DNA of 64,000 bases. It comes from Prochlorococcus sp. AG-402-N10 (GTDB lineage Bacteria > Cyanobacteriota > Cyanobacteriia > PCC-6307 > Cyanobiaceae). The notes under the pieces were generated by a model. The model was not told the DNA's origin and ran no database searches. It saw only the letters and a program-made list of their open reading frames with translations. The position numbers and the translations under genes are program-made. Below, piece after piece: positions 1 to 64,000 of this stretch (the first letter of the stretch is position 1; every line of letters starts with the position of its first letter). The stretch spans positions 62,001 to 126,000 of the forward strand of contig QCIU01000005.1 of the NCBI GenBank assembly GCA_003216465.1, in the 5' to 3' direction.

Positions 1-108
1 GAAGCTAGTAAACTACAATTAAGTTCCTACTTCCAAGAAATAATTTCATGTATTCCTGTTTCAAAAGATAGATGGAATTTGCTTGATAAACTTTTAGAAG
101 AAACTTAA
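1..108 (+). CDS. sufD: C-terminal end of upstream CDS, probably SufD (partial)
   Basis: Open frame ending ...LLDKLLEET* with TAATG overlap into sufS; identity inferred from suf operon position. Confidence 0.6.
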   Translation, partial: EASKLQLSSYFQEIISCIPVSKDRWNLLDKLLEET

Positions 109-1361
109 TGGAAACAATTCAGAATTTACCAAAAATAGATAAAAAAGACTTTCCTCTATTAGAAAATAATTTTAAAAGTAAAAATAAAATTATTTATCTA
201 GATCATGCTGCAACAACGCAAAAACCAATTCAAGTTCTAGTAAAACTTGACGAATATTATAGAAATTTCAATGCAAATGTTCATAGGGGGGCTCATCAAT
301 TGAGTGCAAAAGCAACAGATGAATTTGAAAAAGCAAGATCTTTAATTGCTAGATATGTAAATGCTTATTCAACCAAGGAAATAATTTTCACAAGGAACGC
401 TACTGAAGCTATAAATTTAGCAGCTAGATCATGGGGAGAATTCACATTAAAAGAGAATGATGAAATCCTTTTATCAATAATGGAACATCATAGTAATATT
501 GTCCCTTGGCAAATGGTAGCTGCAAAAAATAAATGTAAACTCAAATTTGTAGGTATAGATCAAAATGGGAGATTAGATATTGATGATTTAAAGTCGAAAT
601 TAACAACAAAGACAAAATTAGTAAGTCTATTACACATCAGCAACACTTTAGGTTGTTGTAATCCAATCAAAGAAATAACTAAATTAGCAAAACAACAGGG
701 TTCCTTAGTTTTGTTAGATGCTTGCCAGAGTTTAGCTCATCAAAAGATAGATATTCGTGATCTAGAGATAGATTTTTTGGCTGGTTCAGGACATAAGTTA
801 TGTGGCCCGACAGGTATAGGATTTTTATGGTCTAAGAGAGAAATTCTAGAAAAAATTCCTCCTTTTTTTGGGGGTGGTGAAATGATCCAAGATGTTTTTG
901 AAGAGACAAGTACTTGGGCAGAACTTCCCCACAAATTTGAAGCAGGTACACCAGCTATTGCAGAAGCAATAGGATTAGCAGAAGCAATTAAATATATTAA
1001 CAATATTGGATTAGATAATATTAAAGAGTATGAAAAAGAGATTACTAAATATTTATTTGAACAATTAAACCAAATAAAAGGCCTTGAAATAATAGGTCCT
1101 TGTCCAAAAATAGACCCAAACAGAGCTTCGTTAGCAACTTTCTATGTAAAAGGGATACATTCAAATGATATTGCTGAAATTCTTGATTCGAAAGGTATTT
1201 GTATTAGAAGTGGTCATCACTGCTGTCAACCGTTGCATAGACATATCGGAATTAATTCAACCGCAAGAGTTAGTATGAACTTCACTACTACCCAAGAGGA
1301 AATAAATACTTTTATCGAGAAACTTAAAGAAACTATTAGTTTTTTAAATATAAATTCTTAA
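108..1361 (+). CDS. sufS: Cysteine desulfurase SufS
   Basis: YLDHAATTQKP, GSGHKLCGPTGIGFLW, RSGHHCCQPLH motifs. Confidence 0.95.
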   Translation: METIQNLPKIDKKDFPLLENNFKSKNKIIYLDHAATTQKPIQVLVKLDEYYRNFNANVHRGAHQLSAKATDEFEKARSLIARYVNAYSTKEIIFTRNATEAINLAARSWGEFTLKENDEILLSIMEHHSNIVPWQMVAAKNKCKLKFVGIDQNGRLDIDDLKSKLTTKTKLVSLLHISNTLGCCNPIKEITKLAKQQGSLVLLDACQSLAHQKIDIRDLEIDFLAGSGHKLCGPTGIGFLWSKREILEKIPPFFGGGEMIQDVFEETSTWAELPHKFEAGTPAIAEAIGLAEAIKYINNIGLDNIKEYEKEITKYLFEQLNQIKGLEIIGPCPKIDPNRASLATFYVKGIHSNDIAEILDSKGICIRSGHHCCQPLHRHIGINSTARVSMNFTTTQEEINTFIEKLKETISFLNINS

Positions 1362-3286
1362 ATATTTAAAGTTTTCTCTAAAAATTTTTGACTTTTTAAA
1401 AGAACTTTTTTCTTATTATCAATATTTCTAAAACCATGGCCCTCATTATCAAAAAAGATAACTTCTGAATACTTATTATTTTTAAGAATTTCTTCTTTAA
1501 TTTTTAATGTTTGTTTGTATGAAATAACTAAATCTTCTTTGCCATGAAATAATAACATTGGCTTTTTTAATTCACTAATTTTATTAATTGGTGATCGAAA
1601 TTTGTACTCATTACGAAATTTTGAATATTCACCTATGAGAGAATTTAGGTAAGCTTTCTCAAATCTATGAGTTTTATAATGCATATCATTTAAATCAAGC
1701 ACTGGGTATTTACAAATCGCTACTTTAAAAAGGTCACTTTCACATAATGAATTAATTGCAGTTAAACCGCCAGCACTATTTCCAAAAATTGCGACCTTAG
1801 CACTATTAACTAAATTTAACCTAATCAAATTTAGTACTAGTGCTTTACAGTCATAGGAATCAACAATTCCCCATTTATAATTCAATCTCTCTCTATACTC
1901 TCTACCAAAACCAGATGAACCTCCATAATTAACTTCAGCAACAGTAAATCCTAGCGAAGTCCAATATTGCACTTCCGAATTTATAGACCCATCAAAGTAG
2001 GCAGTAGGACCACTATGTGCCTTTACAATTAATGGTGATTTTATAAACCTTTCTAATATTGGCTTATAAATAAATGAATGTGTCCATTGATTATTAAAAC
2101 CTTTAAACCAAAAAGATTCTGGTTTTGAATAATCATTTACAGACTCAAATGATATCTTTTTTAATAAAGTAGCAGAATCTTTTTCTTCAAAATCATTCTC
2201 AATTAAATAGCCAAAGTAGCCCATAGTATTACCTTTAATAACTAATTTTTGATCAGAAACACTGAAATCACTTATTGAACTAAAAGGTAATGAGAACTCT
2301 TCGATACATGAAAGGTTCTGGTACTTTTCGAGTATCCAACTATTTTCTTTTTTAGCTAAACAAAATAAGTTTTTAATGGTTCCAGAAAAAAATGAAATTC
2401 CTGATAACCACTGAGGAGATCCGTATTCAGTTAAAGATTTAATTATTCTTTTCTTGAGAACAATCTTTTTAATATCAGTTACATCAAGAAAACATAAATT
2501 CCACCAACCTGTACTATCTTCAGAACAGACTAATAGGTTCTCAGTAATCCAATAAGGTTGAAAAAAAGAAACATTTTTTCCCTGATTAATAACTTTATTA
2601 GTAAATTCTTTAATTTCTTGTATCTCTCCATCATTATCAAAGCTTGCAAAAAATAGATGATTTTTTTCCCAAGGCATATAAGAATTATTCCATTCTAACC
2701 AACAAAACAAATTACCTTTGGTATTAGAAGATAAATTTCCAGCGAAAAAATCAAACTTTTTAAGTTTACGAATTTTTTGTTTAGTTTTTTTTAAATTTAA
2801 TGAGAATAAATAATCTTTATTTTTTATTTCACATAAACCGTATAAAAGATTTTTTTTATAAATAATAAATGAAGTATCAAAATTACTCTCTAATGATTTA
2901 GTAAGTTGTCTTGGTTTCATATCAGATAAAAGATATTCATTATTATTTTTAAGCACAATCTCTTTAACTTTAAAAATTTGTAACCATAGCGCTCTTGAAA
3001 ACTGATCGATCCATATCAAATAGATTTGATCATTTACATCTTTACATTGATATGGTTTCCCCCCATAACCATGAAAATTACTTTTAATATAAAAATTATC
3101 ACCCGTTAATTGTTGTGGGATTGCTTCTTTATCATTAAAAGGCCTAGCAAAAATTGCATTTTTATATGTTTGCTTATCAGGAATAACATCTACCCAGAAG
3201 ATCATATTCTTTATAAGTGATGTCTCTTTAAAAGATATTTTTTTAATATCGCTTTGTCTAATTTTTAAATTCTCAGTATTACTCAT
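1358..3286 (-). CDS. S9 family prolyl oligopeptidase-type peptidase
   Basis: C-terminal alpha/beta hydrolase: VKAHSGPTAYFDG, GNSAGGLT, HGKEDLVISYKQ, GHGF. Confidence 0.85.
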   Translation of the reverse strand: MSNTENLKIRQSDIKKISFKETSLIKNMIFWVDVIPDKQTYKNAIFARPFNDKEAIPQQLTGDNFYIKSNFHGYGGKPYQCKDVNDQIYLIWIDQFSRALWLQIFKVKEIVLKNNNEYLLSDMKPRQLTKSLESNFDTSFIIYKKNLLYGLCEIKNKDYLFSLNLKKTKQKIRKLKKFDFFAGNLSSNTKGNLFCWLEWNNSYMPWEKNHLFFASFDNDGEIQEIKEFTNKVINQGKNVSFFQPYWITENLLVCSEDSTGWWNLCFLDVTDIKKIVLKKRIIKSLTEYGSPQWLSGISFFSGTIKNLFCLAKKENSWILEKYQNLSCIEEFSLPFSSISDFSVSDQKLVIKGNTMGYFGYLIENDFEEKDSATLLKKISFESVNDYSKPESFWFKGFNNQWTHSFIYKPILERFIKSPLIVKAHSGPTAYFDGSINSEVQYWTSLGFTVAEVNYGGSSGFGREYRERLNYKWGIVDSYDCKALVLNLIRLNLVNSAKVAIFGNSAGGLTAINSLCESDLFKVAICKYPVLDLNDMHYKTHRFEKAYLNSLIGEYSKFRNEYKFRSPINKISELKKPMLLFHGKEDLVISYKQTLKIKEEILKNNKYSEVIFFDNEGHGFRNIDNKKKVLLKSQKFLEKTLNI

Positions 3287-3361
3287 TTAGAAAATCTATT
3301 TAAAGTGAATTTTAAGTGCTAGTATTTTTATAGCTTAACTGTTGAGTAAATAATTTTTTCC

Positions 3362-3967
3362 GTGGCAAATCATTTTTCACAACTCGCAAAGAAGTCAGAA
3401 TCAAATGGGGCTACTAAAAAAGTTTCTAAAGAGCAAACAGGAGCTCCATCACTAGAAATATACAAACTTGGTGATGACGTATTAAGGCAAAATGCCAAAA
3501 GAATAAGTAAAGTTGATGATTCTATAAGAAATTTGGCAAAAGAAATGCTTCAGAGCATGTATGCAGCAAAAGGGATTGGACTAGCTGCTCCACAAATAGG
3601 AATCAATAAAGAGCTACTTGTAATTGATGTAAATTTTGAAGATTCAGCTGCTGATCCATTAATTTTAATAAATCCAGAAATTACCGATTTTGGAACAACA
3701 TTAAATTCATATGAAGAGGGTTGTTTAAGTATCCCAGGAGTTTATTTAAACGTTGTAAGACCATCAACAATTAAATTAAAATTTAGAGATGAAATGGGCA
3801 GACCACGTAAAATGAAAGCTGATGGACTCTTAGCAAGATGCATTCAACATGAAATGGACCACCTAAATGGAGTTTTATTTGTTGATAGGGTTACTTCAAA
3901 AGAAGATTTAAATACGGAACTAATTAAAGAAGGATTTCATGCAAAAGATGTAATACCCATCAACTGA
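3362..3967 (+). CDS. def: Peptide deformylase
   Basis: GIGLAAPQIG, EGCLSIPG, QHEMDHLNG motifs; GTG start. Confidence 0.97.
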   Translation: MANHFSQLAKKSESNGATKKVSKEQTGAPSLEIYKLGDDVLRQNAKRISKVDDSIRNLAKEMLQSMYAAKGIGLAAPQIGINKELLVIDVNFEDSAADPLILINPEITDFGTTLNSYEEGCLSIPGVYLNVVRPSTIKLKFRDEMGRPRKMKADGLLARCIQHEMDHLNGVLFVDRVTSKEDLNTELIKEGFHAKDVIPIN

Positions 3968-3987
3968 TTTAATATTTCAAAAAAATA

Positions 3988-4329
3988 ATGACAGAAACAA
4001 CCATATTTAGCAAAATAATAAGTGGTGAAATTCCTTGCGAAAAGCTTCATGAAGATAAACTTTGTATTGCATTTAATGATATTGCTGCTCAAGCTCCAGT
4101 TCATTTTTTAGTAATTCCTAAAAAACCATTAGTTAGTTTATATGAGTGTTTGGAGGAAGATAAAGATTTATTAGGTCATCTTCTTTTGATAGGAAAAAAT
4201 ATTGCTAAATCTAAGAAATTAAAGAATTGGAGAACTGTTATAAATACTGGAGAAGAATCTGGGCAAACGGTATTTCATTTACATATACATTTTTTAGCTG
4301 GTAGAAAAATGAGCTGGCCTCCTGGCTAA
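3988..4329 (+). CDS. HIT family protein
   Basis: FSKIISGEIPCEKLHED; HLHIHFLAGR histidine triad. Confidence 0.95.
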   Translation: MTETTIFSKIISGEIPCEKLHEDKLCIAFNDIAAQAPVHFLVIPKKPLVSLYECLEEDKDLLGHLLLIGKNIAKSKKLKNWRTVINTGEESGQTVFHLHIHFLAGRKMSWPPG

Positions 4330-4375
4330 AACTCTCAAAAAAATTTGTTTTTAGCTATAAATAAAGATAAAGAAC

Positions 4376-4663
4376 ATGAATACTCCTGAATCTCTAAAAA
4401 GTAAACCAAAAAATCTCGTCAATACAATTACCTCTAATTGGGAAAGGCTAGATGAATCTCAAAAAATAGTTTTAATTAAAATTTGGAAAGTATTAACATA
4501 CAAATGGCAATTACAAATTTTATTTAATTTACCATTTCTGATTTGGTGGTTATTAGATGTATCATTTACTAAAGTACACAACTTTGACCTAAAATTAATA
4601 TCTTATCTCAATCTTCCAGATTGGGCTCTCACATTTATAGGATTCGGTCAATCTTCTGTCTAA
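4376..4663 (+). CDS. Conserved hypothetical small protein with one TM segment
   Basis: ORF with plausible start, hydrophobic FNLPFLIWWLLDV. Confidence 0.6.
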   Translation: MNTPESLKSKPKNLVNTITSNWERLDESQKIVLIKIWKVLTYKWQLQILFNLPFLIWWLLDVSFTKVHNFDLKLISYLNLPDWALTFIGFGQSSV

Positions 4664-4699
4664 AATAATTTTAACTACGATTAAGAACAATATATATTT

Positions 4700-6685
4700 A
4701 TGACAAAATCAATAAGACAAAATAAATCAAAAATAATATTTCAACTTCAAAAATTAAGAAGATTATCTCAACCTTTTTTTCTACCAATTGAACAAAGTAA
4801 TGGGATTCAATTTATTTGGCTTTTAATTTCTCTCTTGTTTTGCGTTGGTGGAATCGTACTTGTATTACTCACAGGCCTTTTAAATTTACTAGAAAACTTT
4901 CAACCAGTTTTACTGGATAAATATTTTGGAGGAGTTGTTGAAACTCTAAATACAATTTGGTCTGGGAAATGGGGTTTAATCTTTTCAGCACTATTTCTAG
5001 TAGGTTCATCAAGTTTCTTTAGTTTTAGACATCAACTCAAAGCGAAAAGATGGACGCATTGGATACTTTTAGGAATAATCGTTTTAATGCTTTTGGTAAT
5101 TAATGGAATCAATGCGGGTATTGGTTTCATTGCTAGAGATCTAACAAATGCCTTAGTTCAAAAAGAACAGGAAGGATTTTATAGGATTTTAGCTATATAT
5201 GCTTCATGCTTCATCATTGCCCTCCCAATAAGATCTCTTCAAATTTTCTTTACTCTAAAATTAAGCATTATTTGGAGAGAATGGTTATCAAAAAGCTTAA
5301 TAACTCAATACCTGACTAATAGAGCATATTTCAAGTTAAATCCAAATGATGAACAGGCAACTGATGTTGACAACCCAGATCAGAGAATTTCTGAAGATAC
5401 AAGAACATTTACGGAACAAAGTCTTGAATTCACAATTGGGGTATTTGATGCAATTTTAACTTTTTCGCTAAATATACTTATCTTATACACGATCAGCAGA
5501 ACTCTTACTTTTTCTTTGTTTACATTCGCAGCTATTGCTTCGTCTCTATTGATTTATGCAGGAAAAAAGTTAGTAAAAATAAATTTTGATCAACTAAGAT
5601 ATGAAGCCGACTTTAGATATGGGTTAGTTCATATAAGAAATAATTCAGAAGCAATCGCTTTTTATTCTGGAGAATTTCCAGAAAAAGTTGAGAATCAAAG
5701 AAGATTAGGGGTGCTAGTTAACAATTTCAATCTCCTAATTATCTGGAAGACAATTATATATACAATGAAGAGATCTACAAATTATGCAGGTATATTTTTT
5801 CCATATTTAATTATGGCTGTTCCATATTTTACTGGGGTAATTGATTATGGAAAATTTATTCAAGCAAATTTTGCATTTAATATGGTTGAAGGATCCCTAT
5901 TTTTCATAGTTAATAGAATTGATGAACTTGCAAAGTTCACTGCTGGTATAAGTAGGTTAGAGGGGTTTCAATCTGAGGTTGAGTTAATAAGTAAAGAAAA
6001 ACCATCTTCAAAAAATATTTCAATTACGAAGAAACCAGAAATAGTAATAAACAATGCTTACTTATGTACTCCTGGTTCAAGTGACCCTATCATTACAGAT
6101 CTAAGCCTAAGTATTCAAAATAAGGATACTCTCCTAGTGACAGGTCCTTCAGGCTGCGGTAAAACTTCTCTTCTTAGAATGATTAGTGGTTTATGGCAAC
6201 CTGAGAAAGGATCAATCCAAAAACCTCAAACAGGAGATCTACTTTTTATTCCTCAAAAGCCATATATGATTTTAGGCTCACTGAGAGAACAGCTTTGCTA
6301 CCCTACAGAAGTTAATAAATTTAGCGATGATCATTTATTTTCTGTGCTTAAAGAAGTTAACCTTAACTCTCTTATAGAAAGATACCCAGATCTTGGAGTA
6401 AAACAAGATTGGCCAAGAATATTATCTCTTGGAGAACAGCAGAGGCTTGCTTTTGCAAGACTTTTGCTTAACTCTCCCCAATTTGCCGTTCTTGATGAAG
6501 CAACCAGTGCATTAGATATTGAAACTGAAAAACATCTTTATCAATTACTAATCAAACGAGAGATATCTCTTATAAGTGTTGGCCATCGTCCTACTTTAAA
6601 AGAATTTCATAATAATGTTTTAGCATTAAATGGTAAAGGAAACTGGAAATTATTATCAACAAATAACTATAATTTTGATAATTGA
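4700..6685 (+). CDS. ABC transporter, fused permease/ATP-binding protein (SbmA/BacA, ABCD-like)
   Basis: GPSGCGKTSLLR Walker A, LSLGEQQRLAFARLLL signature, AVLDEATSALD Walker B. Confidence 0.9.
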   Translation: MTKSIRQNKSKIIFQLQKLRRLSQPFFLPIEQSNGIQFIWLLISLLFCVGGIVLVLLTGLLNLLENFQPVLLDKYFGGVVETLNTIWSGKWGLIFSALFLVGSSSFFSFRHQLKAKRWTHWILLGIIVLMLLVINGINAGIGFIARDLTNALVQKEQEGFYRILAIYASCFIIALPIRSLQIFFTLKLSIIWREWLSKSLITQYLTNRAYFKLNPNDEQATDVDNPDQRISEDTRTFTEQSLEFTIGVFDAILTFSLNILILYTISRTLTFSLFTFAAIASSLLIYAGKKLVKINFDQLRYEADFRYGLVHIRNNSEAIAFYSGEFPEKVENQRRLGVLVNNFNLLIIWKTIIYTMKRSTNYAGIFFPYLIMAVPYFTGVIDYGKFIQANFAFNMVEGSLFFIVNRIDELAKFTAGISRLEGFQSEVELISKEKPSSKNISITKKPEIVINNAYLCTPGSSDPIITDLSLSIQNKDTLLVTGPSGCGKTSLLRMISGLWQPEKGSIQKPQTGDLLFIPQKPYMILGSLREQLCYPTEVNKFSDDHLFSVLKEVNLNSLIERYPDLGVKQDWPRILSLGEQQRLAFARLLLNSPQFAVLDEATSALDIETEKHLYQLLIKREISLISVGHRPTLKEFHNNVLALNGKGNWKLLSTNNYNFDN

Positions 6686-6694
6686 AAAAATATT

Positions 6695-6946
6695 ATGAAC
6701 ACTAGTGAAGAAAAAAGTGATTTAGAAGCAGAAGTTTTGAATGATAATAAAGAAGAAGAAATTAACTACATCTCTGAAAGTAATAAAGAAAAGGAAACCG
6801 AAGATATTCCAAATATTTATAAATTTGGATGGAGTAATTATGCAGAAATCACAAATGGAAGATTTGCAATGCTGGGATTTTTAGCAATTATTTTAATTGA
6901 ATTATTCAGCCAAAAATCATTCTTAAATTGGGCTGGGATTATTTGA
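6695..6946 (+). CDS. High-light-inducible (Hli) chlorophyll-binding-like protein
   Basis: FGWSNYAEITNGRFAMLGFLAIILIE motif. Confidence 0.9.
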   Translation: MNTSEEKSDLEAEVLNDNKEEEINYISESNKEKETEDIPNIYKFGWSNYAEITNGRFAMLGFLAIILIELFSQKSFLNWAGII

Positions 6947-7876
6947 TTAATCATCAAACCTGGAACTGTTATCTCTAGGCTTATTTTTTTTTGTTCCTAC
7001 AGTATATCTTCCTGTTTGACTTTTAGAAGTTGATCTTCCAGTAGTGGATGTTCTACGAGCTTGACGAGGCTTTTTGACTTCATTAATATTTTGAGAAAAT
7101 GATGCATCTTCTATTTTTTCTATTTTAGTCTGTGATCTTATTGATGGTTTATTTATTTTATTTGAGGAAAGAGAGGAATCTATAGGAGATGAATTATTTG
7201 ATTGCCTAGAAACTTCCTGATTAGGTAATGGTCGAGAACCTCTTTTTACTTCACTTCTTGAAGATCGCCTTTCTCCAAAACTACTTCTTCTCTCATCATT
7301 ACTCACTCTTTCTCTAGAAAGATTTCTTCTTCTATTTGGCTCATCATTATTAAACTGATCAGATTCTCTTAATGAAGAGCGTCTTCGACTAACTGCAGAT
7401 TCAGGGATTGCTCTTGATGAATTTCTGCGTTGCAATCTACCTTCCATATACTCATCTTCTATCTCATCTTCTTGAGGTTTGAATCTTCTAGAACGTCTAC
7501 CAGAATCTTCAAATTGATCATATTCATCATCAAATCTATTTCTTGAAGAATTTCTGGGAATATCTGGGATCTGCTCATCTTCAAAATAAGACGACCTTCT
7601 TGCTTGATCAGTTGCTACACCTCTCAATCGAACACTTTCATATGCAAAAAATACTGTCGTTCCTGCTAATAAGAACTGTCCAAATTGCAGAATAGGATCT
7701 AATCTCCATCCTTGAAAAAATAATATACCTCCGCATAAAAGACCTATTGCTGCAAAAAAAACATCATAATCTCTTGCTAATGCTGGTTTAAATGACCTCA
7801 GAAAATATAGGCCACCTCCACATACAGCTAGAACGATGCCAACAATACTGGCCCAATTTAGACTAGCATTGACCAC
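6947..7876 (-). CDS. ycf66: Ycf66 family protein with Arg/Ser-rich C-terminal tail
   Basis: N-terminal membrane domain followed by low-complexity RR/SS tail; adjacent psbX. Confidence 0.8.
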   Translation of the reverse strand: MVNASLNWASIVGIVLAVCGGGLYFLRSFKPALARDYDVFFAAIGLLCGGILFFQGWRLDPILQFGQFLLAGTTVFFAYESVRLRGVATDQARRSSYFEDEQIPDIPRNSSRNRFDDEYDQFEDSGRRSRRFKPQEDEIEDEYMEGRLQRRNSSRAIPESAVSRRRSSLRESDQFNNDEPNRRRNLSRERVSNDERRSSFGERRSSRSEVKRGSRPLPNQEVSRQSNNSSPIDSSLSSNKINKPSIRSQTKIEKIEDASFSQNINEVKKPRQARRTSTTGRSTSKSQTGRYTVGTKKNKPRDNSSRFDD

Positions 7877-7957
7877 ATTTTTTCTCCAAAAAACTTATTT
7901 TAATAAGATGCAAAAAAAACACCTCTATTTATAGTTTACTTAAATCTTCTATAAAAA

Positions 7958-8146
7958 CTAGCGTCTACGTGAAGCTGAAGTACGATCAAGTGAATCTTTT
8001 TGGCTAACAAAGATCAAAAAGGCCGCTGCAGGAACAACTATTAGTAAGGCAGCTGCTAAAAAACTCCCTATCATATTAACTGCAGAACTATTAGTCACTT
8101 CTGGAGAAAGAGCAGTAGCTATTATTAAATTTGAAATTTGAATCAC
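7958..8146 (-). CDS. psbX: Photosystem II protein PsbX
   Basis: 62 aa single-TM protein, [18 protein letters not shown]; adjacent to ycf66. Confidence 0.8.
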
Positions 8147-8228
8147 TTTTTTAAAATTTAAATTCTGAATTAATAATAAGAATTAAATCCTAACTTATGG
8201 GATCTTTATTAAGATGAATTAAATAATT

Positions 8229-8543
8229 GTGATTTCATTGTTTCAAAACTATTTGCCAATTTTAGATCTTACGCTAAGCATTCTACTGTCGTTTCTAACG
8301 CTAGTATTTTTAATAAGATTAATATTAAGTTGGTATCCTAAAGTTGATTTAAGTAAAGGTTATTGGTTATTGATTGCAATCCCAACTAGTTCTATTTTAA
8401 ATTTCACAAGAAAACTTATTCCTCCTATTGGCGGGGTAGACGTAGGTCCAGTCATTTGGATAGGAATAATAAGTTTTTTAAGAGAAATATTAGTTGGTCA
8501 ACAAGGACTAATCAAACTAGCTATTCAACAGACTATTAGTTAA
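8229..8543 (+). CDS. YggT family membrane protein
   Basis: LILSWYPKVD, TSSILNFTRKLIPPIGGVDVGPVIW. Confidence 0.85.
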   Translation: MISLFQNYLPILDLTLSILLSFLTLVFLIRLILSWYPKVDLSKGYWLLIAIPTSSILNFTRKLIPPIGGVDVGPVIWIGIISFLREILVGQQGLIKLAIQQTIS

Positions 8544-8561
8544 GTAATGAGCATGTCTTAT

Positions 8562-9911
8562 TTAATAGTTAGGTAATAGCTCTTCTTCAACATATTTTGT
8601 ATGAATTTTACCTTCCACAAATTTTCTTTTATTAAGAAGGCTTAAATGAAAATTAATAGTTGTTGGAATCCCTGTAACGGCGCATTCATTTAATGCTCTA
8701 TTCATTCTTTTGATAGCAGTATTACGGTCTTTGCCCCAAACTATTAATTTACCAATGAGTGAATCATAAAATGGAGGAATTTCATAACCAGTATAAACAT
8801 GACTATCAACTCTTACTCCAGGACCTCCAGGAGGAAGCCATCCAGTTATCTTACCAGGCGAAGGACGGAAATTATGTGAAGGATCTTCTGCGTTAATTCT
8901 GCATTCAATAGCATGGCCATTTAATTGAATATCGTCTTGATTAAACTCTAAATTCTTACCTCCAGCTATCTTTATTTGTTCAGCAATTAGATCAACCCCT
9001 GTAACCATCTCAGTAACTGGGTGTTCTACTTGAATTCTTGTATTCATTTCCATAAAGTAAAAATTATTATTATCATCAACTAAAAATTCAACCGTACCAG
9101 CTCCTTCATAAGAGATACTTTTCGCTGCAGAAATGGCAGCCTTACCCATTTTCTGCCTTAGAGAAGGACTAATGGCTGGACTGGGAGATTCTTCTAATAA
9201 TTTTTGATGTCTTCTTTGTACAGAACAATCTCTCTCTCCAAGATGAATGACATTGCCTGACCTATCAGCTAAGATTTGAACCTCCACATGCCTTGGCTTT
9301 TTGATAAATTTCTCCATATATAAACCATCGTTACCAAATGCCGCTTCTGCTTCACCTTGAGCTGCTTTAAACATTTTTTCTAAATTAGCTTTATTTTCAA
9401 CCAATCTCATTCCTCTACCTCCACCCCCAGCTGTAGCTTTGATAATGACAGGGAATCCAATATCATCAGCCATTTTATAGGCCTCTTCAACACTTGATAA
9501 TAAACCTTTACTTCCAGGTACAGTAGGTACGCCAACTCTTTCCATAGTCTCTTTAGCAGTAGATTTGTCACCCATTGATCTGATGGCATTAGGAGATGGT
9601 CCAATAAAAGTTATGCCATGATCGCTACACATTTCCGCAAATTTATCATTCTCCGCGAGAAAACCATAACCTGGGTGAATAGCATCAACACCTCTTGATG
9701 TGGCTGCAGCTAAAATATTTGGAATATTTAAATAACTTTTATTACTTAGAGAGTCTCCAACACAAACGGCTTCATCAGCTAATTGTACGTGTAATGCCTT
9801 CTTATCCACAGTGCTATAAACAGCAACAGTCGCAATGTCGAGCTCTCTACAACTTCTGATGATTCGTAAAGCTATTTCTCCACGATTAGCAATTAAGACT
9901 TTTTCAACCAT
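8562..9911 (-). CDS. accC: Acetyl-CoA carboxylase biotin carboxylase subunit
   Basis: [41 protein letters not shown]. Confidence 0.97.
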
Positions 9912-10174
9912 TACAAAATTAAATTGAAGAAATGAAAATGAATTTAAATTGAAAAATACTCTAGAAAGTATCCAATAAAATTTTTTTGAATTTCATGAAT
10001 CCATTGATTAACAATACAACCTAAAACGTAATATATGAACAATTATTTGTTTTATGCAATAGAAAGAATTAGGAATTAAAACTATATAAAAAATTAATTA
10101 ATTAAAAATGATTCTTTTAAAAAATTTTAAAGATCTACATCAATAAAATGGTATCCCAATTAATACAATTAATG

Positions 10175-10180
10175 TATGAT
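10175..10180 (+). promoter_or_regulatory. Candidate -10 box TATGAT upstream of tRNA-Leu
   Basis: Near-consensus hexamer 7 nt upstream of a GC-rich structured leader. Confidence 0.5.
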
Positions 10181-10222
10181 GACTTAGTGGGTTCAGAACC
10201 CGCCTGTGCGGGAAAACCCTTT

Positions 10223-10304
10223 GCGGACGTGGCGGAATTGGTAGACGCGCACGTCTAAGGAGCGTGTGGCTTAGGCCTTGCGAGTTCAAGTCTCGCCGTC
10301 CGCA
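10223..10304 (+). tRNA. tRNA-Leu, anticodon read as AAG
   Basis: Acceptor GCGGACG/CGTCCGC, D stem GCG/CGC, anticodon stem CACGT/GCGTG with loop CTAAGGA, long variable arm, T arm GCGAG-TTCAAGT-CTCGC. Confidence 0.9.
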
Positions 10305-10329
10305 TTTAATTTATTTTGGATTGACTGCA

Positions 10330-11598
10330 ATGAAAAAAAAATCAATTGCAGTAGTAGTTATTACTAATGGCCCTGGAGAGTTGTCGACTTGGGTAAAGCC
10401 TGTATTAAATCATTTAGATAAAATAAATAACTCCTTAAATAAAAATAATCGATTAAATTTCACAATTAGATTAGTGCTGGTTCCTTGCCCAAATGCGACT
10501 GGAGCAGAATACGAGGTTGCTAAATCATGGAATCAATTTGAATTAGTTACTAAAGCAAAAATCTTTTGGAAATTATTAATCAAACCCTACAAATTTGCTA
10601 AATGGCCTCGAAAAGGTGTGGTTGTATTTCTTGGAGGTGATCAATTTTGGAGCGTTTTACTATCGATAAGATTAGGTTACATAAATATCACATATGCTGA
10701 ATGGGTTGCTAGATGGCCACGATGGAACAATATCATTGCCGCTATGAACCAGGATATTAAAAAGAAAATTCCTAAAAAATATAGATATAAGTGTAAAGTT
10801 ATTGGTGATTTAATGGCAGACATCTCTGATAACAAAGAAGTCTCTTCGAATCTTGAAGGGGAAAAGTGGATTGCATTACTCCCAGGCTCTAAGAAAGCAA
10901 AGCTCTCAGTTGGTATTCCTTACTTTCTAGAAATGGCAGATCATATTGCAGAGAAAAATAATGATATTAATTTAATAATTCCTATCGCTCCAACAACAAA
11001 TACAAAGGAATATTTATTTTTCCAAAGTAATAAAAATCCTATTGCAAAACATTATTCATCGAAAATCAAAAGAATTAAAAGTATGCAAAGTTCTACTTTT
11101 GATTATGTTATTGAAACTTCAAATAATACAAAAATCTATTTAATTAATAAACATCCTTGCCATGAAATATTAAAAAAATGCGATCTCGCTATAACGACGG
11201 TTGGAGCAAATACTGCAGAATTAGCAGCACTAACTTTGCCCATGATAGTTGTTCTTCCTACTCAGCATTTAAATGTCATGAATTCTTGGGATGGCCTATT
11301 CGGAATAATTGGAAAAATTTCTTTCTTCAATAAATTTTTTACATTTATCATCGAAAATTGGTATTTGAAAAAAAAGAAATTTTTTGCATGGCCGAATATT
11401 AAATCTAAAAAGTTAATTGTTCCTGAAAGGATAGGTCATATTTCACCTAAACAAATCGCAAAAGAAGCTTTATTTCTAGTAAATAATAGAAAATATTTAA
11501 GGGAACAAAAAGATAATTTATCAATGCAAAGGGGCAAAACAGGTGCTGTTGAAAAATTAGCATATATTATTTTTAATTCTATCAAGAAGCTCAGTTAA
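10330..11598 (+). CDS. LpxB-like (lipid-A-disaccharide synthase-related) glycosyltransferase
   Basis: ATG at 10330 avoids overlap with the tRNA; TNGPGELSTWVKPVL, LLPGSKKAKLSVGIPYF, TTVGANTAELAALTLPMIV. Confidence 0.7.
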   Translation: MKKKSIAVVVITNGPGELSTWVKPVLNHLDKINNSLNKNNRLNFTIRLVLVPCPNATGAEYEVAKSWNQFELVTKAKIFWKLLIKPYKFAKWPRKGVVVFLGGDQFWSVLLSIRLGYINITYAEWVARWPRWNNIIAAMNQDIKKKIPKKYRYKCKVIGDLMADISDNKEVSSNLEGEKWIALLPGSKKAKLSVGIPYFLEMADHIAEKNNDINLIIPIAPTTNTKEYLFFQSNKNPIAKHYSSKIKRIKSMQSSTFDYVIETSNNTKIYLINKHPCHEILKKCDLAITTVGANTAELAALTLPMIVVLPTQHLNVMNSWDGLFGIIGKISFFNKFFTFIIENWYLKKKKFFAWPNIKSKKLIVPERIGHISPKQIAKEALFLVNNRKYLREQKDNLSMQRGKTGAVEKLAYIIFNSIKKLS

Positions 11599-12651
11599 TC
11601 ACCAAGGATCATCAATTTCGACAGATTCTTGTTGCGGATTTTCAACTACTAATTTTTTATCATCAACAGGTTCGATATCTAAAGGTTCTATAGACCTTTG
11701 AATTGGTCTCTTTGAAGCAGGATAAGAACTGGACTTTCTTTTTTCTACAAATTCTGTCACATCTTCCTCATCAATTTGATTTTGTTCGCCAATTTGAGAG
11801 CTTAATTTCTTTGAATTATCATTATCCATATATAGTTGTTTCTTGGTATTGATTTTTTCGTTAACAGTTCCAACTTCTATATATTCCATGTCATCTTCAT
11901 ACTCATCTTCATCCTCATCCTCATCTATCAATTCTTCTTCTTTAAATTCTTCCATCAAATTATTTTGTTCTTCTGATTCGGAACCTGACAATAACTGATT
12001 TTCTACTGGAACAAGATTTGCGATATATCTATTAGCTTCCCTTTCTTCCCAAGATGAACCGCCTACTCCAAGTTTTTCAAGTAATCCACTACTTAGCTGA
12101 TTCAACTTTTCCTCTGCTCCTTCGTAAACAATTATCCTATCAGTACCACTACTAACTATCTCATCTACAGGTATTTCCCAAGTACTTAAAACACCTTCAC
12201 CTAAAAGAGGCACCCCCACAGCACCCATAACAAGAGAAATTAAATCTCCAGTCTCAATATCAAAAGAAAAACCAAGAACTCTTCCTAAAAGCTGGCCAGA
12301 CTCTGTAATGACTTGACAATTTATAACTTTCCCATATCGTTCCGGAGAAAAATCTTCACTTAAAGAATCGAGAGAATCAACCAATATTACATCCCCTACC
12401 TGCTTTATACTTTCCAAAGGCATCCATTTAGGTAAGCCTGGCAAAAATCTTGTCAGAGGATTATCTCTAAGACCCAAAGCTACTACCTCTCTTCTATCAA
12501 TATCAACAACCACTTCCCCGACGACACCTAATCGCCTACCAGTATCAGTAGTAATAACTTGAGTCCCCATTAGTTCAGACCTCAACCATAGACGTTCGCT
12601 GGGTACAGAATTGCGAGGATTATTATTTGTGGATGTGTTCGACAAACTCAT
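11599..12651 (-). CDS. PRC-barrel domain protein
   Basis: Two N-terminal PRC-barrel-like repeats (GRRLGVVGEVVVDIDRREVVALGL; GQLLGRVLGFSFDIETGDLISLVMG), acidic C-terminus. Confidence 0.8.
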   Translation of the reverse strand: MSLSNTSTNNNPRNSVPSERLWLRSELMGTQVITTDTGRRLGVVGEVVVDIDRREVVALGLRDNPLTRFLPGLPKWMPLESIKQVGDVILVDSLDSLSEDFSPERYGKVINCQVITESGQLLGRVLGFSFDIETGDLISLVMGAVGVPLLGEGVLSTWEIPVDEIVSSGTDRIIVYEGAEEKLNQLSSGLLEKLGVGGSSWEEREANRYIANLVPVENQLLSGSESEEQNNLMEEFKEEELIDEDEDEDEYEDDMEYIEVGTVNEKINTKKQLYMDNDNSKKLSSQIGEQNQIDEEDVTEFVEKRKSSSYPASKRPIQRSIEPLDIEPVDDKKLVVENPQQESVEIDDPW

Positions 12652-12696
12652 GAATATCTTTCTATCATTCTGACGTAAAAAATTAAAAAAGTGAGA

Positions 12697-15600
12697 TTAT
12701 GCAGCATTTGGTAATCCAATAACTTGGGTATTAGCACCTCGTGCCTGAGCAACACCGATTGTTCTTTCAGATGCACTTATCATAGGTCTTCTATGGCTAA
12801 CAACTATAAATTGAGCATTTGATGACTGATTTGATATTAATTTTGACAATCTTTCAACGTTAATCCCATCTAAAAAACTATCTACTTCATCTAATGCATA
12901 AAAAGGAGAAGGCTTATATTTTTGCAAAGCAAATAAAAAACTTAAAGCCGTTAAGGATTTTTCGCCACCTGACATTGAAGCTAATCTTCTAACATTTTTT
13001 CCTTTAGGATGAGCCACTAAAGTTAAACCTCCATCCAAAGGGTTGTCAGGATTTTCAAGCTGAAGAAAGCCATCTCCATCAGATAAATTAGCAAAGATCT
13101 CTCTAAAATATTTATCAACTTCTACAAATGCCTTCATAAATGCTTCTTGACGCATAGTTGAAACAGTTTCTATTCTTAATAACAGTTCAGATCTCTCATT
13201 AGACAAAACTTGCAATCTTTGCATTAAATCATTTAGTCGTTCAGTCAATTCTTCTAATTCATTAAGAGCTAACATATTTACTGGCTCTAAATTTTCTAAT
13301 TTTGCATTAATCATTGCAATATCTGATTGTAATAAATCAAGAGTTTTACCCTCGTATTCTCCAAAATCAGGCAAAGAATCAGGTAAATCTTTTTTATAAT
13401 TATTTAACTTGATAGTTTCACTACGCATTTCCTCATTTAGAGAACTTATATCTCTTTCAAGATATTCCAATTTAAGCGAAAACTGATTTATTTCTTGTCT
13501 TTTATTAGAAATTGATGAATTCAACTCATCTCTTTTCCTTCTTAATACACCTAAATCTTTTTCTAGCTCAGATTTTTGATGATCAAGAGATAAAAGCTCT
13601 CTTTTGTAATGATCTCTTTTCTTTATCCATTGATTATGTGTATTAGAAAGCTCTTTAACTGATTCATGTAAATTCTTTTCTTCCAAGGATATTAGTTTTA
13701 ATTCATTTTTTATACGTTCCTGATTTAAAACAAATTGATTCTTTTTATTCAATAATTCATCTTTTTCTTGAATGAGTGATTCAAGTTTTGTATTTAACTT
13801 TTCAAAATCATTATTGTGAGTCATTAATGATGATGTTTGATTATCTTCATAATTCTTTTTAAGAATAATCTCCAATTCACATAACTTTTTTTTAAAAGGT
13901 TTTATTTCGTTCTGAATAAGTTCTAATTTTTTGTTTAACAAATTATTTTGACAAGTAATTTTATTTAACCTCAGAGTATTATCATCGATTCTTTGAGTTA
14001 CAACTTTAAGAGAATTATTATTTACTTCAATTTCTTTATTAGAGGATGCACAGTCTTCTATGATTTCTCTTTGGTTTAAATATAGTTTATTCAAATTATT
14101 AGTTTTATTTAAAAGATCTTTATCTGATTTCCTCAATGCTTCTTCAATTACACATAACCTTTCTTTTATGGGGTTTGCTTCATCAATATCATTATTTGTT
14201 CCAAACTTATAAGCAAGATCTTTATTTACTTTACTACCTCCAGTAATTGCGCCACTTGCTTCTAATAGTTCTCCATTTAAAGTGACTAATCTACTTTTCT
14301 TTAAAGATAATTTTGCTGATTCTAAATCTGAGAAGACTAATGTATCACCAAAAACATAATTAAAAACATCGGTATAAACATCATCAAAATCAATTAAATT
14401 AATAGCTTTATCTATTAATCCATTCTCTTTAGAATTATCAAATCTTGTTAATGCATAATTTTTTTTATAACTTTTAATTCTATTAAGTGGAAGAAAGGTT
14501 AATCTCCCTGCTTTCTTTTTTTTAAGAATTTCAATTGCTTTAGAGGCAATATTGTCATTATCCACAACAATTTGTCCCAGTCTATTGCCTGCTGCAATTT
14601 CTAATGCATATCTATTTTTTTCATTCACTTCTCCTAATTGAGCAACATAGCCATGTATACCCTCTAAACCTGCCTCTAATAATACTCTTAATGCATATGA
14701 TCCCCTTGTTTCATTTAGAGCTTCTTTTCTGCTTTCACATCTAGATACATCCTTTTCAAGTCTTAATTGTTCGTTATTTAGCCTTAATTTAGTTTTATTT
14801 AACAACTGAATATCATTTTTTAAAATATCAATTTCAGATCTAATTATGGTCAACTTGTGATTTTTTGTTTTAGTTAATTTTTCATTTGTTTGATTAAAAT
14901 CTAAAATCTTTTGTTTTTCAGAAGTTAGAACATTTATCTGAGAAACTATTTCATCTCTTTGAATATTAATTTGTATGATTTCTTCTTCAATATTCCTTTC
15001 ATTAGATTCAAGAGGTTGAATTAATGATTTTATATTTTCTAACTCATTATTTAACTTTATGCTTTGCCTTGAAAATTCACCAGATTCCCCTGCAGCATCA
15101 GAAAGTTTTTTTCTAGATAACTTATGCTTTAATGTTAGATCTTGTATCTCCAAGTTTAATTTTTCTAGGTGATTATCATTAAAGTTGTCTTGTTGATTCT
15201 TTTCTAATTCAGCATTTTTTTTAGATATTGCTATTTTATCTCTCTGCGCTTGCAATTTAAGCCCTTCCTCTTTATTAACAGCCGCTATTCTTTCTAATTC
15301 TCTTAAATTTGAATTTATACTTCCAATATCAGAATTTACCTTGATTAAAGTATCTTCTCCTTTCTCTTTTAATTCTCCAATAATAACTTTCATTGCATCA
15401 TTCAAGACTATGATTTCTTTACCAAGAGCTTCCTTTTGTTGATTAAATAAAATCTTATTCTTATCAAAAGCAAGTGCTTTTTTCTTGATTAACTCAATAT
15501 TTTTAACTTGATTATCAAATAAAAGTACTTTTTCAAGTTCCCTAATATGAATTAATTTTGCCTTTAATTCTTTATATTTTTTAGCTTTTTCACATTCTTT

Positions 15601-16281
15601 TTCTAGTTTCGTTTTACTAGATTGCAATTCGTTTTCTAAAATCTCACATCTTTCTTGTCTTTCAAAAACATCATTTAGTTTTGAATGAGATTGTTCGATT
15701 CTGCTATCAAAAAGAGCAACCCCTGCTAATTCATCAATAAGAATTCTCCTCTCTTTGTTATTCATAGATACTATTCTTGTAACATCTCCCTGCATAACAA
15801 CATTACTACCTTCTGGATCAACACTTATATCTCTAAGAACTCTTTGAATTTGTTGTAAGGTACACTGTCGACCGTCTGAGGTATAAGTTGATGCATAAGA
15901 TCCACCAGGCATTAACCTCAATTTTCTAGAAACTACCCATTCTTTTTGATCTTTATTAAGTTCAATATCATCTTCTTCTAACTCTAAAGGTGGAATATCT
16001 TCCCTAGGAGACCAATCTTCAATATTGAATTTTACAGAAACAAACGTCTCCGATGATTTACCTTCTTTTACCTTCGAATTGTTTATTAAATCTGGTAGTC
16101 TATCTGCTCGCATACCTTTACTGTTAGCCAAACCCAAACAGAACAAAATTCCGTCCAAAATATTACTTTTTCCAGAACCATTTGGTCCAGTGACCACTGT
16201 AAAACCTTCTTCAAGAGGAATTTTTACACTTCCCCCGAAAGATTTAAAATTTTCAAACTCGACCTGATTGATGTATACCAA
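12697..16281 (-). CDS. smc: Chromosome segregation protein SMC
   Basis: GPNGSGKSNILDGI, coiled coils, hinge, LSGGEKSLTALSFLFALQ. Confidence 0.97.
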   Translation of the reverse strand: MVYINQVEFENFKSFGGSVKIPLEEGFTVVTGPNGSGKSNILDGILFCLGLANSKGMRADRLPDLINNSKVKEGKSSETFVSVKFNIEDWSPREDIPPLELEEDDIELNKDQKEWVVSRKLRLMPGGSYASTYTSDGRQCTLQQIQRVLRDISVDPEGSNVVMQGDVTRIVSMNNKERRILIDELAGVALFDSRIEQSHSKLNDVFERQERCEILENELQSSKTKLEKECEKAKKYKELKAKLIHIRELEKVLLFDNQVKNIELIKKKALAFDKNKILFNQQKEALGKEIIVLNDAMKVIIGELKEKGEDTLIKVNSDIGSINSNLRELERIAAVNKEEGLKLQAQRDKIAISKKNAELEKNQQDNFNDNHLEKLNLEIQDLTLKHKLSRKKLSDAAGESGEFSRQSIKLNNELENIKSLIQPLESNERNIEEEIIQINIQRDEIVSQINVLTSEKQKILDFNQTNEKLTKTKNHKLTIIRSEIDILKNDIQLLNKTKLRLNNEQLRLEKDVSRCESRKEALNETRGSYALRVLLEAGLEGIHGYVAQLGEVNEKNRYALEIAAGNRLGQIVVDNDNIASKAIEILKKKKAGRLTFLPLNRIKSYKKNYALTRFDNSKENGLIDKAINLIDFDDVYTDVFNYVFGDTLVFSDLESAKLSLKKSRLVTLNGELLEASGAITGGSKVNKDLAYKFGTNNDIDEANPIKERLCVIEEALRKSDKDLLNKTNNLNKLYLNQREIIEDCASSNKEIEVNNNSLKVVTQRIDDNTLRLNKITCQNNLLNKKLELIQNEIKPFKKKLCELEIILKKNYEDNQTSSLMTHNNDFEKLNTKLESLIQEKDELLNKKNQFVLNQERIKNELKLISLEEKNLHESVKELSNTHNQWIKKRDHYKRELLSLDHQKSELEKDLGVLRRKRDELNSSISNKRQEINQFSLKLEYLERDISSLNEEMRSETIKLNNYKKDLPDSLPDFGEYEGKTLDLLQSDIAMINAKLENLEPVNMLALNELEELTERLNDLMQRLQVLSNERSELLLRIETVSTMRQEAFMKAFVEVDKYFREIFANLSDGDGFLQLENPDNPLDGGLTLVAHPKGKNVRRLASMSGGEKSLTALSFLFALQKYKPSPFYALDEVDSFLDGINVERLSKLISNQSSNAQFIVVSHRRPMISASERTIGVAQARGANTQVIGLPNAA

Positions 16282-16363
16282 TCGTAAGTCACAACAGCTA
16301 AGTAAGAATAGCTACTTTTGAGAAAATCTCAAGAGAAATATTAAGATTATTTCTAAAATTAAT

Positions 16364-16726
16364 TTAATTATTTTTAGTTAATTTACAAAAATTACTATCT
16401 ATTGTTAGTAAACCATTTAATATATTGCCATTTAAAATAATTCTGAGTTCTCGATAATCTTTTTTATGAAAAATATTTGAGAAAGTTCCATGATCAATTC
16501 TTTTAACTAAGCCTCTATTGTTAGAAAGTTGGTATTCAACTCTTGAAAGCCAAACTAATCTATGATTTGGTTGTTTTTCTATTTCAACAAAACTTTTATT
16601 AAGTGATGGAATTTCAAGAAATTTCCAAGTTAAACAGTCTAACTTATTTTCAATGAGAAAATCATAATGAATATCGACTAAATTTTTACCATCAATTTTA
16701 TGTTCAAGTAAAACCCATCGATTCAT
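16364..16726 (-). CDS. Hypothetical protein
   Basis: Intact 120 aa ORF in an intergenic gap. Confidence 0.6.
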   Translation of the reverse strand: MNRWVLLEHKIDGKNLVDIHYDFLIENKLDCLTWKFLEIPSLNKSFVEIEKQPNHRLVWLSRVEYQLSNNRGLVKRIDHGTFSNIFHKKDYRELRIILNGNILNGLLTIDSNFCKLTKNN

Positions 16727-16816
16727 TGTTTAGAGCATCAAAAATTATTTTATTTATATAGTTGATTCCAAAAATATGCTAATGGATTAGCTCAAATGAT
16801 ATAAGAAAAAGAAATC

Positions 16817-16954
16817 CTAATTACCTGCATCAGGAACAAATCTCAAAGCAATAAATAGCAAACTGCCAGCTCCTGCAATAGCTGCTGCTACCAATCCAAA
16901 ATCAGTTGGAATTGTGCGTGATGCAAAAATAATTGCTGCGAGTGTGATATCCAT
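16817..16954 (-). CDS. Small (45 aa) single-TM protein MDITLAAIIFASRTIPTDFGLVAAAIAGAGSLLFIALRFVPDAGN
   Basis: ATG to TAG frame read on the minus strand; below ORF-track size cut; hydrophobic segment. Confidence 0.65.
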   Translation of the reverse strand: MDITLAAIIFASRTIPTDFGLVAAAIAGAGSLLFIALRFVPDAGN

Positions 16955-17141
16955 GATGAAATAAAAAACTTAATTTAATAAAGTCAGTAATAGCTTAACA
17001 AAACCTTATTACAGAACATGAGAGATAAATGAAATGTAAATAAAATTTTATATGTCTATTTTTTTTATTAAAAATAAATCTTCATTATAGGGTTTCAATT
17101 TAATAAATACAGACTACTCTAAAGGTAACGATGGCGGATTA

Positions 17142-17603
17142 ATGGAAGCTTTTCATCCTCCCAAAGAAGTTAAAGAAACAGTTGATGATTCTACTCTTCC
17201 AAAGAGAGAAGGAATTTCAGATAAATGGTTACGTGAAAAAATTAATAGTTTAATTCCCTTAATACAAGAAAAATGGCCTAATATTGCCCAACAAACTCTT
17301 GAAACTGCTAAGGGAAACATTGATGATTTGGTTGGAGTAATATCAAGTCATACTGGCTCTTCTGCGAGTGGCATTAAAAATCAATTATTTGAAATTATTG
17401 ATTCAATTCAAGACAATAATTGGGACATTGCAGAAAAAATTGAACCAATTGAAAGTCAATTAGAGGAATTACTAGATGAACTGAATAATACATTGAGACC
17501 AAAAATAGAAAGTCCAATTAGAAAAAAACCAATTTTATCTATTGCAATTGCTGCTGGCATAGGATTATTAATAGGTAGCTTATTGAATAGCGGAAAGAAA
17601 TAA
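17142..17603 (+). CDS. DUF883-like (YqjD/ElaB-like) membrane-anchored protein
   Basis: Amphipathic body and C-terminal KPILSIAIAAGIGLLIGSLLNSGKK. Confidence 0.6.
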   Translation: MEAFHPPKEVKETVDDSTLPKREGISDKWLREKINSLIPLIQEKWPNIAQQTLETAKGNIDDLVGVISSHTGSSASGIKNQLFEIIDSIQDNNWDIAEKIEPIESQLEELLDELNNTLRPKIESPIRKKPILSIAIAAGIGLLIGSLLNSGKK

Positions 17604-17990
17604 ATGGAAAAGCCTCACAACAAAAATTTTGCTAATACAGCTGCAAGAATCTCTGCAATTGCGAGTTCTGTAATGGATTTGCATGTGAGAATAGCACTTC
17701 AAGAAGTTGATAGAGAAAAAAGAAGATTAATAAGCGGAGGAATATTTATTGCTATAGGTGCCATATTATTATTATTAGTTTTAATTTCTATTCACATTAT
17801 TTCTTACCTAACTCTTAACAAAATTAATGATTGGAGCACGGAATATAATTTACTTTTAATAATTTTTATTGATTTATTTCTTGCAGGTCTCAGCCTAAAA
17901 TTGGGCGGTCAACTAGCAAAAGGGCCTTATCTCCCTCAAACATTAGAGGGATTGGGTAAAACAACTAAAGCAGTGTTAGGTAAAAAATAA
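17604..17990 (+). CDS. Phage-holin-family (DUF1469-like) membrane protein
   Basis: N-terminal helix RISAIASSVMDLHVRIALQEVDREKRRL followed by two TM segments; follows the preceding gene directly. Confidence 0.65.
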   Translation: MEKPHNKNFANTAARISAIASSVMDLHVRIALQEVDREKRRLISGGIFIAIGAILLLLVLISIHIISYLTLNKINDWSTEYNLLLIIFIDLFLAGLSLKLGGQLAKGPYLPQTLEGLGKTTKAVLGKK

Positions 17991-17991
17991 A

Positions 17992-19116
17992 TTATCTTAT
18001 TAAATATTTAATCCATCTACAATCAATACCCCCATTGCTTATGGGGATTTTTAAAGAAGATTTCATTTTTAAATATCTGGTAAGTTTAGGATTCCCGCTA
18101 AGTAACCAAAATTCCCAGCCAGAAAAATTTTTTTTCAAGAAGTCTCCCATTTTTCCATATAAAGTAATTAATTCATTTTCATCCCCTAATTTTTTACCAT
18201 AAGGAGGATTACATAAAATTAATCCATCTGAATATTTGGATTGAATTTTTGAAAAATCATTATTTTGTAATTCAATATAGTTTTCAAGTCCTGCTAGTGA
18301 TATATTAACTTTTGCTTGATCAAATACATCTTTATTAATCTCGGAACCAATTATTTTCGATAACTTTTCAAATGCAAATACTTTTTTCTTAGCCTTACTT
18401 TTCTCATCTAGATAAATCTCTTTTTTAAAATCAAGCCAATTTTCAAAAAGATAAAATTGCTGAAATTTAAGTGGGACTTTTAGAGTTTGATTAATAGCCT
18501 CTATTAAAAATGTTCCTGAACCACACATAAGATCAATCAAAGGTATCGTCCCGTCCCATTCAGTAATCTTTAATAAACCAGAAGCTATATTTTCTTTAAG
18601 TGGAGCATTTCCAATAGCAGGTCTATAACCTCTTTTATGAAGACTTTCAAAACTACTCTGCAAACTAAGAATTCCTCTATCGTTATTTAAATGTAAATGA
18701 ATTATCAAATCAGGATTATCTAAAGAAATATTTGATCTCTTATTCCAAACAGATTGTTGAAGATCTGTTATTGAATTTTTAACCTCCAGAGCGGTGAAAT
18801 GAGAATGACTTAAAGATGATGTCCTGCCAGTTACTTGAACACTAAATGTTTTTTCAGGAGGTAACCATTTCACCCAATCAAACGAATTTTTAACGCTCTT
18901 ATACAAAGAAAGCCTGTCATAACATGCAAAACGTGCAACTTCTCTATAAAAACGAAAAGCAAGTCTTGAAAAAAAATGTATTCTATAGAAAGTGGCATAA
19001 TCACATTCAAAAGACACTGATCTTTTGTAAGTATCAATATTAAATCCACCTAAATCAACAATTTCCTTAGCTAAATATTTCTCTAAACCTTCAGGAACTG
19101 ATGCAATGATATTCAT
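17992..19116 (-). CDS. THUMP-domain class I SAM-dependent RNA methyltransferase (RlmL-like)
   Basis: DLMCGSGTFLIEA, LILCNPPYGKKLGDE. Confidence 0.88.
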   Translation of the reverse strand: MNIIASVPEGLEKYLAKEIVDLGGFNIDTYKRSVSFECDYATFYRIHFFSRLAFRFYREVARFACYDRLSLYKSVKNSFDWVKWLPPEKTFSVQVTGRTSSLSHSHFTALEVKNSITDLQQSVWNKRSNISLDNPDLIIHLHLNNDRGILSLQSSFESLHKRGYRPAIGNAPLKENIASGLLKITEWDGTIPLIDLMCGSGTFLIEAINQTLKVPLKFQQFYLFENWLDFKKEIYLDEKSKAKKKVFAFEKLSKIIGSEINKDVFDQAKVNISLAGLENYIELQNNDFSKIQSKYSDGLILCNPPYGKKLGDENELITLYGKMGDFLKKNFSGWEFWLLSGNPKLTRYLKMKSSLKIPISNGGIDCRWIKYLIR

Positions 19117-19174
19117 ATTATATTTAAAAAAATGATGAAATAACTATTCAATACTCATTTTGCCTGCCAGAATA

Positions 19175-19243
19175 TAAATGTCCAATTGGACTAGGTGATC
19201 TAAACCAATGTTTCGGACAGCGGTTCGATTCCGCTCAACTCCA
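19175..19243 (+). ncRNA. ssrA: tmRNA acceptor piece (3' part of permuted ssrA); 5' limit approximate
   Basis: T-arm GCGGTTCGATTCCGC and CAACTCC-A pairing with GGGGTTG at 19253. Confidence 0.85.
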
Positions 19244-19252
19244 TTTTGATTA

Positions 19253-19447
19253 GGGGTTGTAATGGTTTCGACGGGGCGTCAGGAAGATGACTGAAGCCTG
19301 CTCGGTTAGAGCAAAAACACAAACGCTAACAAAATCGTTAGTTTCTCCCGTCAAACAGCACCAGTTGCTGCTTGATCTTAAAGGAGATGGGGTTATATCA
19401 GCCTTATCAACCAAATGATGCAAGGAGCCTGGAAGGGCTCCACCACT
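19253..19447 (+). ncRNA. ssrA: tmRNA coding piece, tag ANKIVSFSRQTAPVAA*
   Basis: GGGGTTGTAATGGTTTCGACGG 5' end; tag reading frame GCTAACAAAATCGTTAGTTTCTCCCGTCAAACAGCACCAGTTGCTGCTTGA; 3' hairpin GGAGCC..GGCTCC. Confidence 0.93.
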
Positions 19448-19604
19448 TTAAATTTTTCAAAATTTAGTATTAGATAATTTGTTAATTTGTAAAATTTACT
19501 GCAATAGAATGTATTAGAAATTATTTTTAATATTTTATGAGTATAAACACTTAGAACTTAACGAGAAAATTATTTTAAGGTATTAAAAATTCTTGCTTTG
19601 AATA

Positions 19605-19730
19605 ATGAGTTTCAAAAAAAATGTTAATGAGGCGTTAATAAGCCTTAAGCCAAAAGTTATAAGATTTACAGGTGATAAATTTCCAGCAGAACTATGGGGT
19701 AATAATAATCTTCAAAAGACAAAAAATTAG
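19605..19730 (+). CDS. Small ORF (41 aa) MSFKKNVNEALISLKPKVIRFTGDKFPAELWGNNNLQKTKN
   Basis: ATG to TAG frame in intergenic gap, non-low-complexity composition; below ORF-track cut. Confidence 0.45.
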   Translation: MSFKKNVNEALISLKPKVIRFTGDKFPAELWGNNNLQKTKN

Positions 19731-19754
19731 CTTATAAAAGTTAAGTAAATAAAG

Positions 19755-20717
19755 TCAAAAACTAGAAAAAGGATTACTTGGCAATTTTTTTAAACAATTT
19801 TTAGAGGCTTGTTGAAGCATTTGAAATTCTTGCGCATTTAAATTCCATTTATATACATTTGCAATATCGATAACCTGAGACCTTTTCCTCATCCCTACAA
19901 GTGGAATAGCTCCCTGATAACAACACCAATTAACTGCTACTTGCGCCTGCGAAACTGACCTTGAAATAGCTATCCTTTTAATACACCGCCTTAATTCGAT
20001 AGTTGATTTTTTATAGTTTTTAAAAATTAAACTTCTTAAAAAAGAATTTTTTTTGTTTTCATCTTCTTCAGGATCAATGCATAGTATCCCAAAAGATAAA
20101 GGGCTATAGGCTAAAAAATCAATATTATTATCTTCACAAATTCTTTTTACTTTGGTCTGTTTCATGAAATCTGGAGATAATAAAGAAAACTGGGTCTGAA
20201 CACTTTTCACTTTCTTATCTCTTTTTGATAAGTGTTGAATAATTTTTTTTAATCTTTGAGGCCCGATGTTTGATAATCCAATTTGAAAATTAAAACCTTG
20301 ATCAATTAAATCGCAAAGATTATTTAACAATTGCAATTCTTGCCAAGGATTATATTTTGCAGTTGACCAATGCATTTGGACTATATCTAATTTATTATTT
20401 AATCTTTCTAAACTATTTAAAAAAGGCTTATTAAATCCTTTATTACCAACTCTCCAAGGATAAGGAGCAAGCTTTGTGGCTATTTGAATTCTTTTTTTTT
20501 GAAAAGAGGAAGTATCTAATAAAAATTTTCCTAAAAGTTCCTCACTTCTGCCATTAATTTTTCCAGTTCCATAAGAATCTGCACTATCAATTAGGTTAAA
20601 ACCTCTTTTTAAAGCTTCTTTAAAAGTCTCACGCAAATCATCGTCGTCACTAGTTTGATAGTTCCAAAATAATTTATTCCCCCAAGACCATGTACCTAAT
20701 CCAATTCTTTTTTTCAC
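19755..20717 (-). CDS. Aldo/keto reductase
   Basis: GLGTWSWGN, NLIDSADSYG, VQMHWS, LAYSPLSFG. Confidence 0.92.
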   Translation of the reverse strand: MKKRIGLGTWSWGNKLFWNYQTSDDDDLRETFKEALKRGFNLIDSADSYGTGKINGRSEELLGKFLLDTSSFQKKRIQIATKLAPYPWRVGNKGFNKPFLNSLERLNNKLDIVQMHWSTAKYNPWQELQLLNNLCDLIDQGFNFQIGLSNIGPQRLKKIIQHLSKRDKKVKSVQTQFSLLSPDFMKQTKVKRICEDNNIDFLAYSPLSFGILCIDPEEDENKKNSFLRSLIFKNYKKSTIELRRCIKRIAISRSVSQAQVAVNWCCYQGAIPLVGMRKRSQVIDIANVYKWNLNAQEFQMLQQASKNCLKKLPSNPFSSF

Positions 20718-20869
20718 TTAACTCTTTTTAAACATGATTTATTAGATTACTCCAAACTAAATATTCAACAGAAGAATATTTAGGAAGTATAAGTTTTAAA
20801 ACTTTTCAAATAATTACCTATTGACATTAATAAATTGTTCTCCAAAGTAAGATAAATATTAGTGAAAAA

Positions 20870-21541
20870 TTGTTTATTACTGTTTGTGGACAAAAAGGAG
20901 GTGTTGCCAAAACTTGTACAAGTATACACCTTGCAAGTGTCTGGCATGCTGAAGGCAAAAAAGTCTGTATAGTAGATGCTGATAAAAATAGATCTGCTTT
21001 AGCGTACTCATCCAGAGGAAAACTTCCATTTCCCGTAATTCCAGTTAACTCAGCAGCAAAAGCATCAAGATCTTCTGAAATTGTTATTACTGATGGACAA
21101 GCAAGCAGTGATGAAGAAGAACTTAAACATCTTGCCTACGGATCAGATTTAGTAATTCTTCCAACAACTGCAAAGGCAAGATCAGTTGAATTAACTGTTG
21201 AATTATCTAGTTTATTAAAAAGCTTAAAAGTTAACCATGCAGTGGTTATTGTAAAAGTAGATTCTAGACAACAAAAAGCTGCTCAGCAAGCAAAGGAAGC
21301 TTTAGAAAATTTCGGTTTACATGTTTTTAATACATTTATCCCCTTGCTATCAGCATTTGACAAGGCAGAGGCATCTGGGAATGCAGTTTTTGAAGCAGTA
21401 GACGATTTAGGAAGATCAGATCCCCGTCGCATGACGGGCTGGTCTGCCTACTGTTCTATCGCATCTCAAATTCCATGCCTGATTTCGAAGCACTCATCCG
21501 ACACCAACAACTTAAACAACCAACATCCAATCAGCGCTTAA
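20870..21541 (+). CDS. ParA/MinD-like P-loop ATPase
   Basis: CGQKGGVAKTCTSIHLA deviant Walker A; VDADKNRSA; TTG start. Confidence 0.85.
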   Translation: MFITVCGQKGGVAKTCTSIHLASVWHAEGKKVCIVDADKNRSALAYSSRGKLPFPVIPVNSAAKASRSSEIVITDGQASSDEEELKHLAYGSDLVILPTTAKARSVELTVELSSLLKSLKVNHAVVIVKVDSRQQKAAQQAKEALENFGLHVFNTFIPLLSAFDKAEASGNAVFEAVDDLGRSDPRRMTGWSAYCSIASQIPCLISKHSSDTNNLNNQHPISA

Positions 21542-21717
21542 AAGTTGTTGATTCGCCTAATTTCGAAAAAGCAAAAAACGAATATCAAAAAATTAGTCAG
21601 CCTAGAATATTAACTAATCTTTTAGGAGGTTTTATAGGTTCTTTAATTGGAACTTTAACAATTCTTTTCCTTTACATAAATGATTATCTACCAATTGATT
21701 TACTAAAAATTCAGTAA
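21475..21717 (+). CDS. Small membrane protein overlapping the end of the ParA-like gene
   Basis: 80 aa ORF with a TM segment LLGGFIGSLIGTLTILFLYI. Confidence 0.6.
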   Translation: MPDFEALIRHQQLKQPTSNQRLKVVDSPNFEKAKNEYQKISQPRILTNLLGGFIGSLIGTLTILFLYINDYLPIDLLKIQ

Positions 21718-21954
21718 TATAATCACTATTAGTTTTATATACCTTAAAAAAGATTGCTATGACTATGTTATACCCTATGAATTTAGTGGTATTTAGGTGG
21801 TACAAAACTATTTTTATCCCTGAAATCGTAGTGATACATTAAGCAATAGTATTTTGACGGTACAAAAACTAAATTAAAATGAAATTTAAGAAATTAAAAT
21901 TTTCTTTTCTAAATATTTAAATGCATGCAAAAATAATAAAAAAATAATTTAATT

Positions 21955-22473
21955 ATGTTGAAGTTTTTATTATTCATTTTGATATCTTTATTTCCTATTA
22001 GTGCCTTCGCAATTGAGATCAGTTCACCTGCATTTAAAGATGGAGAAACAATTCCCAAAAAGTATGGATGTAAATACAACGGTGGTAAAGACATATCCAT
22101 GCCAATAAATTTTTCAAACGTCCCAAAAAATGCACAATCAATCGTCCTTATAATGGATGATCCTGATGCAAAAAAAGTCGTAGGAAAAACTTGGGTACAT
22201 TGGATATTGTCAGATATTCCTCCTGATACAAAATATTTAGATGAAGTTAAATATGGAAAAGTTGGTATTGGAGTTACAGGGAAAAACAGTGATAGAAGTA
22301 AAAAGTATTTTGGTCCTTGCCCACCCAAAAATGAACATCAATACAACATCAAAGCTTATTCTCTAAACACAAAATTAGAGAAAAGTTTAAAAGCATTAAC
22401 CCAGGAACAATTTGAGAAATTATATGAAAACCAAATTATCAGTTCATTTATGATTTCTGGTAAATTTAAATAA
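21955..22473 (+). CDS. Secreted YbhB/YbcL (Raf kinase inhibitor/PEBP-like) family protein
   Basis: Signal peptide; ISSPAFKDGETIPKKYGC, MDDPDAK, WVHWILSDIP, GKNSDRSKKYFGPCPP. Confidence 0.92.
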   Translation: MLKFLLFILISLFPISAFAIEISSPAFKDGETIPKKYGCKYNGGKDISMPINFSNVPKNAQSIVLIMDDPDAKKVVGKTWVHWILSDIPPDTKYLDEVKYGKVGIGVTGKNSDRSKKYFGPCPPKNEHQYNIKAYSLNTKLEKSLKALTQEQFEKLYENQIISSFMISGKFK

Positions 22474-22815
22474 TTAAAGTTTCTAATTTAGTGGTAAAAA
22501 AGTGGTATCAACAAAACATCATCTCTCAAAACATATGCCCTGGAATGGATTTGGCGTTAGGTAGTATATTCCGAATTGGTTTCCACGGACCTTTAAATCC
22601 ATTGGTATAACTAGATTTATGTCTTCAAAATTGGTGTTTTACTGGTGTTATAAAGCAATTTCAACACTATCAAACCTATTCTATTGGTCTCACTAAGTTG
22701 GTGTTATAAAAGTGCTATACAGGCACTAATAGTAAGTATTAATTAAACAGTAAGATTTATGCATGTCGAAATTAAGTTAAAAAAATGCTATTTTAAAACA
22801 TAGATTTTTATTTTT

Positions 22816-23112
22816 ATGGAAAGAGAAGGTTATTCGAGTTTAAGTATTACTTCCTTTATCTTTTCAATTTTAGGATTCCTATTTTTATTTGCATGGGCAT
22901 ACGCGGCAGTAATTAATGCTGCAGAAATGACTGTAGGAATTTTAATTATAATTCAATGGACAATGAATTTAATTGGTCTTGGTACAGGAATTCCTTCTTT
23001 ATTCACTAATTCCAAAAAAAGACTATTTGGAATATTAAGTGTTGTGTTCTCAACCAGTACAGGTTTGATAACTCTTTCAATGGTTTTAATTGGTTTATCC
23101 ATTTCATCATAA
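22816..23112 (+). CDS. Hypothetical multi-TM protein
   Basis: 98 aa hydrophobic ORF. Confidence 0.6.
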   Translation: MEREGYSSLSITSFIFSILGFLFLFAWAYAAVINAAEMTVGILIIIQWTMNLIGLGTGIPSLFTNSKKRLFGILSVVFSTSTGLITLSMVLIGLSISS

Positions 23113-23413
23113 AATTAAAAAATCTAATCCAATTAAAATATTTTTTTTCGTAAGTTTAGATCAAATATTAAAAATATGACTTTCATAAAAACTTAATTTA
23201 GAAAATTTATTAAGTGGAAATCAAGAGTTAAAACACCGTTATATAAAATTTAAATCACCAAGATCCCCTGCCCTGCGATAGGTTTGAATCAGGTTGTATA
23301 CTCGCTATTAGTATCTGCACCTCTCTAAAATCGATATAATCGCTTGCAGTCAATGTATTTGTAATTAATTCTTTAAGTTTGAGCATACTATTTCCAATAA
23401 AAATAATTAAAAA

Positions 23414-24115
23414 TTATATGCAATATCCACGTTGCCTATAGTTAAATTGAATCTCATGGTTCCAAACAGGCTGTGAGAGAAAAACTAAAGAAAATTTCAC
23501 TTCTTTATTTTTTAAATCTTTTAAGATTTCAATGAAATCATCAAAATCTTTGAGGATTCCTTTTATATCTTTAGAAGAAATTCCTGAAGATACTTTTTTG
23601 TCAAAATTTGCAATATAATTTTCGATTGAATTTTTTAGGTCCAGTAAAGTTTTTATCCCTTTATCAGGATCATTAGAACTTGGATTATTACGAGCATCCA
23701 AAAAATATGACAATCTTTCAGTACCTTTTGAAATTGGAATTCTCTCTAAAAAATTAATATATTCAAGGATAAAATATCCTGCAGAGAAATTAGTTTTTAC
23801 GTGTGTTTCTGCTTGCCAATTTTCCTTTCCAAAACCATTCCAATAAGTAGGTGGACAAATATTTATATCTGTCTGTATTACTAATCTTTCATATTCACCA
23901 TTAATATCTTCCAATAGGGCACTTATAAACCAATAAATCACCAAAAGGGATACAGGTAAACCAATAAAAAATTGCCAAAGAGGACTTGGTGGTGAAAAAA
24001 TCGCCCACAATGAAAAAATTGCTAATAAAAAGCATATCAACGGAATAGGATTAAATAAATTTGCAAGGACCCTATTCCTTTTTCTACGTTTCTTACTTAA
24101 AAAGACTACATCCAT
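23414..24115 (-). CDS. Hypothetical membrane protein
   Basis: ORF with two N-terminal TM segments; ATG at 24115 preferred over TTG at 24124. Confidence 0.6.
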   Translation of the reverse strand: MDVVFLSKKRRKRNRVLANLFNPIPLICFLLAIFSLWAIFSPPSPLWQFFIGLPVSLLVIYWFISALLEDINGEYERLVIQTDINICPPTYWNGFGKENWQAETHVKTNFSAGYFILEYINFLERIPISKGTERLSYFLDARNNPSSNDPDKGIKTLLDLKNSIENYIANFDKKVSSGISSKDIKGILKDFDDFIEILKDLKNKEVKFSLVFLSQPVWNHEIQFNYRQRGYCI

Positions 24116-24314
24116 TTTTAGCAAAATATATTCATAATTTAGTGGTATTTTAGTGGTATCTTGATTTTTAGAATTCTTAAATTGATTAGTATCACTGGGT
24201 TTTGAGGTTAAGTGGTATATTCACTATTAATACAAACCTTTTGGATGTGTAATACAAAACTTTTTTAGAGTTCAATCATAGCAAGTGATTTAAAGCACTA
24301 AAAAGAAGAAATAG

Positions 24315-24356
24315 TTATCACACCATTATCACAATCGGGTCACAGAGTTATCACAC
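24315..24356. repeat. Four TCACA motifs phased at exactly 11 bp
   Basis: TCACA at 24318, 24329, 24340 and 24351. Confidence 0.9.
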
Positions 24357-24371
24357 GTTGACTAAGTGATT

Positions 24372-24611
24372 TCATTGGCAGCCCATAGGGTAAAGGTCAG
24401 GATCAGCACAAGGGTTTAAATCAGGGTCTGCCTTCCAGTTGAGATCAGGGTCTGCCTTCCAGTTGAGATCAGGGTCTGCCTTCCAATTAAGGTCACTATC
24501 TCCGTAAAGATTGCCTCCTGCCTTGTTTCTATATCCCGCATCCACTTGAATACTGGAAAAAAGCAATCCAGATAAAGCAAGAGAAGAAAGAAAAAGATTA
24601 GAGAGTTTCAT
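24372..24611 (-). CDS. Secreted small repeat protein, DPDLNWKA repeats
   Basis: Signal peptide MKLSNLFLSSLALSGLLFSSIQVDAG followed by tandem 8-aa repeats. Confidence 0.65.
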   Translation of the reverse strand: MKLSNLFLSSLALSGLLFSSIQVDAGYRNKAGGNLYGDSDLNWKADPDLNWKADPDLNWKADPDLNPCADPDLYPMGCQ

Positions 24612-24716
24612 ATTCTTTACTAATTAGTTATCACAATCTAATCACACCATCACAATATGTATTACAAAACTAATACTTTTTAATAGTGATACCTATGCTT
24701 TTGAGTTATCACAAAA

Positions 24717-25955
24717 TCAGGTCGTGTATTCGCTATTTATTTCAACGTATTTTTTAGACAAATCACAACCCCAAGCAGTTCCTTTTTCCGTACCAGAATT
24801 AAGATTAAGAGCTATAGATACTATATCCTCAACTAAATATTTACCATTCATTTTTGTTCGCATGTAATTGGCAACTTTGTTGGCATCATATTTATTTAAC
24901 TTGCCCTTTTTCAAAATCTGAAAATTTCCAATATATAAATCAATGACATCTAATTTAAAATCAATCCCAGAATTGCCTGCAGCTGAAATAATTCTGCCCC
25001 AATTGGGATCACAACCGTGAATTGCAGTTTTTACCAGTGAAGAATTACATATAGATTTAGCCATCTTGATTGCATCTGAATTATTCTTTGCTCCCTCAAC
25101 CAATACCTCTAACAAACAATTTGCGCCTTCTCCATCTCTAGCGATATTTTTTGCCAAGCTTTGGCATACAATATCAATTCCTGATTGAATCTTTGATAAA
25201 AATTTCTTATCAATTTTTTTTCCTGAATTTATTGCTAAAAAGGCATCATTAGTACTTGTCTCTCCATCCACCGAAATAGCATTAAAAGACTTTTTAACAG
25301 CAATAGAAATCATCTTATCCCACTCTTCTTTATCAACACCAACATCACATGTAAGAAAGGCTAACATTGTAGCCATATTTGGATAAATCATTCCTGATCC
25401 TTTTGCAAAACCAGATATCTTTACCTTTCTACCTTCAATAAATGTTTCTATAGTTATTTTTTTATCAACTAAATCAGTGGTTAAAATAGCTTCTGCAGCA
25501 TTCTGTAAACTATTTGTTTTTAACGCCTTGACCAAATTAGGTAAATTATCAATTAAATTTTTTATTTGAATGGGTATACCAATTACACCAGTTGAGCACA
25601 TTAAAACTTCTTCTTCATTTATTCCTAATAATTTTGAGACCTCCTTCGTAGCAATCAAAGTATGTTGAATACCAGAATCCCCTATACATGCATTTGCTTG
25701 TCCGGAGTTTATTAATATTGCTCTTATAAGACCTGAAGATTTTTTAATCCTTTGTTCACAAATATCGACACAGGATGCTCGGACTATTGATTGTGTAAAC
25801 AGACCACTACAAATGCTATTTTCTGGAGCTAATATTAAAGCCAAGTCTTTCTTCTTAGAATCCTTTAATCCTGCAGAGATGCCTGCAAAAGAAAAACCAT
25901 CAGGCGTTTCTTCACCATCACTCACAAATGACCAATTAGTCTCAAGCTCAATCAA
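24717..25955 (-). CDS. argJ: Bifunctional glutamate N-acetyltransferase/ornithine acetyltransferase
   Basis: KGSGMIYPNMATMLAFLTCD, HGCDPNWGRI motifs. Confidence 0.96.
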   Translation of the reverse strand: MIELETNWSFVSDGEETPDGFSFAGISAGLKDSKKKDLALILAPENSICSGLFTQSIVRASCVDICEQRIKKSSGLIRAILINSGQANACIGDSGIQHTLIATKEVSKLLGINEEEVLMCSTGVIGIPIQIKNLIDNLPNLVKALKTNSLQNAAEAILTTDLVDKKITIETFIEGRKVKISGFAKGSGMIYPNMATMLAFLTCDVGVDKEEWDKMISIAVKKSFNAISVDGETSTNDAFLAINSGKKIDKKFLSKIQSGIDIVCQSLAKNIARDGEGANCLLEVLVEGAKNNSDAIKMAKSICNSSLVKTAIHGCDPNWGRIISAAGNSGIDFKLDVIDLYIGNFQILKKGKLNKYDANKVANYMRTKMNGKYLVEDIVSIALNLNSGTEKGTAWGCDLSKKYVEINSEYTT

Positions 25956-26029
25956 TCTTTTTTATAAATTAAATTCATAATAACTATTCTTTCTATTAAA
26001 ACACTGCAATATAGATTCTTATTAAATTT

Positions 26030-26644
26030 ATGAGCATCCAACCAAAATTCAAAAATCAACAACGAAGAATAGGTCTAACTGGAGGTATTGCAAGTGGAAA
26101 ATCTACAATAGCCAACTACATAAAAAAATATAGAGACATTCCAATATTAGATGCAGATCAGTATTCAAAAGAACTAATCAAGCCGAGAAGTAATTGCTAT
26201 GAGAAAGTTTTAGCATATTTTGGACCTCAAATTGTTGATGAGTATTCTTCAGGGAATGAAATAAATAGGTCATTATTAAAAAAAATTATTTTTGAAAATT
26301 CTATACATAGAACATGGATTCAAAATCTACTTCATCCCTTAATCAAAGAAAAAATGATAGAAGGGTGTAATTTATACAAAAATAATAAAATTATACTTTT
26401 AGTTATCCCATTATTATTCGAAGCAAAATTTGAAGATATTTGTACAGAAATATGGCTAGTCAAATGTTCTGAGTTAGAACAAATACAAAGACTTATTAGA
26501 AGAGACAAAATTAATGAAGAAACAGCACGTAAGGTTATAAAACTTCAATTAACTTTCGAAGCAAAAACAGAATTTTCAGATGTTATTTTGGACAATTCAG
26601 ATGATAGAAACGGATGGATAGATAAAGTCAAAGACCTTATTTAA
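26030..26644 (+). CDS. coaE: Dephospho-CoA kinase
   Basis: RIGLTGGIASGKSTIANYI, ILDADQYSKEL. Confidence 0.95.
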   Translation: MSIQPKFKNQQRRIGLTGGIASGKSTIANYIKKYRDIPILDADQYSKELIKPRSNCYEKVLAYFGPQIVDEYSSGNEINRSLLKKIIFENSIHRTWIQNLLHPLIKEKMIEGCNLYKNNKIILLVIPLLFEAKFEDICTEIWLVKCSELEQIQRLIRRDKINEETARKVIKLQLTFEAKTEFSDVILDNSDDRNGWIDKVKDLI

Positions 26645-26648
26645 ATCT

Positions 26649-28121
26649 TTATCCATTTAATTTTTCTGAGAGAAGTTTATTTGCAAGTTTAGGGTCTGCT
26701 TTACCTTTAGTTCTTTTCATAAGTTGACCTACAAAAAAACCAAGTAATTTAGTTTTTCCATTTTTAAATGATTCTACTTCTTTAGGATATTCAATTAAAA
26801 GTTGATCGATTATTGGCAAAATGCTTGCAGAGTCTGATATCATTGCCAAACCTTTTTCTTCGACTAAATTTTTCGGAGATGTATTTTTTTCTATTAATTC
26901 AGGTAAAATTTCTTTAGCAATTTTTCCACTGATAGTATTATTAGAAATCATATTAATCATTTCGGCAAGATTTTCAGGACTAAGTTGTAATTCACTAAAA
27001 CTAAGTTTATTTGCTTTCAAATAGCCAACAATATCACTAGTGATCCAGTTTGATGCAAGTTTTGGATCAACATTATTCGCTACTGTATCTTCAAAAAAGT
27101 TTGCCATATAAATCTCATCAGAAATTACCCTTGAATCATATGGTGATAAACCTAATTCATTGACATATTTATTTCTTTTTTTAGAAGGTAATTCAGGTAA
27201 TTCATTTAACCATTTATCTTTTTGCTCTTTTGATATCTCAATTGGTCCTAAATCAGGATCTGGGAAATACCTATAATCGCTACTCCCTTCTTTTAATCTC
27301 ATACTTTTTGTTAATTGCTTAGCTTCATCCCATAACCTAGTTTCTTGATAAATTTCTCCTCCATTTTCATAAACTTCTATTTGTCTTGCAATTTCATAAT
27401 CACAAGCCTTTTGAATAGCAGAAAATGAATTCATATTCTTTATTTCTACTTTGGTACCAAAAGGTGCATTAGGTCCTTTTCTTACAGATATATTGACATC
27501 ACATCTTAATGAACCCTCTTGCATATTGCCATCTGAGACACCAAGATATCTAACGGTTCTCCTTATTTCAGAAGCATATTCAGATGCCTCTCTACCTGTT
27601 CTAATATCAGGTTTACTAACAATCTCACAAAGTGCTATTCCAGCACGATTGTAATCAACCAATGAATATTTGGAACCAGCTAATCGGTCGCTACCGGCGT
27701 GTACTAGCTTGCCTGCATCCTCCTCCATATGAAGCCTTTCGATTCCTATTTTTTTAATATAAGTTTCTTTATTTTTTTCTGTAATTTCAACTTCTAGCCA
27801 GCCATTCTCAGCTAACGGTTCATCAAATTGAGAAATTTGATAATTTTTAGGCAGATCAGGATAAAAATATTGTTTTCTATCAAATTTACAATGCTCTGAG
27901 ACATCTAAATTCAATGCTAATGAAGTTTTAACTGCGTACTCTAAGACAGTTTCATTCAAAACAGGGAGAGTACCTGGCAAACCACATACAACAGGATCTA
28001 CATGTGTATTAGGTTCATCCCCAAAAGCTGTTGAAGCAGATGTAAATATTTTACTTTTAGTATTAAGCTGTACATGAGTTTCCAATCCAATCACAGCTTC
28101 CCAAGATTCAAATTTTTTCAT
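26649..28121 (-). CDS. gatB: Aspartyl/glutamyl-tRNA amidotransferase subunit B
   Basis: WEAVIGLETHVQLNTKSKIF, RSDVNIS-like SLRCDVNISVR, YRYFPDPDL. Confidence 0.97.
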   Translation of the reverse strand: MKKFESWEAVIGLETHVQLNTKSKIFTSASTAFGDEPNTHVDPVVCGLPGTLPVLNETVLEYAVKTSLALNLDVSEHCKFDRKQYFYPDLPKNYQISQFDEPLAENGWLEVEITEKNKETYIKKIGIERLHMEEDAGKLVHAGSDRLAGSKYSLVDYNRAGIALCEIVSKPDIRTGREASEYASEIRRTVRYLGVSDGNMQEGSLRCDVNISVRKGPNAPFGTKVEIKNMNSFSAIQKACDYEIARQIEVYENGGEIYQETRLWDEAKQLTKSMRLKEGSSDYRYFPDPDLGPIEISKEQKDKWLNELPELPSKKRNKYVNELGLSPYDSRVISDEIYMANFFEDTVANNVDPKLASNWITSDIVGYLKANKLSFSELQLSPENLAEMINMISNNTISGKIAKEILPELIEKNTSPKNLVEEKGLAMISDSASILPIIDQLLIEYPKEVESFKNGKTKLLGFFVGQLMKRTKGKADPKLANKLLSEKLNG

Positions 28122-28201
28122 TATAAAATGTTCCTTCCTTAATATTATTGAATATAAAGTAAAAGAGGATCAAATCATATGTAAATTATAAAAATAATTA
28201 A

Positions 28202-29311
28202 ATGACTGAAAACACAAAAAATTCAATTTTAATTATTGGCGGTGGACTAATAGGATTATCTATTGCGTATAAATTCGCAAAAAATAATTTCAAAGTTACA
28301 GTTTTAAGCAAGAACAGAGGAGAATCTGCTGGTTTTGTAGCTGCAGGAATGTTAGCTGCTCATGCTGAAGGACTTCAAAATGAATTACTACAATTTGGGC
28401 AACAAAGTCAAAAATTAATTCCTAAATGGATTAAAAATATTGAAAAAGATAGTGGAATTGAGTGCGGCTTAAGGAAATGTGGAATAATAGTACCTTTTAA
28501 AAATATAAAGGAAATTGAGGAATTCCCAACTTATAAATATGGTAAATATCTAAATCAAAAAGAACTTAATAAAGAGATTCATGGGATAAATTCGATTTGG
28601 GAACATGGATTAGTTTTTGAACAAGATGGCCAGATAGATAATAGAAGAAGACTGATGCGTGCACTTGAAAAAGCATGCTCTTTGCATGGCGTGAAATTTC
28701 ATGAAGGATCAGAAGTTAAAGATTTAAGAATAGAAAATAACAAAATTGTTGGTGCAAAAGTGCTTATTGCGACAGGGGAACTAAAAGAAATTGATTGTGA
28801 AAAATCAATATTATGCAGCGGTGCTTGGAGTAAAAAAATTTTAAATAAAATTCCAGTCTTTCCCGTAAAAGGACAAATGCTATCAATACAAGGTCCTGCA
28901 AATTTTCTTAAAAGAGTTCTTTTTGGTACAACGACCTACTTAGTCCCTCGTGATGACGGACTAATAGTAGTAGGGGCAACGGTTGAAAAAGATGCAGAAT
29001 TTGATCAAGGCAATACTCCTAATGGGATCAGTCATCTGCAAGAGGGTATTCGATTATTATTACCTGAAGCGTTGAGTTGGCCACAAATGGAGCATTGGTG
29101 GGGATTTAGACCTTGTACTCCAGACTTAAAGCCAATCATAGGTAAATGTGAAGTTGAAAATCTTTTTCTAGCTACTGGACACTACAGAAATGGAGTTTTA
29201 TTCTCTGCAATAACGAGTGATATTATTTTCAAATTAATTCAAGATAAAACTCTACAAGACATTGAAATAAGCTTTTTAGAAAAATTTAGTTTGAATAGAT
29301 TTAAGATATAA
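28202..29311 (+). CDS. thiO: FAD-dependent glycine oxidase ThiO-like
   Basis: IIGGGLIGLSIAYKFA, VPRDDGLIVVGATVE, GHYRNGVLFS. Confidence 0.85.
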   Translation: MTENTKNSILIIGGGLIGLSIAYKFAKNNFKVTVLSKNRGESAGFVAAGMLAAHAEGLQNELLQFGQQSQKLIPKWIKNIEKDSGIECGLRKCGIIVPFKNIKEIEEFPTYKYGKYLNQKELNKEIHGINSIWEHGLVFEQDGQIDNRRRLMRALEKACSLHGVKFHEGSEVKDLRIENNKIVGAKVLIATGELKEIDCEKSILCSGAWSKKILNKIPVFPVKGQMLSIQGPANFLKRVLFGTTTYLVPRDDGLIVVGATVEKDAEFDQGNTPNGISHLQEGIRLLLPEALSWPQMEHWWGFRPCTPDLKPIIGKCEVENLFLATGHYRNGVLFSAITSDIIFKLIQDKTLQDIEISFLEKFSLNRFKI

Positions 29312-29315
29312 ATTT

Positions 29316-29774
29316 TTAGTTTTCAGAACGCCATTTTGAATCAGAAGGCTCCCATTCACATAACTCATCTTGATTAAACCATAAATTAATTTCAAATTTT
29401 GAAGTTTCTTCTCCGTCAGAACCATGAATTATATTCCTACCAATATCTACAGCTAGATCTCCTCTTATAGTGCCAGGTTCTGCATCAAGAGGTTTTGTAG
29501 CACCTATTAATTTTCGAGCACTTAAAATAACTCCTTCACCTTCCCATACCATTGCCACAACAGGACCACTTGAAATAAAATCTACTAAATCACTAAAAAA
29601 AGGTCTCTCTTTATGGACACCATAGTGATCTTGAGCAAGTTGTTTTGATGGAATTAATTGTTTTAGAGCTACTAATTTAAATCCTTTTTTTTCAAATCTA
29701 CCGACAATTTCAGCAACATATCCTCTTTGAACGCCGTCTGGTTTAATTGCAATAAAGGTTCTCTCTTGGGTCAT
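29316..29774 (-). CDS. ndk: Nucleoside diphosphate kinase
   Basis: [23 protein letters not shown] active site. Confidence 0.98.
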
Positions 29775-29896
29775 TTAATTTGTAATCACTCTATGTATAT
29801 TCATCTTTTAGGTGGTAACTTGGCAAGTAATCATTAAAATAAAAGATATTGTTTTGAGTTATTTTCAAAAACATTTATTAATTACTAAGGCATAAA

Positions 29897-31843
29897 TTGA
29901 ACAATTTTGAGCCAGAAAAATTAAATAAAAATTGGACTATCGAAGATAGTATTTCGACTTACAAAATCGACAAGTGGGGTGATCAATATTTTTCTATAAA
30001 TTCAAATGGAAATATCTCAATCACTCCAGAAAAAAAATCAGCAAAAATTATTGATCTTTTTAAGCTTGTCGAAGAACTTAAAAGTAGAGAAATTAATACG
30101 CCATTAATTATAAGATTTAACGATATCTTGAAAGATCGTATAAACGAACTACATGAAGCATTTTCAAAAGCAATTAAAAATTACGAATATAAGAATAATT
30201 ATCAAGGAGTTTTTCCAGTAAAATGCAATCAGCAGAAGAACGTTCTAGAAAAGATATTAGAGTTTGGAGAACCATGGAATTTTGGTTTAGAAGTGGGCAG
30301 CAAATCAGAATTATTAATTGGCCTTTCTCTTCTTGAAAACCAAAACTCTTTGTTAATTTGCAATGGATATAAAGACGCAAAATATATTGAAGTTGCTACT
30401 TTAGCCAGAAAACTAGGCAAAAATCCAATAATAGTTATTGAGCAGAAAGATGAGGTAAAAAGAATTATTGAAGCAGTTAAAAACCTTAAAGCAAAACCAT
30501 TGTTAGGAATAAGAGCAAAGTTATCAAGTAAAAGTAGTGGAAGGTGGAGCAAATCTGTTGGAGATAATTCCAAATTTGGGTTATCAATTCCAGAAATTAT
30601 GTCAACGATAAAAGAACTTACAGAAGCAAACCTATTAAATGAAGTGAAACTACTTCATTTTCACATAGGTAGTCAAATAAGTGATATAGCTGTGATTAAA
30701 GACTCATTACAAGAAGCAAGTCAAATATATGTTGAATTATGCAAACTAGGTGCCCCTATGAAATATATAGATGTTGGTGGAGGATTAGGAATAGATTTCG
30801 ATGGAACGAAAACTTCTTCCAATACATCTACAAATTATTCTCTTCAAAATTATGCTAACGATGTAATTGCAACAATAAAAGATTCATGCCAGGTCAACAA
30901 CATAGATCATCCAACCGTAATCTCAGAAAGCGGTAGAGCAATTATCAGTCATTGTTCAGTTTTAATCTTTAATGTTTTAGGTACAAGTCATGTAAGCTCA
31001 GAAATTAAAATATCTGATGAAAAACCCAAATCATTAATAATTGCAAATCTAATTGAAACTTTCTATCAACTAAAAAAACTTACGAAGAAGAAGGTAAATT
31101 TATCTGAAGTAATAGAACTATGGAACGATGCAAAAAAGTTTAAAGAAGATTGTCTAGTCGCTTTTAGATTAGGATTTTTAAATTTAAAAGAACGAGCACA
31201 AGCAGAAGAGCTTACCTGGGCTTGTGCAAAAGAGATTGCTAATAATCTAGATAGTGATGAAATAATTCATCCAGATTTATTGGAGATCACAGAAACACTC
31301 GCATCAACTTATTATGCAAATTTATCTATCTTTAAGTCTATTCCTGATAGCTGGGCAATAAATCAGATTTTTCCAATAATTCCAATACATAGGCACTTAG
31401 AAGAGCCATTCTGCAAAGGCAACTTTGCAGATTTAACTTGTGATTCAGATGGGAAATTAAATAGTTTTATTGATAATGGGAAAATCAAATCTCTTTTAAA
31501 TTTACATGAACCAGAGCAAAACAAAGATTATTTAATAGGAATTTTTATGGCAGGAGCATATCAAGAAGCATTAGGAAACTTCCATAATTTATTTGGTAAC
31601 ACAAATGTTATTCATATTGATATAAATCAAGATAATTCTTATAAAGTCAAAAATATTATTAAAGAAAATAGTAAATCTGAAATTTTAGAATTGCTAGATT
31701 ACAGTTCAAAAACTCTAGTTGAATCAATAAGAATTAATACTGAAGCTGCTATTGATCAAAAGCATTTGACAATTAAAGAAGCAAGAAAATTAATTGACCA
31801 AATCGAAACAAGTCTTAGAAAAAGCAGTTATTTATCGGAATAA
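29897..31843 (+). CDS. speA: Biosynthetic arginine decarboxylase
   Basis: [39 protein letters not shown]. Confidence 0.95.
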
Positions 31844-34488
31844 CTTTTTAGCTTTTTAAACAAATCATTTCTTGCATATTCCAATGCTAAATTTAATTTA
31901 TCAATATCCTTAGCACCTGCCTGAGCAAAATTAGGTTTTCCTCCTCCCCCTCCAGAACAAATCTTGGCAATATCATTAATTAATTTCCCGGCATGAAAGC
32001 CTATTTTTACTATGGCATCTCCAAAAGAGACCACAAATAACAACTTTTTATTCTCTAGATTCGGTATTCCTCCAAGAATAACTAAGGATTTATCACCCAA
32101 TTTAGAAGTTAAGTTTAATGCTGCTGATTGAAGTGAATTACCATCTAGGCCATCAATATGACTTACTAAAATTGAAAAAGAACCAACTTTTTCTGCAGAA
32201 GAAATAAGGGAAGAATATTTATAATACGCAATTTCATCTTTCATTTTTTGTATCTCTCTATTCTTATTTATAAGTTCCGATTGCAAATAATTAACCCTAT
32301 CAAAGAGTTGATTAGGATTTGCTTTTAACAAATCACTAAGTTCATTTACTAAAGAATTTCTATCAGTAAAGTAATCAAAAGCTGATTGACCTGATAACGC
32401 TTCGATTCTTCTCACACCAGCTGAGATTCCTTCTTCACTAATTATTTTAAAACAACCTAATTCAGATGTACTTTTTACATGAGTTCCTCCACATAGTTCC
32501 ATCGAAACACCTGGTACATCTACAACTCTTACTTCATCATCATATTTTTCTCCAAACATAGCTACTGCCCCTTTTTCAAGAGCCTCACTCTTAGCCATAT
32601 TTTTTGTGGCAAGGAAATAGTTTTCCGTAATCCAAGAATTTACTAAAGTCTCAACTTTAGAAATTTGATCTTTAGAAATTGGTTGAGAAGAATTGAAGTC
32701 AAATCGTAATTTATTAAAGGCGACTAATGAACCTTTTTGTCCTACGCTTTTATTAACAACTGTTTTAAGAGCAGCTTGCAACAGGTGTGTAGCGGTATGA
32801 TTTGCTGCCGCCTTTGCTCTATTAGAAGCATTAACTTTAGTTTGAACCTTTTTCCCACAAGTTACTATTCCTTTTTTCACTACTCCATAATGTAGAAAAA
32901 CATTTTTCTTTCGTACGACATTTTCAATAATCACCTCTAGATCAGTTGAAAATATCGTTCCAATATCACCAACTTGACCACCAGATTCACCATAGAAAGA
33001 AGTCTGATCGAGAACAATTAGAATTTTCTGGCCTTCAATTGCTTCCTGAACCAAGGTAGATTCCAAAAATATACCCTTTATTTCTGCTTCTGAATCGAGT
33101 GAATCATAACCTGTAAAAACAGTTTTATTGAATAAGTCTATTTCCCGTTCTAATGAACCCTTGAGTGTCAAATCGATATTATTTGAAGCAGCTTTGGCTC
33201 TCTCTTTTTGTGCATTCATTTCTTTCTCAAATCCCTTTACATCTACCCCAATATTATTTTCCTTAGCAATTTCTTCTGTAAGTTCTAAAGGAAAGCCATA
33301 AGTATCATAAAGTTCAAAAGCTTTATAGCCAGTAATTAATTGCTCCCCTGAAGAAACTAATTCATCTAGTAATTTCTCTCCTCTATCAAGAGTTTCTCTA
33401 AATCTTACTTCTTCAATTTTTATCTCAGTCAATATTGAATCAATATTATTTTTTAAATCTTGATAATTTTCTTGCATTAATTTAATCCCTATTTTTGCAA
33501 TTTCAGACAAAAACTGATTTTTTATACCTAGTAATCTTCCATGTCTAACCATTCTTCTAATTAGTCTTCTGAGTACGTATCCCCTCCCAAGATTGCTTGC
33601 TAATACACCATCAGAAATGAGATGTATAACTGCTCTTGTATGATCTCCAATGATTTTTAAAGAAATTTTGGTTTTTTCATCTGCAGAAAAATAATCTATA
33701 TTTGAAATCTCTGAAGCCCTTTGAATAATTGGAAAAATCAAATCTGTCTCGTAATTATTTTTCTTCTTTTGCAATATTTGAGCCATTCTCTCAAGACCCA
33801 TTCCAGTATCAATATTTTTATTTTTTAAATCTGACAATTTACCATCAGATTCACGATTATATTGCATAAATACAAGATTATAAAATTCAATAAAACGATT
33901 ACCATCCTCTAAATCAATATTTTGAAGGCCTTTTTCAGGATTAAAATCATAATAGAGTTCTGAACATGGGCCACATGGGCCAGTTTTACCTGAAGACCAA
34001 AAATTATCTTTTTCATCAAGTTTTATTATCCTTTCTGGAAGAATCCCAATTTCTTCCTTCCAAATCTTTTCCGATTCATCATCTTCATGAAAGACACTTA
34101 CTATAATATTCTCTTCAGAAAGTCCATAAACTTTAGTAACTAATTCCCAAGCCCACTCAATTGCCTCTTGCTTGAAATAGTCTCCAAAGGAAAAATTCCC
34201 AAGCATCTCAAAAAAAGTGTGATGCCGAGCAGTAACTCCAACATTTTCAATATCGTTTGTTCTTATACACTTTTGACTAGATGTAGCTCTTTTTGATGGC
34301 CTTTCTTTCAAGCCTAAAAATATAGGCTTAAAAGGAAGCATTCCCGCGATTGTAAGTAAAACCGTTGGATCATCAGGAATTAATGATGCACTTGAAATAA
34401 TTTTATGAGATTTTTCATGATAAAAATTTAAAAATGCTTTTCTAATTTCATCTCCGGTAATTATTTTGTTAATTAGTTGAGATGTCAT
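31828..34488 (-). CDS. alaS: Alanyl-tRNA synthetase
   Basis: [47 protein letters not shown]. Confidence 0.98.
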
Positions 34489-34607
34489 GTATCAAGAATA
34501 AAAATAGTGAAAATAAAAAAAGAGTGTAGTTTCGGTAATTCCACAAAAACGATCACGCGGATTTATATTCTATATAACTAAAGTTAATTTATAAAGCGAA
34601 TTAATCT

Positions 34608-36383
34608 ATGATAGCCTCTGCGCAAACAAGTAATTCAAAATTGGCACAAATTGATAATAGGTTGTCAGTTCAAACTCAAATATTTGCTGAAGATTCCTGT
34701 GCTATTAGATCCTTAGATTGGGATCGTAGTAGATTTGATATTGAGTTTGGTTTAAGAAATGGAACTACTTATAATAGTTTTATTATAAAAGGTCAAAAAC
34801 AGGCAATAATTGATACTAGTCACGCAAAATTCGGAAAGATATGGTTTGAAGAATTAATTAAAGAAATTGATCCCCAGGAAATTGATTATCTAATTACAAG
34901 TCATACAGAACCTGATCACTCTGGCTTAATAGGAAATCTTTTAGAATTAAATCAAAATATTACTGTTGTTGGTTCCAAATTAGCACTCAAATTTATAGAA
35001 GACCAAATACATGTTCCTTTCAAACGTCTCGAAGTCAAAAGTGGAGAGTTTTTAGATCTTGGAACCAATCCTAGTAGTGGATTAAACCATAATATTGAAT
35101 TTATAAGCGCACCAAATTTACATTGGCCAGATACAATTTTTTCTTATGATCACGGGACTAGTGTTCTATATACATGTGATGCCTTTGGGCTTCATTATTG
35201 TTCTGAAGAATTTTTTGATTCTGATCAGAAAGAAATATATGATGATTTTCGTTTTTACTATGATTGTCTAATGGGTCCAAACGCAAGAAGCGTAATTCAA
35301 GCTATAAAACGCATTGATAAGTTACCTGAACTGAAAACCATAGCTGTTGGTCATGGCCCATTGCTTCAAAATCAAGTAAATTTTTGGAAAGGGAAGTATC
35401 TTGAATGGAGTAGCAATAAGAGTAAAGGAAATGAATTTGTATCCGTTTGCTATATAAGTGATTATGGATTTTGTGATCGACTAAGTCAAGCTATTTCTCA
35501 TGGCATAAGTAAGGCAGATGCACAAGTTCAATTAATTGATTTAAGATCTTCAGATTCCCAAGAGTTGGCAAGCTTAATTTCTGAATCTAAGGCAGTAGTA
35601 ATGCCAACATGGCCAGTTAATGCAGATAATGAATTAAAAGAATCTATTGGTACTCTCTTTGCAGCATTAAAACCTAAACAATTTACAGCAGTTTATGATG
35701 CATTTGGAGGGGATGATGAACCTATCGATTCATTAGCTAGTAAATTAAGAGAATTAGGACAAAAAGAAGCCTTTTCACCTTTAAGAGTTAAAAATATTCC
35801 TGATCCTATTATCTATCAACAATTTGAGGAAGCTGGCACTGACTTGGGACAATTAATTAACAAAAAGAAAAACATTGCATCAATGAAAAGTCTTGATTCA
35901 AATCTAGACAAAGCATTAGGTAGATTAAGTGGAGGGTTATACGTTGTTACAGCCAGTCAAGGCGAAGGTGCAACATTTAGGCAAAGTGCCATGGTAGCAA
36001 GTTGGGTCAGCCAAGCAAGTTTTAGCCCACCTGGTATTACAGTTGCCGTAGCAAAAGATAGAGCAATTGAATCTTATATGCAAGTTGGAGAAGGTTTTGT
36101 AATTAATATCTTGCGTGAAGATAACTATCAAAAAATGTTTAGACACTTTTTAAAAAGATTCGCACCTGGAGCAGATAGATTTGCTGATGTAGATATAGTA
36201 AGCAACATTGCAAATGGTGGGCCAGTCCTGTCTGATTCTCTTGCATTTTTAGATTGTGAAGTTAGATCCAGGTTAGAGACGCCAGATCATTGGATTATTT
36301 ACGGTATAGTTAAAAATGGGCGTGTCTCTGATTTATCCTGTAAAACAGCTGTTCATCATAGAAAAGTTGCCAACCACTATTGA
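34608..36383 (+). CDS. Flavodiiron protein with C-terminal flavin reductase domain (Flv3-type, canonical metal ligands)
   Basis: TSHTEPDHSG diiron motif, flavodoxin and flavin reductase domains. Confidence 0.92.
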   Translation: MIASAQTSNSKLAQIDNRLSVQTQIFAEDSCAIRSLDWDRSRFDIEFGLRNGTTYNSFIIKGQKQAIIDTSHAKFGKIWFEELIKEIDPQEIDYLITSHTEPDHSGLIGNLLELNQNITVVGSKLALKFIEDQIHVPFKRLEVKSGEFLDLGTNPSSGLNHNIEFISAPNLHWPDTIFSYDHGTSVLYTCDAFGLHYCSEEFFDSDQKEIYDDFRFYYDCLMGPNARSVIQAIKRIDKLPELKTIAVGHGPLLQNQVNFWKGKYLEWSSNKSKGNEFVSVCYISDYGFCDRLSQAISHGISKADAQVQLIDLRSSDSQELASLISESKAVVMPTWPVNADNELKESIGTLFAALKPKQFTAVYDAFGGDDEPIDSLASKLRELGQKEAFSPLRVKNIPDPIIYQQFEEAGTDLGQLINKKKNIASMKSLDSNLDKALGRLSGGLYVVTASQGEGATFRQSAMVASWVSQASFSPPGITVAVAKDRAIESYMQVGEGFVINILREDNYQKMFRHFLKRFAPGADRFADVDIVSNIANGGPVLSDSLAFLDCEVRSRLETPDHWIIYGIVKNGRVSDLSCKTAVHHRKVANHY

Positions 36384-36685
36384 CCAGACTTTATATCTAG
36401 AATCTTGAGACTCTTTGATATGATTATTTCAAAAAAGAAATAACATATTTTAAAGTAAATTATAAAAATATAAATTATCTTTATAATTAGATTTTTTTCA
36501 TTAATAGTTGAAAATGAGTTGAAAATTAATCACCATAATCAACCTTTATATGGATTTATTAAAGTTGTATTTAATAAAAATCATTTAATTTAGATCTTCT
36601 AAAAATTTATAAATAAGCGTTTCTTTTAATACAAAAAGTTTTTTATTAAGAATTTATATATTTTAGAAGAGTAAATTATTAAATC

Positions 36686-37096
36686 ATGAGACTAAAAACT
36701 TCAAAGATTATTTTCTTTTCAATAATTCTACTTTTTTGTGGCATTGGGCAAACTTCAGATGCTTTAAATTACTCAAATTATTTACGAATTTATGAAGATT
36801 CAAAAGAACTTTTAGCAAAAGAAGGGGGGGATAGTAAAAAGAGCTCAAGTAAGAAAAGTGGAGATAGTAAAAAGAGCTCAAGTAAGAAAAGTGGAGATAG
36901 TAAAAAGAGCTCAAGTAAGAAAAGTGGAGATAGTAAAAAGAGCTCAAGTAAGAAAAGTGGAGATAGTAAAAAGAGCTCAAATGAGAAGAAACAGTCCAAT
37001 ATTAATAAAGTGGAAAATAATCAAAACGCTATTAAAGAGGCAGCAAAAGAAAGATATGAGATATGGAAAAAAAATAAAAACAAAAATAAAATCTGA
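36686..37096 (+). CDS. Secreted low-complexity Lys/Ser-rich repeat protein
   Basis: Signal peptide plus tandem SGDSKKSSSKK repeats. Confidence 0.6.
   Translation: MRLKTSKIIFFSIILLFCGIGQTSDALNYSNYLRIYEDSKELLAKEGGDSKKSSSKKSGDSKKSSSKKSGDSKKSSSKKSGDSKKSSSKKSGDSKKSSNEKKQSNINKVENNQNAIKEAAKERYEIWKKNKNKNKI
36829..36985 (+). repeat. 33-bp in-frame tandem repeat (about 4.7 units)
   Basis: Nearly perfect copies of GGAGATAGTAAAAAGAGCTCAAGTAAGAAAAGT. Confidence 0.95.
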
Positions 37097-37336
37097 TAAA
37101 ACTTTTCAAAATAATTTTGAAAGATTATCTACTGAAAGCAATTTTGAGAAATATATAGTCCTTTTAAAAAAAGATAGAACCAAGCAATATACTTTATGGT
37201 TATAATCAACAGATAATAAATGTTTTCCAAAGAATTAAATGTTCGGGTCGATTGTTGAAAATGAGTTGAAAACCTTTTTCATCCCTGTGGTGGGAAAGAA
37301 GGTAGGTATTCACTATTAAATAATAAATCTTTGAAG

Positions 37337-39139
37337 ATGTCAGAAATTAATACAAGTTTACTTTCAGAAAATATATACTTTTCAAAATTTGAAATTACTA
37401 AGAATTTTACTTGCGTCAGATTTCTTGATCAAAATAAAGAAAGATTTGAGCTTGAATTTAACCTGGAGAAAGGAACTTCTTATAATACCTTTTTCATCAA
37501 AAGTAATGCAGAACTGTTCATTATTCATCCACCTGAAAAAGGATATTCAAAAGCAATTAATAAAATAATCTCTACCTTCCTTGATCAATATGAATTAAAT
37601 AAAATTAACATCATTACTGGGCATATAAATCCTAAAATTATTGAAACAATAAAGAGTATCAGTACTCAATTCCAAAATTTAACTATCACATGTTCGAATC
37701 CAGGCTTTAAACTTATCAGCGAGCTTTGGAATCAAAAAAATCCAAATTCAACAAATTTTATTGACGTTCAATTACCTATAATCAACGTTATAAAAAAAGA
37801 ACTTAGTTTAGAACTAGAAAATACTTCATTAGAACTTATTCCTGTACCAACCGCACGATGGCCTGGCGGATTAATCGTCTATGAATGTAATCAAGAAATA
37901 CTATTAAGTGAAAAAATTTTTTCTGCTCACATAGCAACTGAAGACTGGTCGGAGAGTAACAGAATAAGTACGGAAATTGATAGAAAGCATTTTTATGATT
38001 GTCTTATGGCACCAATGTCAAATCAAATTGTATCAATAGCGGAAAAAATTTCTGAATTGGATATTAAAACTATCGCTCCACTCCACGGTCCCGCAATTGA
38101 ATATAGCTTAAAAAGTTTTGTCAATGACTACATTAGATGGGGAGAAAATCTTTCAACAAATAATCCTAAAATTGCCTTAATATATGCTAGTGCATATGGC
38201 AATACAGCTTCAATAGGCGATGCTTTAGCAAAAGGTATCAATAGAACTTCAGTAGAAGTTGAAAGTATTAATTGCGAATTTACCTCTAATGATGTTCTCA
38301 TAAAATCTATTCATGATGCAGATGGCTATCTAATAGGATCGCCTACTTTGGGTGGACATGCTCCAACTCCGATAGTAAGTGCTCTTGGAACTTTATTATC
38401 AGAGGGTAATAGAGATAAACCAGTGGGCATATTCGGTAGTTTTGGATGGAGTGGAGAAGCAATAGATTTGCTTGAAACAAAATTAAAAGATGGTGGTTTT
38501 AAATTTAGTTTTGATCCAATAAGAATAAAATTTAGTCCTAATAAACCAAAAATTAAAGAGCTAGAAGAAATTGGTACTCATTTTGGAAGAAAAATTTTAA
38601 AAAAAGCAAAACAAAAAACTAGAAAATCTGATACTGGCATGATATCTAGTAAAACCGATCCAACATTGCAAGCTTTAGGAAGAGTACTGGGTTCACTATG
38701 TGTTCTTACTGCCTCAAAAGGAAAAGATGAAAATAATGTTAAAGGGGCAATGCTTGCATCTTGGGTTAGCCAAGCAAGTTTTTCTCCTCCTGGATTAAGT
38801 ATTGCAGTTGCAAAAGATAGATCAGTGGAATCACTGCTACAAATAGGTGACTATTTCGCCTTAAGTATTCTTAGCGAAAAAGATTTCAGAGAGCCTTTAA
38901 AAAGGTTCACAAAACCTTTTTCACCAGGCGAAGATCGATTTGAAGGCTTAAATATTGAATACACACCTAACCAGCAAGTAATTATTCCTGAGTCTTTAGC
39001 CTGGTTAGATGCTTCTGTAAAAGAAAGAATGGAATGTGGAGATCATTGGGTAATATATGCTGAGGTTTTACACGGCAATATATTAAAATCCGATTGTCTT
39101 ACCGCTGTTCATCACCGAAAGAGTGGAGCAAACTACTGA
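37337..39139 (+). CDS. Flavodiiron protein with C-terminal flavin reductase domain (Flv1-type, non-canonical metal site)
   Basis: Paralog of 34608..36383; TGHINPKII replaces HxExDH; ATG at 37337 preferred over TTG at 37331. Confidence 0.9.
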   Translation: MSEINTSLLSENIYFSKFEITKNFTCVRFLDQNKERFELEFNLEKGTSYNTFFIKSNAELFIIHPPEKGYSKAINKIISTFLDQYELNKINIITGHINPKIIETIKSISTQFQNLTITCSNPGFKLISELWNQKNPNSTNFIDVQLPIINVIKKELSLELENTSLELIPVPTARWPGGLIVYECNQEILLSEKIFSAHIATEDWSESNRISTEIDRKHFYDCLMAPMSNQIVSIAEKISELDIKTIAPLHGPAIEYSLKSFVNDYIRWGENLSTNNPKIALIYASAYGNTASIGDALAKGINRTSVEVESINCEFTSNDVLIKSIHDADGYLIGSPTLGGHAPTPIVSALGTLLSEGNRDKPVGIFGSFGWSGEAIDLLETKLKDGGFKFSFDPIRIKFSPNKPKIKELEEIGTHFGRKILKKAKQKTRKSDTGMISSKTDPTLQALGRVLGSLCVLTASKGKDENNVKGAMLASWVSQASFSPPGLSIAVAKDRSVESLLQIGDYFALSILSEKDFREPLKRFTKPFSPGEDRFEGLNIEYTPNQQVIIPESLAWLDASVKERMECGDHWVIYAEVLHGNILKSDCLTAVHHRKSGANY

Positions 39140-39155
39140 ACATTATTTTTAATTT

Positions 39156-39680
39156 ATGACTAATTCTAAAGATTTAATAATCATTTCAGCTAGTTGTGGA
39201 AAAAATCTAGAACTTTCGAAAAAATTTCAAGATAAAAGTAATGAACTTAAAATAAATTCTGAGATTTTAGATCTTACTACGTTTGATATTCCTTTATTCA
39301 ATCCACGAATTCATACCAAAGAAAATATCCCGCTTGAAATTATTGAAATAAAACAGAAGCTTTTTTCATATGAAAAATGGATTATATGTGCACCTGAATA
39401 CAATGGTTCAATTCCTCCAATTCTATCTAATTTAATAGCATGGCTATCAGTCTCAGGAGATGATTTTAGAGATTTGTTTAATGGTCAACCAATTGCAATT
39501 GCAACTTTTTCTGGAGGTGTTGGATTAGAATTATTAACCTCATTAAGAATCCAACTAGTACATTTAGGAAGTCAAGTATTAGGGAGACAACTATTCTCAT
39601 CATTTAGTAAACCAGTGGACATGAAAACAGTTGAAGATATAATTCACCGAGTATCACAAATGAAAAAATTAAAAATATAA
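39156..39680 (+). CDS. NAD(P)H-dependent FMN reductase
   Basis: APEYNGSIPPILSNLIAWLS, IATFSGGVG. Confidence 0.9.
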   Translation: MTNSKDLIIISASCGKNLELSKKFQDKSNELKINSEILDLTTFDIPLFNPRIHTKENIPLEIIEIKQKLFSYEKWIICAPEYNGSIPPILSNLIAWLSVSGDDFRDLFNGQPIAIATFSGGVGLELLTSLRIQLVHLGSQVLGRQLFSSFSKPVDMKTVEDIIHRVSQMKKLKI

Positions 39681-39711
39681 AAACTACATTACAAAAATTC
39701 AACCAATTTGT

Positions 39712-41502
39712 TTATTGATTTATATTCCAAGCTTTTAAAATTTCCCTAGCCATAGGTAAGGCATGTACAGATCCTCCGCCTGGTGTATTTTGTGCGAAAG
39801 CAACCACGAGCAACTCACTTTTATCAGAAGGAGTGAAGCAAACAAACCATGCATGATCAGAACCTCCTTCTCCATCTTCAGCTGTACCAGTTTTACCAGA
39901 AACTGGCGGCAAATTAGATACTCCATAATTTATAGAAACTCCTGTTCCAGATTCAACTACTTTTCTCAATCCATTTTTAACTAACTTAATATTATTTGGA
40001 TCAATATCAATTTTTTTACGCTTTTTATTTAAAAAGAGTTGGCTTTCTGTTTTGGATAAATGAGGAGTAACCAAATAACCACCATTTGCAATTGCTGCAT
40101 AAGCACGAGCTATTTGAATTGGGGTAACTTGAACTACAAATTGCCCTATAGACATACTTGCAATATCCTCTGGTACCCATGGAGTTCTTCCAGGACTTCC
40201 CCATCCCCTTCCTTCTTTGGCCCATGAGCTACTGGCTACCAAACCTATATTTTCTTGCTCAGAAATTTCGATCCCAGATAATTTGGTAAAACCAAGTTTC
40301 CTAGAAACATTATAAATTTCATCAACTCCTACCCCATAACCAATCTGATAGAAAAAAGTATTACTAGAAACCCTTAAGGCATCTTCATAACCTATTGTTC
40401 CAAAACCCAGATCATTATGTTCTCTAAAACATTGACTACCATATGTAATACAAGGTTTAGTTTCTAACAAAGTTTCAGCAGGAAACCTTCCACTTTCTAA
40501 GCCAGCTAAAGCAGTGACAACTTTCCAAACACTACCTGGATCATATGCATTTAAAGCTCTGTTAAATAATGGCTTAGATGAAGAATTAAAGAGCTCGTTA
40601 TATTCTTTTTCTGGTTTAAAGTCTTTTGAAAAGAAATTTAAATCAAAAGTAGGTTTGCTAGCCATTGCTCTTATTGCGCCATCTCTAGGATCCATAACAA
40701 TTACTGCTCCTCCTTTTTTGTCTTTAAGCACTTCCTCTGCAACCAATTGTAATTTCAAATCAATTGTCAAATGTATATCTTTGCCCTTTTTTGAAGGTTT
40801 AATGCCGAGGGATTTTTGAAATGAACCTAAAGAGTTTACCTCGATCATTTCACCACCCCATTCCCCTCTTATAAGATCTTCGAAGACAAACTCTATACCT
40901 GTTCTTCCTATTAAATCATTTAATTTATAGCCTTTTTCAGACAAGCTATTAAATTCCATATCTGTAATAGGTTGGGTATATCCGATTAAATGAGAAGCAA
41001 CTGTTTTGTAAGGGTAATTTCTAATCAATTTTCTGGATATTTCTATACCACGCAATATATTTTCATTTTCTTTAAATTTGATAACTTGATTAATTGTTAA
41101 ATTATCAAATAGAGTTATTGAATATTTATTATTTTTTAAGCCGTTAGCATATTTTTGTTGCAGTAAGTCAGTTGGTATCTCTAGCAGAATTGAAATCTTT
41201 GATTTATATTTCTGCCACTCTATCTCATTGACATATTGTGGTTTTAAAATAAGAGAATAATTAAATTTACTGTCTGCTAATATAACGCCATTTTTATCTA
41301 GTATCCTCCCTCTAATTGGCTGGGTTGCGATTAATCTAATTCTATTTTCATCAGACATTTTTTTATAAGTCTCATGATTTAATAATTGCAAAAAAATTAA
41401 TCTTATTAATATCAAAAAAAAAGCAAGAGATGTAAAAAGATAGATAACCAAAGGTTCTCTATTTAATGAAAAAAGTTTTTTTTTCAATTTATTATTTTTC
41501 AA
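39712..41502 (-). CDS. mrdA: Penicillin-binding protein 2
   Basis: GRILDKNGVILADS, YDPGSVWKVVTA, SSNTFFYQIG, SGKTGTAEDG. Confidence 0.95.
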   Translation of the reverse strand: MKNNKLKKKLFSLNREPLVIYLFTSLAFFLILIRLIFLQLLNHETYKKMSDENRIRLIATQPIRGRILDKNGVILADSKFNYSLILKPQYVNEIEWQKYKSKISILLEIPTDLLQQKYANGLKNNKYSITLFDNLTINQVIKFKENENILRGIEISRKLIRNYPYKTVASHLIGYTQPITDMEFNSLSEKGYKLNDLIGRTGIEFVFEDLIRGEWGGEMIEVNSLGSFQKSLGIKPSKKGKDIHLTIDLKLQLVAEEVLKDKKGGAVIVMDPRDGAIRAMASKPTFDLNFFSKDFKPEKEYNELFNSSSKPLFNRALNAYDPGSVWKVVTALAGLESGRFPAETLLETKPCITYGSQCFREHNDLGFGTIGYEDALRVSSNTFFYQIGYGVGVDEIYNVSRKLGFTKLSGIEISEQENIGLVASSSWAKEGRGWGSPGRTPWVPEDIASMSIGQFVVQVTPIQIARAYAAIANGGYLVTPHLSKTESQLFLNKKRKKIDIDPNNIKLVKNGLRKVVESGTGVSINYGVSNLPPVSGKTGTAEDGEGGSDHAWFVCFTPSDKSELLVVAFAQNTPGGGSVHALPMAREILKAWNINQ

Positions 41503-41659
41503 AATTTGTATCTTTTTTACTAAAAAGTTTTTTTTCTAATAAATTGATATTTTCTTTAATATATTTTAGTTTCAAAATTAATAATTGATACTCATTTAAA
41601 TTCTTATCATTGTCTAACTTGGAATTTTTTATATCTTTAGGTTGTTCTTTACTATCCAT
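41492..41659 (-). CDS. Small coiled-coil ORF (55 aa) overlapping the mrdA start
   Basis: MDSKEQPKDIKNSKLDNDKNLNEYQLLILKLKYIKENINLLEKKLFSKKDTNFEK* read on the minus strand, 11 nt overlap with mrdA. Confidence 0.6.
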   Translation of the reverse strand: MDSKEQPKDIKNSKLDNDKNLNEYQLLILKLKYIKENINLLEKKLFSKKDTNFEK

Positions 41660-41771
41660 AATATAAGTGTTAGATAAATTGCTAACTAAATTTTTAATAT
41701 TTTAAATAATAAATGAAAAATTATCAAAATAATAATCCTTTTCAAATAAGGATACTCATTTTAAAAGAAAT

Positions 41772-42380
41772 TTAAATTGACTGATCTAAATTTTGTTCGA
41801 AATATGGATTGCAACTATTTTTTGATATTCCTGAAGACCAACCTATCAATGCAGATATAAAAACTACCACGATTAACGGTAAAAGAGCTTGATGAGTATT
41901 TTCCAAACTTAACCATTCCTTCCAACTTCTAATAAATCTATCCCTTTGAAATTTTCTTTTTTCGTTTTCTTCAGCTCTAGCTTTTTTAGCAAAAGACTTT
42001 TTTACCCACTTTTCAAAAGGAAGCTTTTTAGTAATCGACATTTTTCTCTCAACTTCTAATAATTGTCCAGAATTAAGCTGAGGATGAAATGTACTTATAA
42101 GCTCAAGAGTTTTTAAAAACATTTCTACACTTGCATCTTTTATCAGCTTTTGGTCTTGACTTAAATCACCCCAGTCTATTTCTGGATAGAACCGATTTCT
42201 GTTTGACTGAATTTGCTCTTCTGGCATTTGTCCAGGTTCTCTCAACCATCTATTAGTATTTTCATCGAACCTTCGCCAATATAAAAATGGATTAATAAAG
42301 ATTGTTTTGCCTGCAATTTTGACAATATCTTGTTGTAAATGCTTGCTAATTTTATTATCGGTAATTTTTTGTTTGTTCAA
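41772..42380 (-). CDS. Conserved hypothetical protein, C-terminal TM segment
   Basis: Intact 202 aa ORF. Confidence 0.65.
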   Translation of the reverse strand: MNKQKITDNKISKHLQQDIVKIAGKTIFINPFLYWRRFDENTNRWLREPGQMPEEQIQSNRNRFYPEIDWGDLSQDQKLIKDASVEMFLKTLELISTFHPQLNSGQLLEVERKMSITKKLPFEKWVKKSFAKKARAEENEKRKFQRDRFIRSWKEWLSLENTHQALLPLIVVVFISALIGWSSGISKNSCNPYFEQNLDQSI

Positions 42381-42470
42381 AATCTGAAATTAATTATCTT
42401 CTTAAAGATTATCTGCATTTACAAATTTTTCCATACTTTTCAAATAATATTATTCGTTCAATTACCTTAA

Positions 42471-43184
42471 TTAAACTTTTGACAACTGCCAACGCTTTTT
42501 TAAATAATTACAATATTCACAATTTATGGAGGGTGGAGGAAACTCATCAGATCTTAGTAAATTTAATACTTGTAAAACTTTCTCTTCTACCCATGAGGTA
42601 GAGCAATCTAGCTTAATAATATGTACGTCAAATGTGAGCTGATTATTAAAAAACTTTTCATTCTTTTTTCCATTGAAATAAAGAAGATAGGCTTCATTTG
42701 CGACTTTGAAACCATTCTTTCTAAACAACCACTGATACATTTCTAGTTGTCTTTTATATGCTTTTGCATAATCATATTTATTAAAAGTTTCAAACCAATC
42801 AAAATTATTTCTTGAAGTTGCTTTTACATCAACGACTATAAGTTCCCCATTTTGTTTTTGCCATACATCATCTACCGCACCACCAAAATCGTAATTATGC
42901 TCAACAGATTTGTATCTTATACCTTTAAAATTACTTCTCCAAATATCTATATCTTTATGCTGAAAAGGAACAGCATCGATATTATTCTCAATAAATAGAG
43001 GATGAGGCTCCTGAATAGCTCGATAATAATCAAATTCATTTTTTACTAGATTATCTACAGCAATGTTTAAAGTAAATGGTAATGATGGTGGTTTAATTTT
43101 ATGTTTTTTATCAAGAACACAACATCTTGGGCAATTCAGATATTTTTCTACAGTAGACCTACTTAATTTGATAACTGTATCCAT
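42471..43184 (-). CDS. PD-(D/E)XK nuclease superfamily (RecB-like/Cas4-like) protein
   Basis: GAVDDVWQKQNGELIVVDVKAT, QLEMYQWLFRKNG, C-terminal CEYCNY. Confidence 0.8.
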   Translation of the reverse strand: MDTVIKLSRSTVEKYLNCPRCCVLDKKHKIKPPSLPFTLNIAVDNLVKNEFDYYRAIQEPHPLFIENNIDAVPFQHKDIDIWRSNFKGIRYKSVEHNYDFGGAVDDVWQKQNGELIVVDVKATSRNNFDWFETFNKYDYAKAYKRQLEMYQWLFRKNGFKVANEAYLLYFNGKKNEKFFNNQLTFDVHIIKLDCSTSWVEEKVLQVLNLLRSDEFPPPSINCEYCNYLKKRWQLSKV

Positions 43185-43366
43185 TTTTTGAGAAATTTAA
43201 AAAAATATGAAAATGTTTTTAATTATTTGTTCCTTAAATTTGGATGAAATAAAACATACAATAATAAACAAAATTAATTTTTAAACAATTTCAACTAAAA
43301 ACGTTTGAAAATCACATTTATTAATTTTTAATGAATAAAATTAAGTTTTCAATTTAATTGTAGAGA

Positions 43367-43408
43367 ATTCTTTATTAAATATCAAAATTTTGATATTTAA
43401 TAAAGAAT
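43367..43408. repeat. 42-bp perfect palindrome
   Basis: ATTCTTTATTAAATATCAAAA|TTTTGATATTTAATAAAGAAT. Confidence 0.95.
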
Positions 43409-43473
43409 ATTCGATAGTTTCTAAAGAACTCTATAATTATAATCAACACTAAGTTGAACAATATTGCTAGAGA

Positions 43474-45168
43474 ATGAAAGCTTTTGAACATGAAGATAAA
43501 TTTCATAAAAAACTAAATAAAAACACCAAAAAAATTTACCTTTCTAAAGAACAAATATTAAGTAAAGCATTACAATTTCATTCACAAGGAAATATTTCAG
43601 AAGCAGCAAAATATTATCAATATTTTATTAATCAAGGATTCGCAGACGCAAAGGTATTTTCTAATTTTGGTGTACTGTTGCAAGGATTAGGAAAATTAAA
43701 GGAAGCAGAATTATATATTCATAAAGCAATAGAACTTAACCCTAATTACGCTTTAGCTCATTCAAATCTTGGAGGTATATTAAAAGAACTTGGAAAATTA
43801 AAGGAAGCAGAATTATATATTCGTAAAGCAATAGAACTTAATCCTAATTCTCCTGATGCCTATTCCAATCTTGGAGTAATATTAAAAGATCTTGGAAATT
43901 TAAAAGAAGCAGAATTATATATTCGTAAAGCAATAGAACTTAATCCTAATTCTCCTGATGCCTATTCCAATCTTGGAGTAATATTAAAAGAACTTGGAAA
44001 ATTAAAGGAAGCAGAATTATATATTCGTAAAGCAATAGAACTTAATCCTAATTCTCCTGATGCCTATTCCAATCTTGGAGTAATATTAAAAGATCTTGGA
44101 AATTTAAAAGAAGCAGAATTATATATTCGTAAAGCAATAGAACTTAATCCTAATTGCGCAATTGCATATTTTTCTCTATCGACACTTAAATACACCAATG
44201 AAAGTAACATATGGATAAATAAACTTTTCTCTAAAAATTTTTTAAATAACAAAAACATACAAGATCAAATTAACATTTTCTTCGCAAGAGCAAATATTCT
44301 TCATAATGATAAAAAATACCAAGAAAGTTCTAAATACCTTAAATTAGCAAATAAATTAAAACTTAATATAAAAAAATCTCAATCTGAAATCAGAATCAAT
44401 AAATCTAAAACATTACTTTTTGAAACTAATAAAAGAGAAATAAATCAAAAAAGATCCACTAACTATCCACAAAGTATTTTTATTGTAGGAATGCCAAGAA
44501 GTGGATCTACATTGATTGAGTCAATCCTTAGTATGAATAATGAAGTTTATAATTTAGGGGAAATTAACATACTAGAAGAATCATTCCTAGATCAAAAACA
44601 AATTAATCAAAAATTAACTCTTACTGATATTTATTGGAAAAAAATTAGCAAATATACAGGAAAATTTAATATCACAACTAATAAATGGTTATACAACTAT
44701 CAATATGCAGGCATTATCTCAAGAGAAATAATAAATGCCAAAATTATTCACTGTTTTAGAAATCCTTTAGATAATATTCTTTCAATTTTTCGAGCACATT
44801 TTGCTACAGGAAATGAATATTCATCGTCACTTGTTGATACTGCAAAAGTTTACATAGATCAAGAAGCAGTAATGACAGAATATAAAAATAGATTTAGATC
44901 AAAAATATATGACCTAAATTATGACTCATTAGTTACTAATCCAAATGAAGAAATTAAATCTTTAATATCTTGGTTACATTGGCAGTGGGAAGATACATAT
45001 TTATCACCTCATTTAAATAAACGCTCAGTATCAACAGCAAGCAATGTTCAAGTTCGTTCGCCTATAAATTCAAAATCAATTGGGGGTTGGAAAAACTACA
45101 AAGAAATGCTTCAACCTTCTATAGGAATCATTACTAAAAACGATAAATATAAAGACCTTAGGTATTAA
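43474..45168 (+). CDS. TPR-repeat sulfotransferase
   Basis: Six TPR units; IFIVGMPRSGSTLIESILS PAPS-binding motif; CFRNPLDNILSIFRAHF. Confidence 0.9.
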   Translation: MKAFEHEDKFHKKLNKNTKKIYLSKEQILSKALQFHSQGNISEAAKYYQYFINQGFADAKVFSNFGVLLQGLGKLKEAELYIHKAIELNPNYALAHSNLGGILKELGKLKEAELYIRKAIELNPNSPDAYSNLGVILKDLGNLKEAELYIRKAIELNPNSPDAYSNLGVILKELGKLKEAELYIRKAIELNPNSPDAYSNLGVILKDLGNLKEAELYIRKAIELNPNCAIAYFSLSTLKYTNESNIWINKLFSKNFLNNKNIQDQINIFFARANILHNDKKYQESSKYLKLANKLKLNIKKSQSEIRINKSKTLLFETNKREINQKRSTNYPQSIFIVGMPRSGSTLIESILSMNNEVYNLGEINILEESFLDQKQINQKLTLTDIYWKKISKYTGKFNITTNKWLYNYQYAGIISREIINAKIIHCFRNPLDNILSIFRAHFATGNEYSSSLVDTAKVYIDQEAVMTEYKNRFRSKIYDLNYDSLVTNPNEEIKSLISWLHWQWEDTYLSPHLNKRSVSTASNVQVRSPINSKSIGGWKNYKEMLQPSIGIITKNDKYKDLRY

Positions 45169-45430
45169 TCAATAAATATATATTTTATGAATATCTGCAT
45201 TTAAAAAATATGTAGAGAAAACCATTAAACTACGATTTTTCAACAGAGAAAGTGCCAAATTGCCGTGACAAACCTATGACAAATAGAGGGTCGAAAACCC
45301 AGTCAAATCCTTTCTCTAATCTAGTTGACAAACCCGTGACAAACCGAAGACTTCCATTCTTAATATTTTTCTTTGTAATTAGATGAACTAATTGTAGAGA
45401 ATTAGTTTTTATAATAACTTCAATATCAAT

Positions 45431-46021
45431 TTAACAATTATATTTTATCCACCTATTTAGTATCTCTGTCACTTTATTAATTTTCGAGAATTTAAGTGCC
45501 CTTTTCATATCAGAACAAGCACCATTAAAATCGCCTATTTCTTTCTTTGCTAAACCTCGAAAATAATAAGGAAATAAATCATTTGAATCAATTTTGATAG
45601 ATTTATTATAGTCAGAAATTGCACCATAATAATCTCCTAATTCAAATTTAATATCTCCTCGAATTACAAAACTAAATTTATAATTTTCATCCATCTTGAC
45701 TGCTTTATCTATAATTTGAAGTGCCCCTTTATAATCTTGCAAATAATATTTACTCCTACCAATTCTACTTAATGCAAAAACAGAATAAGGATTTATTTTT
45801 AATGCTCGATTGTATTCAGATATTGCCCCATAGTAATCTTCATCGTCAAATTTCTTATTTGCTCTATCGATATAATAATCTGCACTCTCTGCATTTACTT
45901 TATTAGGAACAGAAAGTATCAATCCTGTCGTAGATAAAACTAAACTAGTTTTTATCATTAATGGATGCCCTAGTGGAATTAAAGATAATATTGCACCAAT
46001 AAAAGCAGTTCGTTTTTTCAT
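45431..46021 (-). CDS. Secreted TPR protein (paralog family member 1)
   Basis: MKKRTAFIGAILSLIPLGHPLMIKTSLVLS leader and TPRs. Confidence 0.75.
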   Translation of the reverse strand: MKKRTAFIGAILSLIPLGHPLMIKTSLVLSTTGLILSVPNKVNAESADYYIDRANKKFDDEDYYGAISEYNRALKINPYSVFALSRIGRSKYYLQDYKGALQIIDKAVKMDENYKFSFVIRGDIKFELGDYYGAISDYNKSIKIDSNDLFPYYFRGLAKKEIGDFNGACSDMKRALKFSKINKVTEILNRWIKYNC

Positions 46022-46396
46022 GTCAAAATTTACTTTTCATTAATATACCAACTGTAGAGAAAAAAGACTTTCTACGATTTCTCTTAAGAGACGAAGAATA
46101 AGAGCCAGGTAAAACCGCCCTATATTTATTCGCCCAAAAGCACTGCTATGAAATAACAATCATCTTGTCTATTTCTCACATAAAACCGATTAATTTGAGT
46201 TATAACTTGGTTCTTAAAATCTATTTATTCCCACTCAATAGAACAATCGTAAAAAACCCCTCTACTTCTATTGATATAATTGACATCTATAAAGTGGATA
46301 CTTTCGCAACAAACCCGCAGCAAAGTTAAACCCATAATTCTTTATCCTTTTGAAGGATCCTTATTGATTTAAGTGTAAAAAAATTAAAATGGCATT

Positions 46397-46915
46397 CTAA
46401 AAATTAAAACATTTTCCATTGTAATTAGCAAAAGCAACTCCTCTATAATCAGAAATTATATTTGAACCACTTATATTTTTAGAATTTAGATCTAACATTA
46501 ATACAGTAATGTAAGGTCCTCCCTTTAAAGAAGTTCTTTGATCTGAAATTGCAATAATTTTATTCTTATCTTGATTAATTATTGAATAATCAAATTTGAG
46601 ATTATGTGTTTTACCCTCATAAAAAAAAGACACCTTTTGTATAAAAGTTCTTCGTTTTTGATCAATCTCTAATTGCCAATCATCTTCTGAATCTGACCAA
46701 ATAACATCATCACTATTTTTAAAATGATTTTTAATATCACAAGTTAATTTTATATTTTGAGCATTTACTTTTTCCGGAAATGCCAAAAAAAGCGGATTGA
46801 TTAATAAACTAACAGGTATCAAAAATGTACAAAAATATTTTCTGAATTTAATAAACAAAACTTTAAGAAAATAAATACTCTTAAGAAGAAATTTAATAGT
46901 ATTTGATTTCTTCAT
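46397..46915 (-). CDS. Hypothetical secreted protein
   Basis: 172 aa ORF with N-terminal signal-like segment. Confidence 0.55.
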   Translation of the reverse strand: MKKSNTIKFLLKSIYFLKVLFIKFRKYFCTFLIPVSLLINPLFLAFPEKVNAQNIKLTCDIKNHFKNSDDVIWSDSEDDWQLEIDQKRRTFIQKVSFFYEGKTHNLKFDYSIINQDKNKIIAISDQRTSLKGGPYITVLMLDLNSKNISGSNIISDYRGVAFANYNGKCFNF

Positions 46916-47262
46916 AAAGAAAGAAAAATATTTTGCAATAAACTGGCAACAAACTTACTAAATGAAATCGTAGTTATATTGTCATTTTTTCTTCATGATT
47001 TTCCCACAACAAACTCGCAACAAACTGCAAGAATTAGGATATGACTACACTTTGACCCTACGATTTATTCCCACTCAATGGTTCCACCCAATTTTGATGC
47101 TTCAAAGTCATTGATATCATTAACTTCTTCAAAAGGGTAATTCTCGTGACAAATCCATGAAAAACCGAAGGCTTCCATTCTTTATACTTTTCTCTGTAAT
47201 TAGATGAACTAATTGTAGAGAATTGGTTTTTATTTTTAATCATTAAATAAGCAAAGTATCAA

Positions 47263-47979
47263 TTAAAACTTCATATCCCGGCACCAAGAAGCATTTTCTG
47301 TTTTTAACCAATTTGCGATTTTAGTATCTCCTAAAGAAATAGATTTTTTGTAATCTTTGCAAGCGCTTTTTTTATCCCCAAGTTTTTGTTTCGAGATGCC
47401 TCTATTTACAAAAGTAGAAGGGTCTTCAGGGGTTAATTCTATTGCTTTGTCATAATCTGATATTGCCCCTTCGTAGTCATTTATATTACGTTTTGAGTTT
47501 CCTCTATTGAAATAAATGTCGCCATCATTAGGATTTAATTTTATTGCCTTATTGTAGTCAGAAATTGCACCATAATAATCTCCAATTTTATTCCTTGCAA
47601 TACCTCGATTTTCGAAAGCATCAGTATATTTAGGTTCTAATTCTGTTGCTTTGTCATAATCTGAAATCGCCCCTTTATAATCGCTAATTTGATACTTAGA
47701 TAATCCCCTATTGTAATACCAAGTTGATTCATTAGGATCTAATTTAATTGCTTTAGTATAATAAGAAATTGCTAAATAGTGATCGCCTTGTTCCCATGCT
47801 TTTATTCCTTTTTTGTTATTTGACAACGCACTATCTGCCTCAACTTTTTCGGGTAAAGTGAGCATCATTGCAAAACTAGATACTAAGAAACTTGTTTTGA
47901 TTAATAAAGGTTGACCTAAAGGAATTAAAGATAATATTGCACCAATAAAAGCAGTTCGTTTTTTCATATCAAGATTCAC
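47263..47979 (-). CDS. Secreted TPR protein (paralog family member 2)
   Basis: MKKRTAFIGAILSLIPLGQPLLIKTSF leader and TPRs. Confidence 0.8.
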   Translation of the reverse strand: MNLDMKKRTAFIGAILSLIPLGQPLLIKTSFLVSSFAMMLTLPEKVEADSALSNNKKGIKAWEQGDHYLAISYYTKAIKLDPNESTWYYNRGLSKYQISDYKGAISDYDKATELEPKYTDAFENRGIARNKIGDYYGAISDYNKAIKLNPNDGDIYFNRGNSKRNINDYEGAISDYDKAIELTPEDPSTFVNRGISKQKLGDKKSACKDYKKSISLGDTKIANWLKTENASWCRDMKF

Positions 47980-48309
47980 TTTTAATTAATATACCAACTG
48001 TAGAGAAAACAGACTTTATACGATTTCTCTATAGAGATGAGATTTTACCCTCACGTGTAACCCACGTGTAACCAATTTGTTTAGACTATAAATGACTTTA
48101 TACCCCTTGGACTATTCCCACTCAATGGTTCCACCCAATTTTGAAACTTCAAAGTCGTTGGTATCATTGACTTCTAAAAATTGGTAATTTCCGTGACAAA
48201 CCCGTGACAAACATATTAGTTCCATTCTTTATACTTTTCGTTGTAACCATATGAACTAATTGGAGAGAATACATTTTTATTTTCACTGATAAGATAAACA
48301 AATTTTCAA

Positions 48310-49134
48310 TTAAAACATCATTTTTCGGCACCACTTAGCATCAACTCCTTTTAACCAATTTGCAGTTTCAGTATCTCCTAATGAGATAGATTTTTTGTAA
48401 TCTTTGCAAGCAGCACGATCATCTCCCAATTCTTTTTTGATATTTCCCCTATTAACATATGCATTGTAGTATTTCGGATCAAACTTTATTGATTTTGTAT
48501 AATCAGCAATGCTTCCTTGAAGATCTCCAATTGCTTTCTTACTCCAAGCACGGTTATAGTATGCTAGAGCGTATTTTGAGTCTATTTTAATTGCTTTATT
48601 GAAGTCTGAAATTGCAGCATAATTATCTTCTAAATAACTTTTATTCAATCCACGATTCAAATATGTTTTTGCATTTTTTGGATCTATTGTAGTTACTTTA
48701 TCATAGTCTGAAATTGCTGCTTTATAATCTTTGATCACACTTTTACTCCAAGCACGATTACTATATGCCAAAGCATAATTTGGATTAATCTCAATTGATT
48801 TGTTGTAGTCTGAAATTGCGGCATACTCGTCACCTAACTTTGATTTATTCCAACCACGATTCATATAAGCAACATAATTATCAGGTTCCAATTCTATAAC
48901 CTTAGTAAAATTTTTTATTGCTCCTTTATGATCACCTTTATTGCCCATTTCATAAGCAATATCAAAATACTTATCTGCACTCTTTGCATTTACTTTTTGA
49001 GGAAGAGCAAGCATCAAACTTGTAGTTGATAAAACCACACCAGATTTAATAATTAAAGGTTGCCCTATAGAAATTAAAGATAACATTGCACCAATTAAAA
49101 CATTTCGTTTTTTCATATCAAAATTTACTTTCAA
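48310..49134 (-). CDS. Secreted TPR protein (paralog family member 3)
   Basis: MKKRNVLIGAMLSLISIGQPLIIKSGVVLS leader and TPRs. Confidence 0.8.
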   Translation of the reverse strand: MKVNFDMKKRNVLIGAMLSLISIGQPLIIKSGVVLSTTSLMLALPQKVNAKSADKYFDIAYEMGNKGDHKGAIKNFTKVIELEPDNYVAYMNRGWNKSKLGDEYAAISDYNKSIEINPNYALAYSNRAWSKSVIKDYKAAISDYDKVTTIDPKNAKTYLNRGLNKSYLEDNYAAISDFNKAIKIDSKYALAYYNRAWSKKAIGDLQGSIADYTKSIKFDPKYYNAYVNRGNIKKELGDDRAACKDYKKSISLGDTETANWLKGVDAKWCRKMMF

Positions 49135-49320
49135 TCAATATACCAACTGTAGAGAAAAAAAACTTTCTACGATTTCTCTTAAGAGATGGTCAATTAGGTC
49201 TATGACAAACCCTTGACAAATAGAGGGGTGTAATCCCAGTATTACCCTTACTATCTCATACGTGACAAACTCGTGACAAACCCCAAAAATGAGGATATAA
49301 CTACAATCTGACCATATAAC

Positions 49321-50907
49321 TTATTCCCACTCAATTGTTCCTGGAGGCTTACTAGTAATATCGAAAACAACCCTATTTACCTGAGCTACTTCATTAACAA
49401 TTCTATTAGAAATTCTTTCTAGAGTTTCGTAAGGAATTCTTGACCAATCTGCCGTCATACCATCTTCGCTTGATACGCATCGTAATACTATCGGCCAAGC
49501 ATAGGTTCTTTTATCCCCCATAACCCCTACAGTCTTTACAGGTAGAAGAACTGCAAAAGCTTGCCAAATATCATTATAAAGACAAGCTTTTTTTATTTCA
49601 TCTCTTACTATCCAATCTGCATCTCTCAAACAATTTAGTTTTTCATTAGAAACTTCACCCAAGATTCTTATTGCTAAACCAGGGCCCGGGAATGGATGTC
49701 TTTTAATAATTTCATCTGGTAATCCAAGAGCTTTTCCAAGTTTCCTAACTTCATCTTTAAAAAGTTTTCTTAATGGTTCAACTAATTTAAATTGCAAATC
49801 TTTTGGTAAACCTCCCACATTATGATGACTTTTTATTTTTACTGCGATTCGCTCACCGGTCTTCGGATCTAAATTTGTTCCTGCGCTCTCAATAACATCT
49901 GGATAGAGAGTCCCTTGAGCCAAATATTGGAAAGGACCTAATCTGTTACTCTCCTCCTCAAAAACTCTAATAAATTCCCCACCAATAATCTTTCGTTTTT
50001 CTTCTGGATCAGTTATTCCATTTAATTTAAGAATAAATCTTTCCCTAGCATTGATATATTCAACTTTTATATCAAATTTTTTATCAAAAAATTCCATTAA
50101 AAATTCAGGTTCACCTTTTCTCATAAAACCTTGATCTATAAACATACATGTAAGCTGTTTACCAATAGCTTTGTTGAGAAGAAAAGCAAGGGTTGATGAA
50201 TCTACTCCACCAGAAAGAGCAAGTAAAACTTTCTTATCTCCTACTTGTTCCTGAATTCTTGGAATTGTTTCCTCTAGGAAAGTTTCAGTAGTCCAATCGG
50301 CTTTACATTTGGAAATAGAATAAACAAAGTTTTTAATTACAGTCATTCCAAATTCTGAATGAATAACTTCAGGATGAAATTGAACACCAAATAATTTTTT
50401 TTGTTTATTTGATATTGCAGCATGAAGTGTATTTTCCGTATGAGCAATTTGAAGAAATCCCTCAGGTAAATTATTGATAGAATCACCATGGCTCATCCAC
50501 ATAATCGATTTATCTTTCACACCAGCGAGTAAATCACTTTCGCAATCAAGATTTATTGGTGCTCTACCGTATTCAGCTTTATTTCTTGCTTGAATTACAG
50601 TACCTCCTAAATCTCTAACCATTAATTGCATTCCATAACATATACCTAATACTGGAATGCCTAAATTAAATATCTTTGCATCACATTTAGGGGCATTATT
50701 CTCATATACAGAATTTGGGCCGCCACTTAAAATAATTCCTTTAGGGTTTATATTCTGTATCTCTCTAATAGAAATAAAGTTACTAACTACAAGAGAAAAT
50801 ACATTTGCTTCCCTTATTCTTCTTGCAATTAATTCAGAATATTGAGATCCAAAATCTAATATTAATATTGAGGGATCTCTCTCTTTTTTTAATAATTTTT
50901 TACTCAT
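49321..50907 (-). CDS. guaA: GMP synthase (glutamine-hydrolysing)
   Basis: [26 protein letters not shown]-terminus [10 protein letters not shown]. Confidence 0.98.
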
Positions 50908-50955
50908 GTATAAAAGTTACCGCAATTTATTTGCAAAAACATAAACGACTTAAAA

Positions 50956-52074
50956 TTAGAAATCTTTGAAAGTAGAAATATAGTCTTTGCTGTTTATACC
51001 AGACCAACGGATTTTTCTATTTCTATCAAAGATAATTGCTGCAACTTGCATATCTGTTTTTGTATACCTATTAACGTACTCTATAGAACGCTTTTCAACA
51101 GTATCTGATAATTTATTCCATAGTTTATCAGCCATAGAAAGACTAAAACTTTCAAGAAGCAACAAAGCATCTTCAACTGTATATACTTGAGATAATTTTT
51201 TAATTATTTCTATTGGAACTTCTTCTTTTACAGCCAAATAAATTAGTATTTCAATCCTTGCATCAGCTAAATGATTATGAGTATGAAAAATACCTCCAGC
51301 TAGTTTAATCAATTTTCCATGATAACCAAAAAGAATTACTGTTTTTATTTTTTGTACTGCAGCATCAACTAATAATGGTCCTATCCAATTTCCTACTTTA
51401 ATAATAGGAAATTTTATATTCAAACTATTTACTAGATTTAAGCCATTTTCACCAATAACAAAAATAATAGTTTCACAAAATTCATTAGAAGTAATATGTT
51501 TCAGCTCTGCTTTTGCAATTTTTAATTGGTCAGGTGAAGCGCTTGAAAAAGTTTCAGCACTAGTACCGATAATAGATAATCCTTCGACAATTCCAAATGA
51601 TTTATTACTAGTTCTTTCTGCCAAAAATTTTCCATTTGGGAATATGATTTCTAAATTCAATTTATATCCCTTTGGAATAATATCTAGTAAATTTGCAATT
51701 AGAACTTCTTTGGCAAAATTAGAAATGCAGATCTCTGATGTCTGTTTATTAATACCAACACCATAACCTGGAATAATATTGATCAGATCTAATGAGGTAT
51801 GGTTTTTTTTATCAGTTTTGTCTAAAGAAACAATTGTCCATATTTCTAAGTTTTGAGTTAAGTCAAGATCCAATCCAGAATCTACAAAAGAAATTCCAAG
51901 AGCATTTGACTTTCTATTGATTAATCCAGAAGAATGAACCTTAATTTTTATTAGATTTTTGTCTTTAGGAATTGTAATTAATTCATAATCTTCAAATGGT
52001 AATCCTATTAATTTTTTTACTGCTGACTTAGCAGCTCCAGTTACCCATAAAGGTAAAGAAAATCCTTTTTTCAA
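50956..52074 (-). CDS. cbiD: Cobalt-precorrin-5B C1-methyltransferase
   Basis: LPLWVTGAAKSAVKKL, IPGYGVGINK, GIVEGLSIIGTS. Confidence 0.88.
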   Translation of the reverse strand: MKKGFSLPLWVTGAAKSAVKKLIGLPFEDYELITIPKDKNLIKIKVHSSGLINRKSNALGISFVDSGLDLDLTQNLEIWTIVSLDKTDKKNHTSLDLINIIPGYGVGINKQTSEICISNFAKEVLIANLLDIIPKGYKLNLEIIFPNGKFLAERTSNKSFGIVEGLSIIGTSAETFSSASPDQLKIAKAELKHITSNEFCETIIFVIGENGLNLVNSLNIKFPIIKVGNWIGPLLVDAAVQKIKTVILFGYHGKLIKLAGGIFHTHNHLADARIEILIYLAVKEEVPIEIIKKLSQVYTVEDALLLLESFSLSMADKLWNKLSDTVEKRSIEYVNRYTKTDMQVAAIIFDRNRKIRWSGINSKDYISTFKDF

Positions 52075-52134
52075 ATCAAGTAATTGAAAAATATTTTATG
52101 ACTATTAATCTTAGAATGACTTATTACTCAAAAA

Positions 52135-53298
52135 TTGGCCATACAACAAAAATTATCATTGATGATACCTGGTCCCACACCAGTTCCAGAAAAAGTTTTA
52201 CAAGCACTTGGAAGGCATCCAATCGGACATAGAAGTAAAGATTTTCAAGATCTTGTTGAGATCACCACAAAAAATCTACAATGGCTACATCAAACAGAAA
52301 ATGATGTTTTAACGATTACAGGTAGTGGAACTGCTGCTATGGAGGCAGGAATTATAAATACTTTGAGCAAAGGAGACAAAGTTATTTGTGGTGATAATGG
52401 AAAATTCGGCCAAAGATGGGTAAAAGTTGCAAAAGAATTCGGACTCGAAGTTATTAAAGTTGATGCAGCATGGGGCGCCCCACTTGATCCAGAACGTTTT
52501 CAAGAAATTTTAGAAAAAGATGTGGAAAAAGAAATAAAAGCAGTTATTCTTACACATTCAGAAACCTCAACAGGAGTAATTAATGATTTAAAAACAATAA
52601 GTTCTCATATACGTAAACATGAAAAAGCTTTATCAATTATTGATTGCGTAACAAGTATTGGAGCTTGTAATGTACCCGTAGATAAATGGGAGCTGGACAT
52701 TGTTGCATCAGGTTCTCAAAAAGGATATATGATACCTCCAGGATTAAGCTTTGTATCTATGAGTCAAAAAGCATGGCAAGCTTCAGAAACCTCAAATTTA
52801 CCTAAATTCTATTTAAATTTAAAATCATACAAAAAAAGTCTTTCGAATAATAGCAACCCTTTTACTCCTGCAGTTAATTTAGTTTTTGCTTTAGATGAGT
52901 CTTTGAAAATGATGAAAGATGAAGGACTAGAAAAAATTTTTCAAAGACATATAAAAAATCAATTAGCCGTAACCGAGGCAGCAAAAACTCTAAATCTAAA
53001 ATTATTTGCACATGAAAAACATTTAAGTCCTTCTGTTACTGCGATACAAATAGAAGATATAGATGCAGAAAAGTTTCGAAAAACGATAAAAAATAAATAT
53101 GATATTTTATTAGCCGGAGGGCAAGATCATTTAAAAGGAAAGATATTTAGGGTAGGTCACCTAGGTTATATAAACAATAGGGATATAATTTCGGTAATAG
53201 CAGCTATTGGAAATACACTAATCGAACAAAATAAGATTTCTACTGAAGTAGCGGGAGAAGCATTAAAAGTAGCTTCATTTCATTTGTCAGAAACTTAA
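52135..53298 (+). CDS. Class V aminotransferase (alanine-glyoxylate/serine-glyoxylate type)
   Basis: MIPGPTPVPEKVL, GSGTAAMEAGI, ASGSQKGYMIPPGL. Confidence 0.92.
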   Translation: MAIQQKLSLMIPGPTPVPEKVLQALGRHPIGHRSKDFQDLVEITTKNLQWLHQTENDVLTITGSGTAAMEAGIINTLSKGDKVICGDNGKFGQRWVKVAKEFGLEVIKVDAAWGAPLDPERFQEILEKDVEKEIKAVILTHSETSTGVINDLKTISSHIRKHEKALSIIDCVTSIGACNVPVDKWELDIVASGSQKGYMIPPGLSFVSMSQKAWQASETSNLPKFYLNLKSYKKSLSNNSNPFTPAVNLVFALDESLKMMKDEGLEKIFQRHIKNQLAVTEAAKTLNLKLFAHEKHLSPSVTAIQIEDIDAEKFRKTIKNKYDILLAGGQDHLKGKIFRVGHLGYINNRDIISVIAAIGNTLIEQNKISTEVAGEALKVASFHLSET

Positions 53299-53299
53299 T

Positions 53300-53551
53300 T
53301 TAAGTACCTGGTTCCTCGACGTTTCCGCCTAATTCAAATATCTTTTTTCTTAAAGATAGCGATTTTTCTTGATCACCCTTAGTTTGAGCAACTGCAAGAG
53401 CAAATTCTAATTTTTCAAGTTGATGCCCACCTTCAAAAAAAGATAATTTCTTTTTTATAGGGTTTCTATTACTTCTTAAAGAAATTTTTGAAGCCATAAC
53501 AAATAATGCTTTCTTATTATTATGCCAACTGAAATGCCTAATATGCAGCAA
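53300..53551 (-). CDS. Hypothetical small protein
   Basis: 83 aa ORF between convergent genes; an inner ATG at about 53497 gives MASKISLRSNRNPIKKKLSFFEGG. Confidence 0.6.
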   Translation of the reverse strand: MLHIRHFSWHNNKKALFVMASKISLRSNRNPIKKKLSFFEGGHQLEKLEFALAVAQTKGDQEKSLSLRKKIFELGGNVEEPGT

Positions 53552-53700
53552 AAAGTAAAACTAATTTTAAAATATTAATTCTTATTTAAAATTGGAAAAG
53601 ATTTTGAAGTTTAAAAAAGTAAATGGCATCATATTATGCACATATAATCATGCCTTAAATTTTTTTTCTAATATTATGTCCAAACAACTTATTTATTTTA

Positions 53701-54213
53701 ATGTCAAATATCAACCTAATTTATTATTTAATTGCGGGAACGACCATTGGAGCACTAGCTCTAAAAACTGGCATCCCTGCTGCTCCTCTTGCAGGTGCTT
53801 TAATAGGGGCAAGCATATTAAGCATTAGCGGAAAAATTGAAGCTGCTGCTTGGCCTAATGGAACAAGAACCATACTAGAAATCAGTATTGGAACCGTTAT
53901 TGGAACAAGCTTAACAAAAAGCTCTTTAACTGAGTTACAAACTTTATGGAAACCTGCGATTCTTATAACCTTTACATTAGTAATTACTGGTTTAGCGATA
54001 GGCTTATGGACCAGCAGATTACTCAACGTAGACATAATAACAACAATTCTTGGAGCAGCTCCGGGAGGAATAAGTGGAATGAGTCTTGTTGGTTCAGAAT
54101 ATGGAGTAGGGCCTGCAGTTGCGACTCTTCATGCCGTTAGATTAATTACCGTACTTTTAATCCTGCCATTAGTAGTAAAAATGTTGAACCTTTTCGGGAT
54201 AATTAAATCGTAA
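53701..54213 (+). CDS. AbrB-family (ammonia-monooxygenase-like) membrane protein
   Basis: GIPAAPLAGALIGA, ILGAAPGGISGMSLVGSEYGVGPAVATLHAVRLI. Confidence 0.85.
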   Translation: MSNINLIYYLIAGTTIGALALKTGIPAAPLAGALIGASILSISGKIEAAAWPNGTRTILEISIGTVIGTSLTKSSLTELQTLWKPAILITFTLVITGLAIGLWTSRLLNVDIITTILGAAPGGISGMSLVGSEYGVGPAVATLHAVRLITVLLILPLVVKMLNLFGIIKS

Positions 54214-54272
54214 ACATATCTAGACATAACTGAAATAATCGATACTTTTTATATAGAGAATAAAAAAATTAA

Positions 54273-54692
54273 ATGAAAAGGTACATAAATAAAAAATTCC
54301 TTATACCTATATTTGCTCTTTTTGCTCCAACACTATTTTTTATCTCCGAAGCAAATGCAGCTTCTTTCGGAGCAGAAATCTTTTGCACAATGAGAGATGG
54401 AGGTAATGATCATGAAAGCAGTTGGGAAGCTGCTTACAGCTACATTAAAAGACAAAAAGGAGGAATTTTTAAAATCTCGCCTACACAAGCAGCAGCAATG
54501 ATAGTTGAGACAGTTGTCAGGGAAAGAGATAAGTTTTCATACTGCGTTGAATATTTAAATCAATTACACCCAGATAGGAAATTACAACTCGAACAAAATA
54601 GAAAAGAAAAAAAGATAAAAAAAGAACAGGAACTCCGTGAAAAAGAAAAAAATGATTTCTCTGAAGAAACATTTGATAGATACAGCTATTAA
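54273..54692 (+). CDS. Secreted hypothetical protein
   Basis: Signal peptide ending SEANAASF; conserved-looking SWEAAYSYIKRQKGGIFKISPTQAA. Confidence 0.65.
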   Translation: MKRYINKKFLIPIFALFAPTLFFISEANAASFGAEIFCTMRDGGNDHESSWEAAYSYIKRQKGGIFKISPTQAAAMIVETVVRERDKFSYCVEYLNQLHPDRKLQLEQNRKEKKIKKEQELREKEKNDFSEETFDRYSY

Positions 54693-54862
54693 CAGTCAAA
54701 AGGAAAATTAATTGTAATAAAACCTTAAAAAAATATTATTTAAAAAGTATAATTGTATACATAAAATATATTTAATTTAGCAAATATACTTTTTAAAGTT
54801 ATACAATTTCTATTGACTTTCATAAATTATCGGTCAAAATTACATGTAATTAAATAATCTGA

Positions 54863-55261
54863 ATGCACATTAAAGATGCGGTTTTTTTAGAAGATTTATG
54901 TCCTAAATTCAGATTCAGACAATGGAGAAAATCAATTCATAGATTTACGGGGAAAAGTTGTATATACTGTGGGAAACCTTCAGAGTCTATTGATCACGTG
55001 CTTCCGAGAAGCCAAGGCGGATTGAGCACAACTGAAAATTGCGTTCCAGCATGTTTATCATGTAATGGTGATAAATCAGACAATAACGCTTTATATTGGT
55101 ATCGAAAACAAAAATTTTATGATCCTAGAAGAGCTATGGCTATTAGAGCTTGGTTAGATGGAGATTTAAGATTAGCGATTAGACTTTTACAATGGGCAAA
55201 TCCAAGTTTTAAAGAAAGAAGTAAAAAAAATTTCGAAGATAATGAATATAACGCGGCTTAA
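54863..55261 (+). CDS. HNH endonuclease
   Basis: CIYCGKPSESIDHVLPRSQGGLSTTENCVPACLSCNGDKSD. Confidence 0.93.
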   Translation: MHIKDAVFLEDLCPKFRFRQWRKSIHRFTGKSCIYCGKPSESIDHVLPRSQGGLSTTENCVPACLSCNGDKSDNNALYWYRKQKFYDPRRAMAIRAWLDGDLRLAIRLLQWANPSFKERSKKNFEDNEYNAA

Positions 55262-55498
55262 TTACCAAACCAAGCATGCTGCTTTAGAATGATATTTTTT
55301 ACATAAATCTTCAAACTCCTTAGGGGAATCAGGAAATATTAAAAATGTAAACGATACTAAAATTACAACAAATAATTTTTGATATAATTTAAAATCTAAA
55401 TTAGATTTTAAATTAATTAATTTTTCATCAACTTGATAAGTTTCATTCTTACAACTTGCTATTTTTAGTTTTACTTGTGGCTTAGTTAAAGTTTGCAC
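55262..55498 (-). CDS. Hypothetical small protein
   Basis: 78 aa ORF with a TM segment. Confidence 0.5.
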   Translation of the reverse strand: MQTLTKPQVKLKIASCKNETYQVDEKLINLKSNLDFKLYQKLFVVILVSFTFLIFPDSPKEFEDLCKKYHSKAACLVW

Positions 55499-55534
55499 TT
55501 TTTATTAATACATATGTACTATTTATAATAGTAA

Positions 55535-56419
55535 ATGAACAATTTGGCAAGCCCGCTTACAAATAAAGACAAATTTTTAATATTTGGAGGAGGTTTTAGC
55601 GGAGACTATTTTGCAAAATCAGTTAGAAAATTCGGTTGCACAGCATTAACAAGTTCGCGTTCAAAAAATAATGATCCATATAGTTTTATTTTTAATAGCG
55701 ACAATAATTTAATCCCTAAAGATTCAATATTTAATGAAGTAACACATATCCTTAGTTGTATCCCACCAGATAAAAATGGTAATGATCCTGTATTAAAAAG
55801 TCTGAAAAACAAATTAAAAAATTCATCTCTTAAATGGGTAGGATATCTATCAACAACTGGAGTTTATGGCAACACTAATGGAGATTGGGTGGCAGAAGAA
55901 GATCAACCTAACCCTTTTCAAGAAAGAAGTCAAAGACGATTGAATTGTGAAAAAGAATGGACTAACTCAAATTTGCCAATTCAAATTTTTAGATTACCAG
56001 GTATTTATGGACCAGGTAGATCAACTTTAGATGCAATTAGAAACCGAAAGATCAAAGTTATTCATAAAGAAAATCAAGTTTTTTCTCGTGTACATGTTGC
56101 TGATATAGCCAATTCAATAATTTACCTAATACAAAATATAAATAACCTGAATTTCCATCCGATAATTAATATTGCTGATGACGAGCCTTGCTCACAAATT
56201 GAAGTTATCCGATATGGTCATAAATTACTTGGATTACCTATGCCAAAAATAATATTATTTGAAGAAGCTAAAAAATATTTATCTCCAATGGCCCAGTCAT
56301 TTTGGATAGAAAATAGAAAAGTTTCCAATAAATTATTATGTGAGAAATTAGGATATAAACTTATATATAAAAACTATAAAGTAGGATTAGATAGCTGCCT
56401 TACAGCTATAAATAACTAA
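55535..56419 (+). CDS. NAD-dependent epimerase/SDR family protein (YeeZ-like)
   Basis: IFGGGFSGDYFAKSV, STTGVYGNTNGDWVAEE, FRLPGIYGPGRS. Confidence 0.85.
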   Translation: MNNLASPLTNKDKFLIFGGGFSGDYFAKSVRKFGCTALTSSRSKNNDPYSFIFNSDNNLIPKDSIFNEVTHILSCIPPDKNGNDPVLKSLKNKLKNSSLKWVGYLSTTGVYGNTNGDWVAEEDQPNPFQERSQRRLNCEKEWTNSNLPIQIFRLPGIYGPGRSTLDAIRNRKIKVIHKENQVFSRVHVADIANSIIYLIQNINNLNFHPIINIADDEPCSQIEVIRYGHKLLGLPMPKIILFEEAKKYLSPMAQSFWIENRKVSNKLLCEKLGYKLIYKNYKVGLDSCLTAINN

Positions 56420-56509
56420 TAAATTATATATACTTTAATAAAATTAATTTGAAACAAATTTTAAAAAGCAAATCAAAACTTTAATGTTTTTCAATTTAGA
56501 ATTTTTATT

Positions 56510-57550
56510 ATGAATTATCAAAATAAAAGTATTAGGGGAAAATTTAAAATTGTTTTAAGTGTTGGAGATGAATCAGGTATTGGACCTGAGATAATTTTAA
56601 AAGCGCTTTGTTCGAATGATATCCCAAAAAATATTGATATTTTAATTGTTGGCTCAAAAAGGAACTTAGGAGAGACCTATAAAAAACTTATATCTTTGGG
56701 AATCAAAAATATTGCGGATCCAGATAATTATCAAATATACGACATGAAAATTCCTTTTGATATTCAGCAACCAAAAAAAAGTTATGGGAATGCAAGTTTT
56801 TATTACTTAAAAAAAGCAATTGATATTGTACAAGAATGTCCAAATTCTGCTTTAGTTACTGGGCCTATATGCAAAAAATCTTGGGCAATGGCAGGTCATT
56901 ATTACTCAGGCCAAACAGAAATATTAGCAGGCGCTTGTCAAGCAAAAAATGTTGGTATGTTATTTACTGCTAAATCTCCAATAACAGGTTGGAGATTTAA
57001 TACATTATTAGCAACTACACATATACCTCTTGCAGAAGTTCCGAAACAATTATCAACTCACCTTGTTCATTCAAAATTAGATTTACTTTCGCGATTTTGT
57101 AAAAATTATATAGAAAATCCCCTTTTAAAAGTTGCCGGCTTAAATCCCCATGCTGGTGAAGAAGGAATATTAGGAAGTGAAGAAAAGGATTGGATCAATA
57201 ATGCTGTTATTGAGTGGAGTAAAAAAAATCAAGAGGTCCAATTATTAGGTCCAATTTCTCCTGACACTTGCTGGAATTCATCAGCGCAAGCTTGGAGAGA
57301 TATAAAAGCTCCAAAGCATGATGGGATTCTTGCGATGTATCATGACCAAGGATTAATTCCAATAAAAGTTATAGCTCTCAATTATTCAGTTAATACAACT
57401 TTAGGTTTGTCTTTTATAAGAACATCTCCGGATCATGGCACAGGATTTGATATTGCAGGCAAAGGGCTTGCACAATCTCAAAGCATGGTTGAAGCAATCA
57501 AAACAGCTTTTGAATTAAGTATTAGTTCAAATCTGTTTGACACGCATTAA
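56510..57550 (+). CDS. pdxA: 4-hydroxythreonine-4-phosphate dehydrogenase
   Basis: GDESGIGPEIILKAL, TGPICKKSW, GLNPHAGEEG, AMYHDQGLIPIKV. Confidence 0.95.
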   Translation: MNYQNKSIRGKFKIVLSVGDESGIGPEIILKALCSNDIPKNIDILIVGSKRNLGETYKKLISLGIKNIADPDNYQIYDMKIPFDIQQPKKSYGNASFYYLKKAIDIVQECPNSALVTGPICKKSWAMAGHYYSGQTEILAGACQAKNVGMLFTAKSPITGWRFNTLLATTHIPLAEVPKQLSTHLVHSKLDLLSRFCKNYIENPLLKVAGLNPHAGEEGILGSEEKDWINNAVIEWSKKNQEVQLLGPISPDTCWNSSAQAWRDIKAPKHDGILAMYHDQGLIPIKVIALNYSVNTTLGLSFIRTSPDHGTGFDIAGKGLAQSQSMVEAIKTAFELSISSNLFDTH

Positions 57551-58033
57551 AACTTGTCCAAACTCAACTGGTGTTCCATTTTCAACAAGTATTTCTACAA
57601 TTTCAGCATTAAACTCTGATTCAATTTCATTCATTAATTTCATAGCTTCCAATATACAAATCGTTTGTCCAACATTAACTTTACTTCCTAACTCAACAAA
57701 TGGGTCCTCTCCAGGAGCTGAAGCTCTATAAAAGGTACCAACCATAGGAGAGGTTATTTCTGTAAGATCTGAGCGCCCAGGAGGAGCTACCTGAGAAGAT
57801 TTGGAGGTACTTTCTAATTCAATTTTTTCATTTGGAGCTATTGGAGATGTAGTAATTTGCTTCTCTGCAGAATTATTTGTTAAAGAAGAATTACTTGATT
57901 GATTATTATCAAACTGATTTCTTTTTATTTCAAGTTTAAAATCTTCTCCCTCTAAAGAAAATTCTTGAATATCGCTTTTAGAAATTTTTTCTATTAAGCG
58001 ATCTAAGTCTTCATGATCTAATTTCATAGCCAT
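57527..58033 (-). CDS. accB: Acetyl-CoA carboxylase biotin carboxyl carrier protein
   Basis: SPMVGTFYRASAPGEDPFVE, ILEAMKLMNEIE. Confidence 0.96.
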   Translation of the reverse strand: MAMKLDHEDLDRLIEKISKSDIQEFSLEGEDFKLEIKRNQFDNNQSSNSSLTNNSAEKQITTSPIAPNEKIELESTSKSSQVAPPGRSDLTEITSPMVGTFYRASAPGEDPFVELGSKVNVGQTICILEAMKLMNEIESEFNAEIVEILVENGTPVEFGQVLMRVKQI

Positions 58034-58593
58034 TAGTTTTCACGTCCAAGATAACTATCGTTACGAGTATCAACTTTAATCATTTCACCTACAGAAATAA
58101 ATAAAGGAACCATAACTTGAGCACCTGTCTCTAGGATAGCGGGTTTAGTGCCCCCACTAGCAGTATCTCCTTTAACCCCTGGATCTGTTTCTTTAACTTT
58201 CAAAGTTACGGAAATGGGAAGTTCCACTTCTAACACTTTATCTTTATAAAAAATTACATTTACTTCCATGCCTTCTTTTAAATACTTTGACCCTCTACCA
58301 ATCTGATCAGGGGATAGTCTTGTTTCTTCAAAACTTGTCATATCCATAAATACATAATCACCAGACTCCACATAAGTATGCTGCAGGTTAGACTTTTCAA
58401 GGATAGCCTGCTGCACTGATTCTCCTGCTCGAAAAGTTTTTTCGACTAAGTTTCCGTTTCGAACTGACTTTAATTTTGTTCGCACAAACGCAGAACCTTT
58501 ACCAGGCTTGACATGTAGAAATTCTACAACTCGCCAAACTTGCCCATCTAGCTCAATGGTGGTACCTGTGCGAAAATCGTTACTGGAAATCAT
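58033..58593 (-). CDS. efp: Elongation factor P
   Basis: [39 protein letters not shown]. Confidence 0.98.
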
Positions 58594-58627
58594 TCCTGTA
58601 TTACCTACCCAAGGATCATAAACCTGT

Positions 58628-59728
58628 GTGAGTGCTATGCAAAACTTCTTATCAAATCAGAACAAACTATTTTTAATTCTAATAATCATCTTAGTACAAG
58701 TTTTTTTCTTAAATCCAACGAAAGTATTAGCTGATTTACCTACAGGTAATGCTGTCAAAGACCCCAGCGCAATACTAAGGAATGCTCTCCCCATAAAGCA
58801 AATTGAACTACAAGAAATTCAACATAAGTTGGAAGACACTAGTGATCTTGTCAGAGGAGGTAGATGGCCAGCCCTGACAAAAACTGTTACAAAATGTCAA
58901 TCTTTACTAAAAAAATATAAAAACCGAATTGTTGAAGAATTGCCACTAGAAAAACAAAAAATTGCTGAGGAAACGTTTTCAGAATTAAAAGATAATTTTG
59001 ACAACCTCCAAGATCAAGCAAAATTAAAAGACAAATATTCATTTATCAAAACCAGAAAAGAAGCTTTAGAGAAGATAGGCGGATTAGAAAATTATTTTTT
59101 ACCCAATAAATTTCCTTACTCTATTCCTAGAGAATTTAACGATCTTCCTAGATTACTTGGCAGAGCAAAAGTCAAAATTAAAACATCTAAAGGGGATATG
59201 TATGCAGTAATAGATGGATACAATGCTCCTCTTACTGCTGGTGCGTTTATAGATTTATCCTCAAAAAACTTTTACAGTAATCTACCCATCAACAGAGCAG
59301 AAGAGTTTTTTGTACTTCAAACTGGCGATCCGATTGGAGAAGAAATTGGATACGTAGACCCTGAAACAAATATAGAAAGGCATGTTCCATTGGAAATAAG
59401 AATACCTAATGAAAAAGAAACTTTCTACAACGAAACATTTGAAGAATTAGGTCTTTACACAGAAACCCCAACATTACCATTTGCCACACTTGGAACTTTG
59501 GGATGGTCTCATTCAAGTAGCGCGGTAGATGATGGTTCATCACAATTTTTCTTCTTTCTTTATGAAGCAGAACTCAATCCAGCTGGTCGAAATTTAATAG
59601 ATGGAAGGAATGCTGCGTTTGGCTATGTTATCGATGGCTTTGATGTATTAGAAGAATTAACAAAAGATGACATAATTGTTTCTATTGATGTCTTAGAAGG
59701 CTTAGAAAATCTTAAGTTAAATGCATAA
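58628..59728 (+). CDS. Secreted cyclophilin-type peptidyl-prolyl isomerase (thylakoid lumen type)
   Basis: Signal peptide; [49 protein letters not shown]. Confidence 0.88.
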
Positions 59729-60704
59729 AGAATTATTAGAGGATATTGGCGAAAAAGAATTAATTAGAAGGCTTGCTCAGTTTATGCCAAGTAATCAAGC
59801 TTCGGATGACTGCGCTTTCCTAAAAACAAATAATAATTTATTAGTTAATACAGACTCACTAGTTGAAAATATTCATTTCGATGATCTTACAATATCACCC
59901 TTAGAAATAGGTTGGAAAGCGGTAGCAAGCAATGTATCTGACTTATTATCTAGCGGCTGCGACAAAGTTATAGGAGTTAATATTGGACTAATAGTTCCAG
60001 CCAAGACAGAGTGGATTTGGATTAAAGAATTATATGAAGGCATCAAACAAGCTTTAAAACATTTTGGGGGATTAATTCTTGGAGGAGATTGTAGTGTAGG
60101 CAAGGAAAAAGTCATCTCCATGACTGTTATTGGTAAACAAGGAAAACTGAAATTACGCAGATTCTCATCTAGACCAGATGAAATTATATTAACTACGGGA
60201 TTTCACGGCCTAAGTAAATTAGGACTCATGATTAAAAGTAAACATAATTTTGATAGTAATCTTTCCCTAAGTCAAACATTAATCAATAATTCCTTAAAAC
60301 AATTTTGCAAACCCAAACTAAAGCCTAAACTTCTTAAAAAAATTCTAAAAGCTCGCTCTGATAAAACAATTAAAAAAATTGGTTGTACTGATAGTAGTGA
60401 TGGTTTTTTTCAAGCATTATTAGATCTTTCAAATGAAAGTAATTGTAAAGCCATAATTGATTACAAAAAAATTCCAAAACATAAAAATTGGCCATCAGGG
60501 GTCGAATGGGACGAATATTATTTTTTTGGAGGTGAAGATTACCAATTAGTTTTTTCTTTACCAAGAAAATGGGCAGATAATCTCTTAGCTATAGATAAAA
60601 CTATCTGGGAAATAGGATATTTCGTTAGTGGTAAACCTTCTGTTAAATTTATAAACTGCGCAAACAATGAGTTTTTAAAAAAAAGCTCGTATTCTCATTT
60701 TTAA
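59721..60704 (+). CDS. thiL: Thiamine-monophosphate kinase
   Basis: DDCAFLKTNNNLLVNTDSLVENIHF, LILGGDCSVGK, FFGGEDYQLVFS. Confidence 0.93.
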   Translation: MHKELLEDIGEKELIRRLAQFMPSNQASDDCAFLKTNNNLLVNTDSLVENIHFDDLTISPLEIGWKAVASNVSDLLSSGCDKVIGVNIGLIVPAKTEWIWIKELYEGIKQALKHFGGLILGGDCSVGKEKVISMTVIGKQGKLKLRRFSSRPDEIILTTGFHGLSKLGLMIKSKHNFDSNLSLSQTLINNSLKQFCKPKLKPKLLKKILKARSDKTIKKIGCTDSSDGFFQALLDLSNESNCKAIIDYKKIPKHKNWPSGVEWDEYYFFGGEDYQLVFSLPRKWADNLLAIDKTIWEIGYFVSGKPSVKFINCANNEFLKKSSYSHF

Positions 60705-61727
60705 TTATTGCCAATTTTTTGCTACTATCTCTGCTAGATCAACAACTCTTTGACTATATCCCCATTCATTGTCATACCAAGCAAGAACTTTAACAAGATT
60801 ATCACCAATACACATTGTCAAATCACTATCCACAATAGATGATTCATTAGTGCCTGCGTAATCACTTGAAACTAAGGGTAAATCTCCATATTTTATGATT
60901 CCTTTCATTGATCCCAAAGAAGCTTCTTTAAGAGCATTATTGACCTCTTCAGCAGTAACTGATTTAGAAGATTCAAAAACAAAATCTACAGCTGACACAT
61001 TTGGTGTAGGAACCCTCATGGCAATACCAGTAAGTTTACCTTTCATTTCAGGGTAAACCAAAGCAACTGCTTTCGCTGCTCCAGTAGAAGTAGGGACAAT
61101 ATTTGTAGCTGCAGCTCTAGCCCTCCTTAAATCTCTATGACTATTATCTAAAATCCTTTGATCTCCTGTATAACTATGGATTGTTGTCATCAATCCTTTA
61201 TTTATTCCAAAAGTTTGATCAAGAACTTTTACAACAGGAGCTAAGCAATTTGTAGTGCAGCTTGCATTACTCAAAATATCGAAATCTTTATGCTTGTATT
61301 TATCTGCATTAACTCCTACAACATAAGTACCAACACCAGCTCCTTTCCCAGGTGCAGTTAGTATTACTTTCTTAGCACCGACTTCAAGGTGTTTACTTGC
61401 ACCAACATCAGTATTAAATACACCAGTTGATTCAATAACTAAATCCACTCCCCAGTCTTTCCATGGTAAGTTCATTGGATTCCTATCGGAGAAGCACTTA
61501 ATTGTCTTATTATTAATTACAAACGTATCATCGGTATATTGGATATCTACCCCCTCCAATTGTCCAAGTACTGAATCATATTTGAGAAGATGAGCATTTG
61601 TTTTTGGATCTGAAGTTACATTAATCCCAACAACCTCGATATTGGTATAAGCACCTCTACTAAGCCAACAACGCATAAAGTTTCGACCAATTCTGCCAAA
61701 CCCATTAATTGCAACGCGCAAAGTCAT
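60705..61727 (-). CDS. gap2: Glyceraldehyde-3-phosphate dehydrogenase (Gap2-type)
   Basis: [42 protein letters not shown]. Confidence 0.96.
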
Positions 61728-61925
61728 AACTAAAAATTTCTAAATGATTAACCTAAGTTGCTGATCATACAGAATTTTGTGCAATAAAGTAAGTATTTTT
61801 TGATTTATTAAGCAAATAATTCTAGTTTTGTAATTTATCCATCAAAATATAATCAATTATTTTGTAAAACTTCAGTACCAAAATTATTCCTAAGAAGTTA
61901 TGTTGATTTAAGTAAACTATGACAA

Positions 61926-63335
61926 TTGCATACAAAATCGCTATTTCAAGAGCATTACCATTTTATTGGCATAGGTGGTATTGGAATGTCTGCAATCGCG
62001 ATGGCATTAATAAAAAAAGGAAACTCGGTATCAGGATCTGATTTAATTACAAATAAAGAAACAGAAAAATTAAAAAAATTAGGTGCATTAATATTTGAAG
62101 CTCAAGATAAAAATAATATTGATTTTATAAATTCTAAATTTAAAAGTCAAAAGATTAATTTTGTCTTTAGTTCCGCTATTAAAGAAGATAATGAAGAATT
62201 TTCTTATTGTAAGAAAAATAAATTTTTAATAAGGCATCGTTCAGAAATTCTTGCGATGATAATGAAATCTTACACTTCTTTATCAGTAGCTGGTAGTCAT
62301 GGGAAAACATCTACAAGTACGTTCCTCTCAACGTTATTACAGGTATGTACAAACAATTCATCCTCAATAACAGGCGGCATAATCCCAATTTATAAATCAA
62401 ATGCTCATATCGATAATACTAAGTTCTTAGTTGCAGAAATTGATGAATCTGACGGGACGATTAGTAAATATTACTCTGATATTGGAATAATTAATAATAT
62501 AGACTTCGATCATTGTGATCACTTTTCAGATATCAATGAAATATTATCTTCATTTAAAAAATTTGCTTCTAATTCTAAAAAATTATTAGTCAATTATGAT
62601 TGCAAAATTACAAGAGAGAACTTTAATTCAGAATATCGATGGTCCAATAAAGATTTTAAGAAAATAGCTTATTCAATCATTCCATATGTAATTAATAAAA
62701 CACATACTATTGGTAAATATTATGAAAATGGGATTTTTGTAGATATGATGACTATCCCAATACCTGGATTGCATAATCTGTCTAATATTACTGCTGCAAT
62801 AGCAGCATCAAGAATGATAGGAATATCTTTAAATAAAATTAAAAAAAATATTAAATTTTTAGAATTACCTAAAAAAAGATTTGAACTTAGAGGTGAGTTT
62901 GAAGAAAGGACGATATATGATGACTACGCACATCATCCTAACGAAATTAAAGCAACAATTGATTTAGCAAAATTATTTATTAAAGATAAACTTAATTGTA
63001 ATAAACAAAAAGGAAGATTAATTGCTATTTTTCAACCACATAGATTTTCAAGAGTTAAAGAATTTATTAATGAATTTGCTGAAGAACTTGCAAAAGCAGA
63101 TATTATCTATTTAACTAATATTTTTGGGGCTGGAGAAAAAAATATAAATAATATTAATTCTCAACTAATTGCTAACTTAATTTATAAAAGAAATAAGAAT
63201 GTTCAGTATTTTAAAGACAATTACGAAATTAAAAATAACTTTTATAAATTAACAAAGAAAAATGACTTTATCGTAAACATGGGGGCGGGTGATTGTCATA
63301 ACTTATGGCAAATCTTAAATAATCAAAATACATAG
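61926..63335 (+). CDS. murC: UDP-N-acetylmuramate-alanine ligase
   Basis: HFIGIGGIGMSAIA, SVAGSHGKTSTSTFLS, YDDYAHHPNEIKATI; TTG start. Confidence 0.95.
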   Translation: MHTKSLFQEHYHFIGIGGIGMSAIAMALIKKGNSVSGSDLITNKETEKLKKLGALIFEAQDKNNIDFINSKFKSQKINFVFSSAIKEDNEEFSYCKKNKFLIRHRSEILAMIMKSYTSLSVAGSHGKTSTSTFLSTLLQVCTNNSSSITGGIIPIYKSNAHIDNTKFLVAEIDESDGTISKYYSDIGIINNIDFDHCDHFSDINEILSSFKKFASNSKKLLVNYDCKITRENFNSEYRWSNKDFKKIAYSIIPYVINKTHTIGKYYENGIFVDMMTIPIPGLHNLSNITAAIAASRMIGISLNKIKKNIKFLELPKKRFELRGEFEERTIYDDYAHHPNEIKATIDLAKLFIKDKLNCNKQKGRLIAIFQPHRFSRVKEFINEFAEELAKADIIYLTNIFGAGEKNINNINSQLIANLIYKRNKNVQYFKDNYEIKNNFYKLTKKNDFIVNMGAGDCHNLWQILNNQNT

Positions 63336-63352
63336 AAATAAATATATATTTA

Positions 63353-64000
63353 ATGAAAAATATTAATTTTGAAAAGAAAATAAAACTTTCTAACTATACA
63401 ACAATAAAAGTTGGCGGATTTGCAGAATATTTTTCTAAACCAAATACTTCTAGTGAATTCATCAATTTAATAAAGTGGTCGAATCTAAATAATCAACAAT
63501 GTAGGGTTATAGGGGCTGGTTCAAATGTATTAATAAATAATGTTTTATTAAAAGGATTAACAATATGTACTAAAAAAATGCGATCTATTAAAATTGAATC
63601 TCATTCAGGAATTGTAGTAGCAGATTCTGGTGTGATGCTTCCAACGATGTCGAATATGCTCGCAAAAAATGGATTACAAGGCGGTGAATGGACTGTAGGG
63701 ATTCCAGGAACAGTAGGCGGTGCTCTTTATATGAATGCAGGATCAGGAAAATTGTCATTGGCAAAGAATCTTTTATCAGTTCAAGTTATTGACACTAAAA
63801 CTCTTGAAATATCTGAAATTGAAAAAAAAGATATAAATTTTCAATACAGGTCCAGTCCTTTTCAACAAAATAATCTTTTAATAATAAGTGCAAAGCTATT
63901 ATTTGAACCTCAAGGAAATATTAAACAATTACTAAAAACTACAAAGGAAAATCTTAAAAGAAAAACCGAAACGCAGCCATACGATTTACCAAGCTTTGGA
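63353..64000 (+). CDS. murB: UDP-N-acetylenolpyruvoylglucosamine reductase (partial, runs off window)
   Basis: NYTTIKVGGFAEYF, GAGSNVLINN, GIPGTVGGALYMNAG translated from raw sequence. Confidence 0.93.
   Translation, partial: MKNINFEKKIKLSNYTTIKVGGFAEYFSKPNTSSEFINLIKWSNLNNQQCRVIGAGSNVLINNVLLKGLTICTKKMRSIKIESHSGIVVADSGVMLPTMSNMLAKNGLQGGEWTVGIPGTVGGALYMNAGSGKLSLAKNLLSVQVIDTKTLEISEIEKKDINFQYRSSPFQQNNLLIISAKLLFEPQGNIKQLLKTTKENLKRKTETQPYDLPSFG

Follow-up and report, generated by a model that had tools for sequence, protein, structure and literature searches.

Serial insertion of small gene cassettes at the 3' end of argJ in Prochlorococcus and other Cyanobiaceae

The window analysed here, a stretch of 64,000 nucleotides from Prochlorococcus sp. 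AG-402-N10 (contig QCIU01000005.1), carries an argJ gene on its minus strand that is followed by an array of four cassettes and a ParA-like gene. The array holds zero tRNA genes, and a profile of known integrases run over the insert ORFs found no integrase ORF in it. Its features are, in window positions:

24717..25955, minus strand: argJ, the target gene (PF01960, E=2.7e-130), with tail VEINSEYTT* and the attachment site in its last codons
24717..24737, minus strand: tail copy 0 (NSEYTT*, AATAGCGAATACACGACCTGA), the proximal junction, right half contributed by cassette 1
24208..24716, minus strand: cassette 1, 509 bp, in the order arm repeats, cargo, arm repeats, tail copy 1
24630..24714, minus strand: P' arm-type repeats of cassette 1 (TTGTGATAA at 24714-24706; TGTGAT at 24646-24641 and 24635-24630)
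24372..24611, minus strand: cargo of cassette 1, a 79-aa exported-looking DPDLNWKA repeat peptide (translation)
24315..24356, minus strand: P arm-type repeats of cassette 1, with three TTGTGATAA-like sites that begin at 24356, 24334 and 24323
24208..24228, minus strand: tail copy 1 (NSEYTT*), from sequence
23289..24207, minus strand: cassette 2, 919 bp, left end of class II, right end of another type
24139..24159, minus strand: class II P' arm pair of cassette 2, ATACCACTAA twice, 11 bp apart, offsets +48 and +59
23414..24124, minus strand: cargo of cassette 2, a 236-aa membrane protein with a homologue inside a cassette of locus L046
23289..23309, minus strand: tail copy 2 (NSEYTT*), from sequence
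22557..23288, minus strand: cassette 3, 732 bp, from sequence
22816..23112, plus strand: cargo of cassette 3, a 98-aa TM protein (translation)
22557..22577, minus strand: tail copy 3 (NSEYTT*, AATTCGGAATATACTACCTAA), from sequence
21710..22556, minus strand: cassette 4, 847 bp, by position the oldest of the array
22489..22509, minus strand: class II P' arm pair of cassette 4, GATACCACT / TTTACCACTA
21955..22473, plus strand: cargo of cassette 4, a 172-aa YbhB/YbcL-type PEBP protein (PF01161, E=4.6e-31)
21782..21802, minus strand: class II P arm pair of cassette 4, GTACCACCTAA / ATACCACTAA, from sequence and geometry
21710..21730, minus strand: the native argJ tail, decayed to NSDYIT without a stop and pushed outward, 825 bp from the ParA motif
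20870..21541, plus strand: ParA-like gene (PF01656), the conserved right flank that serves as a ruler

Sequence and translation bear out the initial annotation in its reading of the argJ end, of the same-strand copies whose stops lie at 24208, 23289 and 22557, and of one cargo ORF per interval. A Pfam search with the DPDLNWKA repeat peptide gave zero matches. The P' arm-type repeats of cassette 1 lie at offsets of +2/3, +70 and +81 from the stop. Judging from its mismatched end types, cassette 2 probably represents two cassettes fused. The degenerate copy ending at 21710 had been located correctly but taken for the tail of a fourth element, and it proves to be the native tail of the host. Besides this, the initial annotation overlooked the arm-site-like repeats at the cassette ends, the integrase-bearing elements in the same slot and the family-wide extent of the system.

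Of 148 same-genus argJ loci bordered on both sides, 65 are empty and 83 hold inserts, in every case at the argJ tail. More than half of the genomes sampled from the genus use this slot, and the system occurs throughout the family. In the empty sites, whose existence had been predicted, argJ is directly followed by the ParA block at a spacing of 819-831 bp. The outermost tail copy lies 819-836 bp from ParA in nearly all loci and at 825 bp in the window, the same distance as argJ in empty-site relatives, and because of this match the outermost copy is identified as the host's original argJ tail. Presence/absence junctions are precise at the argJ 3' end, with a direct repeat on the far side. A 2.7-kb insert distinguishes loci whose flanks are 99% identical, and entirely different cassettes occupy loci whose flanks are 99.6% identical. 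Other strains hold different cassettes between NSEYTT-stop copies, as anticipated, and the opposite outcome, the same genes in the same order in all relatives, is contradicted by our data. Empty and occupied loci together support the proposal that argJ is an integration hotspot in which small elements have stacked up, each bringing a new argJ tail. The argJ tail pattern AATAGCGARTAYACNACNTRR is present in 107 of 151 genus genomes, the single-cell assemblies being incomplete, and nearly all of its occurrences among the matches listed are at argJ. Since the reversed control gave zero matches in the same genus-genome search, the pattern is not a product of chance. A combined pattern requiring TACCACTAAA within 30 bp of the core also gave zero matches, the actual distance being longer.

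The tails themselves record the replacement. Empty argJ genes end in the native ACTACTTAA in 47 of 52 cases and occupied ones in 3 of 64, and it is the outermost copy that carries the native ACTACTTAA in 44 of the 64 occupied loci. NSEYTT* closes argJ in all 64 occupied genes, with the last 9 nt in 20 versions, so the element restores the reading frame. Those versions that are distinct from the usual native ACTACTTAA number 19; all encode Thr-Thr-stop, and their changes at codon positions 1/2/3 amount to 0/5/32 (log10 P about -23 under random change). The third-position bias that had been claimed for the tail differences holds for the tail now in argJ (8/15/143) and for the inner copies (7/13/84); it does not hold for the outermost copies (46/55/58), as expected of a tail freed from selection.

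The 106 cassettes measured have a median length of 1.5 kb and usually contain one gene without an integrase; the cargo includes restriction-type enzymes, exported peptides and surface-like proteins. Repeats 11 bp apart occur in 69 of 96 left ends and 69 of 96 right ends, compared with about 7 in shuffles and with 4 of 82 cassette interiors. With short direct repeats in phase on either side of the core, the ends show the arm-site layout of lambda-type integrases, and we predict that the repeats are bound accordingly. About one quarter of the cassettes show no clear repeat pair and may be decayed or fused. The end-repeat sequences are not the same from one cassette family to the next. Where class II ends are joined, the core is in some cases flanked by inverted repeats, which hint at hairpin sites of integron type.

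Integrase genes stand next to the attachment site in a minority of elements, the window and most cassettes having none. Only two integrase-bearing elements, of 6.5 and 9.0 kb, were found among the sampled same-genus inserts, and both share their repeat layouts with integrase-less cassettes. The smaller (locus L240, genome AG-449-P16; 6494 bp, TGTGAT repeats) encodes a divergent 468-aa tyrosine integrase that matches Pfam weakly and, alone in this respect, a small serine recombinase near its far end (238-aa resolvase, PF00239). The larger (locus L152; 9043 bp, class II layout) encodes a divergent 527-aa integrase (PF00589, 1.4e-6) that was missed by the profile of known integrases and found with the integrase of genome G178 as query. 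In other genera, about nine islands have a divergent tyrosine integrase beside the argJ tail (G178 twice, G264, G224, G220, G275, G195, G179, G174 and G269), these matches being placed by coordinates and the sequences read for the G178 integrases only. The repeat offsets of the integrase-bearing G178 elements, [4,72,83] and [5,70,81], match the [3,70,81] of cassette 1 of the window. An integrase beside an ectopic cassette (G190, L344) was rejected as an argJ integrase, as it is part of a tRNA-Thr island. Given only two such elements in the same-genus sample of inserts, helpers must either be rare or operate from another location, and because variation is greater among the repeat sequences than among the known integrases, several further helper integrases would be expected.

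Cassettes have also spread horizontally. Cassette 4 is found alone at argJ in four other loci (L057, L062, L080 and L091) with 80-91% DNA identity, while the flanks reach 74-76% in argJ and 84% downstream; in L062 the cassette is 91% identical and argJ 74%. The ends of cassette 1 recur in other genera around different cargo, and ACACGACCTGATTTTGTGATAACTCAAAAGCAT at its proximal junction is identical in L316, which belongs to another genus. A viral origin was rejected: in IMG/VR the core pattern gave one match, unrelated or by chance, and four end-repeat patterns and the G178 integrase gave zero matches, as did cassette-end DNA and the G178 integrase in phages.

We consider it very probable that these observations reflect an argJ integration system shared across the family, whose cassettes are for the most part minimal, integrase-less units moved in trans by the integrases of rarer, larger elements. 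The argJ 3' end would be the chromosomal attB for small integrative elements found in Prochlorococcus and elsewhere in the Cyanobiaceae, and a tyrosine integrase would recombine its last ~20 bp with the matching core on a circular cassette. To the left of the crossover would lie host argJ and to the right the cassette's own Thr-Thr-stop; argJ would therefore be restored and the old tail pushed outward. Repeated insertion would build a stack with the newest cassette adjoining argJ. Most cassettes would consist of cargo and arm-site repeats at both ends, and, lacking an integrase, would be mobilized by larger elements that share their end layout. From the sequences we infer that argJ-side integrases act on the cassettes, that a circular intermediate exists and that there is a route between cells.

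The cassettes could instead be immobile relics of larger argJ elements, which decay has reduced to a single gene between att scars. The outermost tails have indeed decayed, cassettes of 144-272 bp resemble scars, and integrase-less ssrA neighbours in Dehalococcoides have been read as possible cis-mobilizable elements (PMC3146451). We nevertheless regard this as unlikely, given that arm-site ends are kept around very different cargo, that both ends are too regular for random decay and that the same cassette occurs in distant genomes at a higher identity than argJ. Movement by a domesticated, trans-acting core tyrosine recombinase (about 390 aa, encoded beside cobO), much as in an integron with a distant integrase, is quite improbable. 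Of 251 genomes from the family, 237 have this gene, as do 166 of the 168 good ones, and a distant enzyme fits the majority of cassettes without an integrase; however, integrase-bearing elements with the same end layouts lie at argJ itself, and after they were found the recombinase was set aside as sole enzyme, while repeat sequences that vary by cassette family argue against any single enzyme. An origin of the array by tandem duplication of the tail, or by homologous recombination among conserved tails without a site-specific recombinase, has hardly any probability left, for although the tail copies are short direct repeats that could allow deletion or exchange, and G042 has its displaced native tail 21 kb away in opposite orientation, homology stops at the stop codon after only about 14-21 bp, the right halves are varied, synonymous and not copied from the host tail, and integrase genes and phased end repeats exist.

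The proposed argJ system is best read as tandem accretion at a gene 3' end, as in CIMEs, SCC and ssrA islands. SCC elements integrate at the 3' end of a protein gene, rlmH, restore its tail and form composite arrays that include pseudo-SCC without recombinase. They differ in their rlmH target, their Ccr serine recombinases and their much larger cassettes, the argJ system having tyrosine integrases beside the site and arm sites. ICEs/IMEs and CIMEs also accrete in tandem at a gene 3' end, e.g. the ICESt1-related elements of Streptococcus thermophilus (PMC5704250). Like the argJ cassettes, CIMEs are integrase-less between att sites, in tandem with the target 3' end, and lie beside or replace integrase-bearing relatives, and integrase-less elements share the site with related integrase-bearing ones at argJ as well. 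Unlike CIMEs, the argJ unit usually comprises one gene, measures about 1.5 kb and keeps both arm-site sets; its host is a streamlined cyanobacterium, and conjugation genes were not recognised. The serial ssrA islands of Dehalococcoides, with variable cargo and 15 of 31 without an integration module, are each likewise closed by a copy of the target's 3' end, and differ in their tmRNA target, CcrB-type serine recombinase and larger size (PMC3146451). In the same hosts as the argJ system, a divergent tyrosine-integrase element of marine picocyanobacteria sits at tRNA-Phe or tRNA-Cys with a serine recombinase nearby (PMC10187409), and tycheposons use 7 tRNA genes as sites and measure 4-200 kb (as cited in PMC10872708). 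Divergent tyrosine integrases and variable cargo are common to all of these, and the element in L240 pairs its integrase with a small serine recombinase as the former does, at a different site. In contrast to tycheposons as that citing paper describes them, the argJ system uses a coding end and not a tRNA gene, and most of its units are tiny and integrase-less. As in integrons, single genes each come with a recombination site and the newest stands beside a fixed platform site; in argJ arrays, however, this site is a coding tail with double-strand arm repeats, and an integron integrase with attI is absent beside the window array and nearly all other inserts.

Prochlorococcus, the ocean's most abundant photosynthetic cell, has a very small genome and few known mobile elements. 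As to how it gains genes, tRNA-linked tycheposons, as far as the citing literature describes them, are a recent answer for larger cargo. Beside these, argJ would be a second slot, located in a protein gene and dedicated to acquiring and stacking single genes. Its synonymous tails serve as barcodes: stacked tails record the order of arrival and make past insertions directly legible in the sequence. The attP/attB pair lends itself to tests in a laboratory host. More tentatively, and with somewhat less than even confidence, argJ may be the platform of a distributed cassette system whose minimal attP-gene units evolved as such and not as remnants. They would circulate between Prochlorococcus and Synechococcus, served by trans-acting integrases with several end specificities and with cargo swapped between conserved end modules, and the site may then be the main slot through which these streamlined genomes acquire single genes.

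Reading of the window together with its translation confirms the tail copies and coordinates reported in the initial annotation:

24717-25955, minus strand: argJ (PF01960), C-terminal end VEINSEYTT-stop
stops at 24208, 23289 and 22557, minus strand: three copies of the last seven codons of argJ, downstream of the gene
end at 21710: a further, decayed argJ-tail copy
20870-21541, plus strand: ParA-like gene, the conserved right flank
19154-19466: tmRNA gene, about 1.4 kb past the ParA-like gene, near the array but outside it

The intervals between the tails measure 509, 919, 732 and 847 bp (cassettes 1 to 4, numbered from argJ outward) and each carries the one accessory gene described for it. 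The degenerate fourth copy is likewise present; it lies 825 bp from the ParA-like motif and is therefore the original argJ tail. Cassette 2 (23289-24207) combines a class II left end (see below) with a right end like that of another cassette type, and may be a fusion following deletion.

Relatives with empty sites and with other cassettes, two of the things the initial annotation proposed to look for, both exist. Of 151 genus genomes, 128 yielded argJ, and the comparison drew on 120 downstream regions. A single tail, with the argJ stop about 825 bp from the ParA-like motif (819-831 in most), was found in 52 regions. In 64 the argJ-ParA distance is longer by inserts of about 150 bp to 9.3 kb with extra tails, and the outermost tail again lies about 825 bp from ParA. 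Adding 36 named genomes (13 empty, 19 filled sites) gives 65 empty and 83 filled sites, with a spacing difference instead of inserts possible in three low-identity genomes (L180-L182). Two loci with 99% identical flanks differ by a 2.7-kb insert (L131, L064), and two others hold different cassettes between 99.6% identical flanks (L062, L070). The counts take genomes as independent despite shared descent, and we judge the codon and spacing contrasts too large to be reversed by it.

The proposal that elements bring a new argJ tail and push the old one outward is borne out by the tails themselves. argJ ends in ACTACTTAA in 47/52 empty sites and in only 3/64 filled ones, where 19 other Thr-Thr-stop nucleotide versions make up the rest; the outermost copy is ACTACTTAA in 44/64 filled sites. 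The 19 versions differ by 0/5/32 changes at codon positions 1/2/3, and the chance that all would encode Thr-Thr-stop by random change is about 1e-23, shared descent ignored. The predominance of third-position differences noted earlier holds for functional (8/15/143) and inner tails (7/13/84) and is absent from outermost copies (46/55/58). Because of the contrast between functional and outermost counts we conclude that a tail is under selection while it ends argJ and is freed from it once displaced. Tails are conserved up to the stop codon and no further, and the crossover lies within AATAGCGAATATAC. The right half of the window's site, ACACGACCTGA plus about 20 following bases, is identical in a locus of another genus (L316); in the left half, L316 has its own NAD version.

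Cassette ends carry short direct repeats in a single orientation. A pair 11 bp apart occurs within the first 115 bp of 69/96 cassettes (shuffled control 7) and in the 139 bp preceding the core, the tail recombination region, again in 69/96 (shuffled control 7); in cassette interiors such pairs number 4/82. Repeats average 3.9 vs 2.2 in dinucleotide shuffles. Class I ends have TGTGAT-like repeats at offsets of about +3, +70, +81 or +2, +88, +99, and class II ends have ATACCACTAA, ATAACACC, ATATGACAC, ATAAACCAG and others at about +46, +57. The layout resembles that of lambda-type integrase arm sites, and by this analogy we infer that the repeats would be bound by the integrase as arm sites.

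In G178, a genome from a different genus, one integrase ORF begins 127 nt past the argJ stop and a second 115 nt past the next tail copy, the repeats of the two elements lying at [4,72,83] and [5,70,81] vs [3,70,81] in window cassette 1. Using these divergent integrases as queries, two integrase-bearing elements were recognised at argJ within the genus:

L240, single cell AG-449-P16, 6494 bp: 468-aa integrase, ParB-methyltransferase, 281-aa protein without assigned family, serine resolvase; TGTGAT repeats
L152, 9043 bp: 527-aa integrase by the far tail (PF00589, 1.4e-6); class II layout

Thus each layout has an integrase-bearing representative, and most cassettes are ends without an enzyme. 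The putative pairing of integrases with cassettes is based on end layout. Further PF00589 genes lie, by coordinates, beside argJ-tail copies in G264, G224, G220, G275, G195, G179, G174 and G269. The core, the repeats and the G178 integrase had no relatives in the phage and viral collections searched. Separately, a tyrosine recombinase of about 390 aa adjoining a cobO-like ORF (L001:1423-2595 and equivalents) is kept in 237/251 family genomes.

Cassettes have a median length of 1503 bp (range 144-9043, 106 measured). Among their cargo are SRA-HNH (L079), a DnaB helicase domain (L073), treble-clef proteins (L076) and, in L089, a type III-like helicase that has an Mrr nuclease domain; exported repeat peptides, methyltransferase-like proteins and surface-protein-like genes also occur. 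The DnaB C-terminal domain without the N-terminal domain recurs (L043, L073, L134, L154, L163). Many class I cassettes (L036, L039, L049, L054, L059, L064, L069, L074, others) encode exported proteins of one homology group (n=16) with variable N-terminal parts, the longest ending in an adhesin-anchor-like stretch, GVAGSTALTAALTALPQTSKESKLSCGVGTGAYSSRYAVGFGCAS. Inserts of 144-272 bp between tail copies (e.g. L087, L086, L042, L124) hold no clear gene and are perhaps scars left by cargo deletion.

Within the family, tandem tail copies are present in many genera. Cassette 4 of the window shares 91% identity with the L062 cassette, as against 74% for argJ and 84% for the downstream flank, and the ends of cassette 1 recur in L316 and elsewhere, enclosing a different exported peptide. 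Window type 1 cassettes also lie within tRNA-Thr and tRNA-Ser islands (L344 in G190:C2, L372 in G269:C14) instead of at argJ, apparently by occasional off-target integration. In G042:C1 (~42085 and ~63187; L047, L186) the native argJ tail lies ~21 kb from argJ in opposite orientation, so an inversion with one end at an argJ-tail copy seems likely.

SCC, CIMEs and ssrA islands share with the argJ array the tandem accretion, at the 3' end of a gene, of elements that lack an integrase. It has been described for CIMEs (PMC5704250) and ssrA islands (PMC3146451). Picocyanobacterial elements described so far use tRNA sites (PMC10187409), as do tycheposons as cited in PMC10872708, whereas the argJ cassettes sit at a protein-gene end. 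The literature searched, in which tycheposons were covered through the citing PMC10872708, did not name argJ as an integration site. Since this type of accretion is known and argJ is unnamed there, we place the array as a variant of it: the argJ cassettes extend tandem accretion at gene 3' ends to argJ.
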